This document shows, in pieces, positions 1 to 64,000 of a stretch of 64,000 bases of DNA. Numbering within the stretch: position 1 is the stretch's first letter; the number at the start of each line of letters is the position of its first letter. Made by a program: the position numbers and the translations under genes. This stretch comes from Legionella clemsonensis (lineage in GTDB: Bacteria; Pseudomonadota; Gammaproteobacteria; Legionellales; Legionellaceae). The notes beneath the pieces are model-generated. The model had not been told where the DNA came from and did no database searches. It saw only the letters and a list, made by a program, of their open reading frames with translations. The stretch is from positions 2,870,001 to 2,934,000 of the forward strand of contig NZ_CP016397.1 of assembly GCF_002240035.1 (NCBI RefSeq), in the 5' to 3' direction.

Positions 1-75
1 CCCCGTCAGGCCCGGAAGGGAGCAGCGGTAGCAGTTGATTCGGGTGCCGGGGTGTGGCTCTTAGAGCTGCCGCCC
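1..75 (+). ncRNA. ffs: 4.5S signal recognition particle RNA (3' part)
   Basis: The first bases hold the conserved SRP RNA domain IV hairpin: the GGAA tetraloop (bases 14-17) between AGGCCC and GGGAGCAGCGG, followed by the GTGCCGGGGTGTGGCTC segment typical of bacterial 4.5S RNA. The RNA binds Ffh and guides inner-membrane proteins to the translocon. Its 5' strand lies left of the window, so only the 3' part is seen and the 3' end is approximate. dnaX starts about 15 bases later. The protein partner ffh is encoded about 10 kb away at 10865. Confidence 0.9.
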
Positions 76-90
76 AACTTGTGAAGCCCT

Positions 91-1791
91 ATGAGCTATT
101 TGGCATTAGCACGTAAATGGCGACCACGTACTTTTTCTCAACTGGTTGGCCAGGAACACATTAATAAAGCGCTAATTAATTCGCTTAACCAGCAGCGATT
201 ACATCATGCTTATCTTTTTACAGGAACCCGTGGTGTAGGAAAGACAAGCATAGCTCGTCTTTTAGCTAAAGCTCTGAATTGTGAACAAGGAATTGGAGCA
301 GAGCCTTGTTTAAATTGTGAAGCCTGTACCTCTATCGAACAAGGACGCTTTTTAGACCTGATTGAAATTGATGGAGCCTCAAGAACACGTGTCGAAGACA
401 CGCGCGAATTACTGGAGAATGTTCAGTACGCCCCCACCCATGGTCGCTTCAAAATTTATTTAATTGATGAAGTCCATATGCTTTCACAGCATAGCTTTAA
501 TGCCTTACTAAAAACACTTGAAGAGCCACCAACACATGTAAAATTTTTACTGGCAACAACTGATCCACAGAAATTACCTGTAACTGTACTTTCACGCTGT
601 TTGCAATTTCATCTTAAACATTTGACAGCAGAATTGATTAGTCAACATCTGCACTATATTCTTACAGCGGAGCATTTAAATTTTGAGGCAGCTGCCTTGG
701 AGATTTTGGCTAAAGCTGCTAAAGGTAGTATGCGCGATGCCTTAAGTTTGCTCGATCAAGCCATTGCCTGCTGCAATGGAAATTTAGTAGCCTCCGAAGT
801 AAAAGCAATTTTAGGGTATACCCAACAAGATTATGCAATTCATTTAATAGAGGCTTTGGCAACTGCAAACCCCCAAATAATTTTACAGATTAGCCGACAA
901 ATTGCAGCCGAAGGCGGGCATTTTCGCTATGTGTTAGATGAGTTTCTGCACCACCTGCATGATATTACTATTTATCAAAGTATTGGGGATAATGATTTAT
1001 TGGAAATTAGCTTACAAGTTAAATCATTAGCTAAACAATTTACTCCAGAAGATATCCAACTATTTTATCAAATCGGTATAAAAGGTTCGGAAGAGATGTA
1101 TTTAGCACCCACTTTGGCAATGGGATTTGAAATGACTATCCTGCGAATGCTAACTTTTAGACCGGCTCCGAAAATCAAACCACCTGCTCTAGCTTTTGAG
1201 AGGTCAACTGACAATATGCAGGTTACGAATAATGAAGTGAATAATTTCAACAAAGAATCTTCTGCACCAGATTTGTCTGCCTCCTTGCAGAGTACAGACA
1301 CCGTTGTAAAACTCTCACCAACAGAATCAGAGTCTGCACGCTTTGAAAAACAAATAGATGCGCCTTCTATAGAAAGTGTTAGCACTACAGAACAACTTGC
1401 TACCGGAGAAAATTGGGCGCAAATACTAGGCCAGCTTAAACTTACCGGATTAGCATTTAATGCAGCCGAAAATGCTGAACTCCTTGTTAAAACAGGACGT
1501 GAGATAACGTTGCGCGTTGCTAAAGGTCATGAGTCGCTATTCACTCCTGCGATTGTTCATCGCATTGAGCAAGCTCTATCAAATTATTATAGAGAAGCAA
1601 TTAAAATTGCATTAACCTGTGAAGAAGTGATACATTCATCCCCCGCTCAACAAAAGCAGGTCGTACAACACCAACGTCAACAGGAAGCGGAGCTTTCCTT
1701 AGAAGAAGATGCTTTTTTTCAGCAATTAAAACAAGAGTTTTCGGCCGAACTGGTCAAAAATTCTATTGAGTCCATTAAAGATGAATTATAA
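91..1791 (+). CDS. dnaX: DNA polymerase III subunit gamma/tau
   Basis: This is the clamp-loader ATPase that opens and loads the beta clamp and, as tau, ties the polymerase cores together. The protein has 566 residues. Seen: Walker A GTRGVGKT at 45-52, four zinc-ligand cysteines (64, 73, 76, 79), Walker B DEVH at about 126-129, sensor TTD near 156-158 and the SRC arginine-finger motif at 168-170. After residue about 370 comes a low-complexity linker and a tau C-terminal domain. I saw no A_AAA_AAG slippery heptamer like the one that makes gamma in Escherichia coli. The order ffs-dnaX-ybaB-recR is common in gammaproteobacteria. The start codon has only a weak ribosome site. Confidence 0.97.
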   Translation: MSYLALARKWRPRTFSQLVGQEHINKALINSLNQQRLHHAYLFTGTRGVGKTSIARLLAKALNCEQGIGAEPCLNCEACTSIEQGRFLDLIEIDGASRTRVEDTRELLENVQYAPTHGRFKIYLIDEVHMLSQHSFNALLKTLEEPPTHVKFLLATTDPQKLPVTVLSRCLQFHLKHLTAELISQHLHYILTAEHLNFEAAALEILAKAAKGSMRDALSLLDQAIACCNGNLVASEVKAILGYTQQDYAIHLIEALATANPQIILQISRQIAAEGGHFRYVLDEFLHHLHDITIYQSIGDNDLLEISLQVKSLAKQFTPEDIQLFYQIGIKGSEEMYLAPTLAMGFEMTILRMLTFRPAPKIKPPALAFERSTDNMQVTNNEVNNFNKESSAPDLSASLQSTDTVVKLSPTESESARFEKQIDAPSIESVSTTEQLATGENWAQILGQLKLTGLAFNAAENAELLVKTGREITLRVAKGHESLFTPAIVHRIEQALSNYYREAIKIALTCEEVIHSSPAQQKQVVQHQRQQEAELSLEEDAFFQQLKQEFSAELVKNSIESIKDEL

Positions 1792-1822
1792 TTAATGAAA
1801 GTAATCCTAATGAGAGGTCAAC

Positions 1823-2158
1823 ATGGATATTAATCAAAATCTTGGCAACATCATGAAAGAAGCGCAAAAAATGCAACAGCGCATGCAGGAAGCTCAAAAG
1901 CAATTAAGTCAATTGGTTGTAAGAGGGGTTTCTGGTGGCGGCATGGTGGAAATTGAAATGAACGGTCGTCATGAAACTCATAAAACTAAAATAAACCCCT
2001 CATTAATGGATGATGTTGAGATGTTAGAAGACTTGGTAACAGCAGCATTTAATGATGCAGTTCGTAAGGTGGAGCAAGCTTCAAAACAAAAAATCAGTGA
2101 ATTGACCGCCGGTCTTAATATTCCTACTGATTTCCTGAAAGATGAGGAGAGGGAATAA
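1823..2158 (+). CDS. ybaB: YbaB/EbfC family nucleoid-associated protein
   Basis: This is a small dimeric DNA-binding protein, usually encoded between dnaX and recR as here. The 111 residues begin with a long amphipathic helix rich in Gln and Met ([20 protein letters not shown]), followed by a Gly-rich turn and the beta-sheet core with the MNGRHE segment. A good ribosome site (GAGAGG) lies 8 bases before the ATG. The family binds DNA broadly and is thought to act as a nucleoid protein. Its position suggests co-transcription with dnaX and recR. Confidence 0.95.
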
Positions 2159-2166
2159 TTCGAGTG

Positions 2167-2760
2167 ATGGATACGTTGGGTCGTTTGGTGGATGCATTGC
2201 GTTGTTTGCCTGGGGTAGGTCCGAAATCAGCTCAGCGAATGGTGTTTCATTTGTTGCAGCATCAACGTCAGCGTGGTTTGCATTTGGCTTCTTGCCTTCA
2301 AGAGGCCATGCACACTATTCAACACTGTAAGCGCTGTAAAAACTACACCGAATACGAGTTATGCAAACTTTGTCAAAATCCCGAACGTAATTTAAAAATC
2401 CTCTGCGTGGTAGAGACACCTGCAGATGTTACAGCCATCGAACAAAGTAACTCATTTAATGGGAGTTATTATGTATTGATGGGGAAAATTTCGCCGCTTG
2501 ATGGTATGGGTCCAGAGGACATAGGTCTACCGCAATTACGCACTTTAGTGATTGAAGAAAAAATTACAGAAGTAATTCTTGCTTTAAGTCCTTCTATTGA
2601 AGGTCAAACTACAGTTCATTTCATTCATGAGTTACTTAATGATCAACCGGTACAAATAAGTCAGCTCGCGCACGGTATTCCTTCCGGGGGCGAACTGGAG
2701 TTTTTGGATGGCAGTACTATAAGCAATGCATTGCGAAATCGAGCTATTGTGAATATATAA
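2167..2760 (+). CDS. recR: Recombination mediator RecR
   Basis: RecR works with RecF and RecO to load RecA on gapped single-stranded DNA. The protein has the helix-hairpin-helix segment LRCLPGVGPKSAQRM at its N-terminus, a four-cysteine zinc finger (HCKRCKN...ELCKLC), and a Toprim domain with VVETPADVTAIE and LSPLDGMGPEDIG. Length (197 residues) matches the family. I chose the ATG at 2167. A GTG three bases upstream is also possible, since the purine-rich site GAGGAGAGGG is somewhat far from both. It follows ybaB after 8 bases, in one operon. Confidence 0.96.
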   Translation: MDTLGRLVDALRCLPGVGPKSAQRMVFHLLQHQRQRGLHLASCLQEAMHTIQHCKRCKNYTEYELCKLCQNPERNLKILCVVETPADVTAIEQSNSFNGSYYVLMGKISPLDGMGPEDIGLPQLRTLVIEEKITEVILALSPSIEGQTTVHFIHELLNDQPVQISQLAHGIPSGGELEFLDGSTISNALRNRAIVNI

Positions 2761-2761
2761 G

Positions 2762-3607
2762 ATGCAAAAGATTTATCGATTACTACAAGGTTGTAGTTTT
2801 TTTATTCTATTTTTGATTAATGCCAGTGTATTTGCTTCATTTAATAAAAGTCTTTGGCCTATCTGGGAAACCAATAATCCTTTATCCGAGAAAACCATCT
2901 CACATGCCGAATGGCAGCAATTTTTAAATAAACGCGTGGTTACTAATGAGGAAGGAATTAACCTGGTCGATTATCCAAATCTTACTGATACTGATTATGA
3001 TCTATTGAAACGTTATCTCACCAGGATGAGTAAAATTGATATAGATGCCTATAATCGGGACGAGCAACTGGCTTTTTGGCTAAATCTTTATAATGCACTT
3101 ACAGTACAAATCGTTGCTGATTATTACCCGGTAGGAAGTATTGAAGAAATTAATATTTCACCAGGATTATTTAGTATCGGTCCTTGGGGCGCCAAACTTA
3201 TTACTATCAATGGGACTCCCTTATCACTTGATGAAATCAACAATCGAATTATTAGACCCATTTGGAATGATCCACGTACGCATTACGCCATAAACAATGG
3301 CTCCATTGGGGCTGCCAATTTACGTAAAAAAACTTATCATGGCTCAACCATTGAAGCCGACTTAAATGAAGCAGCCTCTGAATATATTAATTCTCTGCGC
3401 GGGGCGCAAGTCATTGAAGGTGAGCTTATTGTCTCTAAAATTTATGAATGGTATAACGAAGATTTTGGTGGCTCTAAAGCAGATATTATTACTCACTTAA
3501 AACAGTTTGCTAAAGAGCCATTACGCAGTCAATTGAAACATATTAATACTATTGATGGTTATGTCTATAATTGGCATTTAAATAGTACCATCGCACCCAA
3601 ACCGTGA
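2762..3607 (+). CDS. DUF547 domain secreted protein
   Basis: This is a 281-residue protein with an N-terminal hydrophobic signal segment (about residues 6-25, ending near VFA-S). The body matches the DUF547 pattern: a segment reading FWLNLYNALTVQ near residue 106, then ...PIWNDPRTHYAINNGSIGAANL and a late YEWYNEDFGG. The function of DUF547 in bacteria is not established. It starts 1 base after the recR stop and overlaps the next gene by 4 bases (GTGA), so recR, this gene and the sulfatase-fold gene are probably co-transcribed. The signal segment suggests a periplasmic or membrane-anchored location. Confidence 0.8.
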   Translation: MQKIYRLLQGCSFFILFLINASVFASFNKSLWPIWETNNPLSEKTISHAEWQQFLNKRVVTNEEGINLVDYPNLTDTDYDLLKRYLTRMSKIDIDAYNRDEQLAFWLNLYNALTVQIVADYYPVGSIEEINISPGLFSIGPWGAKLITINGTPLSLDEINNRIIRPIWNDPRTHYAINNGSIGAANLRKKTYHGSTIEADLNEAASEYINSLRGAQVIEGELIVSKIYEWYNEDFGGSKADIITHLKQFAKEPLRSQLKHINTIDGYVYNWHLNSTIAPKP

Positions 3608-5637
3608 ATAAAAAATTTTTTCCCCATTATTTTACCAATTTTATTTTGTTCAACGCCCTATTTCTAGGTTTACAGTTTATTGCTGTGCTTAGTCAAAGTG
3701 GGGGTTTTCTTAATGCGATTCCACTGCCACTGAATGTTTATTTGCAAATCGCTGCTGCTGCCGTCATTCAAGTACTTCTTTATTTTTTATTAGCCTTGAT
3801 ACAATTATTTTGGCTTTGGGGAATAAAAGATAATTATTTAGCCAAAATCTCCTTGGAGCGCTGGCAACTCATTATTTTTGCGTTTTCTGTTATAACCATC
3901 CTTAGTGCCAACTGTTACTTCTTTCCTTTGAGCCTGTTTAGTCGCTTGTTTCTACCTGCTATTCCTATTTTTTTCATTCAAATAGTGATGATAATTTCTC
4001 TACTATTTCTTGGATTATTCACTGTTATAGCACTTCTCAAGGCTTACTTTCGCTCTCCGATATTGTTGACCGCGGTATTGGGAATAGTAATTTTAATAAG
4101 TTTTTTTAATTTTTTTTATCAGCACGTACCCTTTGCAGATCAACGGCAAACTCAACAACCTAATATTATTCTCATTGGTATTGACTCTCTCAGTGCTGAA
4201 CGAATTAATAAAGTAAATACACCTAACCTCTATCAATTTATTAATAATAGTGTTTCCTTTAAAGAAGCGATTACACCCCTGGCAAGAACCTACTCTGCCT
4301 GGGCTAGTATTCTGACAGGACTATATCCCCTTCATCATAAAGCGCGTTATAACTTAATGCCTTCTCATCTTATTAAAAGTTCCGAAAGTCTAGCCTGGAT
4401 TTTACAAAAAAAAGGATATACCACCATTTTTGCGACTGACGAACGTCGATTCAGTACCATTGATAAGGATTTTGGTTTTCAGAAGATTGTGGGTCCACGT
4501 TTAGGGGTTAATGATATTTTATTAGGTACTTTTTATGACTTTCCCTTAAGTAATTTTCTCATCAACTCCTCGCTTGGTCGCTATCTATTTCCTTATAACT
4601 ATTTAAATCGTGCCAGCCATTTCTCCTACTATCCCAGCAGTTTTGATGAGGCATTAAATCAAACTCTAAAAAAAACTGCCCCACAAAAACCTCTATTTCT
4701 GGCTGTGCATTTTGCGCTTCCACATTGGCCTTATGCCTGGGCTGCCTCATCACCAGCAGAGGTAGGTGATGTCTACAGCGTGCAAGAAAGAGAAGGGCTT
4801 TATTTTTCTGCTGTTTATGAAGCGGATAAACAGGTGGGGACTCTTTTAGGAAGACTCAAAGAAGCGGGTTTATTACAAAATGCCATGGTGGTTATTTTAA
4901 GTGACCATGGCGAATCATTGTATCAATCCGGTAGCAGAAGAACCTCACTGACCAACTACCAAGGCGAGGGAAAAAGCAGCCTTGCTGATTATTTTAAACG
5001 TAAAACATCCACAGAACTTGAAATGAGCGCAGGTCACGGCTCAGACTTACTCAGTCCAATACAATTTCATTGTTTGCTCAGTTTTAATTTTTTTAATCAC
5101 AATAAATTGGTATTACAACGAAAAATAGTCGATGCAAGAGTGGCTTTAATTGATATTGCACCTACCATATACGCTTATTTAAAATTACCTTTAAAACCAC
5201 ACTTTGATGGCATTTCATTGCTAAATGCTATTCTGAGTAATCAACGCCCTGAAAAACGCATTTTTTTCCTGGAGAGTGGGGAGCTTCCCAATATGATTGT
5301 ATCTCAAGAACGCGCCAGAACCTTAGGAAGGTTATTGTATGAAGTCAATTCAAATAATAATCAACTGCAATTGAGAGAAGATAAATTACCATTACTGGAT
5401 GCCTTAAAATTATATGCAATTCTTGATGGTGATTGGCTGGTTGCCTTGTATCCTGATGATTATCGATATATTACAGTTATTTTGCGCTTAAGCAATGATC
5501 AATGGACCGATAATTTGAATTCACCATTTGCCCGCTCCTCCCCTGCCAAATCAATGCTCAAACAATTACTACAGTTTTATCAGCAGGAACTGTCCTCCTA
5601 TCCTAAATCAAAGGTGACTCCCGACCTCCTGGAATAA
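3604..5637 (+). CDS. Membrane-anchored sulfatase-fold protein (phosphotransferase or sulfatase-like)
   Basis: The protein has 677 residues. About five hydrophobic segments occupy residues 10-175, followed by a large alkaline-phosphatase/sulfatase-fold domain. Seen: metal-site Asp in LIGIDSLSAER (Asp194), a likely nucleophile in LARTYSAWASILTG (Thr229), SDHGES near residue 435 and a second AGHGSD motif. A Thr nucleophile after several membrane helices is the layout of lipid A phosphoethanolamine transferases and LTA-synthase-like enzymes rather than of classic sulfatases, which use a Cys/Ser formylglycine site. The substrate is therefore uncertain. It starts with GTG inside the stop of the DUF547 gene and overlaps the convergent gene by 30 bases. 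Confidence 0.75.
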   Translation: MNKKFFPHYFTNFILFNALFLGLQFIAVLSQSGGFLNAIPLPLNVYLQIAAAAVIQVLLYFLLALIQLFWLWGIKDNYLAKISLERWQLIIFAFSVITILSANCYFFPLSLFSRLFLPAIPIFFIQIVMIISLLFLGLFTVIALLKAYFRSPILLTAVLGIVILISFFNFFYQHVPFADQRQTQQPNIILIGIDSLSAERINKVNTPNLYQFINNSVSFKEAITPLARTYSAWASILTGLYPLHHKARYNLMPSHLIKSSESLAWILQKKGYTTIFATDERRFSTIDKDFGFQKIVGPRLGVNDILLGTFYDFPLSNFLINSSLGRYLFPYNYLNRASHFSYYPSSFDEALNQTLKKTAPQKPLFLAVHFALPHWPYAWAASSPAEVGDVYSVQEREGLYFSAVYEADKQVGTLLGRLKEAGLLQNAMVVILSDHGESLYQSGSRRTSLTNYQGEGKSSLADYFKRKTSTELEMSAGHGSDLLSPIQFHCLLSFNFFNHNKLVLQRKIVDARVALIDIAPTIYAYLKLPLKPHFDGISLLNAILSNQRPEKRIFFLESGELPNMIVSQERARTLGRLLYEVNSNNNQLQLREDKLPLLDALKLYAILDGDWLVALYPDDYRYITVILRLSNDQWTDNLNSPFARSSPAKSMLKQLLQFYQQELSSYPKSKVTPDLLE

Positions 5638-7068
5638 CTGCTCAAGCGTTTTATTTTCTAATAGGACAGGATTCGCATAAAGTGCCATAATACGCCTTAT
5701 AGCTTCCAAATTACGACGACCAGGTTTTAGCGGTTTGTGGGAATTACTTCTTGAATAAGGTGCCGTAGTAATATGTCGGCTTAGTAGCTCTTGACGAATG
5801 GCCTCCATGACACAATCAAGTGCATGATAAACTCCGCTAATTGCCTCTTTTTGTACTTGTGTAGCCAGGGGTAAAGCAGCAATTTTCTGATCTTCTAATA
5901 CCGCTGCAAGACTTCGCATGAGGTAACAGCTATCTTTATTCGCGAAGTAACCATAAAGATCAAGACATTCTGTTGTTGATAATTGCTGAAATAATGCTTG
6001 CATGTAAAGGGAAAACTTCATGTAATTATCGCTGGTGTCACAGTTATGGCCTGACTGCTGCTGTAGTGTCATTACCGTATCAATTAAACGATTAGGGTTA
6101 AACCAGAACTTATAAGCTCGAAATAAATTATTTAATTTATTTTTAGCCGCCAAATCATCCGAAAGAATAATATTGGGTAGTCGCCATTCCTTGAGGGCTG
6201 CAATAATTAATTGATGATTTTCCTCTTCCATTGCAACGGTAATTCCTTGCGGCAAATCATCACCATGCAGTAAATAATCATGCAACTCACCGAGTCCACG
6301 CTGCTTTAAAGACTGCATGATTGTTTGATGCATGGTTTCAATAAATTGATGAAGCATAGTGAGTCTGGCTTTTACCGATAACAATTTTTCAGGGTGCAAA
6401 ACTTGCTTAAAGAGTTGATGCGGATTGGATTTATAGAAAAAGAGATTATTAATGGTGAATATAATCTCCGGTCGTTTAAACAAAGCTGCTAACTGCAGTA
6501 TTTCTGTGTCATCCAGTTTGGCTAACAGAGCTAATGCAGCAAGAATATTTTCCCCAGTATCATTGGCAAAAGCTACTGTGGCATGAAGCCACTCTGCACA
6601 AGACTGAGATTCAATCAAAATTTTAAGTTGTCCCGTTAATGAGCGTTGGGTGTATTCCAAGGACTGAGGTTGAAGTCCATTTAATTGTTCCTGCAATGAT
6701 TGATAATAAAACTTTAGTTTTCGGACTAGTTTTATCTCATCTGATAAAGTCATACTTGAGTTAAACTGTTGTTTGAGCGTTTGAATTGTTATATAGCATC
6801 GAGAGGGACTATTTTCAGAAAGAGGGTTTGTTACATTGCAATCTTGCGAGGAAGCCGGTTTCAGTAAATTTAATAATTCCTCGTATCTGGAGGCCAGTTC
6901 GGAGCAGTACTGTGCCGCATCAGCGATACGCAACCTCGTATTTTTTCCATCTCCCATCGCCTTTTGTAAACGATTTTCAATGTATTTGATGGTATATTTG
7001 AGTAAAGCCTTGGCGCGGTAGGAATCATTCACCAGCCAATCTTTTGCAAATCCTTTTGCATCACTCAT
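5608..7068 (-). CDS. Hypothetical helical protein, 486 aa
   Basis: I do not recognise this protein. It is soluble-looking and alpha-helical throughout, with no signal peptide or membrane segment and no catalytic motif. It has a Ser/Arg/Lys-rich linker before the last 40 residues (SRSNSHKPLKPGRRN). A strong ribosome site (AGGAG) lies 5 bases before the ATG. Its 3' end overlaps the 3' end of the convergent sulfatase-fold gene by 30 bases. The codon use looks like that of its neighbours. Its make-up (long, helical, lone, no conserved operon) fits a lineage-specific protein. An effector role is possible but nothing in the sequence shows it. Confidence 0.75.
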   Translation of the reverse strand: MSDAKGFAKDWLVNDSYRAKALLKYTIKYIENRLQKAMGDGKNTRLRIADAAQYCSELASRYEELLNLLKPASSQDCNVTNPLSENSPSRCYITIQTLKQQFNSSMTLSDEIKLVRKLKFYYQSLQEQLNGLQPQSLEYTQRSLTGQLKILIESQSCAEWLHATVAFANDTGENILAALALLAKLDDTEILQLAALFKRPEIIFTINNLFFYKSNPHQLFKQVLHPEKLLSVKARLTMLHQFIETMHQTIMQSLKQRGLGELHDYLLHGDDLPQGITVAMEEENHQLIIAALKEWRLPNIILSDDLAAKNKLNNLFRAYKFWFNPNRLIDTVMTLQQQSGHNCDTSDNYMKFSLYMQALFQQLSTTECLDLYGYFANKDSCYLMRSLAAVLEDQKIAALPLATQVQKEAISGVYHALDCVMEAIRQELLSRHITTAPYSRSNSHKPLKPGRRNLEAIRRIMALYANPVLLENKTLEQLFQEVGSHL

Positions 7069-7222
7069 AGTGACTCCTAACTATCCTTGTAGCTAGAAAT
7101 GCCTTTATACGCAGAGTATATCCAAGACAGAAATAGAGTACTTCTTATTTCATTTAAGCATGATGTGTTTATTTTTGCCACTTCAGAGATGAAAATCAAA
7201 TAAAAATGATAAACCATTAGAA

Positions 7223-7246
7223 AGGAGATGCTAAAAGGCATCTCCT
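7223..7246 (-). terminator. Hairpin after the small lipoprotein gene
   Basis: A perfect 9-bp stem (AGGAGATGC / GCATCTCCT) with a 6-base loop lies just past the stop of the minus-strand lipoprotein gene. On that strand it is followed by a partly T-rich stretch. This looks like a Rho-independent terminator of modest quality. Confidence 0.6.
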
Positions 7247-7253
7247 GATAGAA

Positions 7254-7622
7254 TCATAGACCAGTGCTGCTATCGGGTAAAATACGCGTCGTTTTACCAT
7301 ATACCACTAATACTTTTTGTTTAACTTTCAGATTTAGATCTTCCGCTTGCGCTACTGAAACAATTGCGCCACTGTTTAGTTTAATCACATAAACATAGCC
7401 ATGCCCACCGTCAAGATATTCACTGCCAGGGGCTTTATCACTTCTACCCGTACCCACTTGGCTATGGAATTTAACAGGACGCTTGGAAATAATGACGCCG
7501 GAAGCTACTTTTTTTAATTTACCCACTTCGTTAACATCATAATCTCCAGGAGGTACATCTTTAGAGCAAGCGCCCAAAACTAAACATAACGCTACTCCTA
7601 AAGCATAAAGTAATTTAGTCAT
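7254..7622 (-). CDS. Small outer-membrane lipoprotein, SlyB-like C-terminal part
   Basis: This 122-residue protein has a clear lipoprotein signal: a charged start, a hydrophobic stretch and the lipobox LGAC at residues 16-19. The C-terminal half (YVYVIKLNSGAIVSV, then KQKVLVVYG and TRILP) resembles the C-terminal beta domain of SlyB/PcP-type lipoproteins. The glycine-zipper membrane segment those proteins normally carry is missing. A good ribosome site (GGAGA, 8 bases) precedes the ATG. It is a single gene between hairpins, probably its own unit. The relation to SlyB is inferred from pattern only. Confidence 0.75.
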   Translation of the reverse strand: MTKLLYALGVALCLVLGACSKDVPPGDYDVNEVGKLKKVASGVIISKRPVKFHSQVGTGRSDKAPGSEYLDGGHGYVYVIKLNSGAIVSVAQAEDLNLKVKQKVLVVYGKTTRILPDSSTGL

Positions 7623-7819
7623 TCTTTTTATCTCCAGGTAAAATTTAAAATTAGGTATCAGGTAAAAATCTGCTCTATTCTACAAATTCAGATTCTTTAT
7701 TGCCAGTAAAGCGACTGAGATTTTTAAATGCTCTAATGAAAATTACTACAGGATGCAAAATCCCCCCCAGGCAGTGTATAATTTCTAATTTAATGCCACT
7801 AGTGGAGGGGAATCGACAA

Positions 7820-8554
7820 ATGCTGCATCGAAAATATTTACTTATTATTGACGATGCCCCTCTAGACGAGCAGCTTGTAGATTATTTTGCTAAATTTGAT
7901 TTTAACATTATTCAACAGTCTGATTTCTCCCAGCTCGATAAGGGGATTAACCCACCACCTGCTGCATTACTGGTTAACTGGGCATTGATTCAAAAAGATG
8001 AAAGTATCATTAGTAAATTGTATCATCGTTATACTGTACCACTATTGGTGATTAGCGACAAAGTTGATGAAGACGTTTGTGTGCACATGTTAGAAAGCGG
8101 CGCTGATGATTTTTTAGTAAAACCCATTCACCCCAGGGAGTTACATGCTCGTATTAGCGCTATCTCTCGACGAGTGCAACGCGCTGCTAAAGAGGCAGAA
8201 CAAGAGAAAGAAGTGTTACTTTTTGCCAATTGGCGTTTATACCCTGCTTCCCGACAAGTGTTTGACAGCAATACCCACAATGAATTACAGCTCAGTGCGG
8301 GGGAATATGATTTACTGTTAGCTTTTGTACGTCAACCTCAGCGTGTGTTAGGTCGAGAATTTTTATTACAACTCACTAAAAATAGTGATCTTACACCTTT
8401 TGATCGACGTATCGATGTACAAATTAGCAGATTAAGGCAGAAAATTGAGACGGATGCAAAAAAACCAGCACTCATTAAAACCATTCGAAATGGCGGCTAC
8501 TTGTTTACTGCCAGGGTATTATCTATTAAAGAACAAGGTGAGCCCGTTAATTAA
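7820..8554 (+). CDS. OmpR-type response regulator lacking the phospho-acceptor Asp
   Basis: The protein has 244 residues: an N-terminal receiver domain (about 5-120) and a C-terminal winged-helix DNA-binding domain (about 140-240, with GREFLLQ, RRIDVQISRLRQKIE and IRNGGYLF). I chose the ATG at 7820 because GGAGGGG lies 9 bases upstream and the receiver starts at once. The open frame itself extends 40 codons further upstream. The acidic pair (Asp11, Asp12) and the late Lys (LVKPIHP) are present. The residue at the phosphorylation site is Asn53 (ALLVNWAL) instead of Asp. No histidine kinase is adjacent. It probably acts independently of phosphorylation or through another signal. Confidence 0.88.
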   Translation: MLHRKYLLIIDDAPLDEQLVDYFAKFDFNIIQQSDFSQLDKGINPPPAALLVNWALIQKDESIISKLYHRYTVPLLVISDKVDEDVCVHMLESGADDFLVKPIHPRELHARISAISRRVQRAAKEAEQEKEVLLFANWRLYPASRQVFDSNTHNELQLSAGEYDLLLAFVRQPQRVLGREFLLQLTKNSDLTPFDRRIDVQISRLRQKIETDAKKPALIKTIRNGGYLFTARVLSIKEQGEPVN

Positions 8555-8575
8555 CTCGTATTAGCGACGTTGCCT

Positions 8576-8618
8576 GTTGAAATATTTTAAGCCACTAGGC
8601 TTGCTAAAATACTTCAAC
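8576..8618. terminator. Bidirectional hairpin between convergent genes
   Basis: An imperfect inverted repeat (GTTGAAATATTTTAAGCC against GGCTTGCTAAAATACTTCAAC) sits between the stop of the response regulator and the stop of the convergent CorC-type gene. T runs flank it on the plus-strand side. It probably ends transcription from both sides. Confidence 0.6.
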
Positions 8619-8622
8619 ACGA

Positions 8623-9894
8623 TTAAGTAATTATTTTTTTCTTAACCACTTTTAGCATCCGCACTGTTTTAATAATATTTTCGCTAACTTTTAAAATTTC
8701 AATTTGAAAATGGTCAATCTGCAAACAACAGTCAGCCGGTGGAATATACCCTAAATATTCGATAATTAAACCACTTAGCGTTCGCGGACCAATCGCAGGT
8801 AACTGCCACCCCAGCAACCGCTTTAATTGGCGCAGTGTCACGCTGGCATCGACAATGACCGACCCATCTTTTTGCTGAATAATATCTTTGCTTAAATTGG
8901 CCACATCCGTGGTAAATTCCCCCACTACTTCTTCAAGAATATCTTCCATGGTGACCAAACCTAATAAATCACCATACTCATCCACAACAAAACAACTGCG
9001 TTTCTTCATTTTTTGAAAATTTAAAATCTGCAAATTGAGGGGAGTAGCCTCAGGAATAAAATACGGAGCGTCTGCAATTTTAAGTAAATTATCCATATCC
9101 AAACGCTCTTCGAGCATCAAATTAAGAATACTTCTTACATGAACTAATCCTACTAAATTATCGATAGTGTCTCTATAAAGAGGCAATCGAGTATGTTGTG
9201 CTGTTTCTAATTCCTCAAGTATCTCGTGCCAGGGTTGCTCCAGATCAATACCAACAATATCCGCCTTGGGAATCATAATATCTTCTACCGTAGCTTGCTC
9301 TAAATCTAGTAAGCCTAAAACCATACTTTTATGTTCAACCGGTAATAACCCACCCGCTTCATGCACCACAGAACGTAACTCTTCTCCAGATAATGACTCT
9401 CGTTGATTTTTTTCTATCGAAATACCAAATAATTTCAAAATTAAATTAGTTATCCAGCTAATAACATGGATGATAGGCGCAAAAAATCCTTGCAATATTT
9501 TTAATAAAAGAGAAGCCTTAAAAGCCACTTGTTGGGGATGTAATGCAGCTATTGTTTTGGGAACCAATTCAGAGAAAACTAAAATAACTAAAGTAAGAGA
9601 AATAGTCGCAACAAGTACACCTACATCACCATAAAGTCGCTGGCCAATTAGTGTGGCAACCATTGAAGCGACAATATTTGCAAACGTATTACCAATTAAA
9701 ATTACACTCAACAACCTGTCAGGTCTTGTCAGCATCTGATTGACGCGGATTGCCTGCTTATGATTTTGCTTGACTAAATAACGTAGGCGATAGCGGTTTA
9801 ATGACATCATTCCAATTTCTGAGCTTGAAAAAAACGCTGAAATGAGAACCAATGCCAATAGTACCAGTGAAAGGGTTGTCAGAGAAAACTGCAC
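8623..9894 (-). CDS. CNNM/CBS-domain membrane protein (HlyC/CorC family)
   Basis: This 423-residue protein belongs to the family linked to magnesium and other cation export. Seen in order: a CNNM/DUF21 membrane domain (about 1-185, with SSSEIGMMSLNRYRLRYLV and LVFSELVPKTIAAL), a CBS pair (about 205-320, with DIMIPKADIVGID and the HTRLPLYRDTIDNLVGLVH segment), and a C-terminal CorC_HlyC domain. The start is GTG with AAGGA 7 bases upstream. The Escherichia coli relatives are YfjD/YtfL-type. It is convergent with the response regulator gene. Which ion it serves cannot be told from sequence. Confidence 0.88.
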   Translation of the reverse strand: MQFSLTTLSLVLLALVLISAFFSSSEIGMMSLNRYRLRYLVKQNHKQAIRVNQMLTRPDRLLSVILIGNTFANIVASMVATLIGQRLYGDVGVLVATISLTLVILVFSELVPKTIAALHPQQVAFKASLLLKILQGFFAPIIHVISWITNLILKLFGISIEKNQRESLSGEELRSVVHEAGGLLPVEHKSMVLGLLDLEQATVEDIMIPKADIVGIDLEQPWHEILEELETAQHTRLPLYRDTIDNLVGLVHVRSILNLMLEERLDMDNLLKIADAPYFIPEATPLNLQILNFQKMKKRSCFVVDEYGDLLGLVTMEDILEEVVGEFTTDVANLSKDIIQQKDGSVIVDASVTLRQLKRLLGWQLPAIGPRTLSGLIIEYLGYIPPADCCLQIDHFQIEILKVSENIIKTVRMLKVVKKKIIT

Positions 9895-9984
9895 AGGTCT
9901 TCCTTAGGTGATAAGAAATTTCATCATAGCAAACTGCAATTCGTCCATAAAGAAAGTCTTTTATCATTACTAGAGGCTCTAATA

Positions 9985-10656
9985 TCAAGTAAAACGCATC
10001 TCTACAGTAAGGAAAAGCTCAGGATTGGTCTCTTTAATCTTATCCATGACCTCTTCGGCTGCTTTTTCAATACCTGTTTTACCAGGACCTTCTGTGTTAT
10101 TGGTTACGGTTAAATTTGCATGAGTTTTACTGGGAGCAATGAAACTAAAAAATGCAGGACCCACGGTACTACGCTCCCTTGCTTCAGTTTCCTCGGGTGA
10201 AGTTGCTCGAGAACGTTGATCTCTTTCTTTTCGACGAGCAAGAATTGCACGATAACTATCAGTTTCTACAAAAACTGACAGCTTATTGGGCAGATTTATC
10301 TCTTTGACCTTATGCAGGGCCAGAATCCCCTCAATCACAACCACTTGCACCTCTTTAGGATCAATAGTTTGCGTTTTTTCTAATCTATCTTTGGCTAGAA
10401 AACAATAAGTAGGTCTGTGTATTATTTGACCTTCTGACAACAATTGTAACTGGCTCTCTAATAGCTCCCAATTACAAGCTTCAGGGACATCAAAATTAAT
10501 CTCAACAATGCCACCTCGTTCTTGCTGGCTTTTATAGTAGTGATCCATAGACAGGATTGCTGCTTTTATTTTAATTTGATGAAGCATTTCAACAACTTTA
10601 TTCGCAATTTCTGTTTTTCCTGAAGCCGATGCACCCGCAATAAATAAAAATAACAT
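9985..10656 (-). CDS. P-loop kinase of the uridine kinase/phosphoribulokinase group
   Basis: This 223-residue protein has Walker A GASASGKT at residues 7-14, a MDHYYKS segment near residue 38 as in uridine kinases, FDVPEACNW near residue 56 and a VVIEGILALH segment where uridine kinases have their Walker B strand. These are hallmarks of the uridine kinase fold. The middle and C-terminal parts (RRKERDQRSRATSPEE and the last 40 residues) differ from the classical Udk. The substrate may therefore be uridine or another nucleoside or metabolite. It is transcribed away from ffh; the two share a 208-base intergenic region. Confidence 0.8.
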   Translation of the reverse strand: MLFLFIAGASASGKTEIANKVVEMLHQIKIKAAILSMDHYYKSQQERGGIVEINFDVPEACNWELLESQLQLLSEGQIIHRPTYCFLAKDRLEKTQTIDPKEVQVVVIEGILALHKVKEINLPNKLSVFVETDSYRAILARRKERDQRSRATSPEETEARERSTVGPAFFSFIAPSKTHANLTVTNNTEGPGKTGIEKAAEEVMDKIKETNPELFLTVEMRFT

Positions 10657-10810
10657 CTATTCATCCCAACTAATTTGAACACGGGGGTGATAATAGGAAA
10701 ATACTACTCGCTTGTACAGCTAGAAATTGTATTTAATTCTTTTGGAAAGAAAGCCTATTATTTCGTCATAGCTCATACTGAAAATTATTTATTTCTAACC
10801 TTTGCCAGTT

Positions 10811-10838
10811 TTGGCAGTACTGTCTACTATGTTATAGT
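10811..10838 (+). promoter_or_regulatory. Predicted sigma-70 promoter of ffh
   Basis: TTGGCA and TATAGT are separated by 16 bases, with a TG one base before the -10 (extended -10). The start of ffh lies about 27 bases further on. It was found by eye and not tested. Confidence 0.55.
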
Positions 10839-10864
10839 AATCCTTTTGCACTCGAGTAACTGTC

Positions 10865-12247
10865 ATGTTTGAGAATTTAAGCGAACGCTTAACCCGCGCA
10901 TTTAAAACTTTAAGTGGTCAAGGACGTCTAACGGAAGAAAATGTTCACGATGCCCTGCGAGAAGTAAGACTTTCTTTGCTTGAAGCCGATGTGGCGTTTC
11001 CTGTTGTCAAGGAGTTTATCGATGAAGTTAAACAAAAAGCCTTAGGCCAGGAAGTCGCATCCAATCTGAAGCCAGAGCAAGCCTTTGTCAAAGTGGTGCA
11101 TGATGAATTGGTTCATATTTTGGGCGATTCACGCGCTGAATTAAATTTTAAAACGCAACCTCCCGCTGTTTTTCTAATGGCTGGTTTGCAAGGTTCAGGT
11201 AAAACAACCAGTTCTGCCAAACTGGCGCGCTATTTAAAAGAGAGCGAAAATAAAAAAGTTATGCTGGTCAGCCTGGATGTCTACAGGCCCGCTGCTATTG
11301 AGCAGCTTAAGTTACTCGCAGAGCAACTTGACGTCGCATTTTTCCCTGCAGAGTCTCATGAACAACCTTTAGCCATTGCAGCCAAAGCCTTGGAGAGTGC
11401 AAAAAAACAATTTATTGACGTCGTCATTTTTGATACCGCCGGTCGCTTGCATATCGATGAAGAAATGATGACGGAAATCAAAGCAATTCATAAAGCAGTC
11501 AATCCAGTAGAAACATTATTTGTCGTCGACAGCATGACCGGTCAGGATGCCGCCAATACAGCCAAGGCATTTCATGAAGCCTTAGCCTTAACTGGTGTGA
11601 TTTTAACCAAGATCGATGGGGATGCGCGTGGTGGTGCCGCGCTCTCCGTTAAATATATTACAGGGCAACCTGTTAAGTTTTTAGGAAGCGGCGAGAAAAT
11701 TGATGCACTTGAACCCTTCCATCCAGACCGAATTGCCTCACGTATTCTTGGAATGGGGGACATTCTTACTTTAATTGAGGAAGTTGAACGTAAGGCAGAC
11801 AAGCAAGCCAGTGAAAAATTAGCCAAGAAACTTAAAAAAGGGAAAGGGTTTGACTTGGAAGATTTCAAACAGCAGCTACTACAAATGGATAAAATGGGTG
11901 GTATTACTGGAATGGTTAGCAAATTGCCAGGTATAGGGCAGTTACCGCAAAAAGCAATGAGTCAAATTAACGATAAAGCAATGGCCCAAACCATAGCTAT
12001 AATTAATTCAATGACCCCCAAAGAACGACGCATTCCCAAAATTATTGTAGGTTCTCGTAAAAAGCGTATTGCTCTTGGCTCTGGCACACAAATCCAGGAT
12101 GTTAATCGTTTATTGAAACAATTTGAGCAAATGCAGAAAATGATGAAGAAATTCACCAAACCAGGTGGCCTGAAGCAAATGATGCGAGGCATGGGTGGTA
12201 TGGCAGGATTTGCCGGATTGAAAGGTTTATTTCCAGAGGATAAGTAA
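10865..12247 (+). CDS. ffh: Signal recognition particle protein Ffh
   Basis: Ffh binds 4.5S RNA and signal sequences of membrane proteins and docks on FtsY. The 460 residues show the N domain (1-90), the GTPase G domain with GLQGSGKTT at 107-115, DTAGR near 188 and TKIDGDARGG near 245, and the Met-rich M domain (from about 330, with GGMAGF-type turns and many Met-Met pairs near the end) that binds RNA and the signal peptide. Length matches the family. The RNA partner is encoded at the left edge of the window. It precedes rpsP, as in many gammaproteobacteria. Confidence 0.97.
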   Translation: MFENLSERLTRAFKTLSGQGRLTEENVHDALREVRLSLLEADVAFPVVKEFIDEVKQKALGQEVASNLKPEQAFVKVVHDELVHILGDSRAELNFKTQPPAVFLMAGLQGSGKTTSSAKLARYLKESENKKVMLVSLDVYRPAAIEQLKLLAEQLDVAFFPAESHEQPLAIAAKALESAKKQFIDVVIFDTAGRLHIDEEMMTEIKAIHKAVNPVETLFVVDSMTGQDAANTAKAFHEALALTGVILTKIDGDARGGAALSVKYITGQPVKFLGSGEKIDALEPFHPDRIASRILGMGDILTLIEEVERKADKQASEKLAKKLKKGKGFDLEDFKQQLLQMDKMGGITGMVSKLPGIGQLPQKAMSQINDKAMAQTIAIINSMTPKERRIPKIIVGSRKKRIALGSGTQIQDVNRLLKQFEQMQKMMKKFTKPGGLKQMMRGMGGMAGFAGLKGLFPEDK

Positions 12248-12267
12248 ATAATTTCAAAATGGCTTCC

Positions 12268-12305
12268 AATGCCGAGTTAATTTTCGTACAATACACGGCA
12301 TTTTT
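12268..12305 (+). terminator. Possible terminator or attenuator between ffh and rpsP
   Basis: AATGCCG and CGGCATT form a 7-bp stem around a loop of about 22 bases, followed by a T run (TTTTT). The long loop makes it weak. It could partly end ffh transcripts or act as an attenuator before rpsP. Confidence 0.4.
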
Positions 12306-12334
12306 ACGTAAACACTCTTAAAGTAGAGGAAATA

Positions 12335-12598
12335 ATGGTAGTTATACGTTTATCACGAGCTGGCGCAAAGAAGCGTCCTTTTTACAATATGGTTGTTACT
12401 GATAGCCGCAAACGCCGCGATGGAAATTACATCGAGCGTATTGGTTACTTTAATCCTGTTGCACGTGGCCAAGAAGTTCGTCTCCATTTGGAAATGGATA
12501 AATTAGCTCACTGGCAAAGTGTAGGTGCACAACTTTCTGATCGCGTTCGTGCATTAGTTAAAGAATACAACAAGAAGAACGCTCAAGACGCCAAGTAA
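12335..12598 (+). CDS. rpsP: 30S ribosomal protein S16
   Basis: This 87-residue protein begins [20 protein letters not shown], the S16 signature, and continues with [20 protein letters not shown]. It is a small-subunit assembly protein. An AGAGGA ribosome site lies 4-5 bases before the ATG. It heads the rpsP-rimM-trmD-rplS operon and is separated from rimM by two bases. Confidence 0.98.
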
Positions 12599-12600
12599 TA

Positions 12601-13110
12601 GTGGATAAGGTTACAGAGAGAATTATTGTTGGTCGTTTCGGTCGCCCACATGGGATAAAAGGGTTTATTGCTGTACATTCTTTTACAGACCCTCGCGACA
12701 ATATTCTTCGTTACACTGATTGGCATGTTTACCTTAACAAGCAGTGGCAACCACTTAAAATATTGCATGTAGAAATGAACGAAAAATTCATTCTCGCGCA
12801 AATCGAAGGTTATAGTGAGCGTGAGCAGGTAGCTTCACTGACTAATGCTGATATTGCTGTTAGTCGTGATCAATTACCCGCTTTGGAAGAGGGAGAATAC
12901 TACTGGCATGAATTAATTAACATGCAGGTAGTTAACCAACAAGGGATATTGCTTGGTACAGTGGTGGAAATTATGCCCACCGGTGCCAATGATGTTTTAG
13001 TGATCCAAGGCGAAAAACGATATCTGGTACCTTATTTGCCAGGTCAGTTTATTGCTGATATAAACGCCAGCCAACGTATTATTACTGTTGACTGGGATCC
13101 GGAATTTTAA
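12601..13110 (+). CDS. rimM: Ribosome maturation factor RimM
   Basis: RimM helps mature the head of the 30S subunit and binds S19. The 169 residues show the N-terminal RimM barrel (IIVGRFGRPHGIKGFIAVHSFTD) and the C-terminal PRC-barrel (YYWHELINMQVVNQQG, then VPYLPGQFI and VDWDPEF at the end). The start is a GTG placed two bases after the rpsP stop, which suggests coupled translation. It overlaps trmD by one base (TAATG). Confidence 0.95.
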   Translation: MDKVTERIIVGRFGRPHGIKGFIAVHSFTDPRDNILRYTDWHVYLNKQWQPLKILHVEMNEKFILAQIEGYSEREQVASLTNADIAVSRDQLPALEEGEYYWHELINMQVVNQQGILLGTVVEIMPTGANDVLVIQGEKRYLVPYLPGQFIADINASQRIITVDWDPEF

Positions 13111-13862
13111 TGATGTTACATTTGGGTGTAATAACCCTGATGCCCGAAATGTTTGACGTGTTCAAACATGGCGTTGTTGGACGAGCAATCGAGCAGGGTT
13201 TAGCTAAGTTAGACTGCTGGAATCCGCGAGAGTGGGCACCAAGGCCGTACCGGCAAGTCGATGATAAACCTTACGGTGGCGGCCCAGGCATGGTAATGAT
13301 GTATGAACCCTTGCACAATGCAATTAATCATGCAAAAGCCCATCTGCCTGCCTCTTGCAGAACGATTTATTTAAGTCCGCAAGGTAAAATTATTCAACAA
13401 TCTGAATTGACTCAGATAGTCAAAAAAAATCAGTCGCTGCTTTTTATAGCAGGACGATATGAAGGAATAGATGAGCGTATCATTACTCATCATGTGGATG
13501 AAGAATGGTCGCTAGGCGACTTTGTGTTAAGTGGCGGTGAATTAGCAGCCATGGTATTTATTGATGCGATTATTCGTCTCATACCTGGTAGCCTGGGGCA
13601 TTTATGCTCAGCTGAGCAAGATTCATTTATGAATGGCCTTCTGGATTGCCCTCACTACACAAGACCAGCAATAATTCATGGTCTTGATGTCCCACCTGTT
13701 TTATTAGGGGGTAATCATCGTGATATTGAACGCTGGCGCCGAAAACAAAGTCTTGGTAAAACCTGGCTAAAGCGCCCGGATTTATTAGAAAAAATTGAAT
13801 TGAGTGATACGGATAAGCAATTGCTTATTGAATTTAAAAAAGAACACGGGACTTCCTGTTGA
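13110..13862 (+). CDS. trmD: tRNA (guanine-N1)-methyltransferase TrmD
   Basis: TrmD methylates G37 in tRNAs and prevents +1 frameshifting. The 250 residues contain the trefoil-knot motifs of the SPOUT fold: YLSPQGK, AGRYEGIDERI and SLGDFVLSGGE, plus the N-terminal GGGPGMVM segment and the C-terminal DNA/RNA-binding helices with WRRKQSLGKT. Two ATG codons (13110 and 13113) are possible starts. It lies in the conserved operon between rimM and rplS. Confidence 0.97.
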   Translation: MMLHLGVITLMPEMFDVFKHGVVGRAIEQGLAKLDCWNPREWAPRPYRQVDDKPYGGGPGMVMMYEPLHNAINHAKAHLPASCRTIYLSPQGKIIQQSELTQIVKKNQSLLFIAGRYEGIDERIITHHVDEEWSLGDFVLSGGELAAMVFIDAIIRLIPGSLGHLCSAEQDSFMNGLLDCPHYTRPAIIHGLDVPPVLLGGNHRDIERWRRKQSLGKTWLKRPDLLEKIELSDTDKQLLIEFKKEHGTSC

Positions 13863-13888
13863 GGGAATGACCAATTTGAGGAGTGACC

Positions 13889-14254
13889 ATGAGCAACATT
13901 ATTGATCAATTAAACGCTGAGCAAATGCAAGGTAAAAACATTCCTGATTTCAGCCCAGGTGATACAGTCTTGGTACAGGTAAAAGTAAAAGAAGGTACTC
14001 GTGAACGTTTACAAGCTTTTGAGGGTATTGTAATCGCTAAAAGAAATCGTGGTTTAAATTCTGCTTTTACCGTACGTAAAATTTCTCACAGTGTGGGCGT
14101 TGAACGTGTCTTCCAGACCTATAGTCCCATTGTCGACAGTATTATCGTTAAGCGTCGCGGTGATGTACGTCGTGCGAAGCTCTATTATTTGCGTGATCTA
14201 GCTGGTCGTGCGGCGCGTATCAAAGAAAAATTGACTGCAAAAAAAGAAGACTAA
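13889..14254 (+). CDS. rplS: 50S ribosomal protein L19
   Basis: This 121-residue large-subunit protein lies at the 30S-50S interface. Seen: [35 protein letters not shown] and a basic C-terminus ([20 protein letters not shown]). I took the ATG at 13889 because TGAGGAG sits just upstream. The GTG at 13883 lies inside the ribosome site region. It is the last gene of the ribosomal operon. Confidence 0.97.
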
Positions 14255-14262
14255 TTTAATCA

Positions 14263-14757
14263 ATGCTCATCATCACTGCGTTCAATACACCTGTAGGTTG
14301 GCTTGAAGTGGCATATGATGAGCATTATATCCATCACGCAACCTTCACTGAATCCCCGCAATTCAACACCAAAACCAATCAGTTAACCCCCTTGCTTGCA
14401 GCAGAACTGGAGACTTATTTTAATAATCCTCACCATCGTTTCCAACTGTCCTTAAAACCGCAAGGTACTTCCTATCAACAGCAAGTATGGAATGCCTTAC
14501 TGGTAATTCCAGTTGGGCGTACGGTAACCTATGGAGAATTAGCAGCTACTCTTCAATCTAGTCCTCGGGCTATTGGACAGGCTTGCAAAAGCAATCCTAT
14601 TGCCTTATTTATTCCCTGCCATCGAGTAGTCGGCAAAAATAGCCAGGGTGGTTATATGGGACGCACTGATGCGCTTCGATATAAAATTAGTTTATTGGCA
14701 CACGAAGCCCTTATTCAGGACGAGAAGGGTGCTCTACAGATTCACTCTCCGCAATAG
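14263..14757 (+). CDS. ogt: Methylated-DNA-[protein]-cysteine S-methyltransferase
   Basis: This enzyme removes methyl groups from O6-methylguanine in DNA by a suicide transfer to its own cysteine. The 164 residues contain the active-site motif PCHRVV with Cys119, a helix-turn-helix (TYGELAATL...RAIGQAC) and GYMGR near the end. It starts 8 bases after rplS without a clear ribosome site, so translation may depend on read-through from the operon. The last 47 bases overlap the convergent gene. Ogt and Ada-C have the same fold. Ogt is chosen because no Ada-type N-terminus is present. Confidence 0.92.
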   Translation: MLIITAFNTPVGWLEVAYDEHYIHHATFTESPQFNTKTNQLTPLLAAELETYFNNPHHRFQLSLKPQGTSYQQQVWNALLVIPVGRTVTYGELAATLQSSPRAIGQACKSNPIALFIPCHRVVGKNSQGGYMGRTDALRYKISLLAHEALIQDEKGALQIHSPQ

Positions 14758-15571
14758 GCAAAATCGAACTAATTACCTTAACCACAAAAAACTGAAACCT
14801 TCCTGCTGAACTATCAAAAAACGAAGAAAAAAAAGATTCTTTATTTTTAACAATTAATTGATCTAAAATTTCTTTTTCCCATAAAGCAGGTTCCATTTTA
14901 AGAATTTTTTCAGCAAAACGATTTAATGTTTCAATAACATCCGGAGTAGTAATGGTTTTCTCCATTACAAAACGATGCAATGAATTAATCAAACCCTGTC
15001 GTACTGGATAAAATCCCTCTTTATTCTCAGCGCTTGCCAACTTAATGACATACTCTTTAAGCATCGCTTGACACTGCAAAATATAATTTATTTTATTACG
15101 CGTGATTTGAGCTTGCTTTTTTAAACTAACAACAGATTTGTCCAATGCCGAGTATTTTTCCATTAATAGATCACTATTTTTTGCCGAATCAAATTCTCCC
15201 GGATCGCGTTGCAACCATGCCTTTACACCCTTGGCATCCAGACATTGGCTTGTTCTATAGAAATCAAGTAAATCATTTTCTTTGAAAACCAGGTATTGCA
15301 TTGCTGCAGTGCAAAACACTGCTGCATTATAACCAATTTGCTCAACAAAGGGGGGTAATTGTTCGTATAGAAGTGTATACAGTAATTCGATATGCGAAAA
15401 ATCCTCTGAGGAAAGATTATGCTGAACTAATTCAAAAATAGCGAGCTGCAACAATGTATCAGCATCACAATCAGCAACGGAGTAATGACTAATCAGACAC
15501 TTTATCCATTGAAGCGCCCCTAAATAATCTCCTTGTCTTAACAACTCCAGATACCTTTCCGTAGCTTGCAT
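14711..15571 (-). CDS. Hypothetical helical protein, 286 aa
   Basis: I do not recognise it. It is alpha-helical and Leu-rich, starts [20 protein letters not shown] (a TPR-like first helix pair), has no signal or membrane segment, and shows no catalytic motif. Its 3' end overlaps ogt by 47 bases, tail to tail. A ribosome site is weak (AGGAGA lies close to the ATG). It may be a lineage-specific protein. Confidence 0.7.
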
Positions 15572-15643
15572 GGCATCTCCTATGTCCTAAAGAATTTCTT
15601 AGCGCCGACGATAATACTTAAAAGAATCAGGCGGAGTGGTTAC

Positions 15644-15940
15644 ATGAAAACTTTGAATATAGCCACACTTTTATTCATATTGCCATTAAGTAGTGCTTTT
15701 GCAAATTGTGATTTGACGCGTTTTCGTTGGGAATGTGATTTACCGGCTCGAGTCAAACCATCCCCCGCTGCTTATTCCCTGGTTTATTGTGGCAACACTA
15801 GGCTTTATATTAGCCAAGCTCAATATGAAATATTAGCGCGTTATCAAAGAGCTAATGTGAATATGGTCTTAAAAGTCAATGGCGAGTATATTGACAGCCC
15901 TTGTATACCCGCAGATCGCTTTTTATCTTTTCCGGAATAA
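15644..15940 (+). CDS. Small secreted protein with four cysteines
   Basis: This 98-residue protein has a signal peptide (about 1-21, ending SSAFA-N). The mature part carries four cysteines in the order [15 protein letters not shown] and SPCIP, likely two disulfides in the periplasm or outside. The start at 15644 is supported by GGAG 8 bases upstream. The open frame extends further upstream without a better site. It has no recognised domain and is a single gene between two minus-strand genes. Confidence 0.7.
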
Positions 15941-15952
15941 TTCTATTAGCAA

Positions 15953-16825
15953 TTAGTTATCACCTTTAATACCAGCTGGCTTTAATTCTTTTTTTGAAAT
16001 GTAAATCAGTGTCGCATCGAGTAAACGCACACTCAAGACACGCTTTAAAAAAGCAAAAAGATGTGCCGGGAAAGTCACTCGATATTTCATTCGTGGTGTT
16101 CGTGATTCAATAGCATGCACAATTTTATTAATAACAGCGTCAGTCCCTCGCGTAAAAATAGATTGCCTTTTATTTTCTCGATACCCCTCTAACATAGACT
16201 GGTATTGCGTTTGAAAATGACTTTGCTTCTGATTAATTTTCTTTAGAGAGTGATCAATCACATTGTCTCGAAAACGACTTTCAATAGGCCCAGGCTGAAC
16301 GGTGATCACGCTTATTCCAGAGGATTTAAGCTCTAGTCGCAATGTATCACTTAAACCTTCCACCGCATATTTGGAGGCATTATAAGCACCGCGAAAAGGC
16401 ATGCTAATTAAGCCTAAAATAGAACTGATGTTAATAATCCGCCCATGTCCCTGAGCACGCATAATCGGTATGGCCAAACGAGTTAAATCCATTAAACCAA
16501 AAACATTGGTTTCAAATTGAGAGCGTAAAACGTCACGTGATACATCCTCTAATGCCCCTGCCTGCCCATAACCAGCATTATTAATTAAAACATCAAGACG
16601 ACCGGAGGTCTTCTTAATAATTTCATAAAAAGCAAGGGTAATAGAATGGGTATCATCCATATTCATTTGGACGACTTCCAAGCCTTTCGCGCTTAATCTT
16701 TTTATATCTTCTTCCTTACGGCAAGTTGCAAATACTCGATGTCCACGCTTTAATAAAGCCAAAGCAGTATCATGACCTATACCACTTGAACAACCAGTAA
16801 TTAACACGATTTGGGGTTGCATCAC
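15953..16825 (-). CDS. Short-chain dehydrogenase/reductase
   Basis: This 290-residue NAD(P)-dependent oxidoreductase has a Rossmann motif TGCSSGIG at residues 10-17, NNAGYG near residue 86, a catalytic Ser in ISSILG and the YNASK catalytic pair at about 148-152. A C-terminal extension beyond the usual 250 residues is basic and hydrophobic. The class resembles retinol dehydrogenase-like or YdfG-like SDRs. The substrate is not evident. The small secreted-protein gene converges on it. Confidence 0.9.
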   Translation of the reverse strand: MMQPQIVLITGCSSGIGHDTALALLKRGHRVFATCRKEEDIKRLSAKGLEVVQMNMDDTHSITLAFYEIIKKTSGRLDVLINNAGYGQAGALEDVSRDVLRSQFETNVFGLMDLTRLAIPIMRAQGHGRIINISSILGLISMPFRGAYNASKYAVEGLSDTLRLELKSSGISVITVQPGPIESRFRDNVIDHSLKKINQKQSHFQTQYQSMLEGYRENKRQSIFTRGTDAVINKIVHAIESRTPRMKYRVTFPAHLFAFLKRVLSVRLLDATLIYISKKELKPAGIKGDN

Positions 16826-16896
16826 TACCCTCCTTTATGAAAATTCTAAATTATCAATGTTATTATATGTCTCCATTGTAAACGATATTACTCCCC

Positions 16897-17583
16897 ATGA
16901 ATAAACATACGATTGAAATTGATGGCATTGTCGTCGAAATTTTAAGAAAACCTATAAAAAATTTACATTTGCGTGTTTATCCACCTGACGGACAAGTAAA
17001 AGTAAGTGCACCTTTAGGCTATCGTTTGGATGCTATTCATGCGCAAATACAAGCAAAAATTAATTGGATTCATCGTCAACAACAGCGATTTAAAACACAA
17101 CAATTTCATCCTGGCTATAATACCGGTGAGCAACTCTATTTTTTGGGGAACGCTTATAGGCTGATTAATTTCTCGCAAAGCACAGGCTCCAAAGTTAGTC
17201 GAGTAAATGACGCTATACACTGTTATGCCAGAAGGGATGCAACCCGTGAAGAGAGAGAAAAACTGATTCAAGCCTGGCACAGACAAGAGATGAAAGCACT
17301 ACTGCCAATATTAATTCATCACTGGGAACCTGTTTTAGGGGTTCAGGTAAAAAACTGGGGCATTAAAAACATGAAAACACGCTGGGGATCGTGTAATATT
17401 CGCGCACATCGTATTTGGTTAAATTTGCGCTTGATGACAAAACCCATTGCATGTCTTGAATATGTTGTTGTTCATGAAATGGTTCATCTTTTGGAAAAAA
17501 ATCATAACAAGCGATTTTATGCGTTAATGGATAGATTTTTGCCAGATTGGCGACAACGCCAAACGTTATTAGAGCAATATTAG
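16897..17583 (+). CDS. YgjP-like zinc metallopeptidase (DUF45/M48-related)
   Basis: The 228-residue protein has the COG1451 layout: a beta-rich N-terminus (LHLRVYPPDGQVKVSAPLGY), the segment RWGSCN near 163-168 and the HEMVH zinc motif at 193-197, followed by a second-shell NHNKRFYALMDRFLPDWRQR. The family is thought to act as a peptidase. Targets are not known for most members. It is followed by a 2-oxoglutarate oxygenase gene after 22 bases, perhaps in one transcript. Confidence 0.88.
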   Translation: MNKHTIEIDGIVVEILRKPIKNLHLRVYPPDGQVKVSAPLGYRLDAIHAQIQAKINWIHRQQQRFKTQQFHPGYNTGEQLYFLGNAYRLINFSQSTGSKVSRVNDAIHCYARRDATREEREKLIQAWHRQEMKALLPILIHHWEPVLGVQVKNWGIKNMKTRWGSCNIRAHRIWLNLRLMTKPIACLEYVVVHEMVHLLEKNHNKRFYALMDRFLPDWRQRQTLLEQY

Positions 17584-17605
17584 TTTTATTTTAAAAGTCA
17601 GTGCA

Positions 17606-18208
17606 ATGAAAAATAGAAACACCCTTGAAGATGATATTCACCAGTTTGGTTTCCACATCGTTGATAATTTTCTTGAACCCTCACATTTTCAAGCTTTAAG
17701 AGCGATGGCTGAATCTTTTTATCATGGAGGCCAGTTTAGACAGGCTAAAATAGGGCAACTGCAAACTGCCGTCCGTAATGATTCAATCAGAACAGATCAG
17801 ATTTGCTGGCTCGATGAACCTCAGGATAATCCGGCAACTACTGCTTTTCTTACAAAAATTAAAGAAATTGCACACCGGCTGAATCAACGATTTTTTTTAG
17901 GTCTCATTGAATTTGAAATGCATTTTTCAATTTATCAACCAGGGAACTTTTATAGAAAACACGTTGATCAGTTTGCTACCACAAAAAACAGACGTATTTC
18001 TTGTGTCTATTATCTGAATGAGAGGTGGGAACAGGAATTCGCTGGCGAGTTAATACTTTATAATTGTGACAATTATTACCTTACAAGTATTCTGCCAGAG
18101 GGTAATCGCTTTGTATGTTTTACCAGCGATTTACCCCATGAAGTCCGTGAAACAAAAGCAACTCGCTACAGCCTCACTGGATGGATAAAAAGCAGGGCCA
18201 TTGGCTAA
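17606..18208 (+). CDS. 2-oxoglutarate/Fe(II) oxygenase, prolyl-hydroxylase-like
   Basis: This 200-residue protein has the iron-binding triad HxD...H: His119 and Asp121 in RKHVDQF, His178 in DLPHEV, and the 2-oxoglutarate-binding Arg187 in TRYSLTGW. That matches the P4Hc/SM-20-like dioxygenases. Such enzymes hydroxylate protein residues or small molecules. The target is not known here. It lies 22 bases after the YgjP-like peptidase gene and converges on the acetolactate synthase gene. Confidence 0.88.
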   Translation: MKNRNTLEDDIHQFGFHIVDNFLEPSHFQALRAMAESFYHGGQFRQAKIGQLQTAVRNDSIRTDQICWLDEPQDNPATTAFLTKIKEIAHRLNQRFFLGLIEFEMHFSIYQPGNFYRKHVDQFATTKNRRISCVYYLNERWEQEFAGELILYNCDNYYLTSILPEGNRFVCFTSDLPHEVRETKATRYSLTGWIKSRAIG

Positions 18209-18212
18209 TTGA

Positions 18213-19871
18213 CTAAATGGTGCCTGTTAAGTTACCTAGTTTATCGGTCAATTTCACATTCTCAGAATAATCCACTGGACAATCAATAAGAACGAGCTCA
18301 TTGCTAGCCAGAGCTGATTTTAGTGTTGGTAATAAATCCTTAGCCGCTTTAATGCTATAAGCTTTAATGCCAAAGCTTTCTGCATATTTTACAAAATCAG
18401 GATTGCTAAATGTCACATGAGCTGAATGACCAAACTCCAGATCCTGTTTCCATTGAATAAGACCATAGGCTTCATCCCGCCAAATTAAAATCACAAAAGG
18501 AATGTTTTCCCGCTTGGCCGTTTCGATTTCTTGCGAATTCATCAAAAAAGAACCATCACCCATTACCGCAACTACTTTTCTTTCGGAATGAACCAATTTG
18601 GCAGCAATGGCTCCCGGCAAAGTGAATCCCATCGTAGCCAGGCTATTAGAGATAATGCAGGTATTGGATTGATAACAGGGATAAAGACGTGCCATCCACA
18701 TTTTTAGCGCGCCGGTATCACAAAGCACAATATCGGAATCGGCCATGGCTTTGCGTAGATCAGCAATAATTCGCTGTGGTTTTAACGGGAAAGCCTCATC
18801 TTGTTCATGATCGGTGATTTCCTGTTCAAGCATGGCACGCAAGGCTTGCGTATCTTTTGTGCGATGGTCATGAGGCTTAATTTCCTTTGCCAGAGCATCC
18901 AGGGCAGCAGTGATACTCCCTTCAATTCCTACTGCTAATGAATAATGACTATCTACTTCCGCTACAATCCCATGAATGTGAATAATTTTTTTATTAGCTT
19001 CTGGATTCCATGATTTTGGTGAATACTCAACGAGATCATAGCCAACGGTAATAACCACATCTGCTTCGTCAAAACCAAAATTACTGTAGTCGTGTCTCAT
19101 AAATCCAATGGTGCCAATGACTAGCGGATTATCGGCAGAAACCACTCCTTTTGCCATAAACGTAGTGGCCACAGGAATTTTAGTTTGATTAATGAAGCGC
19201 GTTAATGCCTCTTCCGCCTGATGACGATAAACACCTGCACCTGCCAAAACAATGACTCTTTCCGCTCGATTAATATAATCAGCTGCTTTTTTTATTTGAT
19301 CCAAATTAGGCATGGTTTGTTTCGGCCATTGAGGTTTTAGCGGCTGACCTGAGGTTCTTTGTTTGGCAACATCCTCAGGCAGAATTAAAGCAACAGCACC
19401 ACGTCGTTCTGATTGTGCTAACTTAAATGCCTTACGTATCAGTTCAGGAGCAACGGAAGGCAAAGAAATCATGGCATTCCATTTAGTCACTGGAGCAAAT
19501 AATCGATTCAAATCAATGATCTGATGAGATTCTTTGTTTAATCGGTCCAAAGAAGCTTGCGCCGCAATAGCAATCAGTGGCGAACTATCCAAATTGGCAT
19601 CTGCTGTCCCTAATAAAAGATTAATTGCTCCTGGACCTAATGTCGCGAGACAAACTCCTGGTTTTCCTGTTAATCGCCCATAGATATCAGCCATAAAAGA
19701 AGCAGCCTGTTCATGGCGTGTTAAAATGAAACGAATTTTTTTGGAACTGGAAAGCGCTTCGATAAAATCAATATTTTCTTCTCCAGGCAATCCAAAAATA
19801 TATTCAACACCCTCCTCTTCCAAACATTTAACCATTAAATGAGCAACATTCGTGGTATTTTGCGTTTTCAT
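18213..19871 (-). CDS. Acetolactate synthase-like thiamine diphosphate enzyme
   Basis: The 552 residues show the acetohydroxyacid synthase fold: the catalytic Glu54 (RHEQAAS), GPGAINLLLG near residue 80, and the diphosphate-binding motif VMGDGSFLMNSQE near residue 434. No regulatory small subunit is encoded next to it. The length and lack of a partner are closer to catabolic AlsS-type enzymes making acetolactate from pyruvate than to the biosynthetic IlvB. Assignment to alsS is not certain. The gene is single and opposite to the oxygenase gene. Confidence 0.85.
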   Translation of the reverse strand: MKTQNTTNVAHLMVKCLEEEGVEYIFGLPGEENIDFIEALSSSKKIRFILTRHEQAASFMADIYGRLTGKPGVCLATLGPGAINLLLGTADANLDSSPLIAIAAQASLDRLNKESHQIIDLNRLFAPVTKWNAMISLPSVAPELIRKAFKLAQSERRGAVALILPEDVAKQRTSGQPLKPQWPKQTMPNLDQIKKAADYINRAERVIVLAGAGVYRHQAEEALTRFINQTKIPVATTFMAKGVVSADNPLVIGTIGFMRHDYSNFGFDEADVVITVGYDLVEYSPKSWNPEANKKIIHIHGIVAEVDSHYSLAVGIEGSITAALDALAKEIKPHDHRTKDTQALRAMLEQEITDHEQDEAFPLKPQRIIADLRKAMADSDIVLCDTGALKMWMARLYPCYQSNTCIISNSLATMGFTLPGAIAAKLVHSERKVVAVMGDGSFLMNSQEIETAKRENIPFVILIWRDEAYGLIQWKQDLEFGHSAHVTFSNPDFVKYAESFGIKAYSIKAAKDLLPTLKSALASNELVLIDCPVDYSENVKLTDKLGNLTGTI

Positions 19872-19965
19872 TTTATCATTCCTTGTATGACATCATCTTG
19901 ATGCTTTGCATAGTGTCCTTTTAAAATTTTAGATGTTGTCTTAACTTTTACAACTCCCAAGATTA

Positions 19966-19993
19966 TTTGTGGGTTTAATTTCTCGTGTATAAT
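19966..19993 (+). promoter_or_regulatory. Predicted promoter of the ABC export operon
   Basis: A perfect TATAAT at 19988-19993 with a weaker TTTGTG 16 bases upstream lies 26 bases before the ABC ATPase start. It was found by eye. Confidence 0.5.
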
Positions 19994-20019
19994 CTAGATT
20001 TTTCCTGCCAATAAATCTT

Positions 20020-20934
20020 ATGCACGCCCTGGAAATTAAGCAATTACGAAAAATTTATGCGAATGGTATTGAGGCTCTCAAAGGCATTAATTTAGCAGTA
20101 AAAAAAGGAGATTTTTTCGCATTGCTGGGAGCCAATGGTGCCGGGAAATCAACAACTATAGGTCTCATTTCAACTCTACTGACCAAAACATCAGGCAAGA
20201 TTTTTATTCATGGCTATGATCTTGATGAGAATTCGGAAGCCGCCAAATCTTGCTTAGGGCTGGTTCCGCAAGAATTTAACTTAAATATATTTGAAACTTG
20301 CCAACAAATCCTTATTAATCAGGGGGGATTTTATGGTATTGGCCAAAAGAAGGCTAGCCTACGTGCTGAATCGTTGCTACAACAATTAGGTTTGTGGGAA
20401 AAAAGAAATGCTATCGTCAGACATTTATCGGGGGGAATGAAGCGTCGATTAATGATTGCACGGGCATTAATTCATCAACCTAAAGTTTTAATTCTTGATG
20501 AACCAACAGCCGGAGTTGATATAGAAATTCGCCGCAGTATGTGGGATTTTCTAACCCGTACCAATGAAGAAGGAACCACTATCATTTTGACCACTCATTA
20601 TTTGGAAGAGGCTGAACAACTCTGTAAACACATTGCCATCATTGATCAAGGACAAATTGTTGAAAATACCTCCATGAAAAATTTATTAAAATCTCTCACT
20701 CATCAAACGTTTATTTTTAATACCTTAACTCCCATTCAGGAACTCCCTCAGATGAAACCCTTTGTTGTTACTTTAATTGATAATAATACCTTTGAATTAC
20801 GCGTAGATAATCAATGGTCTCTGAATGAGGTATTTGCTGAACTTACCAAGCATGGGCTTACCATTCAAAGCATGCGTAATAAAACAAATCGCTTGGAAGA
20901 GCTTTTTCTGGATCTTATTAATCATGGCCATTAA
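20020..20934 (+). CDS. yadG: ABC-2 transporter ATP-binding protein (YadG-like)
   Basis: This is the ATPase of an ABC-2 exporter. The 304 residues have Walker A GANGAGKST at 37-45, signature LSGGMKRRL, Walker B ILDEPTAGVD and a switch His in TTHYLEEAEQL. It is closest in style to Escherichia coli YadG (308 residues). It overlaps the permease gene by 11 bases, which indicates a stable two-gene unit. The cargo is not known. Confidence 0.9.
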   Translation: MHALEIKQLRKIYANGIEALKGINLAVKKGDFFALLGANGAGKSTTIGLISTLLTKTSGKIFIHGYDLDENSEAAKSCLGLVPQEFNLNIFETCQQILINQGGFYGIGQKKASLRAESLLQQLGLWEKRNAIVRHLSGGMKRRLMIARALIHQPKVLILDEPTAGVDIEIRRSMWDFLTRTNEEGTTIILTTHYLEEAEQLCKHIAIIDQGQIVENTSMKNLLKSLTHQTFIFNTLTPIQELPQMKPFVVTLIDNNTFELRVDNQWSLNEVFAELTKHGLTIQSMRNKTNRLEELFLDLINHGH

Positions 20935-21697
20935 AACCCAAACTATAGCACTCTATACGCTCGTAAAACGCGAACTGGTCAGAATGTTTCGTATAGCGAG
21001 TCAGGTTTTTCTTCCGCCTGTTATCACAACAGCCTTATATTTTCTAATTTTTGGCAGTCTTATCGGTCAACGTATTGGTTCCATACAGGGAGTTAGTTAC
21101 CCTGAATTTATCGCACCTGGTTTAATCATGATGTCTGTCATCACTAACGCTTACAGTAATGTTTCTACTTCCTTATTTAGTGTGCGTTTTCAAAAAAGCG
21201 TGGAGGAAATGTTAGTGAGTCCCATGCATAATGGTCTTTTGTTGTTGGGCTATGTTTTGGGTGGCGTATTAAGGGGATTTATTGTTGCTATTCTGGTTTT
21301 TATAGTCTCTTGTTTTTTCTTACCCATTAATTTTACCCATTTGACACTTAGCATCATTGTTGTCCTATTGGTATCAGCACTCTTTTCTCTAGCTGGCTTT
21401 ACTAATGCAATGGTAGCCCGTAATTTTGATGATGTGATGATTATCCCAACCTTTGTTCTCGCGCCATTAACCTATTTAGGAGGGGTATTTTATGCCACTG
21501 ACATGCTTTCTCCCTTTTGGCGTACCATTTCACATTTTAATCCCATCCTTTACATGGTCAATGCCTTGCGTTACGCCATGATTGGTCAACAAGAAGTAAA
21601 TATCTTGACCGCAATGGTCATTATTTGCATAATAGTGATTTTACTCGCTGCTCTAAACATGATTTTGCTGAACAAGGGAGTCGGCTTGCGAGATTAA
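20924..21697 (+). CDS. yadH: ABC-2 transporter permease (YadH-like)
   Basis: This 257-residue integral membrane partner of the preceding ATPase has about six hydrophobic segments and the ABC-2 motif FAPLTYLGGVFY-like stretch VLAPLTYLGGVFYATDML. The start at 20924 (MAIKTQ) lies inside the ATPase gene. The longer frame from 20825 is in the overlap and unlikely to be real. Length equals that of YadH. Confidence 0.9.
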   Translation: MAIKTQTIALYTLVKRELVRMFRIASQVFLPPVITTALYFLIFGSLIGQRIGSIQGVSYPEFIAPGLIMMSVITNAYSNVSTSLFSVRFQKSVEEMLVSPMHNGLLLLGYVLGGVLRGFIVAILVFIVSCFFLPINFTHLTLSIIVVLLVSALFSLAGFTNAMVARNFDDVMIIPTFVLAPLTYLGGVFYATDMLSPFWRTISHFNPILYMVNALRYAMIGQQEVNILTAMVIICIIVILLAALNMILLNKGVGLRD

Positions 21698-21711
21698 CTG
21701 TTGAGGTTATT

Positions 21712-22377
21712 ATGACTGTTGATTTACTTGAGAACTACATTCATAGGTTGAACTTGCTTATCAATCAGGAAAATAATAAAGAACTGGTATCATTAACAAA
21801 AGAGTTGCTTGAACAACTGCGCTGCATCACCTCTATTTCAAACTTGCAGAAAGCACTTAACAGGTTCTCTGCCTCTATAGGTACTTATTCAACCTCTCAA
21901 GTAGCACGTCAAATTAGTAAGTGGGAAAACGAGTTGCAAGAATTGCAACTCCTTGAGAAAGCAGTTTTAGACAAGTTTCCCGCTTTAACCTTTAGAGAAG
22001 AGGTTCAATCTTTTAAAAGAGTGCTGGAAAAGATTTTTGCTCGCGAAGATTATCTTTTTCATGCTCGTGCCAAAAGTTTATTGAGCTATCTCAATGATGA
22101 GGCTCTCCAGGTCACCTTGGATTATCTTAATGACTTATCGACAGGAGTGACCTCTGCCTCAGCTATTTTAGGAACCTTTGATCAATCGCCTTCTTTGAGC
22201 CGAAAACACACAGCTTGTAAATATTTGTTAACAAAAAATTCAATTAATTTTAATGAAAAGAACAGTAAACAAGTGCTAGCGAATAATATTTTACAATCTG
22301 CCCTACTGATTTATCAGGATATGCAGTCTGAGCCCAAACAGGAAGTTAAACAATCAAGCCCATGCATTTTAATTTAA
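21712..22377 (+). CDS. Helical protein with C-terminal CaaX-like box (CILI)
   Basis: I do not recognise the fold of this 221-residue protein. It is helical and charged, with no signal or membrane segment. It starts at the ATG after TTGAGG (6 bases). The last four residues are Cys-Ile-Leu-Ile, preceded by KQSSP: a C-terminal CaaX box in which the final Ile fits geranylgeranyl or farnesyl transfer. Bacteria lack these transferases, but several Legionella Dot/Icm effectors use host prenylation to reach membranes. It follows the YadGH genes after 14 bases. Effector status is an inference from this tail alone. Confidence 0.75.
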   Translation: MTVDLLENYIHRLNLLINQENNKELVSLTKELLEQLRCITSISNLQKALNRFSASIGTYSTSQVARQISKWENELQELQLLEKAVLDKFPALTFREEVQSFKRVLEKIFAREDYLFHARAKSLLSYLNDEALQVTLDYLNDLSTGVTSASAILGTFDQSPSLSRKHTACKYLLTKNSINFNEKNSKQVLANNILQSALLIYQDMQSEPKQEVKQSSPCILI

Positions 22378-22423
22378 GAATGCAATATTTAAAAGCTGTA
22401 CTTTTCCAGAGCATAGGTTAGCG

Positions 22424-22645
22424 TCAGGGCAAGATCATCCTATTTTGAATTAATTTCACACGATTATCTTGCACAAATTACCGTCATCCTGCAAAGCCCG
22501 TCATCCTGAGCAAAGCCCGTCATCCTGAGCAAAGCGAAGGATCCCCAGCAGATAAAATCCCGCTCTTTGAACGAAGAGCTCCTTCGCTTTGCTCAGGAAG
22601 ACGCCTTGTTGCTTATAATTTAGATAAAGTATGATTTTGCCCTGA
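22424..22645 (+). mobile_element. Miniature inverted-repeat element, copy 1, with target duplication
   Basis: This 222-bp element ends in inverted repeats TCAGGGCAAGATCAT (left) and ATGATTTTGCCCTGA (right), 14 of 15 matching. It is flanked by the 8-bp direct repeat GGTTAGCG (22416-22423 and 22646-22653), a target-site duplication. Inside, CCTGAGCAAAGCGAAGGA (22524-22541) pairs perfectly with 22580-22597, and a 19-bp unit is doubled just before it. There is no transposase frame. Bases 22378-22800 hold nothing else recognisable. Relatives lie at 39981 and 51807. Confidence 0.8.
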
Positions 22646-22800
22646 GGTTAGCGTAGCGCTTAATTATTTTATACAAGCAGGTGTTTTTTTTCTTTGTTTA
22701 GAATGCTGTGGCTTTTGTTATTCTGTGTTTATCCTGTGTATCATTGTTGGAATAAATCGCATCAATTATACTTAGTCATTTTCGCCAACCAACAATTGAT

Positions 22801-23754
22801 GTGAATATAGACAAGAACATTGCCGCCATCTATGTAGCAAAACCAGAGTTTCTTAATACATTGTGCGAAGAATTAGGCGAGGTAACGGCGATTATTGAAG
22901 ATTTAATTTTCTCACCCCGTAAACACCTTAAAGCATGTTTTGCTCAGGATATCTGGCTAGAGCCTAAGCTGGTAAAATTTCAATCCATTTCCGAGGCCGT
23001 CAAGATTCTGCGACAAGCGGGTAAATTCTGGTATTTACATCCCATCAGCCAAATCAGACGCTCCCGTTTAATCGAAGCGCAATTGCGTCAATATCCGCCT
23101 CTTGAGCGTCATTTTCCCATTGCTGAAATTCCCTCAATCGGTTGCTTTAGTCTTTTGGATCAGCACACGCTGGTTTATAGTAATCAGCGCATAAAGAAAT
23201 GGCCACAGGGGCAATGCTTTTTTATCGAAGACAAAATAAACCCACCTAATCGGGCCTATTTAAAGCTTTGGGAAGCGTTAACTCTGCTAGAGAAATACCC
23301 TAAACAGGGAGAGTGGGCTTTGGATTTAGGAGCCTCGCCTGGTGGCTGGACTTATGTCGTACAATCTTTAGGTGCTAAAGTCACAGCCATCGATAAAGCA
23401 CCTTTGGATGCCAAAATCGCCAAACTTCCAGGTGTCAATTTTTTACAACAAAGCGCTTTCGCGCTTGAGCCAGCCCATGTTGAGAGGAGCTATGACTGGG
23501 TTTTCTCTGACATTGCTTGCTATCCTGAACGTGCCTATACACTGATAAATAAATGGATAGAATCAGGAAAGGCCAGACAGTTAATTTTTACCATTAAATT
23601 GCAAGGCAAAACTGATCTCGCGTCTATTAAACCCTTTCAGGCCATCCCCAATTCCTACGTCACTCAGTTATTTTATAACAAACACGAGACCACATTTTTT
23701 TATCCAGCGCCTTCTTTTATCTTGATGAAACAAACGGAAGCAAGGGCGCAATAA
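22801..23754 (+). CDS. RlmM/FtsJ-like SAM-dependent RNA methyltransferase
   Basis: The 317-residue protein has an N-terminal domain of about 150 residues and a Rossmann methyltransferase domain with DLGASPGGWTYVVQ, the Asp in VFSDIACYPE and the catalytic Lys in FTIKLQG. This is the K-D-K-type layout of RrmJ/RlmM 2'-O-methyltransferases that act on 23S rRNA (RlmM on C2498). It is shorter than Escherichia coli RlmM (366). The start is a GTG with no clear ribosome site, so the true start may lie downstream. It joins the next gene end to end (last base shared). Confidence 0.8.
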   Translation: MNIDKNIAAIYVAKPEFLNTLCEELGEVTAIIEDLIFSPRKHLKACFAQDIWLEPKLVKFQSISEAVKILRQAGKFWYLHPISQIRRSRLIEAQLRQYPPLERHFPIAEIPSIGCFSLLDQHTLVYSNQRIKKWPQGQCFFIEDKINPPNRAYLKLWEALTLLEKYPKQGEWALDLGASPGGWTYVVQSLGAKVTAIDKAPLDAKIAKLPGVNFLQQSAFALEPAHVERSYDWVFSDIACYPERAYTLINKWIESGKARQLIFTIKLQGKTDLASIKPFQAIPNSYVTQLFYNKHETTFFYPAPSFILMKQTEARAQ

Positions 23755-24674
23755 TGATAATTCAGCAAATCAGCCTAAGCAATCAAGAAAAAAAATGGCT
23801 ACATGAGCAGCGAGTGACGCGTTTAACTGATAACAAAGAGGTGCAAATTTATCCTATGGGGGCAGAAAGGCATTTATCGTCAGTATTATCAGGCCATAAA
23901 AAAAGTCAGTATCACATTCGTGAGGATGTTGAAAATAAACATGTTCTTGTCATTCCCGGTCATGGCAATAGTAGTTTTTTATTGGCGGAGGCAGGTGCCA
24001 AATTGGTCACTGTTTATGATAAAGATCCTGTTACCATTACTTGGATGAAGGCATTTAAGAAATATTATCACTATCGAGAATTCAGCGCTGGAGGTAAACC
24101 TTATCCATCAATTGGCGAATTATTATCAGCACTTACCCGTTGGTACCCTCCTTTTCTTCGCTTGCCGGTAAGACAATCACTTAATTTAGCAGCTTGGATA
24201 ATTAATCCTAAACTTCTGCGTCGCTCTTATCTTTTTTACATGCTAGACCTTGTTCGCCAAGCACTAAAAGCAAACACTCAGGATAATTTTGAATTAAATA
24301 AAAACATTCAATTTCAAGTAGGCGAAATTTCTCAACTAGTAAACACTTCACCACAACCGCTCTTCGATACTGCATTCATTCCTTATTTGCTTGGAGTAAA
24401 AAATGGCATTGAAAAAAAAGAAGAAATAATCGCATTTATGAAGCAAATTATTACACTTGTTCCACAGGGGTCGATTTTAATTAGCCCATCCAGAGATATT
24501 AAAGAGTTTTATTTTTTTGGCAGCCGCTATTTCATAACCAGTGGTTATGAAACCATTCATGCGATTCCAGAGTTATATCCCTATGCTGTCGCAGAAGATG
24601 ATTGGTTTCGCTCTCAAGGCCTTACAGTTTTTCGTGCTTCAGCCAACGAACCATTACGCAAGGACAGCGAATGA
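23754..24674 (+). CDS. SAM methyltransferase-like protein, unassigned
   Basis: This 306-residue protein has VLVIPGHGNSSFLLAEAGA followed by LVTVYDKDP, the pattern of a Rossmann SAM-binding loop with an acidic residue at the end of strand 2. The rest does not match a family I know well. A distant likeness to DUF3419/BtaA-type aminocarboxypropyl transferases is possible but weak. It starts at the stop of the RlmM-like gene and overlaps the permease gene by 4 bases (ATGA), so the three genes form one operon. Confidence 0.6.
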   Translation: MIIQQISLSNQEKKWLHEQRVTRLTDNKEVQIYPMGAERHLSSVLSGHKKSQYHIREDVENKHVLVIPGHGNSSFLLAEAGAKLVTVYDKDPVTITWMKAFKKYYHYREFSAGGKPYPSIGELLSALTRWYPPFLRLPVRQSLNLAAWIINPKLLRRSYLFYMLDLVRQALKANTQDNFELNKNIQFQVGEISQLVNTSPQPLFDTAFIPYLLGVKNGIEKKEEIIAFMKQIITLVPQGSILISPSRDIKEFYFFGSRYFITSGYETIHAIPELYPYAVAEDDWFRSQGLTVFRASANEPLRKDSE

Positions 24675-25978
24675 ATGATAAAAGCACTCATCAAAAGCTA
24701 AGCCGTGATCTGGGGCTCTCTGGCGCTACCATGCTAGGTTTAGGCTCTATTCTGGGTACAGGTGTATTTGTCAGCATAGGTGTTGCAGCAGGTGTGACAG
24801 GACCATCGGTTATTTTTGCCATTATACTTGCAGCGCTGCTTGCTACCTGCAATGCGTTATCGAGTGCACAACTTGCAGCCAATCATCCAGTAAGCGGGGG
24901 CACTTACGCCTATGGCTATCGCTACCTTCATCCTGCACTGGGATTCACCGCTGGCTGGATGTTTTTATGCGCCAAAACAGCTTCCGCTGCCACAGCTGCC
25001 TTGGGCTTTGCAGGCTATTTTTTACATCTGTGTGGGTTTCAAGCGCCAATTTTCACTATTCCAGTTGCCATAATAGTGATTTTTATATTAACTCTAATTG
25101 TATTAAGCGGTATAAAGCGTTCCAGCAAAACTAATTTACTTATCGTATCAATAACCCTTCTTTCTCTGTTAGCTTTTATCTTGTTGGGTTTTCCAAGCTT
25201 ACAGCAAAATGGTAGGCAACACTTATTTCCCTTATTGCCAAAAATTGCTGATGGAGAATTAAGTCATTTCTTCTATGCAACTGCTTTAATGTTTGTGGCC
25301 TATACTGGCTATGGACGCATCGCTACCATGGGTGAAGAAGTTAAAAATCCTGCAAGTACTATACCCAATGCTATCATTCTGACTTTGATAATCAGTGCAG
25401 TTCTTTACATGTTAGTCGCTGTCATAGCCATTGGCTCTGTCGGTTCAGCTAAACTGGCCACTGTGACAGAAAGTCAGGCAACACCGCTAGAAATGGCAGC
25501 CAGCGCCATGAATATAACTGGACTCTCTATCTTCATTGCTATAGGCGCATGTACCGCTATGTTAGGAGTATTGCTGAATTTAATTTTAGGCCTTTCACGC
25601 ATGATGCTGGCAATGGGGCGTCAACAGGATTTACCTCAAGTTTTTGCGATTATCTCCAGCAAACATCATACGCCTGTTGCAGCGGTAATTGTTATTGGTC
25701 TTCTCATTGCTGGTTTTGCCTTGTTGGGTAGCGTTAAAATCACTTGGTCCTTTAGTGCTTTTACTGTCTTAGTCTATTATTCGATTACCAATCTCGCAGC
25801 GCTCTGCCTACCGAAAGAACAGCGGCTCTATCCCACCTACGTTGCAGTAATAGGTCTGGTTTTCTGTTTGTTCCTGGCTTTCTGGGTTCCATTGGGTATT
25901 TGGCTATCAGGATTGTCGTTAATCGCCTTGGGCTTACTATGGCATGGATTTAATCGCCACTATTTAAAGACTGATTAA
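24671..25978 (+). CDS. APC family amino acid permease
   Basis: The 435-residue membrane protein has about 12 hydrophobic segments and starts with the APC motif GLGSILGTGVFVSIGVAAG, the sodium/proton-solute site region of this superfamily. Seen further on: the conserved PASTIPNAI segment after MGEEVKN. I took the ATG that overlaps the preceding stop (ATGA). The longer frame from 24602 lies inside the upstream gene. The transported amino acid is not evident. Confidence 0.88.
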   Translation: MNDKSTHQKLSRDLGLSGATMLGLGSILGTGVFVSIGVAAGVTGPSVIFAIILAALLATCNALSSAQLAANHPVSGGTYAYGYRYLHPALGFTAGWMFLCAKTASAATAALGFAGYFLHLCGFQAPIFTIPVAIIVIFILTLIVLSGIKRSSKTNLLIVSITLLSLLAFILLGFPSLQQNGRQHLFPLLPKIADGELSHFFYATALMFVAYTGYGRIATMGEEVKNPASTIPNAIILTLIISAVLYMLVAVIAIGSVGSAKLATVTESQATPLEMAASAMNITGLSIFIAIGACTAMLGVLLNLILGLSRMMLAMGRQQDLPQVFAIISSKHHTPVAAVIVIGLLIAGFALLGSVKITWSFSAFTVLVYYSITNLAALCLPKEQRLYPTYVAVIGLVFCLFLAFWVPLGIWLSGLSLIALGLLWHGFNRHYLKTD

Positions 25979-26107
25979 ATGGATTAAAACCTCAGCAAAT
26001 ACTTATTAGATAGTACAGCCTCTTCTTGCAATATTAATGCGCGCCTGCTACTTGTTGATTGTGGGATGTATCCTTGTCATTGAATAATTTTCTGGTTAAC
26101 AGGTAAT

Positions 26108-27850
26108 ATGAAACAGTCATTTTTATTGTTTGTGAGAAATTTCTATAAGAATAATAAAAAAGCAGTAACCCTCTTAACGGCTGGTAGCTTATTTTGGGCT
26201 TTCACTTTTCCCATTGCACCTTTACTTCTTGGATTAATAATCGATCAACTGAAAGAAATAGTTTCATCAACAACACAAAATTATACGTCGGTTATCGTCT
26301 CGGGGCTGGCATTTTTTTTGGTGCAATTTTTAAGAAATTGTAATTACTATTTAATCACAAAAAATTACACCGAAGGGTTAGCAAACAGTCAATCTCTTGC
26401 TGTTACTCAACTCTTTTCCTACCTCTGTCATAAGCCTCTCGATTATTTTGATCAACAAGCTTCAGGCGCATTAAGTGGAAAAGTCAATAACGTATTAACT
26501 GGACTTGATCCCATCATCACCAGCTTTTTCATTATTATTATGCCACAAATTATTGCTGTCACCTTGGCTGGTATTATTATGTCCTTTATTACTCCCTGGC
26601 TATCTCTGCTATTCTGGATATGGGCTGGTTCGGTTATTTATTTGACTTATAAAAGTTCAAAATTATCCCACTATTATGCTACATCGTATGCCCATTCACA
26701 AAGTGAATTAAGTGCTAATCTCACAGATACTTTGATGAATATTCAGACTGTTCTAACTCATTCAACCCAAGCCCAGGAACAAGAGCGGTTAAAGCAATCA
26801 ACTGAATCCATGTCACAACAATATATTAAGCTGCGTATGTTTTTAGAACGGGCCCGATTTAAACAAGGCTTATGTACTGACCTGTTTGTCTTAGCCACTA
26901 TGATTACCTTACTCTATGGTTTTTGGTTGGGGACTGTAAGTCTCGGGGATTTTGCTTTTGTATTTAGTTTAACCTTTAACATCTCAGGCGTATTTTTTAA
27001 TTTAGGATCAACTATCGCTGAATTTCATAAAAATTTGGGAAAAGTTCAAGATGGCTATAGTCTTATTGACCGCGTTGAGCCAAAGACTGTAAAAAAATCA
27101 TTGAATAAACTGGAAGGAAGTGGCATCAATTTTAAAGACGTCAGCTTTCACTATCACGCTCATTCTCCAGTTATACGACATTTATCCTTAGAAATAGCAC
27201 CCACTGAAAAAGTAGGAATTGTTGGTCTTTCAGGGGCTGGAAAATCAACGCTTCTGAAGCTTCTTCTCCGGTTATATCAACCTAGTACTGGACAAATACT
27301 GATCGGCAATACCGATATTCAAACGGTTGATATCGAAACCCTGCATGCTCATCTTGCCTTTGTGCCTCAGGATCTGCGTCTTTTTAATCGCACACTTAAG
27401 GAAAATATTACCTATGGCTGTGGTGAAAAATCACAGGAGGCCATTGAAAAAGCTTGCTACCAAGCTAATTGTTTATCCTTTATAAAAGCTCTCCCTAATC
27501 AGTTTGATACTATTGTGGGTGAACAAGGTACTCGTTTATCAGGAGGACAACGTCAACGTATTGCCATTGCCAAAGCTATCTTAAAAGATGCGCCTATTTT
27601 ATTATTGGATGAAGCCACGTCCGCTTTGGATTCGGAAACAGAAGCGAGTATACAACAAGCACTAGATAGCTTAATTCGAGATAAAACAGCAGTCGTTATT
27701 GCTCATCGATTATCCACTTTGAAACAAATGGATAGAATAATTGTCTTGCAAGATGGACAGGTGGTCGAGGTGGGTACTCATCAGGCATTACTAAAACGAA
27801 AGGGGATTTTTTATTCTCTCTGGCAGCAGCAATCCGAAGGCTTTTTTTAG
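26108..27850 (+). CDS. ABC exporter, fused membrane and ATPase domains
   Basis: The 580-residue half-transporter has six membrane segments (about 15-300) and a nucleotide-binding domain with GLSGAGKST, QDLRLFNR-type Q loop, signature LSGGQRQRIAIAK and DEATSALD. The layout is that of MsbA/multidrug or lipid exporters. It works as a dimer in the inner membrane. No partner gene is adjacent. The substrate is unknown. The downstream region carries a degraded argR remnant on the other strand. Confidence 0.9.
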   Translation: MKQSFLLFVRNFYKNNKKAVTLLTAGSLFWAFTFPIAPLLLGLIIDQLKEIVSSTTQNYTSVIVSGLAFFLVQFLRNCNYYLITKNYTEGLANSQSLAVTQLFSYLCHKPLDYFDQQASGALSGKVNNVLTGLDPIITSFFIIIMPQIIAVTLAGIIMSFITPWLSLLFWIWAGSVIYLTYKSSKLSHYYATSYAHSQSELSANLTDTLMNIQTVLTHSTQAQEQERLKQSTESMSQQYIKLRMFLERARFKQGLCTDLFVLATMITLLYGFWLGTVSLGDFAFVFSLTFNISGVFFNLGSTIAEFHKNLGKVQDGYSLIDRVEPKTVKKSLNKLEGSGINFKDVSFHYHAHSPVIRHLSLEIAPTEKVGIVGLSGAGKSTLLKLLLRLYQPSTGQILIGNTDIQTVDIETLHAHLAFVPQDLRLFNRTLKENITYGCGEKSQEAIEKACYQANCLSFIKALPNQFDTIVGEQGTRLSGGQRQRIAIAKAILKDAPILLLDEATSALDSETEASIQQALDSLIRDKTAVVIAHRLSTLKQMDRIIVLQDGQVVEVGTHQALLKRKGIFYSLWQQQSEGFF

Positions 27851-27929
27851 GTCTTAAAAACCAATTAAAAACCTCCTTAGTGACGCAAGGAGTATTTAAG
27901 CTATACAATGGCCACCAATAAAGCAGGAA

Positions 27930-28185
27930 TCAGGGCAGTTTTAAATAAGGGAAATCATCCTCCAGCAATTGTCATACTTTTTTTACATCCGGCTGGCTTT
28001 TAATAATTAAGACCACTGTGTCATCTCCGGCAATTGTTCCCAAAACTCCCGAAAGATTCTCTTGCCGATGCTGCAAATGAAAATACAGTTCTGGTATGAG
28101 AATGAGAGGATTTCACGTCGTTGATTATTCTGATATTTTTGACAGCATCCTCCTTACCCTCTGGATTATCTTTCCCAAGTACGCT
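27930..28185 (-). pseudogene. argR: Degraded C-terminal part of an arginine repressor (ArgR)
   Basis: Reading the minus strand, 28079-27985 gives HLQHRQENLSGVLGTIAGDD followed by TVVLIIKS, the hallmark arginine-binding segment of ArgR (GTIAGDDT). It continues DVKKV, then a TGA, then QLLEDDFPYLKLP and a second stop at 27930-27932. So an in-frame stop cuts the last helix. Upstream, other frames give plausible codons (VLGKDNPEGKEDAVKN) broken by stops and shifts. No N-terminal winged helix was found. Nothing else fills the 370-base gap between the ABC exporter and the CorA-type gene. Confidence 0.7.
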
Positions 28186-28220
28186 AATTTAAAAGCATTT
28201 CTTCTCCAATAGAGATTGGA

Positions 28221-29198
28221 ATGATAGTCGCTTATCTTTATGAACAAATTTTACAAGCGCATGAAATTACCAAAGACAATTTATCGTTAATCGATCAAGC
28301 AATATGGCTGGATTTAATTTATCCCACACAGGAAGAAGAGCAGATAGTCGAACACAAACTCGGATTAGACATACCAACGCGTGAAGAAATGCTGGAGATA
28401 GAACTTTCAAGCCGTCTTTATAAAAGTAAAGAAGCTCTTTTTATGACTGCCAATATGATTGCTCAATCAGACACCTCTGATCCTAAACATGAAGCTATCA
28501 GTTTTGTTCTTACTAAAGAGAAACTCCTTACTATTCGGTATATTGAACCTTTAGCCTTTAAATTATTTTTCATGCAATTACAAAAATCCGAGGAGAATTA
28601 TAGCAGCGCAGCACTGCTACTTATTACCTTACTTGAAGTAACAGTAGATAGATTAGCCGATATCCTGGAGTCAGTCGGCCATCATTTAGAAAAACTATCA
28701 AAAATTATTTTCCATTCCTCTACCTATGTACCGAGTAAAGAAAAAACCGATTACCAGCAAATTATCCAGAAAGTGGGGGTTCATGCGGATTTAAACACCA
28801 ATACCCGAGAATCACTGGTTACCTTAAGTCGTCTCATTGCTTTTTTTAGCCAATCAGCCAGCTCACAGTTAGACGCAGAAGGACAAATAAGGCTTACAAC
28901 GCTGAGCAAGGATATCAATTCATTGAGTGATCATGCCAGTTTTCTTTCCAGTAAAATTAATTTCCTCCTAGATGCCACATTAGGATTAATCAACATTGAG
29001 CAAAATACGATAATTAAAATTTTCTCAGTAGCTGCTGTTATCTTTTTACCACCTACACTGATTGCCAGTATCTATGGAATGAATTTTAAGTGGATGCCAG
29101 AACTGGATGTGAAATGGGGGTATTGGATTGTTCTTATTGTCATGCTGCTTTCTGCCTTACTTCCTTATAAGTTTTTTAAATATAAAAAATGGCTCTAA
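28221..29198 (+). CDS. CorA-type magnesium/divalent cation transporter
   Basis: The 325-residue protein has a long soluble N-terminal domain and two membrane helices at the end, with the YGMNF signature between them and a basic C-terminus (KFFKYKKWL). That is the CorA layout: a pentameric channel for Mg, Co or Zn. The N-terminal domain is only loosely like CorA of Escherichia coli. It starts with ATG after GAGATTGGA. It lies next to the argR remnant. Confidence 0.88.
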   Translation: MIVAYLYEQILQAHEITKDNLSLIDQAIWLDLIYPTQEEEQIVEHKLGLDIPTREEMLEIELSSRLYKSKEALFMTANMIAQSDTSDPKHEAISFVLTKEKLLTIRYIEPLAFKLFFMQLQKSEENYSSAALLLITLLEVTVDRLADILESVGHHLEKLSKIIFHSSTYVPSKEKTDYQQIIQKVGVHADLNTNTRESLVTLSRLIAFFSQSASSQLDAEGQIRLTTLSKDINSLSDHASFLSSKINFLLDATLGLINIEQNTIIKIFSVAAVIFLPPTLIASIYGMNFKWMPELDVKWGYWIVLIVMLLSALLPYKFFKYKKWL

Positions 29199-29279
29199 TT
29201 AAAATGATGCAATGGGACAATCATGCAGCACAGTCTGGACATGATTGCTGCACTCGCCCTCAGTGGATTATGTCTACGT

Positions 29280-30317
29280 TTATTGTGGGGCCTTGACTTT
29301 TCGTTTAAAGCCTAAGGCACGTAAACGCTCATCCAGGCTTGGATGCGTTGAAAATGCATTGTGCAGTGATTTGATAGGATCAATACTGGATGGGTCAAAC
29401 AAATAAGAAGCTTGACGCACCTCTTCATGGGGAGTCTGGCCATATTCTTGTGTGTATTGTTCTGCATGTTGTTGGTGATCTTCCGTGATCTTTAGCAAAG
29501 CTCTTGCCATAGGTTCATTATCGCGCATAAGCTCGACAGCACCTGCATCCGCCATGTATTCTCGTGTACGACTTAGAAAGAGTGCTAGCACCACAGTGAT
29601 TAACGGGAGTAAATAGCGCAATAACATAATTACCATAAAAAGACGATTATCTTCGTTACGCCTGTCTCTCTTATAAATCATGGCATAAAACATAATGTCA
29701 ATTGCAATGAGTAAAAGGTTACTTAATACAGCAACCGTAAGGGTCAATTTAATATCATGATGGCGAATATGGCTTAATTCATGTGACATCACCGCTTGCA
29801 TCTCCGCACGGTTTAATTTTTCCATTAACCCCCGAGTGATTGCCACCATGGCGGATTTCTCACTATAGCCGCTGGCAAAAGCATTCATGTAATTGGCTTC
29901 AATTAAATAAACCCTGGGCATGTATTTTAATCCTGACGCGACTTTCATTTCCTCAACCACATTATACAATTGCTTTTCTTCAAGACTTTGTGCAGTTCCC
30001 GGCGTGATTAAACGATAGTTGGTGCCTAATAGCATGATGCGATCATAAAGCGTGTAAGTAATAAATAGTGAGATTATTGCCACTCCGATCATTATTAATG
30101 TGGCATAGGGAATGACTTTTAGTGTAATTAGAGCCAAGTAACAATCAAGGAGTGTAGCGCCAGGATGTAAATAATCGAGAATAACTGTGTCGGCCAATAA
30201 CCCCACCCCGATATACACCGCAAAAAAAATCGCAATAACCATGCGTGTTTTACGTTCATTGCGTCTTAATTGCTCGCGCCAGTCTCCAGCAGAGGCATGA
30301 TAATCACTTAAGGGCAT
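29280..30317 (-). CDS. M48 family membrane metallopeptidase (HtpX-like)
   Basis: This 345-residue protein has four or so membrane segments and the zinc motif HELSH at 179-183 with a downstream Glu in REYMADAGAVELM, as in HtpX. It lies 8 bases after lemA in the same direction. The lemA-M48 pair is common in bacteria. HtpX-type enzymes help clear damaged membrane proteins. The N-terminal membrane segments differ from Escherichia coli HtpX, so I give no symbol. Confidence 0.88.
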   Translation of the reverse strand: MPLSDYHASAGDWREQLRRNERKTRMVIAIFFAVYIGVGLLADTVILDYLHPGATLLDCYLALITLKVIPYATLIMIGVAIISLFITYTLYDRIMLLGTNYRLITPGTAQSLEEKQLYNVVEEMKVASGLKYMPRVYLIEANYMNAFASGYSEKSAMVAITRGLMEKLNRAEMQAVMSHELSHIRHHDIKLTLTVAVLSNLLLIAIDIMFYAMIYKRDRRNEDNRLFMVIMLLRYLLPLITVVLALFLSRTREYMADAGAVELMRDNEPMARALLKITEDHQQHAEQYTQEYGQTPHEEVRQASYLFDPSSIDPIKSLHNAFSTHPSLDERLRALGFKRKVKAPQ

Positions 30318-30325
30318 AATTAAAC

Positions 30326-30907
30326 TCAGAATTTAACCGTATAATCTTCATGTGCTTTAATTTGTTCTTCAGGTAAAGCCCAGTACTCAAATTCTTTGTC
30401 TAATTTGCCAGGAAAAATACTTACAACAAAAGATTCAAAGAATGATTTCTTCTTCGCATAATAGCGCTCAATGCTATCGTTATAAGCTTGCTTGGCATAG
30501 GAAAGTTTATTTTCTGTATTTACAATTTCCTCTTGTAACTGCAGTGCATTGGTATTGGCCTTTAGATCAGGATATTGTTCGAAAACAACATTAAGCCCCG
30601 AAGCTATTTGCGAAATACCATTTTCCGCAGCAATTCGCGTCTTCTCATCTCCTGCAGCCTTGGCTGCCTGAGCCTGGTTACGCAAAGCAACCACATCTTT
30701 TAACGTCGTTTGTTCATAATCCATGTACTTTTTGACTGTTTCAATCAGCGATTCAAATACTTTAAAACGACGATCAAGTTGAATATCAATTTGTCGCTTG
30801 TTATTGTTAATTGCCTCAATCATTCCAATTAAGGTATTGAAAATCCCAATTGACCAAAAAAATAGGAGTGCGACAATAATTAAAATGACAATAAGAAAAG
30901 TACCCAT
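30326..30907 (-). CDS. lemA: LemA family protein
   Basis: This 193-residue protein has a single N-terminal membrane segment followed by an all-helical domain with the LemA pattern (NRRFKVFESLIETVKKYMDYEQ-like residues, then ALRNQAQAA and an Asn/Gln-rich stretch leading to QLQEEIVNTENKLSYAKQAY). It precedes the M48 peptidase gene by 8 bases on the minus strand. Its biochemical role is not known. Confidence 0.92.
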   Translation of the reverse strand: MGTFLIVILIIVALLFFWSIGIFNTLIGMIEAINNNKRQIDIQLDRRFKVFESLIETVKKYMDYEQTTLKDVVALRNQAQAAKAAGDEKTRIAAENGISQIASGLNVVFEQYPDLKANTNALQLQEEIVNTENKLSYAKQAYNDSIERYYAKKKSFFESFVVSIFPGKLDKEFEYWALPEEQIKAHEDYTVKF

Positions 30908-30980
30908 TTTTTCTTCCTGTGATAATCTTTTTCTAATTTATAGCTCTAAAGCATCACAAAAAGCAAACAGTTATTCGGAT

Positions 30981-32609
30981 TTAAAATTTAAACCCTTCGT
31001 CTCGTTGGGGCACAGTTTTTAATTCTTCAGGAACTGGCGCATCGTTCATTTTAATATCTGTTTCCTTGATAAAAAAGCCGACACAGCTCAACAGCGAAGG
31101 AACTGCTTTAAATCCAAACTCCCTGGCAAGATTCGTCTTTTCATAAGGGGTATTACCAAGCTCCATACCGTCACTGTCGACAAAAAGAATAGTCGCTGCG
31201 TTCGGCAGCATTGCCCACAAGGTCTGACGCGCTTCCTCAGTCATTTGACATACTTCATGATAGCTCAGATAGGCCGTTTTTATCTGAGGTAACGCATTTT
31301 TTAACTGCTCAAGCTCGGCAATGGATAATTTATCAAACTCAACCTCATGCAGACGGATAATGTCGAGATTTTTGTGTAAAGCCTTTAAGGCTTCGGCAAT
31401 CCATTTAATTTTTGCAGGGATAAAAACGGTTCTTGCCAAACTTAATGAGGTAACGTTATAGGGGATGGCTGCAAAAATTTTACATACTGCTTCATTGTCT
31501 TCTGGGAATAAATCATCGTTATTGTTATTAGATAAAACATTTGTTTTAATGTGCTGAAATAAACCATTTCCTGCTAAATCAAGCGTTTTAATTCTCTCAT
31601 GAAGCGCCTCGATTATCTCTGCGACCTCAGTACTTGGCCTCGCACCTATATTATTATCTGCAAGATTTAAGTCACTGACTGTTAAAGGAATACTTTTCAT
31701 AAGTTCAATAAGAGCACGTGTATTTTTATTGAATAACTGATTGTTCTGCAATATTAGTTTTCTTACGGATGGATTTAAATATTTTAAGGCGTTTGCTAAT
31801 ACTCCATCTCTTCCTCGACCAAGAGCAGCTGAATTCAGGCTTAATAAATCAACATTTTCTGACAATGCCATAAAAGCCTGACCCAGTAATTGTCCTGGAA
31901 AACCGTATAAGAGGCTACCGTCTAAATAAATTTCGCGCACTCCTTTAGGGAAAGCTCTAAATGCAAAAAAGATATCCGCAGGCAGGACACCAGGATGAAA
32001 AGAAATGACTGTGGGTTTAACAGCAGCCATAATATTGACCCACTCTGCTTTTGTTTTATTTGCGAATCGATTACCAATTAATTTGAGAGCAGTAATGTTA
32101 TTGGGCAAACTCTTCATTAAAGCGATTAAATTGTCCGCAGTCATTTTGTCAAACTTATTAAAGCTTAAATTAAGTTCATGCACATAATTTAGAGCAGCGA
32201 CCCCTTCTATTAATGCAGAAGCATTTTGCCAAAATCCATTTTCACTTAGATTCAACTTTTTAACATGAGGAGGAATTGCTTTTAGTATCATCCCAAGTTC
32301 TTCTTCACTATAGTTGCCGAGATGATTCAAACTTAGATCAAGCGCAGTAATATTAGCAGGAATAGCGGCAAAAATTTCCACTAATTCTTCTGCTGTCTTT
32401 TCATGAAGATTATTTTGGGTTAAATAAAGCGAATTAATGCTTTTTTTACTAGCCAAAATCTCTAATGCGGCAATAATGGTCTTGTTTGGCTGGTTTCCCA
32501 AATCATTATCGTTTAAATCAAGAGCCGTAGCATAGTCAGGAATCGCATTAAAAGATTCTAAAAAATCATCATAAGACTGTTGATCGAGATTCTTGATAAG
32601 AAAATGCAT
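30981..32609 (-). CDS. Leucine-rich-repeat protein, Dot/Icm effector-like
   Basis: The 542-residue protein is built of repeats of about 27-30 residues with the pattern ALDLSxNxLG (for example TALDLNDNDLG, ALDLSLNHLGNYS, KLNLSENGF, LNLSFNKFD, LNLADNNIG), the ribonuclease-inhibitor or RanGAP-like type. There is no signal peptide. I took the ATG at 32609 (MHFLIKNLDQ), with GGGAG upstream. The TTG at 32624 only starts the open frame. Such proteins form one family of Legionella effectors. No catalytic domain is visible, and a secretion signal cannot be read off. Confidence 0.8.
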   Translation of the reverse strand: MHFLIKNLDQQSYDDFLESFNAIPDYATALDLNDNDLGNQPNKTIIAALEILASKKSINSLYLTQNNLHEKTAEELVEIFAAIPANITALDLSLNHLGNYSEEELGMILKAIPPHVKKLNLSENGFWQNASALIEGVAALNYVHELNLSFNKFDKMTADNLIALMKSLPNNITALKLIGNRFANKTKAEWVNIMAAVKPTVISFHPGVLPADIFFAFRAFPKGVREIYLDGSLLYGFPGQLLGQAFMALSENVDLLSLNSAALGRGRDGVLANALKYLNPSVRKLILQNNQLFNKNTRALIELMKSIPLTVSDLNLADNNIGARPSTEVAEIIEALHERIKTLDLAGNGLFQHIKTNVLSNNNNDDLFPEDNEAVCKIFAAIPYNVTSLSLARTVFIPAKIKWIAEALKALHKNLDIIRLHEVEFDKLSIAELEQLKNALPQIKTAYLSYHEVCQMTEEARQTLWAMLPNAATILFVDSDGMELGNTPYEKTNLAREFGFKAVPSLLSCVGFFIKETDIKMNDAPVPEELKTVPQRDEGFKF

Positions 32610-32773
32610 TGGCAAAACTCCCAAGTATTATCAACAAAGAAAGCAAAGTGTTCGGCAAAGGAGTGACGTAATTTGCTACTTTGTGATAATAATATGAATT
32701 AAATTGCCAATTTTAAGACGGGTTGTGCGATTTATAAATGGGTAAGACTACCCATTTATTTTGTAATTTTTAA

Positions 32774-32944
32774 TTATTGTTGCGGCCTGGTTATACTGGG
32801 TTCGGGAACTTCAGCAGGAATATCTGAGGAAGAGTCAATGCTTTTAGCAACTGGCGTTGTCATATGATAATGGTAAACTAAGGCTAAAACCGCTACTAAA
32901 ATAATAACACCCATGGTGGTAATCCCAATATTTTTATTCTTCAT
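32774..32944 (-). CDS. Small single-pass membrane protein, 56 aa
   Basis: This short gene on the minus strand starts ATG (MKNKNIGITTMGVIILVAV) with GGGAG 7 bases upstream. It encodes one membrane helix (about 8-26) followed by a short polar, Pro/Ser-rich tail ending RPQQ. No family is recognised. It lies in the gap between the LRR gene and the homospermidine synthase genes and is probably transcribed by itself. Confidence 0.6.
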   Translation of the reverse strand: MKNKNIGITTMGVIILVAVLALVYHYHMTTPVAKSIDSSSDIPAEVPEPSITRPQQ

Positions 32945-33030
32945 CACTTACTCCCGACGGCAATAGTGGATTTAACTCGCTCTTGTTCCTTGTCCTTTTA
33001 TTATAGACAGAGAAGAGATTTTAGAGGATT

Positions 33031-33987
33031 TCATTGCACGCGAATATTGTGAAATTGCCAGGGGTCAGTAAGATCAAGATTTTCTTTAAACAATTTTTCC
33101 CTGTTTTTAAGCGGCGTCCAATCCGTATAATAACCGGCTACTATGCCAAGATAGGGTGTCGCAATTTCCAAAATATAACGATAATCCATTTCTTCTGGTT
33201 CAACAACTCCTTGTTGTGGATTGCGAACTGCCCAAATTAATCCCGCTAAAATACCAGCAACCACCTGTAAACTGGTTGCATTATTATAAGGGGCTAATTG
33301 ACGCGCCTCCTGGATGGATAACTGCGAGCCATACCAGTAAGCACCTTTTTTATGACCCATCAACAGGACGCCAAGTTCATCCGTTCCCTGGACAATTTCA
33401 GAGAAAAGAAGACGTTTGCCAGATTGCTCATGCCATTCATTACCCTGAAGTTCTTGCAAGGAAAGCATTGCATCAGGACAAGGAAGATAGGCGTAATGAA
33501 CAGTAGGATTATAAGGCTCTTGTTCAGCTAACGTTAAAAAGCTGCCGATAGATATTGACTCGGCATGTGTGATTAAATAACCGTGATAAGAACCCAGACT
33601 GGGAGTCCAGGAACGAACTCTTACACTGGCACCGGGACGATTAAGGTAAATAGTAGTTTGATTATTAACATCATGGTAGTGAGCCTCTTGTGGCCAATAA
33701 CGCTCATGAGTACCCCAACTCAATTCCGCGGGTTGACTTGCTTCTGAAATAAAGCCATCCGCTGACCAAGTATTAACAAACTCATTGGGTAATTTAAGTC
33801 GATGAGTCTCTTGCGTGTCTCGTTCAGCAACATGAATGACCTTAATTCCCAGCGATTTGGCTAAAGAGGCCCATTCCCGTGCATTAGCTGGATGGTAAGC
33901 CTCTAACTGCCACTCATTTACCAAGTTCCACAGTGCCTGCTTTACAAAATGTGAAGCCAAACCAGGATTAGCTCCATGAGTTATCAC
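33031..33987 (-). CDS. hss: Homospermidine synthase, C-terminal part (split gene)
   Basis: This 318-residue frame holds the C-terminal two thirds of homospermidine synthase, which condenses putrescine or spermidine units into homospermidine with NAD. It begins MITHGANPGLASHF (GTG read as Met; HGANPG is the conserved start of the second domain). In the family it is continuous with the N-terminal part, here a separate frame. The GTG overlaps the stop of the upstream frame (GTGA). Full-length Hss is about 470-480 residues, equal to the two parts together. Confidence 0.85.
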   Translation of the reverse strand: MITHGANPGLASHFVKQALWNLVNEWQLEAYHPANAREWASLAKSLGIKVIHVAERDTQETHRLKLPNEFVNTWSADGFISEASQPAELSWGTHERYWPQEAHYHDVNNQTTIYLNRPGASVRVRSWTPSLGSYHGYLITHAESISIGSFLTLAEQEPYNPTVHYAYLPCPDAMLSLQELQGNEWHEQSGKRLLFSEIVQGTDELGVLLMGHKKGAYWYGSQLSIQEARQLAPYNNATSLQVVAGILAGLIWAVRNPQQGVVEPEEMDYRYILEIATPYLGIVAGYYTDWTPLKNREKLFKENLDLTDPWQFHNIRVQ

Positions 33988-34439
33988 TGCCGTTGTTTCT
34001 TTATTTTTTTTAATTTTAATACCTCTGCCCGCAACGCATAATTGGAGCGCTGTAAAGGGGATAGTGTCTTATTGATATAGCCACCCTTCCATGGTTCTGT
34101 ACTGGCATCAAGATAAAGTACTCCTTTTTCCTGACAAAGTTTAATCAGGGCCAAACTGGAAACATCTACCGATAAGTTTAATAAGAAATCACCTTTACTA
34201 AGCTTGTTGAAGAGTAAAGAAAGATAATTTTCTGGCGTAAGAGTAGCCAATTCTAAAGTCAATCCAAATTCATTAGCGACTTGTATTCCCAAATTATCCT
34301 TAGCCATGATAATGACTTGTGAAGGTGTCAGTTTAATATGACGAAATAGCAGCGGTAAGATTGCCTGGCCAAGGCTTCCAAAGCCAATCATGATCAGCTT
34401 ATTGGGTAAGGCGATGTATTTAGTAAAATGCTCTTCCAT
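33984..34439 (-). CDS. hss: Homospermidine synthase, N-terminal part (split gene)
   Basis: This 151-residue frame holds the Rossmann NAD-binding start of Hss: IGFGSLGQAILPLLFRHI near residue 18 and DASTEPWKGGY near residue 112. It stops after LKLKKIKKQRQ just downstream of an A8 run. I took the ATG at 34439 (MEEHFTKYI) because GAGG lies 5 bases upstream. The product alone lacks the substrate domain. See the slippery-site entry for how the two frames could be joined. Confidence 0.82.
   Translation of the reverse strand: MEEHFTKYIALPNKLIMIGFGSLGQAILPLLFRHIKLTPSQVIIMAKDNLGIQVANEFGLTLELATLTPENYLSLLFNKLSKGDFLLNLSVDVSSLALIKLCQEKGVLYLDASTEPWKGGYINKTLSPLQRSNYALRAEVLKLKKIKKQRQ
34004..34011 (-). other. 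A8 tract with slippery heptamer at the hss frame junction
   Basis: Read on the minus strand, the first hss frame is tta-aaa-aaa-ata, so bases 34011-34005 form A_AAA_AAA, a classic -1 slippery heptamer. A -1 slip here continues as aat-aaa-gaa-aca-acg-gca-gtg and enters the second hss frame exactly. It removes the stop and gives a full-length enzyme. The run could equally be a one-base deletion or a sequencing error. Confidence 0.6.
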
Positions 34440-34726
34440 GTTTTCCTCATAGCACAATCCAGGTTGCACTATAGCTCTCTTATGGTTTAAGCGTAGAAGA
34501 AATTTAAGGGGAAAACAAAATAACCATTACTGGCGTTGCTTATTCAGCATAGAAATTTTTATAAACTGTACCAGTCATTACAATAACTCGATCTCCATAA
34601 GCACTATTGACCTCATTTTATTCTTCATGATTTCTTCTAGAAAAATGTTTTAAAACAATTGGTTATGAGCTATTGAAAGAATGAGTTAAATTATTTTATT
34701 ATGAAAGAACTCATTTATTTAAAAAA

Positions 34727-36148
34727 ATGGACTTTTTTATGCTAAAAAAAGCGCTATGGCTCACCTTACTTTCCTGTAGCTCAACATCAGCTGCTTTTGC
34801 TGCAGCGTCTTCTCCAGCAGCAGAAGCAGCAACAGCTCCACCGCCCTCCAGTTATATGCCCGTTGTTATTAAGGAGACGTTTCAAACAATTATGGATCGT
34901 ATGGTGGCGGCTAAACCAGCCATTAATCAACGGCAGCAAGAGTTGCTCAATCAACGTTATGATTTAAGCAATAATCCTTCCTTGGACACTAAAATGTCTA
35001 ACGGAAAAGCAATTCAGGAAGGGGTAAGGGTTAAATTACCAGCAGGCATCACCTGGGAAATGTTGGGAAAAATGACGCCAGAGGAAATCAAAGAAAAAGG
35101 CGTTTATCCCGAAGGTTTTTTGCCCCTACCTCATCCCAATCATCCTGAAGGTGGAATGGTTTTCCCTAAATTTGCGATTGACGAAATTAATAAACAGGAA
35201 AACCGCGATTTAACACGTTTTGATTTAGATTTTGACTTGCCAGATCATTTCTTGCCCCCCTTCCCTGCGCCTATTTTTTTAACAACGCGTCCTGATTTAG
35301 GCGATGTCTCACAGGGTCAGTTAGTTACAATTAATAACTTTTTTGAATTGTTTAACGGCATTCTTAACCCCAAACAATTAGAAGGCTTAAGATTACTGGT
35401 AACCCCGTTCCCACAACAACAATTTAACCAGACGGATGATCGTCGCACGAAAATTCCCAGCCGTGGTGTAGCATGTTTCGATTGTCATGCGAATGGCCAT
35501 ACTAATGCAGCCACTCATCTTGTCGGCGATATTCGTCCGCAAGAAATAAGACACCGAATTGACACGCCCAGTTTAAGAGGGGTTAACATTCAACGTCTTT
35601 TTGGTTCGCAGCGTGCCTTAAAAAGCGTAGAAGATTTTACTGAATTTGAACAAAGAGCGGCTTATTTTGATGGCGATCCAGTCATCGCGACCAAAAAAGG
35701 GGTCAATATTCTTGAACGTGGCAGCCAGGTTCATTTTATGGCCGAATTTCAAGAGTTATTGGATTTTCCACCGGCACCTAAACTAGGTATAGATGGGCGC
35801 CTGGATCCCTCCAAAGCAACTGAAGCTGAATTGCGAGGAGAAGCACTCTTTTTTGGTAAGGCAAAATGTGCCACCTGCCATGTCCCTCCCTATTACACAG
35901 ACAATACCATGCACAACTTAAAAACAGAGCGCTTCTTTAAGCCTGTCATGGTGAATAATATGAAAGCTATTGGCGATGGGCCGATTAAAACATTCCCACT
36001 CCGGGGCATTAAAGACTCACCGCCCTATCTTCATGATGGCCGCTTGTTAACTTTGGCAGATACGGTAGAATTTTTTAACCTCATTATGCAACTGCAGTTA
36101 ACTCAACAAGAAAAAGAAGATTTAACAACCTTTATGAAAGCATTGTGA
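34727..36148 (+). CDS. Di-heme cytochrome c peroxidase-like protein
   Basis: The 473-residue protein has a signal peptide (hydrophobic run ending near AAFA-A, residue 25) and two CXXCH heme motifs: CFDCH at 250-254 and CATCH at 380-384, with a late LRGIKDSPPYLHDGR stretch. This is the two-heme layout of bacterial cytochrome c peroxidases and MauG relatives, working in the periplasm. An alternative start is the Met at 34739, which would give a shorter signal. No clear ribosome site precedes either. An N-terminal extension of about 200 residues is longer than in classical peroxidases. Confidence 0.82.
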   Translation: MDFFMLKKALWLTLLSCSSTSAAFAAASSPAAEAATAPPPSSYMPVVIKETFQTIMDRMVAAKPAINQRQQELLNQRYDLSNNPSLDTKMSNGKAIQEGVRVKLPAGITWEMLGKMTPEEIKEKGVYPEGFLPLPHPNHPEGGMVFPKFAIDEINKQENRDLTRFDLDFDLPDHFLPPFPAPIFLTTRPDLGDVSQGQLVTINNFFELFNGILNPKQLEGLRLLVTPFPQQQFNQTDDRRTKIPSRGVACFDCHANGHTNAATHLVGDIRPQEIRHRIDTPSLRGVNIQRLFGSQRALKSVEDFTEFEQRAAYFDGDPVIATKKGVNILERGSQVHFMAEFQELLDFPPAPKLGIDGRLDPSKATEAELRGEALFFGKAKCATCHVPPYYTDNTMHNLKTERFFKPVMVNNMKAIGDGPIKTFPLRGIKDSPPYLHDGRLLTLADTVEFFNLIMQLQLTQQEKEDLTTFMKAL

Positions 36149-36155
36149 ATTTTAT

Positions 36156-36188
36156 AAGAGTGGTGGTGCTGAAAGCTAAATCACTCTT
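36156..36188. terminator. Hairpin between convergent genes
   Basis: AAGAGTG and CACTCTT form a 7-bp stem around a 19-base loop between the cytochrome gene stop and the uvrA end (slightly inside uvrA). A T-rich flank is present on one side only. A weak bidirectional terminator is likely. Confidence 0.35.
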
Positions 36189-39025
36189 CTTGAACTGCGT
36201 CGTTTTTGGATAAGAAGTGGTTTTAAAAATTGCCCGGTGTATGACGCTTTTTGCTGCGCAACCTCTTCAGGAGTTCCAGTAGCAATAATTTGTCCTCCTT
36301 TGCTACCACCTTCAGGACCAAGATCAATAATCCAGTCGGCAGTTTTTATCACATCAAGATTATGCTCAATGATAATAATTGTATTTCCTTGTTCTCTTAA
36401 GCGGAAAAGCACATTAAGTAGTTGTTTAGTGTCATGAAAATGCAAGCCGGTAGTGGGCTCGTCAAGAATATAAAGTGTATTTCCGGTATCTCTTTTTGAT
36501 AATTCTCGAGCTAATTTGATACGCTGAGCCTCTCCCCCAGAAAGTGTCGTCGCACTTTGGCCCAAGCGAATATAAGCGAGTCCTACATCAATTAGCGTTT
36601 GGCATTTTCTGGCCACTACAGGAATAGCATCGAAAAAACTTCGTGCATCTTCCACCGTCATCTCCAACACTTCATGAATATTTTTGCCTTTATACTGAAT
36701 TTCCAACGTTTCACGGTTATAGCGCTTTCCTTTACAAACATCACACGCGACATATATATCGGGTAAGAAATGCATTTCCACTTTGATTAAACCATCCCCT
36801 TGACAAGCTTCACAGCGTCCGCCGCGAACATTGAAACTGAAGCGGCCTGGCTGATATCCTCGAGCGCGGGCTTCAGGTGTTCCTGAAAATAATTCACGAA
36901 TGGGTGTAAATAAACCGGTATACGTCGCTGGATTTGAGCGGGGTGTGCGACCAATTGGACTTTGGTCAATATCAATGACCTTATCACAATATTCCAAGCC
37001 CTTGATTTCTTTAACCGAACCTGGTGTTAAAAGGCTGGAGCGATTTAATCTATTAGCGGCGATAGGATAAAGGCTATCATTAATTAAACTTGACTTGCCA
37101 GAGCCAGAAACACCCGTCACACAGGTAATAATTCCCAAGGGGATAGTTACATCGACACTCTGCAAATTATTACACCGTACCCCCTTTAACTGTAGTAGCC
37201 GTTCTTTATTTATGGGAAAACGATGCTCAGGAACAGGAATCGCTTGAGTGCCGGCCAGATATTGCCCGGTAAGCGATTGTTTATTTTCCATGATTTGTTC
37301 AGGTGTTCCTTGAGCAACAATTTGACCACCATGCACACCAGCCCCGGGTCCTATATCCAATACAAAATCAGCTGCTCGTATCGCATCTTCATCATGCTCT
37401 ACTACAATGACAGTATTGCCCAAATTGCGTAAATGCAATAAGGTTTTTAATAAACGCTCATTATCACGTTGATGTAGTCCAATGGATGGTTCATCCAAAA
37501 TATACATAACACCCACTAAACCTGAGCCAATTTGACTGGCTAAGCGAATGCGTTGTGCTTCCCCACCTGATAATGTTTCAGCACTACGCGACAGTGATAG
37601 ATAATCCAGCCCCACATTAACCAGGAAACCTAACCGCTCAACAATTTCTTTATTAATTTTGGCAGCAATTTCTCCTCGATAACCGGTTAACTCGAGCCCT
37701 TGAAAAAATGCATAAGCCTGTTCAATCGAGTAAGCAGTAATTTCTGGTAAGTTTTTATCAGCCACAAAAACATGTCTTGCTTCCTCGCGTAAACGCGCGC
37801 CCCCGCACAGTTCACAAGGTCGTGAGGAAAGGTATTTGGCCAACTCTTCGCGTACCATAGAAGAATCCGATTCCCGATAACGCCGTTGCATGTTAGGAAT
37901 GACACCCTCAAAGCTATGTCTTTTAGACATAAAGCCACCATTGGGACGCTGATAATGAAACTCTATTATTTCCTCACTACCATAAAGGATGGTAGTTTGA
38001 ATAGTCTCTGGCAGATCACAAAACGGTGTTTCTATATTAAAACCAAAATGCCTTGCCAATGATTCCAGCATGGGAAAATAATAAGTTGTTTTTTTATCCC
38101 AACCGCGAATAGCACCTTCCGCTAAACTTACAGTCGGTTCATGAATAACTCGTTCAGGATCAAAAAACTGATTGACGCCTAAACCATCGCAAGAGGGACA
38201 AGCACCCATGGGATTATTAAATGAAAAAAGCCTGGGCTCTAACTCACTTAGGCTATAACCACATTCGGAACATGCAAATTTTGAGGAAAAAGTCATTTCC
38301 TCAAATTCCTGATCCACAGGCGAAACGATTGCCAATCCATCTGCCAAATTTAAAGCATTTTCAAACGATTCACTTAAACGTTGTGCCAGGTCTTTGCGAA
38401 CTTTAAAACGATCTACAACCACTTCAATGGTATGCTTTTGCCTTAAACTAAGTTTTGGTGGCTCGTCCAACTCATAAATCTCACCGTCAATACGCGCCCG
38501 AACATAGCCTTGAGCCTGCAACTGTTGCAAGAGCTGTACATGCTCACCTTTACGTTCACGCACAATTGGAGCAAGAATCATTGCCTTTACGCCTTCAGGC
38601 AGTGCTAAAACTTGATCAACCATTTGACTGATGGTTTGTGCGTGTAAACTAATACTGTGTGTTGGACAACGCGGCTCACCCACACGCGCAAATAAGAGGC
38701 GCAAATAATCATATATCTCGGTAATCGTACCGACTGTTGAACGAGGATTATGTGATGTCGCTTTCTGTTCAATAGAAATTGCTGGTGATAATCCTTCAAT
38801 TGCATCCACTTCTGGTTTTTCCATCATGGATAGAAATTGACGGGCATAAGCAGACAAAGACTCAACATAACGACGTTGTCCCTCAGCATACAAAGTATCA
38901 AACGCTAATGATGATTTTCCCGAACCTGAAAGGCCTGTAATAACTGTTAATTGATCACGAGGAATTTTTACATCGATATTTTTTAAATTGTGAGTTTTTG
39001 CGCCGCGTATACTAATGTAATGCAT
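36176..39025 (-). CDS. uvrA: Excinuclease ABC subunit UvrA
   Basis: UvrA is the damage-sensing ATPase of nucleotide excision repair. The protein has 949 residues from the Met at 39025 ([18 protein letters not shown]), which matches the family start; the open frame extends 9 codons upstream. Seen: [10 protein letters not shown] near residue 31 and [10 protein letters not shown] near residue 635, two LSGGEAQRI signatures, Walker B DEPSIGLH and DEPTTGLH, and paired CxxC zinc motifs ([28 protein letters not shown]). Length and layout are normal. It converges with the cytochrome gene. Confidence 0.98.
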
Positions 39026-39139
39026 GGGACATGTTGGTTTAAAAAAAAACAAATTATAGCTCTGCTATACTTTTTAAACAAATAATTTTGCGATTAGTAG
39101 TTTAGAATAAAAATCCGGGCATGAATATAAGGAAATATC

Positions 39140-39580
39140 ATGAGGTACGAGCGACTAATCCTTTTAATCTTTATTTATTTTTTTATCCCCTCTACCCATT
39201 ATGGCAATGACATTGATTATGACGTTAAAAGTTGGACCCAAGAAACCCTAATGGCCACGTTATCTATCAACTACACTGAAACTCCAGCTGATTTTGCGAA
39301 CTTACAAAGGCGCTATACGGTCAATGCCTGGTCTGCATTACACAATTTTTTTAACAAAGAAATTAATGAAATAAGAGAGAAACATTTCACTACACACCCT
39401 TCTCCTTTAACACCCCCTATCATTGTTGAGAAAGGGGTGACTTCCGGGATTGCTTATTGGCGGGTTAATCAATCATTTATGATTTCCGAAATGAATTCCA
39501 GATTAGATTTTTCTCTTATTGTCATAAGAGCAAATAACCCACCCTTTATCATTCAAAGTGTTAATGTAGTACGACATTAA
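39140..39580 (+). CDS. Secreted protein resembling IcmL/DotI
   Basis: This 146-residue protein has a hydrophobic N-terminus (about 6-19) and then a domain whose pattern recalls the periplasmic IcmL/DotI domain of type IVB secretion systems: an early Trp-x-x-x-x-Leu stretch, SINYTETPADF, a central WSALHNFF, VEKGVTSGIAYWRV and a late strand ending VNVV. It lacks the longer N-terminal part of IcmL. A ribosome site AAGGAAA precedes the ATG. I judge it an IcmL-like paralogue, not IcmL itself. It is divergent from uvrA. Confidence 0.55.
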   Translation: MRYERLILLIFIYFFIPSTHYGNDIDYDVKSWTQETLMATLSINYTETPADFANLQRRYTVNAWSALHNFFNKEINEIREKHFTTHPSPLTPPIIVEKGVTSGIAYWRVNQSFMISEMNSRLDFSLIVIRANNPPFIIQSVNVVRH

Positions 39581-39915
39581 CTAGAATAGGATAAACCTGT
39601 TGTTTCTGGTACTTCATCCTCCATTTGCCTTTCATGCACGATAAGTGTTTTTTCTGGCTCACCAGGACTAATAGTCGCACACTTTAAATCCCCTTGCTCA
39701 TAAAAATTAAAAAACCAATAACCATCTATTTCCTCATGATTGGAAACAGTAAAAACGAGTTCTCCTAAAAGAGGATATTTTTCTGGAAAATTCTTTTGGC
39801 GTTCTGTCGCATAGCACAATAAAGCCAGCTCAATGCGTTGCTCTATTTGTCGACGGCTATACTCTTTTGATTTAAAAGTCCAGGCACTAGGGAAATATTT
39901 AACGGTTACTATCAT
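39577..39915 (-). CDS. Hypothetical protein, 112 aa
   Basis: I do not recognise it. It is a small soluble-looking protein with a Tyr/Phe-rich middle (GYWFFNFYEQGDL) and an acidic tail. No signal, membrane or catalytic motif is seen. Its stop overlaps that of the convergent IcmL-like gene by 4 bases (TTAA). The ribosome site is weak. Confidence 0.55.
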   Translation of the reverse strand: MIVTVKYFPSAWTFKSKEYSRRQIEQRIELALLCYATERQKNFPEKYPLLGELVFTVSNHEEIDGYWFFNFYEQGDLKCATISPGEPEKTLIVHERQMEDEVPETTGLSYSS

Positions 39916-39980
39916 GTATGTCTCTAACTAAACAAGGAGAAAAATAATAATCACCACGACTCAAAAAGTAAATATTAATC

Positions 39981-40197
39981 CAGGGCAAACCAGAGTGAGG
40001 ATCATATTATTTTGAATTAATTTCACACGATTATCTTGCACAAATTATCACCACCTGAGCAAAGCGAAGGATCCCCAGCAGATAAAATCCCACTCTTTGA
40101 GTGATCTTCTGCAAGTCGAACCACATCTATATTGAGTCTTCGCTTTGCTCAGGATAGCGCCTTGTTTATAATTTAGATAAAGTATGATTTTGTCCTG
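39981..40197 (+). mobile_element. Miniature inverted-repeat element, copy 2
   Basis: This 217-bp stretch follows the copy at 22424 closely: the left end CAGGGCAAA, the stretch ATTTTGAATTAATTTCACAC, ATTATCTTGCACAAATTA, CCTGAGCAAAGCGAAGGATC, AGATAAAATCC, the right arm CTTCGCTTTGCTCAGGA and the right end ATGATTTTGTCCTG. It has lost the doubled unit and gained a small insert near the left end. I saw no target duplication. The rest of the gap (40198-40465) shows no gene; a 7-bp hairpin (GAGAGCA/TGCTCTC) lies near 40295. Confidence 0.75.
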
Positions 40198-40465
40198 TAG
40201 CATCTAATAGCAAATGCCTACATTTCCACCTTTAAACGCGAAATCTAGCATCGCTATTGATAAAAGATGGCATGAATGCTTGAAAATTTATACAGAGAGC
40301 AGAAAAAAAGCCTTTTGCTCTCGAATTAGAGGCCTCTACTCTGATATTTTATCTCTTATTATTGACTGATTAAGAATAGCTTCTTGAATTGTTCAATAGG
40401 ACATTTTTCCCAAATTTTATAGGCTTATAGAACCTTAAAATTTTGTAAATTCCTCCCAAAAGTCC

Positions 40466-40493
40466 TTGGTAGACGGGATTAAAATGGTATACT
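40466..40493 (+). promoter_or_regulatory. Predicted promoter of the BON-domain operon
   Basis: TTGGTA and TATACT are 16 bases apart, with TG one base before the -10. The BON gene start at 40523 lies 30 bases on. This argues that the open frame upstream of 40523 is not translated. Confidence 0.6.
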
Positions 40494-40522
40494 CTTCTCA
40501 TAATTTTTTAACGGAACCTGGC

Positions 40523-41080
40523 ATGCAAGCAATACTGAAATTGGTGGTGAGCCTTGTACTTGTTATTGGGGTTGCCATTGCACACGCTGAGAATAATTTA
40601 AAAGAGTTTGAGCAAGAACTTAGTGACTCGGTTATTACCACAAAAATTACTGCCAAATTTACCAAAAATCGTAATTTAAATCCCTTGAAAATTTATGTGT
40701 CTACTGAAGATGGTGTTGTAACTTTACGCGGCCATGTTAAAAATCGCCAAGCCTTTGTTGATGCCCTGCGACTGGCAAAAATGACAAAGGGAGTTAAAGA
40801 AGTAGACTCTGATGAGTTGGTGATTAAACAAGTAAATACTGCTTTTACTGATGCTTATATTACAGCCAAAGTTGAAGCGGCAGTTTTGAAGGCAAAAGTA
40901 TTTGATGATGAGTCCATCCCTTTGGTCGGAATTAATGCAAGCACGACCAATGGTACAGTCACATTATCAGGGCGCCTGCAACAAGAAAAAGCTATTAGCG
41001 CTATTATAAAAAGGGTGGCAGCCGTACGTGGTGTTAAGAAGATTATTTCAAAACTGCAAATCGACAAGGAAGCCTCATGA
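40523..41080 (+). CDS. Periplasmic BON-domain protein (OsmY-like)
   Basis: The 185-residue protein has a signal peptide (about 1-20, ending AIAHA-E) and two BON domains (about 34-96 and 106-170), each with the pattern DxxITxKI... followed by VxVTTxxGxVTLxGxV and a conserved VKKI/VKEV turn. OsmY-type proteins are envelope stress factors that bind phospholipids. It overlaps the next gene by 4 bases (ATGA). Confidence 0.88.
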   Translation: MQAILKLVVSLVLVIGVAIAHAENNLKEFEQELSDSVITTKITAKFTKNRNLNPLKIYVSTEDGVVTLRGHVKNRQAFVDALRLAKMTKGVKEVDSDELVIKQVNTAFTDAYITAKVEAAVLKAKVFDDESIPLVGINASTTNGTVTLSGRLQQEKAISAIIKRVAAVRGVKKIISKLQIDKEAS

Positions 41081-41547
41081 AAACTCTTACCCGGTTTAAG
41101 CTTTTTCTTCTGACATTTGGACGCTTTAAAGTTCCTTTAATTGGTCATCTTAAGCCTAAGCTCATTAAACTGAATGCGCAGGAAATTGTTGTTAAATTAC
41201 CCTTAACTCGCCGCAGTAAAAACCATTTGAATTCGATGTATTTTGGAGCGCTAGCCGTTGGTGCTGATTTGGCAGGAGGGATGCACAGTTTCTACCATGC
41301 CAATCAGGCAAAGGTTAAAGCTTCTGTTGTTTTTAAATCTTTTCAAGCCCAATTTTTACGTCGACCTGAAACTGATGTTTACTTTGTTTGCTCTCAAGGT
41401 GATACTGTCAAAGCAATGATTGACGAATCTAAAGCGACACAGCAACGGGTTAATCAACCCATAGAAATTAAAGCCTTTATTAATTATCCAGACAGTCCTG
41501 AAGAAGTTGCCAATTTTATTCTTGAATTATCAGTAAAAATTGTTTAG
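41077..41547 (+). CDS. DUF4442 hotdog-fold protein
   Basis: This 156-residue protein has the pattern NHLNSMYFGALAVGADLAGG, which matches DUF4442, a hotdog (thioesterase-like) family. No signal peptide is seen. A role with acyl-CoA or acyl carriers is likely from the fold but not shown. It is translationally coupled to the BON gene (ATGA overlap). Confidence 0.75.
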   Translation: MKTLTRFKLFLLTFGRFKVPLIGHLKPKLIKLNAQEIVVKLPLTRRSKNHLNSMYFGALAVGADLAGGMHSFYHANQAKVKASVVFKSFQAQFLRRPETDVYFVCSQGDTVKAMIDESKATQQRVNQPIEIKAFINYPDSPEEVANFILELSVKIV

Positions 41548-41589
41548 TCGGGAATTAGCGCAACCTCTTTCATTTATGATGCATTGGAT

Positions 41590-41619
41590 TTGCAATTTTT
41601 ATTGAATTATCAATACAAT
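41590..41619 (+). promoter_or_regulatory. Predicted promoter of the GT87-like gene
   Basis: TTGCAA and TACAAT are separated by 18 bases, 28 bases before the ATG of the next gene. It was found by eye. Confidence 0.45.
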
Positions 41620-41647
41620 GAAATTCTGGTGACAATCAAGCTACCCA

Positions 41648-42955
41648 ATGAATTTAGCCTCTTGGCAGCGCGCGGCATTTTTATTTCTCCTAGCTAGCTA
41701 TGGCGTGCTTTTTTATTTTATTCTCACGTTCCAACAAGGAATAGATTTTGCCTCCTTTTATTCCTCCGCCCAAATGTTAATCACAGGGAATAATCCTTAT
41801 CAAACCTTGGTAGCCCACTATCTACCCGTAGTAAAAAAACTTGCCTGCAATTTAAATCCTCCCTTTGTATTGATGTTATTTAGTCCTCTGGCCAAGCTGA
41901 ATTATCATTCAGCCCTTGCTATTTGGTGGATCATCTCTCTGATATTATCACTGATTGCTGCTCGACTTGTCTTCAAACATGCTTTTTCTGTCCACTTTTA
42001 TCAACAAAATTGGCCCAATCTTTATCTCCTTTACCTGGCTTTTTTTGGCATTTTAATGGATAGAGCGATTACGCAACTTGGTGCTCTGTTAGTATTTTGT
42101 ATTATTCTTGGTTATCACTTTTATTCTAAAAAAAAGGATTATTTGGCAGGGGCACTATGGGGATTTGTTATTGCTCTTAAATTCTTCCCTGCCTTATTAT
42201 TTTTCTACGTTTGCTTGCAAAAACGCTACCAGGCCTTTGCGATAATGCTGAGTGTGGCTTTGCTCTTGTCTCTTCTTCCTCTTATGGTGTACGGTACACA
42301 GATTTATAAAGATTATCTGGCAATGATGCCTCAAGTTCAATGGTATGGTGATAATTGGAATGCTTCTGTTTATGGCTATCTTTTCCGTATTTTTGTTGAC
42401 GTTCACGATAAAACGCAAAGTCGTTTATATGTAAGTATTTTTTACGGGATTTTATTTATTGTCTTTTTTTTATGGTATTTAAAAAAAGCCAGTAACCTGC
42501 TAACACCCTCAAGCGACAAACAATTCTTCGCATTAACTTTGGCGATGATGTTATTATTAAGTCCATTTGGTTGGCTCTACTATTTTTCTTTGCTTATTTT
42601 TCCACTGGCTTTAACCTGGGAAGCTATTTTTTTGTACGGCAATAGTCTCAAGCCAAAAATTTTATGGCTCTTAAGTCTATTTTTACTTAATTTTCCTATT
42701 GATTATCTTTCCAGTAAAAAAATGACGGAGTTATTAAATAAATTTTTAATTTATTCGTTCTATTTTTACGGTTTACTCCTCCTCATCTATCTCTTGTCTC
42801 GCCCACAAATACATTTTACACGCTCCCATCCTGCTCCAATAAGTGCCAGATATTATCCGGTAATTATTATTATTTTTGCCTTTGGTTTTTTAATTCCACT
42901 TTTAAGCTTTATAGAGCGACTCTTTGATATTCCCTTCATAAAAATAAGCCACTGA
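41648..42955 (+). CDS. Membrane glycosyltransferase of the GT87/DUF2029 type
   Basis: The 435-residue protein has about ten hydrophobic segments and the early motif FASFYSSAQMLITGNNPYQ (acidic/polar loop after the first helix), then NPPFVLMLFSPLAKL, the pattern of polyprenyl-phosphate-mannose-dependent mannosyltransferases (GT87, DUF2029). Acceptor and sugar are unknown. Its promoter is separate from that of the next operon. Confidence 0.8.
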   Translation: MNLASWQRAAFLFLLASYGVLFYFILTFQQGIDFASFYSSAQMLITGNNPYQTLVAHYLPVVKKLACNLNPPFVLMLFSPLAKLNYHSALAIWWIISLILSLIAARLVFKHAFSVHFYQQNWPNLYLLYLAFFGILMDRAITQLGALLVFCIILGYHFYSKKKDYLAGALWGFVIALKFFPALLFFYVCLQKRYQAFAIMLSVALLLSLLPLMVYGTQIYKDYLAMMPQVQWYGDNWNASVYGYLFRIFVDVHDKTQSRLYVSIFYGILFIVFFLWYLKKASNLLTPSSDKQFFALTLAMMLLLSPFGWLYYFSLLIFPLALTWEAIFLYGNSLKPKILWLLSLFLLNFPIDYLSSKKMTELLNKFLIYSFYFYGLLLLIYLLSRPQIHFTRSHPAPISARYYPVIIIIFAFGFLIPLLSFIERLFDIPFIKISH

Positions 42956-42994
42956 AACTAAAAAATTTTTATTTTTTCCTTCATAAAAGGGTAA

Positions 42995-43023
42995 TTGACA
43001 AATGACTATCCGAAGTCTAACGT
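42995..43023 (+). promoter_or_regulatory. Predicted promoter of the amidoligase operon
   Basis: A perfect -35 TTGACA is followed after 17 bases by TAACGT. The C39-like gene starts 43 bases later. The -10 is not ideal. Confidence 0.5.
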
Positions 43024-43065
43024 TAACCCATAAAGGGATTAATAGTTTGTTGAACTTGGCCAAGA

Positions 43066-43785
43066 ATGATTGATCTGACGATACATACACAACCTGATGA
43101 TGAAACATGCGGCCCCACCAGCCTACATGCAATTTATCGTTACTATGGTCTAAGTCTTGATTTGTCAGAAGTCATTAAAAATGTGGAGCGCTCTCTTTCA
43201 GGAGGTACCTTAGCTCCTATGTTAGGTAAACATGCACTTCTACATGGATTCCAAGTGACAATTTATATCAATAATCTCAATCTTTTTGACCCCACATGGT
43301 TTGATTTCGAACAAGGAAAGGCCTGCCAGGATCTATTGAAAATTAAGCTAAATGCACAAATGAAATATAAAAAAACAAAAGCAATTTTACAGGCAAGTCA
43401 AGCTTATCTTGATTATCTTGCACTTGGTGGTGAGGTGCGTTTTCGCACTCTGAGTGTCCAGTTGTTGAAAGATTATTTTTCGCAAAAAATTCCTATTCTC
43501 ACAGGTTTAAGTGCTACTTACCTCTACCGTAGTTCCCGTGAGCGTTATATAAAGGGTGAAGCAATTTACGATGATATTCGTGGTGAGCCTTGTGGACATT
43601 TTGTTGTTTTATGCGGTTATGATGACAAAAAACGACTTGTCGTTGTCGCTGATCCGCACCGGGAAAATCCTATTTCCCAAGACAATTATTATAAAGTAAG
43701 TAGTAATCGTTTAATTAACGCTATCATGGTAGGTGTTCTGACCTATGATGCTAATTTAATAATAATTCAACCAAAGAGTGATTAA
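43066..43785 (+). CDS. Peptidase C39-like papain-fold protein
   Basis: The 239-residue protein starts with the C39-type segment TQPDDETCGPTSLHAI: oxyanion Gln9 and nucleophile Cys15. His178 (EPCGHFVVLCGYD) and Asp196 (VVADP) complete the triad. It has no ABC transporter part and no signal peptide, so it is a stand-alone C39-like cysteine peptidase or amidase. It is followed with no gap by the ATP-grasp gene. Its role in the operon may be to cleave or transfer the product of the ligases. Confidence 0.82.
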   Translation: MIDLTIHTQPDDETCGPTSLHAIYRYYGLSLDLSEVIKNVERSLSGGTLAPMLGKHALLHGFQVTIYINNLNLFDPTWFDFEQGKACQDLLKIKLNAQMKYKKTKAILQASQAYLDYLALGGEVRFRTLSVQLLKDYFSQKIPILTGLSATYLYRSSRERYIKGEAIYDDIRGEPCGHFVVLCGYDDKKRLVVVADPHRENPISQDNYYKVSSNRLINAIMVGVLTYDANLIIIQPKSD

Positions 43786-45240
43786 ATGGAAACATTAATC
43801 GTAACGGATGATCCTTCGGGGTGGAAATTTCTAGACTCCCTTGCTGCTATTGTCAAAGCTTCAGATTATTTGTCCAGTGAAAACTATTACCAGAGTAAAT
43901 CCATTCGTGTGCTTAATCTTTGTCAATCTTATAATCATCAGACCATCGGCTATTACGTGTCTTTGCTCGCTCATGCCCGTGACCATAAAGCCATTCCTTC
44001 TGTGCACAGCATTCAAGATGCTCTTAATGCGGAGTTATCCAAGTTTATTTCTCAGGATGTCGATGAAGAAATTCAACACAGTTTACATGACATTAAAGGA
44101 GAGGAATTTGTTTTAAGCTTATATTTTGGACAAAACATGGCAAAATGTCATGCCAATCTTGCTAAAAAATTGCATGGTTTATTTCCCTTGCCACTAATGC
44201 GTTTCACGCTGGAAAAAAAGAAGCAATGGCGAATTAAAACACTTCAGGTTCTAGCATTAGCTGATGTTCCCGAACACCATAAAGCATTTATGCAGGAGGC
44301 GGCAAAAAATTATTTATCTAAAAAGCGCTTTCACCAATGGCGCAAAAAACAACGCTATCATGATCTAGCTATTTTAATTGATCCTGCTGAGCCCAACGCA
44401 CCTTCCAACAAAAAAGCCCTGGATACGTTTGCAACTACTGGAGAAGCGATGGGATTAAATGTTGATTTTATTGAAAAAAGCGACACCAAATCGCTTGCTG
44501 AATATGATGCTCTTTTTATTCGAGCGACTACTTCAGTTAATCATTACACTTATAGAATGGCAAGACGAGCAGCCCAAGAGAATTTGGTGGTTATTGATGA
44601 TCCCCAGTCCATTATAAAATGTAGCAACAAAGTTTATCTGGCTGAGCTAATGCGAAGTCATCAAATTTTAACGCCAGAAACTATTTTTATTAGCAAATAT
44701 GATAAAGAAATTCCAAACGTTGAATTTCCTTGCGTGTTAAAAAGACCTGACAGTGCCTTTTCGCACGGCGTCATTAAACTTGATAACAGTAAGGCGTTAC
44801 AAAAATCACTCACTCAATTTTTTAAAATCTCCGATTTAGTATTAGTGCAACCATTTATTCCCACAGAATATGACTGGCGCATTGGTATCCTGGATAATAA
44901 ACCAATTTTTGCCTGTCGCTATTATATGGCAAAAAATCACTGGCAAATTTATAACTGGGACGCTATTAAGGGAAAACGGGAAGGCGATACAGAGACTATT
45001 CCCTTACATGAAGTGCCGGAAGCCATCATTAAAACTGCTTTAAAATGCACGCGCTTAATTGGTGATGGCTTATACGGTGTGGATATTAAAAGCCAGGGTG
45101 ATAAACATTATGTTATCGAGGTCAACGACAATCCAAATATTGATTTTGGCATTGAAGATAAAATTTTAGGGGATTCACTTTATGAACTTGTTATGAGTGT
45201 TTTCTTGCAACGCATCCGCAGGAAACATGGCTATGTCTGA
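43786..45240 (+). CDS. RimK-like ATP-grasp amidoligase with N-terminal RLAN-type domain
   Basis: The 484-residue protein has an N-terminal domain of about 190 residues with YYVSLLAHARDHKAIPSV, like the RimK-like ATP-grasp N-terminal domain (PF14401), then an ATP-grasp with FPCVLKRPDSAFSHGVI, LVQPFIPTEYDWRIGIL and YVIEVNDNPNIDFGIED (metal-binding acidic and Asn residues). ATP-grasp enzymes of this kind join a carboxylate and an amine, often adding amino acids to a peptide. It starts right at the stop of the C39-like gene. The substrate is unknown. Confidence 0.85.
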   Translation: METLIVTDDPSGWKFLDSLAAIVKASDYLSSENYYQSKSIRVLNLCQSYNHQTIGYYVSLLAHARDHKAIPSVHSIQDALNAELSKFISQDVDEEIQHSLHDIKGEEFVLSLYFGQNMAKCHANLAKKLHGLFPLPLMRFTLEKKKQWRIKTLQVLALADVPEHHKAFMQEAAKNYLSKKRFHQWRKKQRYHDLAILIDPAEPNAPSNKKALDTFATTGEAMGLNVDFIEKSDTKSLAEYDALFIRATTSVNHYTYRMARRAAQENLVVIDDPQSIIKCSNKVYLAELMRSHQILTPETIFISKYDKEIPNVEFPCVLKRPDSAFSHGVIKLDNSKALQKSLTQFFKISDLVLVQPFIPTEYDWRIGILDNKPIFACRYYMAKNHWQIYNWDAIKGKREGDTETIPLHEVPEAIIKTALKCTRLIGDGLYGVDIKSQGDKHYVIEVNDNPNIDFGIEDKILGDSLYELVMSVFLQRIRRKHGYV

Positions 45241-46456
45241 TTATGCAATATTTTCAGTATTAGGCATTGAAATTGAATATATGCTCGTTGACTCTCAGTG
45301 CTTAAATATCCAACCTCAAAGTGATCTTATTCTTGAAGAATTGGCAGGAGAATTAGTCAACGAGGTGGCATTAGGAGACATTGCCATTAGCAATGAACTG
45401 GTACTTCATGTGCTGGAACTAAAAAATAATGGACCTAAACCACCTGATGCTTCTATTGTTCAACAATTCCAACGAGCCATTGACCACTTGCAACCCCACC
45501 TTGCTGCAAGAAATTTACAATTATTGCCAACAGGTGCTCATCCCTGGATGAATCCCTTACGAGAAACCAAGCGATGGCCCCATGGTAACAGGGACATCTA
45601 TCATCAATTTGATGCTATTTTTAATTGTCAGGGGCATGGCTGGGCCAATCTGCAAAGCATGCACGTTAATTTGCCCTTTGCCAATGATGGAGAATTTAGG
45701 CAATTACACAATGCAATTCGTTTATTGCTTCCTTTATTGCCTGCCTTGGCTGCGAGCACTCCTTTTTTAGAGGGCAAAAAAACCGGCTTAAACGATTCAC
45801 GCTTATACTTTTATGGAAAAAATCAACAAGCTATTCCATGTATCAGTGGCGATATTATTCCTGAGTTTATTGAAAGCGAACGACAGTATCGTGAACAAGT
45901 ACTGGCACCCATGTATCAAGCGATTAGTCCTTATGATCCGCAGGGAATTTTGCAACATGAATGGCTTAATTCCAGAGCGGCTATTCCAAAATTTGGATCC
46001 AAAGCCATTGAAATTCGCATTCTCGACTCCCAGGAATGTGTACAAGCAGATATAGCAATTGCCTTAGCGATTCATGCGATTTTAAAACATTGGCAAATGA
46101 CTTCATCGTATTATTTAGACAGACCCTGCGAAACCCAGCGCTTGCGAGCTGTTTACGATAAAACCATTAAGAATGGTTTGACTGTATGGATAGATGATGC
46201 AGAGTTAACCAAACAATGGCAATTGCCTCAACGTACCATGATTACCCGTACTATTTGGTCTAATTTGATTGAAAAAGTAAGCTCTACACTTGATAATTCT
46301 ACTCAGAAAACGCTGGAATTTATTTTAAGCCAGGGCAATCTAAGTGACCGCTTGCTAAATGCCTGTGGCAACGAAATTAATCAGTCAACCCTTACACGTA
46401 TTTACAGGCAGCTTTCCCACTGCTTAATGACTAATCAATTATTTAATCCAACATGA
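45233..46456 (+). CDS. GCS2-family carboxylate-amine ligase
   Basis: The protein has 407 residues. The start MSDYAIFSVLGIEIEYMLV shows the conserved glutamate-cysteine ligase type 2 metal site (GIEIEY). Later SMHVNLPFAND and IEIRILDSQE match GCS2. The family includes glutamate-cysteine ligases and carboxylate-amine ligases of unknown use. I took the ATG at 45233, which has AGGA 9 bases upstream and overlaps the ATP-grasp stop; an ATG two codons earlier is possible. It overlaps the next gene by 4 bases. Confidence 0.83.
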   Translation: MSDYAIFSVLGIEIEYMLVDSQCLNIQPQSDLILEELAGELVNEVALGDIAISNELVLHVLELKNNGPKPPDASIVQQFQRAIDHLQPHLAARNLQLLPTGAHPWMNPLRETKRWPHGNRDIYHQFDAIFNCQGHGWANLQSMHVNLPFANDGEFRQLHNAIRLLLPLLPALAASTPFLEGKKTGLNDSRLYFYGKNQQAIPCISGDIIPEFIESERQYREQVLAPMYQAISPYDPQGILQHEWLNSRAAIPKFGSKAIEIRILDSQECVQADIAIALAIHAILKHWQMTSSYYLDRPCETQRLRAVYDKTIKNGLTVWIDDAELTKQWQLPQRTMITRTIWSNLIEKVSSTLDNSTQKTLEFILSQGNLSDRLLNACGNEINQSTLTRIYRQLSHCLMTNQLFNPT

Positions 46457-47181
46457 ACACGCGTATCCTTGTGTTAAGTTGTGAACATGCGGTGAATACC
46501 GTTCCTGCAGCTTATCAAAAATATTTTATTGATCATGAAGCGTTGTTGAATACGCATCGTGGAATAGATTTTGGTGCCCTTGCGATTGCCAGACACTTAA
46601 GCAAGGCATTTGATTGTGATTTGGTACAAGCCAAAGCGACCCGATTGCTTATCGACTGCAATCGTCGCTTAACTAATCCAGCCTGTTTTTCAGAGATAAC
46701 CGCGGGATTACCTAAAGCAGAAAAGCAAGCCATCATTGAAGAATACTATCTACCTTTTCGCGAACATGTAATTAGCATCATTAGCAATTATATTGCCTTA
46801 GGTTATGAGGTGTGGCATTTTTCTATTCATAGCTTTACACCCGTTATGAATGATTTGCCGCGTAATGCCGACATTGGTTTTCTTTATGACCCTAAACGAA
46901 TCAAAGAAAGAATGTTGGCACGAGCATGGCAATCAATCCTTAAAGCCGAGACAGATCAGTTCCGTGTGCGCCTTAATTACCCCTATCTCGGAATTACCGA
47001 TGGCTTCACAAGCTTTCTCCGCAAACAATTTGATGGAGCGATGTATGTAGGTTTGGAGGTTGAAAACAACCAAGCTCTAATGGGCAATGATCACTCTCTA
47101 ATGCAAGTGGCTGAAGCATTAGTTTTAACGCTTAGACCCTTACTGGCTACTCCATACAATGTGCTATCTGCCTACAAATAG
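46453..47181 (+). CDS. N-formylglutamate amidohydrolase-like protein
   Basis: This 242-residue protein has LSCEHAVNTVPAAY at its start, THRGIDFGALAIARHL near residue 32, DCNRRL near residue 74 and a late YVGLEVENNQ segment, all features of the HutG/FGase family of zinc amidohydrolases. It overlaps the GCS2 gene by 4 bases (ATGA) and ends the operon. In this setting it more likely trims an amide of the operon's product than takes part in histidine breakdown, as no hut genes are near. Confidence 0.83.
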   Translation: MNTRILVLSCEHAVNTVPAAYQKYFIDHEALLNTHRGIDFGALAIARHLSKAFDCDLVQAKATRLLIDCNRRLTNPACFSEITAGLPKAEKQAIIEEYYLPFREHVISIISNYIALGYEVWHFSIHSFTPVMNDLPRNADIGFLYDPKRIKERMLARAWQSILKAETDQFRVRLNYPYLGITDGFTSFLRKQFDGAMYVGLEVENNQALMGNDHSLMQVAEALVLTLRPLLATPYNVLSAYK

Positions 47182-47204
47182 TTAACCAGTCCCTCCTTAA
47201 AATT

Positions 47205-47336
47205 CAGTATCGGCAGTAGCTTGTTGCCAGATGCCTTTTATAACCTTCGAAGCACATGGATGTGCTTCGAGAGCGCCAGGAAGGCTTCATGCGTTTACAA
47301 AAGGCATCTCGCAACAAGCCATTGCCGCTATCGGTG
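47205..47336. repeat. Large imperfect inverted repeat
   Basis: TAGCTTGTTGCCAGATGCC (47217-47235) matches the reverse complement of 47302-47320 with two mismatches, and the pairing extends outward through TATCGG-type ends. Between the arms lies a second hairpin, CGAAGCACATGGATGTGCTTCG. No open frame is present. It could be a non-autonomous mobile element or a strong terminator region between the two convergent operons. Confidence 0.6.
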
Positions 47337-47360
47337 GAAATAAGCGAAAATTCCTGTAGC

Positions 47361-48875
47361 TTAACGTTTTCGCTTAACACCTAGAGCAGACATAACCGCA
47401 CGCATCAGATCACGCATAATTTGTCTTATTATTTGACGAAATAATGTGTTTTTAGTAATTTGTTCAACCACTGAAGGCTCTTCTTTTGTCTTTTTAGTTT
47501 TTGCCTGGGCAGGTGATACTTGCTGATTACTGATAGCAGTCCTGGTGGCTAAAATTTCCTTTGCTGAATGTGGTTCTTGCCGTTGTTCGTATTTTGGCAG
47601 CAAGGTCGAGGTTGTAATGGCCTGATTTAACTCTTGTTCATTAAGCACTCCCATACGCGACTCTGGTGCTCGCACCAGACACTCAATCAATGGCGTTGGT
47701 TGACCCTCTGCATCTAAGGCACTTACCAAAGCTTCTCCTATTGCCAGAGAAGTTAATATCTGTTCTGTTTGGTAGTATTTAGATGGAGGAAAATTTTGTG
47801 CTACCAGTTTCATTGCTTTGCGATCTTTTGCGGTAAATGCACGCAAAGCATGTTGAATTTTTAAGCCTAGCTGACTTAACACTGAATCCGGCACATCATT
47901 GGGTGTTTGTGTGCAAAAAATTAAACCAATACCCTTTGAACGAATTAATTTAACCATCGTATTCAATAAATTGAGCAAGGCTTTGCTGGCATTACTAAAG
48001 ATTAAGTGCGCTTCGTCAATGAATAACACTAGTTTTGGTTTGGGTGGGTCTCCTAATTCCGGCATCAAACGATAAACATCCGATAGTAATTTAAGCATGA
48101 ATGTGGAGAATAGCTTGGGCTTATCTTGCATGTCACTTAGACGTAGTATAGAAATTATTCCCATACCCTCTGAGTTGGTGCGCACCAGATCCAATACATT
48201 AAACGAAGGTTCACCAAAAAATTGACTACCTCCTTGGGCTTCAAGTTCAATAATTTTACGTACAATAGTACCTACTGAAGCGCTTGCCACCCCACCAAAC
48301 TGGCCTTCTATCTCTTCTTTACCCGCATCAGTTTGCACAAACTGCAATAGAGACTTCATGTCAGCCAAATCAATTAAGGGTAAATTTTTGCTTTTTGCAT
48401 ATTCAAAAAGAATAGTAATAACACCCTCTTGTGTTTCATTTAAGTCCAACATTCGTGAAAAAAGAAGTGGACCAAACTCTGTGACGGTAGAACGTAAGGG
48501 AACTCCCTCATGTGAATCACTTAAAGTGAGCATTTCCACTGGGAAGGCGCGCGGTGTATAAGTCAGATTGAGTGATTGACTGCGCGCGATCAGCGTATCA
48601 GTGGCTTCACCAGGTACAGCTAATCCTGAAACATCCCCTTTAATATCCATAACCAGACTAGGCACACCCGCTAAAGACAACTGCTCACTCAAAACTTGCA
48701 TGGTTTTGGTTTTACCACTACCCGTGGCACCTGCAATTAAACCATGGCGGTTCAGTGATTTGAGCACTAAATTAACGGGCGCATCGGGGAGTAAATGCTC
48801 ATCCACTAAGATGCCACCTAACTGCAACATAGGGAGCCCAGAAGCCCGATAAGGAGCAATTAAATCTTCATACAT
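47361..48875 (-). CDS. HerA-like ATPase (DUF853 family)
   Basis: The 504-residue protein from the Met at 48875 (MYEDLIAPYR) has Walker A GATGSGKT near residue 48, Walker B LVLFIDEAH, and a C-terminal basic tail (ALGVKRKR). It is related to Escherichia coli YjgR and to archaeal HerA hexameric DNA translocases. Its cell role is not settled. The open frame extends 32 codons further upstream, including another ATG at 48890. None of these has a strong ribosome site, so the start is uncertain. Confidence 0.85.
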   Translation of the reverse strand: MYEDLIAPYRASGLPMLQLGGILVDEHLLPDAPVNLVLKSLNRHGLIAGATGSGKTKTMQVLSEQLSLAGVPSLVMDIKGDVSGLAVPGEATDTLIARSQSLNLTYTPRAFPVEMLTLSDSHEGVPLRSTVTEFGPLLFSRMLDLNETQEGVITILFEYAKSKNLPLIDLADMKSLLQFVQTDAGKEEIEGQFGGVASASVGTIVRKIIELEAQGGSQFFGEPSFNVLDLVRTNSEGMGIISILRLSDMQDKPKLFSTFMLKLLSDVYRLMPELGDPPKPKLVLFIDEAHLIFSNASKALLNLLNTMVKLIRSKGIGLIFCTQTPNDVPDSVLSQLGLKIQHALRAFTAKDRKAMKLVAQNFPPSKYYQTEQILTSLAIGEALVSALDAEGQPTPLIECLVRAPESRMGVLNEQELNQAITTSTLLPKYEQRQEPHSAKEILATRTAISNQQVSPAQAKTKKTKEEPSVVEQITKNTLFRQIIRQIMRDLMRAVMSALGVKRKR

Positions 48876-49056
48876 AAAAATAACATCCATGTTAGGGAGG
48901 GATAACTTGATTATAGTGAAGTACTCACAAAATTTACATGGGTATTTAATGTAACATTGCGTAATGAGCACTCACCGGAAACGATCATCCAATCATTTAA
49001 GATTCGTTTCTTATAAAATTTATCGACCACTATACCATCTCAAAATTAAGAGTAAC

Positions 49057-49476
49057 TTAAGAGGGATTTTGACATTCCGGACAAAAACCATAAATATTTA
49101 ACGCATGGTCAGTCATTTTGAAATTTGCTTGTGTTGCAATCATTTGCTGACGCTGTTCAATAATTTCGTCAATAAATTCTTCAACCTTTCCGCATTTAAT
49201 ACAAACCAGGTGATCATGATGTTCGCCTTGACTAAGCTCGAATACAGAATGTCCACCTTCAAAATTATGGCGATTCACAAGGCCCGCTGCTTCAAATTGT
49301 GTTAAAACGCGGTACACTGTTGCTAATCCCACATCTTCCCCCATTTCTAATAATGCTTTATATACACCTTCAGCACTTAAATGATGATCACGGGACTGCT
49401 CTAAAATTTGTAAAACTTTCAAGCGGGGCATTGTAATTTTTAATCCAGCCTCTTTTAGCTGTTGACTCTCTTCCAC
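49057..49476 (-). CDS. fur: Ferric uptake regulator Fur
   Basis: The 139-residue repressor has the winged-helix N-terminus (LKITMPRLKVLQILE, then LATVYRVLTQFEAAGLV), the His-rich metal site GEHHDHLVCIKC (Cys92, Cys95) and the C-terminal pair CPEC (Cys132, Cys135). Fur with ferrous iron represses iron-uptake genes. It is divergent from bamE, a conserved arrangement in gammaproteobacteria. A Fur box in the shared region was not recognised. Confidence 0.96.
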   Translation of the reverse strand: MEESQQLKEAGLKITMPRLKVLQILEQSRDHHLSAEGVYKALLEMGEDVGLATVYRVLTQFEAAGLVNRHNFEGGHSVFELSQGEHHDHLVCIKCGKVEEFIDEIIEQRQQMIATQANFKMTDHALNIYGFCPECQNPS

Positions 49477-49746
49477 ACAATATTCCTCAATGACTATTCA
49501 CCTTTTCCAGGACCAGATAAATGCAGCTAATTTTGAGCACAAAAACCTCTCTTTCGCCTACTTGCTGAGCTTTAGGTGCAGCATTCCTATAATCTCGTAT
49601 CACTATCTATGACATTCGCGTATAAAGCGCGGAATGAGAGCATTTTGCCTTTAGTTTGCGCTATTAGCTGCGTTTACCCTGTCTCAAGTGTGAATTCTAT
49701 GACTGACATGGTATTATGGCCAAATTTTTCGAAACAGGCAAAAAAA

Positions 49747-50070
49747 ATGCGAATTAAAATTGTTCTCATCACGGTCATAACTATAATGTTATCTTTTAGT
49801 TTAACCAATTGTATTTCTTATGATTATGCAAGACGTATTGTGCAACAAGGTAATTTGTTACCTCAATCCAAGATTGAACGTCTAAAGTTAGGCATGAGTA
49901 AAAATGACGTCGCTATTTTAATGGGTACGAGTTTATTAAGTCCTACGTTTAATAACGAGCGTTGGGATTATGCTTATACCTGGCGTAGAGGAGCAGGCCC
50001 TTTAACTGTGCGGTACTTAAGCTTGTATTTTTCTCATAACCGACTTGTTAAAATTGAACATAAGCCTTAA
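49747..50070 (+). CDS. bamE: Outer membrane assembly lipoprotein BamE (SmpA/OmlA)
   Basis: The 107-residue lipoprotein has a signal with lipobox SLTNC and then the SmpA/OmlA core: GNLLPQSKIERLKLGMSKNDV, ILMGTSLL and WDYAYTWRRG. BamE is part of the beta-barrel assembly complex. I chose the ATG at 49747, which starts the signal segment. The open frame extends about 57 codons upstream without a ribosome site. A TATAAT at 49588 may belong to its promoter. Confidence 0.92.
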   Translation: MRIKIVLITVITIMLSFSLTNCISYDYARRIVQQGNLLPQSKIERLKLGMSKNDVAILMGTSLLSPTFNNERWDYAYTWRRGAGPLTVRYLSLYFSHNRLVKIEHKP

Positions 50071-50299
50071 CCCGGTTGGTGTTGGATTATTTCATTTCGG
50101 AGCAAATAATATTTCCTTGCACGCCGAATAATTTAATTGTTGACACCCTGTGGCTTGTCTACAGAATTCAGCGATGTGAAGAGATTTCTGGATCCCGCGG
50201 ACAAGCCCTGAGAGATGGTCACAAAACGAATGAGTAATTGATTGTTGAGTACGATAGTTTATAGACTGCCTACGTACTGCGCTTTACGATTTCGCAAAA

Positions 50300-50575
50300 C
50301 TACTTTTCTTTTGTCTTAGCCCGCAATCTTCGTTTCTCTTTGGGATCAAAAGAAAGAGGCCGATAAATTTCTATGCGATCACCCGGTTTTAATACGGTGT
50401 CCAGCGTTTTCTGTTGGGCAAAAATTCCCACTGGGAAATTTTTTATTTCAGGATGAGCAGTGAGTAAATTCGACTCCTGCAATGCATCGCCAATAGTAGA
50501 TCCTGGCTGAAGATTCAATTCCAGATGAATAGTTGAACCTTCTTCAGGAATATAAATTATCTCAACCTTGACCAT
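50300..50575 (-). CDS. rnfH: RnfH family ubiquitin-like protein
   Basis: This 91-residue protein begins MVKVEIIYIP and shows the UPF0125/RnfH pattern (GSTIGDALQES, then GIFAQQKTLDTVLKPGDRIE, YRPL and the conserved DPKEKRRLRA at the end). Its function is not known; the fold is ubiquitin-like. It overlaps ratA by 14 bases, the usual ratA-rnfH pairing. Confidence 0.92.
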   Translation of the reverse strand: MVKVEIIYIPEEGSTIHLELNLQPGSTIGDALQESNLLTAHPEIKNFPVGIFAQQKTLDTVLKPGDRIEIYRPLSFDPKEKRRLRAKTKEK

Positions 50576-50996
50576 AGAGAGCCTCGGCACGCTCACAAAA
50601 AGCATCTACCATCTTTTCCGTGACCTGTTCAAATACGGGCCCCAATACCACAGAAAACATCCAACCAGCAAATTCAAACTCTAAATCAAAGGAAATTTTG
50701 CAACCCTCGGGCACTTCATCAAATCGCCAAAACCCCTCAAGGTGCTTAAATGGACCATCAATTAAACGAATTTCTATCATTTTATTGGCTTGCAAACGAT
50801 TACGCGTGGTAAAGGATTTACTCATTCCAGCAGCAACAATGACTAAGGTTGCCTGAACTTCATCCTCATCGCGATGATGCACCATACTTTGTGAGCAATA
50901 GGGTAAAAATTCGGCATATTCCTCTACTTTATTTACTAGACCATACATTTGTTCGCAGGTGAAAGGAACGACTCGCATCTTTTTTACTATGGTCAT
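50562..50996 (-). CDS. ratA: RatA/START-domain protein
   Basis: The 144-residue protein from MTIVKKMRVVPF has the coenzyme Q-binding/START pattern: FTCEQMYGLVNKVEEYAEFL, FLPYC, then GPFKHLEGFWRF and SFDLEFEFAG. RatA in Escherichia coli has been described as an inhibitor of 70S assembly and as a ubiquinone-related Coq10 homologue. The start overlaps the esterase stop (ATGA). The longer frame from 51029 is not needed. Confidence 0.92.
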   Translation of the reverse strand: MTIVKKMRVVPFTCEQMYGLVNKVEEYAEFLPYCSQSMVHHRDEDEVQATLVIVAAGMSKSFTTRNRLQANKMIEIRLIDGPFKHLEGFWRFDEVPEGCKISFDLEFEFAGWMFSVVLGPVFEQVTEKMVDAFCERAEALYGQG

Positions 50997-51655
50997 GCCA
51001 AGTTCCCCTTCATCAAATTGGAAAGCCATGTTGAAAGTTCCTTAATTTCCTCCATGCAAATGGAATGCTCCATTGCATAAGTATGCCAGCTCAAGTTTTG
51101 ATACCCCTGTGCCAAAAGCCAGTCAATAGTCATTTTGCTCCAGGCAGGTAAAACAATCGTGTCATACGTCCCAAACCCAAGGAATATAGGCGTACCTTTT
51201 GCAAGAGAAGGCCTACATTCTGAAGCCAGAGGTAGATAAGCTGACAAGGCAATTACTCCTCCTAAAGGATAAGTAAGGTGTAGCGCTGTATGCAGCGCCA
51301 TTGCACCACCTTGAGAAAAACCTGCCAAAAATATTTTGTCTGAAGGCATTCCCTGCTCGGTCTGTGCATGAATAACTTGAAGAATTTCTTCTTCTGAATT
51401 TAAAATTCCTTCTTTATCTTCCCTTGTAGTAAACCTAAGCTCAAAAATATCATACCAGGCACGCATGGCCATGCCACTATTAATGGTTACTGGCCGCACC
51501 GGAGCGTCAAGAAAAACATGACGAATAGGCGTATTGTTTAACATTAACTGATCAGCCAGTCCTGCCATATCAGAAGCATCCGCACCCAGACCATGCATCC
51601 AAATTATGCAAGCCACAGCCTGCTGCTTTGGTTCTTTGATATAACTCTTTAACAC
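50993..51655 (-). CDS. Carboxylesterase of the phospholipase/carboxylesterase family
   Basis: The 220-residue alpha/beta hydrolase has the oxyanion motif MHGLGADASDM, the nucleophile in GFSQGG (Ser114), Asp165 (FGTYDTIV) and His196 (AMEHSI). The family hydrolyses short-chain esters or acyl-protein thioesters. It starts the esterase-ratA-rnfH operon and overlaps ratA by 4 bases. Confidence 0.9.
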   Translation of the reverse strand: MLKSYIKEPKQQAVACIIWMHGLGADASDMAGLADQLMLNNTPIRHVFLDAPVRPVTINSGMAMRAWYDIFELRFTTREDKEGILNSEEEILQVIHAQTEQGMPSDKIFLAGFSQGGAMALHTALHLTYPLGGVIALSAYLPLASECRPSLAKGTPIFLGFGTYDTIVLPAWSKMTIDWLLAQGYQNLSWHTYAMEHSICMEEIKELSTWLSNLMKGNLA

Positions 51656-51806
51656 CTTATCTCCAGCAGAAAAAACCTAAATTATTACTAAAGCATTGAA
51701 CTATAGCAAGGCTAAAATCCTTTATAATGGTAATTCATTAGTCAGTTTAATATTCAATAGATCTGTTGGGCGGTTGAATGAGAGTTCATAAAATACAATA
51801 AGATCT

Positions 51807-51932
51807 CATACTGAGCAAAAGACGAAGGATTGTAAGCAGAAAAATCCTGCTCTTGAATGAAAAGCTCCTTCAAGCGACGAGGTCGCGGTAGTTTTATGCA
51901 AGACAATGGGTGTGAAATTAGCATTGCCCTGA
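51807..51932 (-). repeat. Diverged miniature inverted-repeat element, copy 3 (reverse)
   Basis: Read on the minus strand from 51932 this starts TCAGGGCAATGCTAATTTCA, then CACCCATTGTCTTGCATAAA, followed by CTCCTT-rich and CTGAGT-type segments, a worn version of the copies at 22424 and 39981. The far end is lost. Apart from it and a promoter at 51951, the gap 51656-52011 shows no gene. Confidence 0.55.
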
Positions 51933-51950
51933 AAATTACAATGAATAACC

Positions 51951-51979
51951 TTTTTCACTCAAACTGACTATGTTATAAT
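51951..51979 (+). promoter_or_regulatory. Predicted extended -10 promoter
   Basis: TGTTATAAT (perfect TATAAT at 51974-51979 with TG one base before) with a weak T-rich -35 lies 33 bases before the ATG of the following gene. It was found by eye. Confidence 0.55.
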
Positions 51980-52011
51980 CAAAAAGATCGGGGTACTAAT
52001 TTTTTATATTT

Positions 52012-53364
52012 ATGTTTTTAAAAATTCACGCATTCCTTGCCGCGTTATTCAAACAGCCAGCAGACTATCAAATTAATGAAGTCAATTGGCAGAATATCAC
52101 TTATTGGTATACGCAGAGCGATGAGGAGAGTAAAAACTATCTAGTTCGTGGCTTGGCTTTACATTCGCAAATCAGCGTGGAAACTATCCATACCCATTTG
52201 ACAGCAGGATCCTCACTTGAATTATTTAATAATATGCAACAAGAGGCTCAGGCTGAGGCAAAAATCAGCTTTATGAGACGCGTCCAAAAAAATATGCCCC
52301 AAATCAAAGAGTCTTCTTTGACTTCAGGACAATGGCTGGAGTTGTTACGCCGTTTCACTCGACAGAATACACCTCGTTTAACTGTCTCTTTTCTTACTCA
52401 CCATTTGTCCGAGATTGACCCCTCATTGATCATCCGGAGTAAAACACCACGCCCAATGCGAAAAGCAAAAGAGTTCCGCCATAGTAATAAAGTCCAACCC
52501 CAAGCAAAACGGCGCAAATACAAAGAGGTTGATACTGAGACGAACTGTTTAATTTTGGATGAAAATTCTGAAAATCGAGATTTGCACACAACTTTGGTGC
52601 AACATGGTGTGAGATTAGCCCAATTAGAACCAGCAACACCTGAGAAACCTTATAAAACTGTCTGTCGCACTCCCGGAGGCAGGAAAGCACGTCAACTGTG
52701 GCACCATAAATCAGGAGAAAGAGAACTTACATTTTTTAAGCCCATCACTCCATCTCCCAAAAAAGTAGAATTGACCCGTACCGTGCATGAAGTGACTAAA
52801 AAAATTCCCAGATTACGATTATTTCGTCATACAGAGCCTGTTGGCTTTGTGGCTACTTTAGAAAAAATTGAGCAACGAGAACCAACCCGCCGTATAGGCC
52901 AAAATCAACTTACAGGCACAAGTTGTCAACAGGTTTTTGCAGCCTATAACCCGACTGTTGTTATTGAAAGTCATAGTAAGTATCACTGGTCTCATCTTAT
53001 TGCTCATTATTTTGGTGGTGAGCAAAACATCAAAAACCTTATCGCCGCAACAGCCGCTTCAAATTATAATGTACTGGATATGGTTGAACATTTTATTGCC
53101 AAAAAGCTGATCGATGATAAAGTTGCAGCGATTAATATCCATGTTGAGCCTACCTATAACGATAATGAGGATATTCCGACTGCACTTGTATTTTCTTTGA
53201 CTTGGGAAGAAAATACCTTACTACGAGCGGAAACTATTTGCATTAATCCTCGCTCTCATGAACGGTTTACAAGTGCTACGCTTAAAAGCGTTAATTTTGT
53301 TCGGGAAAAATTTGCAGACTTTGTAGTAGAAGCCGAAACCAATTTAACTTCTCCAAAACTTTGA
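52012..53364 (+). CDS. Predicted non-specific nuclease-like protein with basic nuclear-type segment
   Basis: The protein has 450 residues. The N-terminal 130 are helical. Residues 145-172 are very basic, with AKRRKYKE resembling a nuclear localisation signal. The C-terminal part (about 315-410) has KYHWSHLIAHYFGG (His328), NLIAATAASNYNVLDMVE and a beta hairpin, close to the DNA/RNA non-specific endonuclease fold (GHLIA..FGG...NL..). No signal peptide is seen. The ribosome site is poor. Nuclease and nuclear targeting are inferences. It lacks the classic DRGH wording, having WSH instead. It may be a nucleus-acting effector or a toxin. Confidence 0.7.
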   Translation: MFLKIHAFLAALFKQPADYQINEVNWQNITYWYTQSDEESKNYLVRGLALHSQISVETIHTHLTAGSSLELFNNMQQEAQAEAKISFMRRVQKNMPQIKESSLTSGQWLELLRRFTRQNTPRLTVSFLTHHLSEIDPSLIIRSKTPRPMRKAKEFRHSNKVQPQAKRRKYKEVDTETNCLILDENSENRDLHTTLVQHGVRLAQLEPATPEKPYKTVCRTPGGRKARQLWHHKSGERELTFFKPITPSPKKVELTRTVHEVTKKIPRLRLFRHTEPVGFVATLEKIEQREPTRRIGQNQLTGTSCQQVFAAYNPTVVIESHSKYHWSHLIAHYFGGEQNIKNLIAATAASNYNVLDMVEHFIAKKLIDDKVAAINIHVEPTYNDNEDIPTALVFSLTWEENTLLRAETICINPRSHERFTSATLKSVNFVREKFADFVVEAETNLTSPKL

Positions 53365-53377
53365 TAGCGGTTTTCCA

Positions 53378-53406
53378 TTGAATTTCTTATACTTGATTTT
53401 TTATAC
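53378..53406 (+). promoter_or_regulatory. Predicted promoter of the lptM-dapF operon
   Basis: TTGAAT and TTATAC are 17 bases apart, 13 bases before the lptM start. Only the -35 is good. Confidence 0.4.
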
Positions 53407-53419
53407 ACGATAATTAGAA

Positions 53420-53539
53420 ATGCGTGCATTCGTATTAATTTGTATTACTGTATTGATTTTATCAGCATGTGGACAAAAAGGACCGCTTTATTTACCGGCG
53501 TCTAAATCACCACAAAAGCCAAATACGATGACAAAGTGA
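53420..53539 (+). CDS. lptM: Small LptM-like lipoprotein
   Basis: This 39-residue lipoprotein has a short signal, the lipobox SAC and the CGQKGPLYLP sequence that marks the LptM/YifL family, which binds the LptD-LptE complex. It sits directly before dapF, as in other gammaproteobacteria. It is too short for many gene callers. Confidence 0.9.
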   Translation: MRAFVLICITVLILSACGQKGPLYLPASKSPQKPNTMTK

Positions 53540-53547
53540 GTTGGAAA

Positions 53548-54381
53548 ATGACCATCCGATTTACCAAAATGCATGGCTTAGGCAATGATTTCATTGTTAT
53601 TGATGCCATCCGTCAATCCGTCAATTTGCCGCCAGCAACCATTGCAGAACTTGCCCGACGCGATACAGGGATTGGGTTTGATCAATGTTTGATTGTTGAG
53701 CCTGCTAAAGACGAGCTGGCAGACTTTTTTTATCGCATTTTTAATGCCAACGGGCAAGAGGTAGGGCAATGCGGAAATGGGGCGCGTTGTCTTGCACGCT
53801 TTCTCGCTCATTATAAATTAACCGCTAAAAAACTTATATCGGTAGCCACTTGTACGACCAAAATGCAGCTACAAATTAATGAAGATGAATCCGTTACCGT
53901 AGACATGGGAGTTCCTGAGCTTACTCCGCAAAAAATTCCATTCAATGCGACAAATTATTCTGCAAGTTATCAATTACCTTTAAAAGATGGCTCTTTTCAT
54001 GCGATACATGCTCTTAGTGTGGGCAATCCTCATGCGGTAAGTGTGGTCGAAAATCTTGATAGCGTGAATGTGATAACGCTTGGCAAGGAAATTAGTGAGC
54101 ATGTCTTGTTCCCCCAACAAACGAATGCAGGATTTATGCAAATTGTTAATCATCATCAACTGCGTTTGCGCGTTTATGAGCGAGGATGTGGGGAAACACG
54201 AGCCTGTGGTAGCGGTGCTGTTGCAGCTGCAGCTGTTGGCCGACTTTACTATAATTTGGCTTCCACCATTGAAGTTGCTCTTCCTGGAGGAGAGTTAATT
54301 GTTGAATGGCCAGACATCCATCAATCCATCTACTTGAGAGGCCCTGCCAGTTTTGTCTATGAAGGGGTATTGATGGCATGA
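53548..54381 (+). CDS. dapF: Diaminopimelate epimerase
   Basis: DapF converts LL- to meso-diaminopimelate for lysine and peptidoglycan. The 277 residues have FTKMHGLGNDF at the start, Cys75 in GQCGNGARC and Cys220 in GETRACGSG, the two active-site cysteines. I chose the ATG at 53548. A GTG at 53536 overlaps lptM. It overlaps trkA by 4 bases (ATGA). Confidence 0.97.
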   Translation: MTIRFTKMHGLGNDFIVIDAIRQSVNLPPATIAELARRDTGIGFDQCLIVEPAKDELADFFYRIFNANGQEVGQCGNGARCLARFLAHYKLTAKKLISVATCTTKMQLQINEDESVTVDMGVPELTPQKIPFNATNYSASYQLPLKDGSFHAIHALSVGNPHAVSVVENLDSVNVITLGKEISEHVLFPQQTNAGFMQIVNHHQLRLRVYERGCGETRACGSGAVAAAAVGRLYYNLASTIEVALPGGELIVEWPDIHQSIYLRGPASFVYEGVLMA

Positions 54382-55754
54382 GAATAGTAATTCTTGGTGC
54401 AGGGCAAGTGGGTGGTACTCTCGCACGAAATCTTGCTCGCGAAGACAATGACATCACCTTGGTAGACTTGAATGAAGAGCGCTTGCGCGAGCTTCAACAT
54501 CGGCTTGATATTCGTACGGTACACGGTTCTGCAGCTCATCCTAAGATTTTGATTGAAGCAGGTATTGAACAGGCAGACATGTTGATCGCGGTAACTAATA
54601 GCGATGAAATTAATATGATGGGCTGCCAGATTGCTTACAGCCTATTTCGGACACCCACCAAAATAGCGCGTATCCGTTCTCGCGATTATTACGATTACCC
54701 ACAGCTATTTTGTAATGATCATGTTCCCGTTGATGTTTGCATTAGTCCAGAAAAACTTGTTACAGAGCATATTGAAAATTTAATTATTTATCCCGGTGTC
54801 ACTCAAATTCTTGAATTTGCTGAAGGCCAGGCTCTATTGGCAACCATCAAACCACAACCCGGTGGTCTTATGGTAGGCAAAACCATTCAACAACTTTATG
54901 AGCATCTACATCCCATTGAAGCCAGAGTCGTTGCTATTTTTCGTGATAAAAATGCCATTGCGCCTGATGAAAATTGCCGGATTGGCATTGGAGATGATGT
55001 ACTTTTTATCGCCTCACCTCCCGCTATTCAACAAGTCTTAATCGCTTTGGGCCGTTATACTCACCCTAATCGCCGCATTATGATTGCCGGAGGTGGGCAC
55101 ATTGGTTCTAAACTTGCGCAAACCCTGGAAAATAACTACCGCATCAAAGTGATTGATCGTAATTTATCCCGTGCCAGTGAACTAGCCTCCCAACTGCATA
55201 AGGGAACTGTTCTGCAGGGAGATATTGCTGATAGAGATTTGTTGTTAAATGAGAACATTGAGTTCACTGATGTATTTTGTGCCGTTACCAACGATGATGA
55301 GGCGAATATTATGTCCTGCCTGCAGGCTAAGCGCCTTGGGGCCCGTCATGCTATTGCGCTAGTCAACCGTAATGCGTATGTCGAATTAATTGAAGACAGT
55401 AATATTGATCATGCAATTTCTCCTCAATTGATCACTATTGGCAGCATTTTAACGAAATTGCGACGTGGCAATATGGTAAAAGTCTATCGCTTACAAAACG
55501 ATGAGGCAGAAGCCATTGAATTGATAACCCATGGTGATCGCCTAACCTCTCAAGTTGTAGGGCGTACTCTTGCGGAAATTGGACTTCCTCCAGGAAGTTT
55601 TATTGCCGCAGTGATGCGAGAAGAAAAATTAATTATGCCACACGCACAACTTGTACTGGAATCAGGTGACCATGTGATACTGTTGTTACTCAAAAGACGG
55701 TATGTGCGACAAATTGAATCACTTTTCCAAGTCAGCTTGACGTTTATGGGTTAG
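54378..55754 (+). CDS. trkA: Trk potassium uptake protein TrkA
   Basis: TrkA is the cytoplasmic NAD-binding regulator of TrkH/TrkG channels. The 458 residues show two RCK units, each with a Rossmann start (ILGAGQVGGTLARNLA at the N-terminus and IAGGGHIGSKLAQTLE near residue 235), and TrkA_C domains. It overlaps dapF and is followed by trkH after two bases. Confidence 0.96.
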   Translation: MRIVILGAGQVGGTLARNLAREDNDITLVDLNEERLRELQHRLDIRTVHGSAAHPKILIEAGIEQADMLIAVTNSDEINMMGCQIAYSLFRTPTKIARIRSRDYYDYPQLFCNDHVPVDVCISPEKLVTEHIENLIIYPGVTQILEFAEGQALLATIKPQPGGLMVGKTIQQLYEHLHPIEARVVAIFRDKNAIAPDENCRIGIGDDVLFIASPPAIQQVLIALGRYTHPNRRIMIAGGGHIGSKLAQTLENNYRIKVIDRNLSRASELASQLHKGTVLQGDIADRDLLLNENIEFTDVFCAVTNDDEANIMSCLQAKRLGARHAIALVNRNAYVELIEDSNIDHAISPQLITIGSILTKLRRGNMVKVYRLQNDEAEAIELITHGDRLTSQVVGRTLAEIGLPPGSFIAAVMREEKLIMPHAQLVLESGDHVILLLLKRRYVRQIESLFQVSLTFMG

Positions 55755-55756
55755 CC

Positions 55757-57211
55757 ATGCAAATCAAAACAATTCTGCGTTTGTTAGGCCTGCTTTTGAT
55801 GATGTTTAGCGTGAGCATGCTGACGCCACTCATTATTAACCTTATTTTTCATGAACAATTTTGGTTGCCTTTTGTCGCTGCTTTTTGCTGTACGTTTACT
55901 ACAGGTGCGGTATTTTGGTTCAGCTTTAAGAAAGAACATCAAGAGCTTAAAATTCGGGATGGCTTTTTACTCGTTGTACTCTTCTGGTTTGTTCTTTGTT
56001 TGTACGCATCCTTACCCTTTATCTTTGCTATCAAACATCATAATCACAGCATGACGGATGCACTGTTTGAATCGGTTGCCGGTTTTACAACAACTGGAGC
56101 AAGCATTATCCGTCATGTGGAAGGCTTACCTCATGCGGTATTATTTTATCGCCAACAGTTGCAATTTTTGGGTGGCATGGGAATCGTGGTGTTAGCTGTA
56201 GCCATTCTGCCCATGCTTGGTGTAGGTGGCATGCAGTTATTTAGAGCAGAAACGCCTGGTCCAATGAAAGACAGCAAGTTAACCCCACGTATTGCTCAAA
56301 CAGCAAAAGCACTCTGGTCTTTATACCTGCTATTAACATTCATGTGTTGGCTTAGCTATTGGATTGCCGGAATGGATTGGTTTGATGCATTAGGTGAGAG
56401 TTTTGCTACGGTATCAACCGGCGGATTTTCCATGCATGACACAAGCTTTGCCTACTATCAAAATGATTGGATTGAATTAATAGCCTGTTTTTTTATGTTA
56501 CTGGGAGCAACCAATTTTGCCCTTCATTTCCTTGCCTTAAAAAAAAGAACATTCTCACCGTATTGGTATGATGAAGAATTTCGCTTTTACCTTCTTTTTT
56601 TGTTTGGTGCCAGTTTACTCATTAGCATAAGCCTGGTGGTTTATGGTTTTTTTGAAGCGAATCCTCATGCTTTGATAAAAAGCTTATTTAATGTCATTTC
56701 TCTGGCGACTACCACAGGTTTTGTCTCTGCTCCTTTTAGCACCTGGCCTACCTATGTACCGGTTTTTATTATGTTATTGGCTATTGTTGGTGGTTGTGCA
56801 GGCTCTACCAGTGGAGGTGTAAAGGTCATTCGTGCACTTTTAATTTATAAACAAAGTAAACGAGAAATGATTCGCTTACTGCATCCTCACGCTCTAATTC
56901 CCGTTAAATTTGGCAAACATAGCTTACCAGAACCCATTTTGGAATCGATGTGGGGTTTTATTTCCGTGTTTATTGCTCTTTTCTTAAGTCTAATGATTTT
57001 ATTAATGGCATTGGGTAATGATTTTATTACCTCTTTCTCTGCAGTTACGGCAACCCTTGCTAATGCAGGCGCAGGACTTGGAGCGGTCAGTGATAATTTC
57101 GCCGATCTTAATCAATTGAGTAAATGGCTATTAATTTTCGCAATGCTCGCTGGTCGATTGGAAATATTTTCTCTGCTTATTCTATTTTCACCTCATTTTT
57201 GGCAAAAATAA
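55757..57211 (+). CDS. trkH: Trk potassium uptake membrane protein TrkH
   Basis: The 484-residue membrane subunit has the four pore segments of the TrkH/KtrB family, seen as FTTTGAS, TVSTGGFS, TTTGF and LANAGAG, with each Gly in the K+ filter. It forms the ion path that TrkA gates. The gene order trkA-trkH suggests a stable operon. Confidence 0.96.
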   Translation: MQIKTILRLLGLLLMMFSVSMLTPLIINLIFHEQFWLPFVAAFCCTFTTGAVFWFSFKKEHQELKIRDGFLLVVLFWFVLCLYASLPFIFAIKHHNHSMTDALFESVAGFTTTGASIIRHVEGLPHAVLFYRQQLQFLGGMGIVVLAVAILPMLGVGGMQLFRAETPGPMKDSKLTPRIAQTAKALWSLYLLLTFMCWLSYWIAGMDWFDALGESFATVSTGGFSMHDTSFAYYQNDWIELIACFFMLLGATNFALHFLALKKRTFSPYWYDEEFRFYLLFLFGASLLISISLVVYGFFEANPHALIKSLFNVISLATTTGFVSAPFSTWPTYVPVFIMLLAIVGGCAGSTSGGVKVIRALLIYKQSKREMIRLLHPHALIPVKFGKHSLPEPILESMWGFISVFIALFLSLMILLMALGNDFITSFSAVTATLANAGAGLGAVSDNFADLNQLSKWLLIFAMLAGRLEIFSLLILFSPHFWQK

Positions 57212-57219
57212 CACAGATA

Positions 57220-57247
57220 TTGAATTTTTTTTTCAAGTCGTTATGCT
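57220..57247 (+). promoter_or_regulatory. Possible promoter before the giant open frame
   Basis: TTGAAT and TATGCT are 16 bases apart in the 122-base gap after trkH. The giant gene starts 87 bases later. It is a moderate match found by eye. Confidence 0.4.
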
Positions 57248-57333
57248 GGATCTAACTAAGGATTGGAATCTTTACGTCTTCACCTTTTTCTAAAGAGAAG
57301 TTACCGCTATTCAAGTCTAACTGGGAGTTGGCT

Positions 57334-60300
57334 ATGGGTAATCACTTTGTGACATCATTTCTCTCCACTATTGATCTTGCCACAGCACGAAAACTGTTTA
57401 TAGAAGAGCAACCAGAATCAGCTACATTAAATTTCATCATTGACAAACTTATTGAACAGCAAGCCAATGAGAATCTTGCAATCATGCTAGCGCTGATTGA
57501 TGAGTATGAAATTATTCGCTATCTTGAATTAAAAGTTAAAATTCTCCTGCATCTCTTAATTGAAGCGTTAACTAGTTCCTGCGACACGAAAATTGCAGAA
57601 CTGTTTAAAAAATTGGAATCACTTCTCTCTGATAATCAAACCTATTGGCACCCTATTATTTCACGTCTTATTACCTGGATCGAAAATCATCAACGAAGCA
57701 ATGACCTTTTACTTCTGCTGCAACATCTCCCTCCCAGGCAGTTGGAGCGCTTATATAGCCGTTTATTGGAAACAGCCGATAGTAATCCTCCATGGCTATC
57801 AACTCTGGTAACCTATATTGTTGCCAATCGTCTTTCTGGCAATTTGAATAAAGAACTGCATCGCCACTTTGCCAAACTTGCAAGTTATGTCCTGCTGTCA
57901 CCTACTTCTCATGACAACATTCATACGTTGTCGTTGGCACTCACAACGGAACAGTTGGTTAATATTATTTTTCAACTACGAGCAATTGCTGCAACGTACT
58001 CTTCCGAAACTCGAGAAAAACAACATCAACGTTTTAACGAACGCCGTCAAATTTATTTATCCAAATATGATGCACTAGCCACTGCTTTAACTGTTCGTGC
58101 TACCAACTCACAGGCTGAGTATGAGCAGTTGATTTACAACAATAGTGAACTTGCCAACATTGTGATGGTGAAGCGACTTAAAGGACAAATAGCTCCCAAT
58201 CGTCAAAAAGAATTAGTCATGGAGTTATTAACCCATAGCAGTAAATATGATTTAAAGGATCCTTTGCTCAAAGCAGCTGCAATAGATGCTTTTTTGGCCG
58301 TTTTTGTCAAATTAAATCAGTCTGATTTAATTCAGTGCTTTAAAAAATATTATACCCTGTATGCCGATAAAAATTTAGCGGAAATCATTCGCTTTCTTGA
58401 TCTTTTTTCTCATAAAACACAGGACATAAGCAAAATTTTAAGCTGTATCCATGAAATTGATGATGAAGATAGAACCATTACGATTAATTTTATTACCACC
58501 AGCAAAGCGGCGAAATATGACCTCATGGAAGGGTGTTTATATCGACTTAATGAGAAGCAATTGATTAATCTTTGTGGTCACGTGGTGGCCTTACGTCAAA
58601 TTACTCGCAATGACAGTGAATTACTATCAGTTTACTATAACGTTTTAGCAAAAAAAATTAGTTCCTCTTCTTCTCCGCTCCAACATTTTTCAGAGCTGGC
58701 ACACACTATCAAATTACTGCCGGAAAACGTTGTTAATGAATCAATTAGTAATATTCTCCTCTTTTTTAAAAATAACAGTGTCCTTCGTTATCAATGGTTA
58801 AGCGTTTTATTTGCCGCAGATTTTAATAAGACAACACTCCTGGCGCCTTGCTATGAATTGTTTAAACAGATTAAGTTATCAGAGCAGCTAACCTTACTTA
58901 AACATTTTTCCAGTGGAGAACTATTAAATTTTTATTTATACATGCTGCGTAATAACGCGGCTACCGAAGACTTTCATTGCCTGATTGAACTATTAAAGGA
59001 AACAGATAGACAACCTTTGTTATTATATTTGCTTTTAAACACACCACTCCATCAAGCTTTTCTTGATAAATTAATGGCCTTTATCGATGATAAAAATTTA
59101 ATTACGCTTATCGAACAACTCATTGATAAAGTTAAGGAAGACAATGATTATAGGACAACACTTGGTGAGCTGTTAAAACACTTCTGTCAGCGGCTACAAG
59201 TAACCCGAGATGAAAATTCTTCTTTACATCAGTGGGTAGACGAAAGTCAGCACTGCCAGGCACTGGCTTTTCATTTACTGGAAAATCCCGTTTGTTTTTA
59301 CAGTCTATCGTCACGTTCAACAATCTTGCAAGAGCTTACTCCTACGGTTTTACAAAGCTATTTAGGTAATCATGCTGCCGCTGATTTAAAATTAAGAATC
59401 AATCGTATTTTAAATGTGATTAAGTTAAATCCAGAAACTGCGGAAAACATTGCGCTGAATTTATTGAGTCACTTTCAAAATACACCCAAGAAATTACAAA
59501 CACTCTTTGCAAATCTAGAAACAGCTCAACTCAGTCTGAATAGCCATGGTAAGCAAAATTACCACTATTTAAAGCAGGCTTGCTGGCATTTGTTAAACCC
59601 GAAAACTAACAGCTACGACGATACGCGATGCACTACCCTTTTAACAACACAACTTGGTCTTGCACACTGTTTTGATCCCATTTTAGCAAGACTTGCTGCT
59701 GATATCAGTCAAAGTGATGATGCTCATCTTAGTGCTCAATATTTAATACAAATAGAAGCGGCGGCAATAGAACAAATAGCTCCTGCATCGCTAGCAATGA
59801 TTTTGACGAAATCAACCCAGGAAAACACTTTAACCAATTGGCAGAAAGTTGCAAATTACTTAAACAATCGAAATCTGGAAGAAAATTTGGTTTTAGTAAA
59901 AACGCTGATCGCTCATCTACAAAAAAGTACCCATCCAGTTTTGCTTAAGCTTGCCTTGCAATTTATTACGCAACTGGAACGTTTTGAAAAATTTCTCACT
60001 CAATTAGGTGAAGATGAACTGCGATGGTTTTTGCGAGAATGCAGCAACACAGAGTTCAGCAAACAGTTACCTTTTTGGTTTAATTTGTTGCTCGATTACT
60101 CTGCTTTTGAGCGGTTAAATTATGCTTCATTACTTATTTTACTGCCACAAGAACAACACTGTCTTGAACTTATTTATCAACATGAAAATTTAAAACCTCA
60201 TTTACCTACTCTGTTTACTCAATTAGCTTTTCTAAATGCCAAGCCTGTTCATTTTATAACAATCTTTAATGAGCTGAGTAAAGCATCCTCTCAGCAGAAA

Positions 60301-63300
60301 CGTGACTTTATTACAAAAGCACAACCTCTCATTCATGCTCATACCATAGAACCTTCGGCTTTATTTGTAATTAATATGCTGTTGTTAACACTGGATGATT
60401 TACAAATAAATTCTCACGTCGACATGAACTTAGTGTTGCAACATCTAAAATTGATTACACTATTGACTAAAAATCAGCAAGAAAATCATCATTCAGAAGG
60501 CTTTTCCCATGAATTACAGCAATTAACTTTAAATACCCTCTGCTACCTTTTCGCTCAAAATTCACGTTGGGCAAATCAATTATTGGTTAGTGAAGAATTT
60601 AGTCAGATGGCTTTGACTTGGCTAAATCAAATGGATACAAAAAATGTTGAACGTCACCCTCTTACCAGACTGCTACTGGATAATGCAAGTTTGCATTTCC
60701 ATCCCCTGCTAACCTCCGATCATCGTTTTCAAGCATTTATCAAGCAGCTTTTAGTAACCCCGCCTGCGTCAATGAATGAGGATCAATTTGCACTTCTTTT
60801 GGAGAAATTAACAGCAGAAAATCGAACAGAACTCTCCTTTAAATTACTGCAACAACCTACCTTGGGCGATGTGCAATGGTCTTCTTTAATGATATTAGCC
60901 CATGCACTACCAGTGACAACACTCTATGCTATTTATACACAAAGCAAAACGCGGTTTGTTTTTGTCGATCTATTAGCCAGACATCATGCAGGCATGGCTC
61001 TTCTTAGCGACTCTCAACGAAATAAGCTTATTGCTGAAATTATGTCTGGAAAACAAGTGTTACGTATTTTGGACAGTTACAGTCCTGTTGCCACAAAAAT
61101 AGCCTTCGTGGATGCTATTTTCAGCTATCTGGAAGCAACCAATACTTCTCTCTCCCATTGGCTTGAAGCTATGAATGTAGATATACAAACCTTTGCCGCA
61201 TTTTCCAATTATACTACCAGTAAAAAAAACAAACAAAAACTATTAGAAGTTATTAAGAAAAGTAACTATTACGGGGACGGACTTAATGGATATTTACAAC
61301 ATCCTTCCCTGGACATGTCCTTAGAGACAAATGGGTTTTTGTTTAAGCTATTTACTCAAATTGCCTTAAATCCCTGGAAAGGTTGGCAATGTCAATTTCA
61401 ACATTTGCAGAAATTAACCCCCGATACTTTAAAAGAAATCGTTCAAAACCAATTCGAGTTATTTGAACAAATTGATCAACTCAATCTATTTTTTGAACCG
61501 CTAAGCTTAAGTGAGGAAGTCGCACCTCATATGTTGGTGAGCGCACGCTGGGTGCAGTGTTTACCCTTAATAAATAGTATCTTAACCAGTATTGCCGTGT
61601 TTTACAGTAACGCAGAGCTCAGGAATATTCTTATACCTACCGCACTCTATCAACAAATTATTTTGCCTCTTTTGCAGGAGTCTCTTCCTCCTTCCGAAAT
61701 TTCCTTCGACTCGCTCTACGATTTACTGATAGATTATGCACAAACAGTTAAAGCAAGCCTACCTGCTCACGAACAGATAATTAAGGGTTATCTTCTTCAA
61801 TATCAACATCATTTACAAGCCATTGAAAATTACTCTTTTCCGAAACTGATTCAACTGTTTAGACCCAACTCCCATTTTTGCCAAATTAAAAATGGGCAAA
61901 TTAAAGTGCTCCATGAACCCGAAATTGAACTATTAAGCAATGCCGGACAGCATCATAAAGAGTGGCTTGAATTTAAAAAATTTTCACCTTCAATGCAATT
62001 GGTTAATTTATTAACTGCTTTATTACAGGTTCCAAACGTACTAGACGATAAGGGATTCAGGCAGTGGCTCTTGGTGCACTGCTTTTTTTCACCCCTGGCA
62101 GAACATTTAGACGACAATTTGCTGAAGCAATTAATCAATAATTTTCCCATTAAGGAATTTGAGCATGACCTTTCAGTAATCCATCAGCGAATTCAGCGCA
62201 TGAGGCTCGCCTGTCAGCTCTTGAAGAAGCTTGACACTACACGCTCCCTGTCTGAACTTGTTACAGGCTTATATACTCAATCTGTTGAAAATTTAACCCT
62301 CGTCTTGCATACCACTAAATTTGCGCATTTGTCTTATTTATCCCAACTTATATTGATGGTGTTACAGGCAAAAAAAAGCAACTTGTCCTGGCAGCAACTT
62401 CAGGTCTTATTGCTACCCCTCAAATGGAGTCATCAGCTGGATGTAGAATGGTTTTATCTGGAAATTTCAAAACTTAATGATTTGGAGTACAAATTAATTG
62501 AGCGTTGCCGACAATTGGTAATTTCAGGATTAAGCGCGAATAATGATGAAAAGGATTCGGCACGCCTGACTGTTCTTTCGCGTTCATTTATTATTGATAA
62601 TATGGTCAGTCTAACCAGGATTTTTAATTCTTATCAGGCGGTATTTTCTTCCAAAGAAGATAACATTCCTGCCAATAAATTACTCCGTTTGCTAGAAAAT
62701 TTACACCCATCTCCAGAAAAGATCGCTATTTTGTTGAAAAATTTGCACACTGCCGTGTTAACAGCCGTCATTAATTTTGCGCTAGAGGATCCTACAACTA
62801 ATGAAGAATTGTTAATTAAAATTATGGATGCAGGTTTTGGAGAGCTCTGCGAAACGCTCATGATTAATCAGCTTGAGAAAGCATTTAATCGTGTAAGAGG
62901 TAAAGAGGAGACTGCTTTTCTTGCCAGTCTCTCTTTAGAAGAATTTGCCGCGCTAAATCCCGAAGAATGGGGCAAAATCCTTATTATACAGCGTCTTTAT
63001 TTTAATAGAGTACCGCTGCCTGAATTAGCTGCCTTAAGTTCTGGCAAAGAGAAGAGAGAATATCAACGATTTTGCGCCGATGCTTCTCTTTATCAGTGTC
63101 TGCTCCATCTGCAGCAGCAAATTATACACGCTGGGCTTGCAGAAAATGAAAATTTAGTAATCAGGGCAAAAAAAAATCTTACTGCTTGTTTTAATTTTTT
63201 AAACCTTAACTCCAGAGCAATTATCTATTACTCCATCATGGAAAAATTTCACCGGGAAATTAATACACAGCAACCAGCACTTTATTTCCATTGGTTATGT

Positions 63301-64000
63301 TTACTTTCCTTTTTTACTGAAGACAGCAGCATTTTAATTTCCTCTTTTTTAGATTGGCTACATCAGACTGCGGAATCTGACTTAGCTCACCAACCTTACC
63401 TGGAAAAGTTATTAATGCATCTCTTACAGCAAGGTTTATTAACTACCTTGTGTAAACGCTTGAGGCAGTCGGAAGGAATTACAGGCGCAAAAGCAAATTG
63501 GCTTTATGCGCATCTAACTACTCAATCTGACACAACGTCTTTAATTTCAGATATAGTGCTTGGATTTTCCTGGGATTGGCTCAAAGAACACATTAAAAAC
63601 TCAACCACTGAATCCATCGCATTGCTCGACGGTATATTGCAGCAGGAAAACCACCTTAAAGCCATCACTGCCAATACCAACATGAAATTAACACTAATTG
63701 CTGTTTTGGAGAAATGTCAATTTGCGGCCAGTGATTTACTTCACTTACAAAAAAATAATGGCAATACAGTCATTAAAGCACTTATTGGAGCTCATTTGTT
63801 GGGACGCAAAGACTATATAGACCAATTGCAAGGTGAAACATTTATTTCGCAATTAACCGATGTAGGAAAAATTATTCGTCCACGCCTTAACCCCCTTATT
63901 CAGGATCTTCATCTTGCAGAACTTCCACAAGAAGTCATCAAACAACTGCATCCTGAAGCGGCAGCAACCTTATTATGTTCAATTAAAAAGTTTCATCAAC
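57334..64000 (+). CDS. Giant alpha-helical protein, over 2,200 aa, cut by the window edge
   Basis: From the ATG at 57334 (MGNHFVTSFLSTIDLATARK), with GGGAG 7 bases upstream, the frame stays open to base 64000: at least 2,222 codons without a stop. The translation is helical throughout, rich in Leu, Gln, Asn and His, with many 30-45-residue helix pairs (for example LLNFYLYMLRNN, LIELLKETDRQPLLLYLLLN, ITLIEQLIDKVK). This suggests a HEAT/ARM-like solenoid. I see no signal peptide, membrane helix or catalytic motif. Codon use looks native. I do not recognise the family. Its size and make-up recall large Dot/Icm effectors, but nothing here shows secretion. Confidence 0.85.
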   Translation, partial: MGNHFVTSFLSTIDLATARKLFIEEQPESATLNFIIDKLIEQQANENLAIMLALIDEYEIIRYLELKVKILLHLLIEALTSSCDTKIAELFKKLESLLSDNQTYWHPIISRLITWIENHQRSNDLLLLLQHLPPRQLERLYSRLLETADSNPPWLSTLVTYIVANRLSGNLNKELHRHFAKLASYVLLSPTSHDNIHTLSLALTTEQLVNIIFQLRAIAATYSSETREKQHQRFNERRQIYLSKYDALATALTVRATNSQAEYEQLIYNNSELANIVMVKRLKGQIAPNRQKELVMELLTHSSKYDLKDPLLKAAAIDAFLAVFVKLNQSDLIQCFKKYYTLYADKNLAEIIRFLDLFSHKTQDISKILSCIHEIDDEDRTITINFITTSKAAKYDLMEGCLYRLNEKQLINLCGHVVALRQITRNDSELLSVYYNVLAKKISSSSSPLQHFSELAHTIKLLPENVVNESISNILLFFKNNSVLRYQWLSVLFAADFNKTTLLAPCYELFKQIKLSEQLTLLKHFSSGELLNFYLYMLRNNAATEDFHCLIELLKETDRQPLLLYLLLNTPLHQAFLDKLMAFIDDKNLITLIEQLIDKVKEDNDYRTTLGELLKHFCQRLQVTRDENSSLHQWVDESQHCQALAFHLLENPVCFYSLSSRSTILQELTPTVLQSYLGNHAAADLKLRINRILNVIKLNPETAENIALNLLSHFQNTPKKLQTLFANLETAQLSLNSHGKQNYHYLKQACWHLLNPKTNSYDDTRCTTLLTTQLGLAHCFDPILARLAADISQSDDAHLSAQYLIQIEAAAIEQIAPASLAMILTKSTQENTLTNWQKVANYLNNRNLEENLVLVKTLIAHLQKSTHPVLLKLALQFITQLERFEKFLTQLGEDELRWFLRECSNTEFSKQLPFWFNLLLDYSAFERLNYASLLILLPQEQHCLELIYQHENLKPHLPTLFTQLAFLNAKPVHFITIFNELSKASSQQKRDFITKAQPLIHAHTIEPSALFVINMLLLTLDDLQINSHVDMNLVLQHLKLITLLTKNQQENHHSEGFSHELQQLTLNTLCYLFAQNSRWANQLLVSEEFSQMALTWLNQMDTKNVERHPLTRLLLDNASLHFHPLLTSDHRFQAFIKQLLVTPPASMNEDQFALLLEKLTAENRTELSFKLLQQPTLGDVQWSSLMILAHALPVTTLYAIYTQSKTRFVFVDLLARHHAGMALLSDSQRNKLIAEIMSGKQVLRILDSYSPVATKIAFVDAIFSYLEATNTSLSHWLEAMNVDIQTFAAFSNYTTSKKNKQKLLEVIKKSNYYGDGLNGYLQHPSLDMSLETNGFLFKLFTQIALNPWKGWQCQFQHLQKLTPDTLKEIVQNQFELFEQIDQLNLFFEPLSLSEEVAPHMLVSARWVQCLPLINSILTSIAVFYSNAELRNILIPTALYQQIILPLLQESLPPSEISFDSLYDLLIDYAQTVKASLPAHEQIIKGYLLQYQHHLQAIENYSFPKLIQLFRPNSHFCQIKNGQIKVLHEPEIELLSNAGQHHKEWLEFKKFSPSMQLVNLLTALLQVPNVLDDKGFRQWLLVHCFFSPLAEHLDDNLLKQLINNFPIKEFEHDLSVIHQRIQRMRLACQLLKKLDTTRSLSELVTGLYTQSVENLTLVLHTTKFAHLSYLSQLILMVLQAKKSNLSWQQLQVLLLPLKWSHQLDVEWFYLEISKLNDLEYKLIERCRQLVISGLSANNDEKDSARLTVLSRSFIIDNMVSLTRIFNSYQAVFSSKEDNIPANKLLRLLENLHPSPEKIAILLKNLHTAVLTAVINFALEDPTTNEELLIKIMDAGFGELCETLMINQLEKAFNRVRGKEETAFLASLSLEEFAALNPEEWGKILIIQRLYFNRVPLPELAALSSGKEKREYQRFCADASLYQCLLHLQQQIIHAGLAENENLVIRAKKNLTACFNFLNLNSRAIIYYSIMEKFHREINTQQPALYFHWLCLLSFFTEDSSILISSFLDWLHQTAESDLAHQPYLEKLLMHLLQQGLLTTLCKRLRQSEGITGAKANWLYAHLTTQSDTTSLISDIVLGFSWDWLKEHIKNSTTESIALLDGILQQENHLKAITANTNMKLTLIAVLEKCQFAASDLLHLQKNNGNTVIKALIGAHLLGRKDYIDQLQGETFISQLTDVGKIIRPRLNPLIQDLHLAELPQEVIKQLHPEAAATLLCSIKKFHQ

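What the first reader, a model, noticed from the sequence alone, without database searches (positions are those of the whole stretch)
43066..47181. Four-gene amidoligase operon (C39 peptidase, RimK-like ATP-grasp, GCS2 ligase, FGase-like)
Four genes abut or overlap in one direction: a stand-alone C39-like papain-fold protein, an ATP-grasp with an RLAN-type N-terminus, a GCS2 carboxylate-amine ligase and an N-formylglutamate amidohydrolase-like enzyme. Two different amide-forming enzymes with two amide-breaking enzymes point to synthesis and trimming of an unknown peptide-like metabolite or a protein modification. Comparative work has described amidoligase clusters of this general kind, but I know of no product.
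Basis: partly seen in the sequence, partly recalled or inferred. Interest (0 to 1): 0.75.

Follow-up and report, generated by a model that had tools for sequence, protein, structure and literature searches.

The report
Widespread two-ligase peptide operon, product unknown
Four adjacent bacterial genes form a compact enzyme set, also found in many unrelated bacteria, that probably joins amino acids into a small capped peptide that has not been identified.

Summary
Confirmed: four same-strand genes abut or overlap (43066-47181) and match Pfam C39, RLAN+RimK ATP-grasp, GCS2 and FGase, with conserved putative catalytic residues. The set is not a Legionella oddity: of the 80 loci kept from a GCS2-profile scan, 54 have all four in this order, across several phyla.

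Main new result, a partner rule: nearly every RLAN ligase has one N-acylating partner, a GNAT acyltransferase or this GCS2. In 369 gammaproteobacteria RLAN occurs in 81 and this GCS2 in 17, all RLAN-positive; in 178 Bacteroidota, 20 and 14, all RLAN-positive. Of 206 ligases mapped, 102 have GNAT, 98 GCS2, none both by my thresholds, 6 neither adjacent; one GCS2 locus has a different GNAT-domain protein upstream. C39 and FGase are accessories.

Best reading: a small N-capped peptide made by RLAN plus GCS2 (gamma-glutamyl-type cap) or GNAT (acyl cap), trimmed or recycled by C39 and FGase. Product unknown. Such clusters were predicted in 2009 (paper not held). Structure prediction never ran.

The parts
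43066..43785 (+). C39/papain-fold thiol hydrolase, 239 aa, stand-alone (no transporter). Q9, C15, H178, D196 invariant in 41 sequences.
43786..45240 (+). RLAN domain + RimK-like ATP-grasp ligase, 484 aa. K282, K319, R365, D433, E445, N447 invariant in 55 sequences.
45233..46456 (+). GCS2 carboxylate-amine ligase, 407 aa (start refined from GTG 45197 to ATG 45233 by orthologues).
46453..47181 (+). FGase (N-formylglutamate amidohydrolase-like) putative metal hydrolase, 242 aa; E11, H12, H122, H126, E202 invariant in 13 sequences.

Best explanation
The operon makes, and probably also turns over, a small non-ribosomal N-capped peptide. Inferred steps: (1) the RLAN ATP-grasp ligase activates an acceptor carboxylate as acyl phosphate and joins it to the amine of an amino acid, as RimK and LysX do; (2) the GCS2 ligase caps the free amine through an acyl phosphate, most likely with a gamma-glutamyl-type group; (3) the FGase-like enzyme hydrolyses an N-acyl-glutamate-type bond and the C39 thiol hydrolase cleaves or transfers the peptide, so both trim or recycle. 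In sister systems a GNAT supplies the cap from an acyl-CoA, as in synthesis of the osmoprotectant dipeptide N-acetylglutaminylglutamine amide. Shown here: the gene set, conserved putative catalytic residues, the partner rule and genome-wide co-occurrence. Inferred: substrates, order of steps, the identity of the cap, and that the product is a small molecule.
For: Partner rule: GNAT 102, GCS2 98, both 0, neither 6 of 206 ligases (thresholds GNAT 85 bits, GCS2 200 bits, within 4.5 kb; many of the GCS2 rows come from loci selected by GCS2). All 17 GCS2-positive of 369 gammaproteobacteria are RLAN-positive, 0 of 288 RLAN-negative genomes have it (Fisher 1.5e-12, not corrected for kinship); Bacteroidota 14 of 14 (1.8e-16). 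In G148 GCS2 and FGase lie away from RLAN yet are kept. GNAT is fused to RLAN in one polypeptide in 5 of 6 GCS2-less Bacteroidota loci, and to C39 in the sixth and in a scanned gammaproteobacterial protein. One locus has a GNAT of another Pfam family beside RLAN (L140). The ATP-grasp half is nearest, among solved structures, to RimK and LysX. [quoted passage not shown] Precedent: Ngg does N-acetylation and peptide ligation, in an operon with a peptidase (PMC8070244, passages).
Against: No product, substrate or phenotype is known. The partner label changes only twice on the 206-row tree and perhaps once (AU p 0.525), so the exchange is few events and functional equivalence is inference. One GCS2-type locus (L119) has a GNAT-nitrilase fusion directly upstream of C39 on the same strand (only 38 bits to the sister GNAT profile), so exclusivity is not absolute; three more GCS2 loci have weak GNAT matches (37-70 bits) at some distance. 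L109 has an RLAN with no partner seen. Two of 80 GCS2 loci have no RLAN nearby (L154, L201); two Bacteroidota have the FGase without RLAN. C39 nearest solved relatives are peptide-processing transporter peptidases, which would fit a ribosomal peptide or protein substrate. GCS2 specificity for glutamate was not tested.
Confidence: 0.45

Rival explanations
1. Protein or peptide tagging: RLAN adds amino acids to the C-terminus or a side chain of a protein as RimK does to ribosomal protein S6, GCS2 or GNAT caps the tag, and C39 and FGase remove it.
For: The ATP-grasp half is nearest to RimK; the two sister GNATs scanned have RimI, a ribosomal-protein acetyltransferase model, as best NCBIfam match, below its cut-off; C39 peptidases in transporters remove leaders (PMC10318531, passage); DUF155/RMND1 proteins recur nearby in 24 of 211 RLAN loci held.
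Against: No target gene is constant: outside the core genes and Legionella-lineage synteny no neighbour cluster reached more than 5 of 80 loci. RimK-family cut-off not reached (64 of 143.4 bits).
Confidence: 0.22
2. Protecting-group pathway as in butirosin (pathway recalled): gamma-glutamylation by GCS2 masks an amine while RLAN ligates, C39 acts as a BtrH-like acyltransferase, FGase takes the mask off.
For: BtrH_N proteins are called closely related to C39 (PMC10318531, passage); FGase is an N-acyl-glutamate-type hydrolase family.
Against: BtrH_N match is weak (14.4 of 29.7 bits); FGase is missing from 6 of 14 Bacteroidota that keep RLAN and GCS2; no tailoring gene recurs in more than 5 of 80 loci (ORFs under 80 aa, such as a carrier protein, were not tested).
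Confidence: 0.15
3. Degradative or salvage unit: ligases are secondary and the set processes imported or cell-wall peptides.
For: Two hydrolases in the operon; M14, M20 and DUF2817 proteins recur beside the GNAT type.
Against: No transporter recurs with the unit at the level tested; the hydrolases, not the ligases, are the parts that go missing.
Confidence: 0.07
4. Four unrelated enzymes of known pathways (glutathione, histidine) that happen to be adjacent.
For: Generic family names.
Against: Order kept across phyla, co-occurrence, a true GshB elsewhere, scores far under the curated cut-offs for glutathione synthase and GshA models.
Confidence: 0.02

Closest known systems
Amidoligase clusters predicted by Iyer, Abhiman, Burroughs and Aravind 2009 (cited in PMC4431377 and PMC10318531, passages; the paper itself is not held)
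   Same: Operonic linkage of ATP-grasp ligases with COOH-NH2 ligases or GNATs (passage); DUF3335-GNAT fusions mentioned with that citation (passage).
   Different: I could not check whether that paper lists the C39-RLAN-GCS2-FGase order or the GNAT/GCS2 alternation. That it named the RLAN domain is recalled.
NAGGN synthesis trio (Ngg, AsnO, peptidase)
   Same: N-acylating and peptide-ligating activity plus a peptidase in one operon (PMC8070244, passages).
   Different: TIGR03103 is not listed for the window ligase; for a GNAT-C39 protein of the sister type it matched only the GNAT part, 25.4 of 569 bits. No amidotransferase was seen among recurrent neighbours.
RimK / LysX / MptN ATP-grasp ligases
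   Same: ATP-grasp half alignable, with the GVD and EVNxxP stretches.
   Different: Extra N-terminal RLAN domain; below the cut-off of every NCBIfam model listed.
Butirosin side-chain pathway (BtrJ, BtrH, BtrG; recalled)
   Same: ATP-grasp plus papain-fold enzyme plus glutamyl-bond breakage.
   Different: BtrH_N below cut-off.

Membership tests
RLAN-type ATP-grasp amidoligase | RLAN domain over Pfam cut-off, followed by RimK-like ATP-grasp | tested here: met
   154 vs 25 bits and 37.4 vs 21 bits
RLAN-type ATP-grasp amidoligase | linked N-acylating partner (GNAT or GCS2); a rule found here, not a published definition | tested here: met
   GCS2 overlaps the RLAN gene; 200 of 206 ligases have one within 4.5 kb, and L129 has it elsewhere in its genome
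RimK alpha-L-glutamate ligase (TIGR00768) | curated score cut-off | tested here: not met
   64 vs 143.4 bits
Glutathione synthesis | GshB model cut-off | tested here: not met
   22.8 vs 299.05 bits for the window ligase; true GshB at another place, 420.5 bits
GCS2 superfamily | Pfam PF04107 cut-off | tested here: met
   94.1 vs 21 bits
YbdK / GshA / EgtA subfamilies of GCS2 | NCBIfam cut-offs | tested here: not met
   best 62.1 vs 176.4 bits
HutG N-formylglutamate deformylase | an NCBIfam match (that the library holds a HutG model is recalled) | tested here: inconclusive
   no NCBIfam family at E up to 0.1, though Pfam FGase is met, 69.1 vs 28.9 bits
C39 peptidase fold | Pfam cut-off and Gln/Cys/His/Asp residues | tested here: met
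   38.2 vs 24 bits; Q9, C15, H178, D196 invariant in 41; residue roles recalled
C39 bacteriocin-processing transporter | fused ABC transporter | tested here: not met
   stand-alone 239 aa protein
NAGGN synthetase (TIGR03103) | model match over cut-off | tested here: not met
   not among the 23 models listed for the window ligase
BtrH acyltransferase | PF14399 cut-off | tested here: not met
   14.4 vs 29.7 bits
Any of the above | substrate and product | not testable with these tools
   needs biochemistry

The most novel reading that the evidence does not exclude
A previously unrecognised, broadly distributed intracellular peptide metabolite is built by one constant ligase (RLAN) and capped by one of two interchangeable, unrelated chemistries: acyl-CoA transfer (GNAT) or ATP-driven ligation (GCS2). 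The operon in the window is the GCS2 form, with its own decapping hydrolases, and the product plays a solute-, redox- or signal-like housekeeping role.
Probability: 0.3. Interest if true: 0.82.

Novelty: new variant of a known kind. Interest (0 to 1): 0.6.

Why it matters
By their titles the 80 include Pseudomonadota, Bacteroidota, Planctomycetota, Acidobacteriota, Myxococcota, Verrucomicrobiota and others; many are metagenome bins whose names can be wrong (two are titled Klebsiella pneumoniae). I found no account of this gene set in the held library. The partner rule turns 'two ligases and two hydrolases' into a testable claim: a GNAT form and a GCS2 form should make the same backbone with different caps. 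A minimal set (RLAN+GCS2, or one GNAT-RLAN fusion protein) makes the chemistry accessible in a harmless host.

Tried and rejected
Glutathione or histidine pathway membership: rejected for glutathione by cut-offs and by the separate GshB; for histidine only the lack of an NCBIfam match speaks. Anti-phage defence: no PADLOC model at E up to 0.01 for the four proteins. A precursor peptide, transporter or regulator travelling with the operon: clustering of ORFs of 80 aa or more within 4.5 kb in 80 loci gave, outside the core and Legionella-lineage synteny, no cluster in more than 5 loci; shorter ORFs were not tested. The idea that the Bacteroidota GNAT fusions arose inside the GCS2 clade and prove a second independent swap: the quick tree shows it but the AU test does not reject the alternative (p 0.525), and the GNAT tree is uninformative (p 0.749), so I do not claim it. 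Structure prediction of the RLAN ligase and C39 never ran, so no fold search was made. Literature: nine of ten searches used. One search listed one paper with the letters RLAN (on GADL1) and one on Laribacter; neither was opened. PMC9756463 lists a RimK family protein next to a GNAT in a fosmid table (passage), with no function given there. The 2009 survey is not held.

Rows dropped before counts: L116, L138 and L143 from the 78-row tree (fragments). In one search, rows whose RLAN and ATP-grasp parts were not in one frame or were under 400 aa; 211 of the 218 loci used in scripts have an RLAN match and 206 entered the tree. L142, L137, L139 and L260 were left out of the choice for the 74-row tree because of long branches. 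The 80 loci were selected by GCS2, so their GCS2 share is not a frequency. From I fetched 31 of the 37 other-class RLAN genomes and 9 loci from 8 of the same-class ones.

Full report
What is there. Four + strand genes lie within 4.1 kb: C39 (43066-43785), RLAN-RimK (43786-45240), GCS2 (ATG 45233, or mechanically GTG 45197, to 46456) and FGase (46453-47181), with gaps of 0, -8 and -4 bp. Pfam assigns all four above gathering scores. The gene upstream (GT87 family) ends 110 bp before; the gene downstream (HerA-like, 47361-48971) is convergent. Promoter- and terminator-like sites inside the unit are no more than in shuffles, and none of the three terminator-like sites is on the + strand. The nearest named relative is Legionella brunensis.

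Active or decayed. The C39 residues Q9, C15, H178 and D196 are invariant in 41 sequences; the ligase keeps K282, K319, R365, D433, E445 and N447 in 55 sequences, whose GVD and EVN stretches align with RimK-like structures; GCS2 E13, E15 and E62 are invariant in 14; FGase E11, H12, H122, H126 and E202 in 13. The roles of these residues are recalled family knowledge. In the window's family the ligase gave strong matches in 29 of 35 genomes (22 of 22 of the genus, in pieces in G016; 7 of 13 others, my count), at 67-96% identity outside the own genome where whole.

How far it goes. PF14401 (RLAN) occurs in 81 of 369 gammaproteobacterial genomes and 0 of 14 controls, 72 of 398 genomes sampled from the phylum and 20 of 178 Bacteroidota. 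Of the best 80, 77 have an RLAN match and one more (L156, cut by the contig end) has the ATP-grasp part; L154 and L201 have neither. C39 is found in 60, FGase in 72, and all four in the window's order in 54, in two of which the FGase lies several kb downstream (my count from its tally).

The partner rule. Around the 81 gammaproteobacterial RLAN genes, 59 have a GNAT beside them (52 with C39 detected too; the one such protein scanned is a GNAT-DUF3335 fusion), 15 have GCS2, 2 have stand-alone C39 only, and 5 have none by these thresholds. The two C39-only genomes (G148, G147) do have the GCS2 on another contig; in G148 FGase sits beside it (L267). Of the five 'none', L070 and L101 lie at contig ends, L143 is in pieces with a GNAT match of 107 bits just under my threshold, L140 has a GNAT of another Pfam family next to it (Acetyltransf_3, 8.1e-17), and L109 is unexplained. 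Against the rule, L119 (GCS2 type) has a 518-aa GNAT plus carbon-nitrogen hydrolase protein just upstream of C39 on the same strand; it scores 38 bits against the sister GNAT profile, whose partners score 93 or more in the rows labelled GNAT. Forty further loci from the phylum sample (31 of 37 other-class genomes and 9 loci of 8 same-class genomes): GNAT in 39, one cut by the contig end, GCS2 in none.

Genome-wide. The GCS2 profile finds 17 of the same 369 genomes at E 1e-20 or better, all among the 81 RLAN-positive ones (Fisher p 1.5e-12). In Bacteroidota, 34 of 178 have some match at E 0.001; 14 exceed 500 bits and all 14 are RLAN-positive, while the other genomes' matches are under 35 bits and were taken as other GCS2 families (p 1.8e-16 for the 14). 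Of the six RLAN-positive genomes without a strong match, five encode a single GNAT-RLAN-ATP-grasp polypeptide and one a GNAT-C39 gene next to RLAN and ATP-grasp pieces. Eight of the 14 GCS2-type loci were inspected and none shows a GNAT partner. The GNAT-C39 protein has no full-length match in 17 GCS2-type genomes, where only partial matches up to 45 bits appear; the positive control G161 gives 853 bits. These p-values ignore kinship.

Evolution. In gammaproteobacteria the GCS2 type and L129 form one well supported clade. On 206 ligases GNAT has 102, GCS2 98, both 0, neither 6, with two changes. Four Bacteroidota GNAT fusions fall on the GCS2 side of a long supported branch, but whether they lie inside or beside the GCS2 group is not settled.

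Accessories. Of 16 genomes searched, chosen mostly because no C39 was seen at their loci, six have a strong C39 match and ten do not; weak partial matches under 27 bits lie in long other frames. FGase is strong in 8 of the 14 GCS2-positive Bacteroidota and in two RLAN-negative ones, where it sits among unlike neighbours. One 1.3-Mb genome has RLAN and GCS2 without C39 or FGase in its 16-kb stretch (L098). The ligases are the core, the hydrolases optional.

Mechanism. RimK-like enzymes join an amino acid's amine to an acceptor carboxylate; GCS2 enzymes make gamma-glutamyl amides; GNATs acylate amines (family knowledge). An enzyme that acylates amines by either chemistry, paired with the same peptide ligase, is best read as a capping step on a common backbone. 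A published passage says that such linked ligases often catalyse successive ligations (PMC4431377). NAGGN synthesis is the nearest worked example: Ngg acetylates glutamine and joins a second glutamine, in an operon with a peptidase (PMC8070244, passages). A review links DUF3335-GNAT fusions to the 2009 amidoligase survey (PMC10318531, passage). Metabolite rather than protein is favoured because no candidate target gene is constant near the unit, but this is inference, and I give it 0.45.

Novelty. The kind (predicted amidoligase clusters) is known; product and mechanism are not known to me. Searches of the held library for RLAN, for the gene set and for its Pfam numbers found nothing beyond the citations above (listings, with passages of five papers read). 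The 2009 survey was not readable, so it may already list this arrangement.

Noticed in passing
47200-47352, between FGase and the convergent HerA-like gene: A 36-nt inverted repeat (86% complementary, 51 nt apart) predicts a very stable hairpin (-65.4 kcal/mol, z -7.1). BLAST finds no other copy in the window or in the fetched loci; terminator for both sides or small mobile element possible.
   Followed up: partly
24 RLAN loci of both types, e.g. L084:6078-6869, L283:4630-5415: DUF155 (RMND1/Sif2-Sif3/Mrx10) proteins recur near RLAN in 24 of 211 loci, 17 with GNAT and 6 with GCS2 partners; distances run to 7 kb. A functional link is possible and unexplained.
   Followed up: partly
19 loci, e.g. 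L073:6036-7148: DUF2817 proteins lie near RLAN in 18 GNAT-type loci and one cut by a contig end, in none of the GCS2 type; M14 in 6 and M20 (ArgE-like) in 20 loci. They may stand in for the FGase and C39 hydrolases.
   Followed up: partly
L119:8845-10398: A GNAT plus carbon-nitrogen hydrolase fusion directly upstream of the C39 gene of a GCS2-type operon, the one exception to the either/or rule seen close by.
   Followed up: partly
L140:5002-5520: A GNAT of a different Pfam family (Acetyltransf_3) sits directly upstream of RLAN in place of the usual GNAT.
   Followed up: partly
G447, G451, G530: Three genomes of one unnamed genus carry two RLAN matches each, where the other listed genomes have one.
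   Followed up: no
L109, L154, L201: An RLAN without a visible partner (L109) and two GCS2 loci without RLAN nearby.
   Followed up: partly
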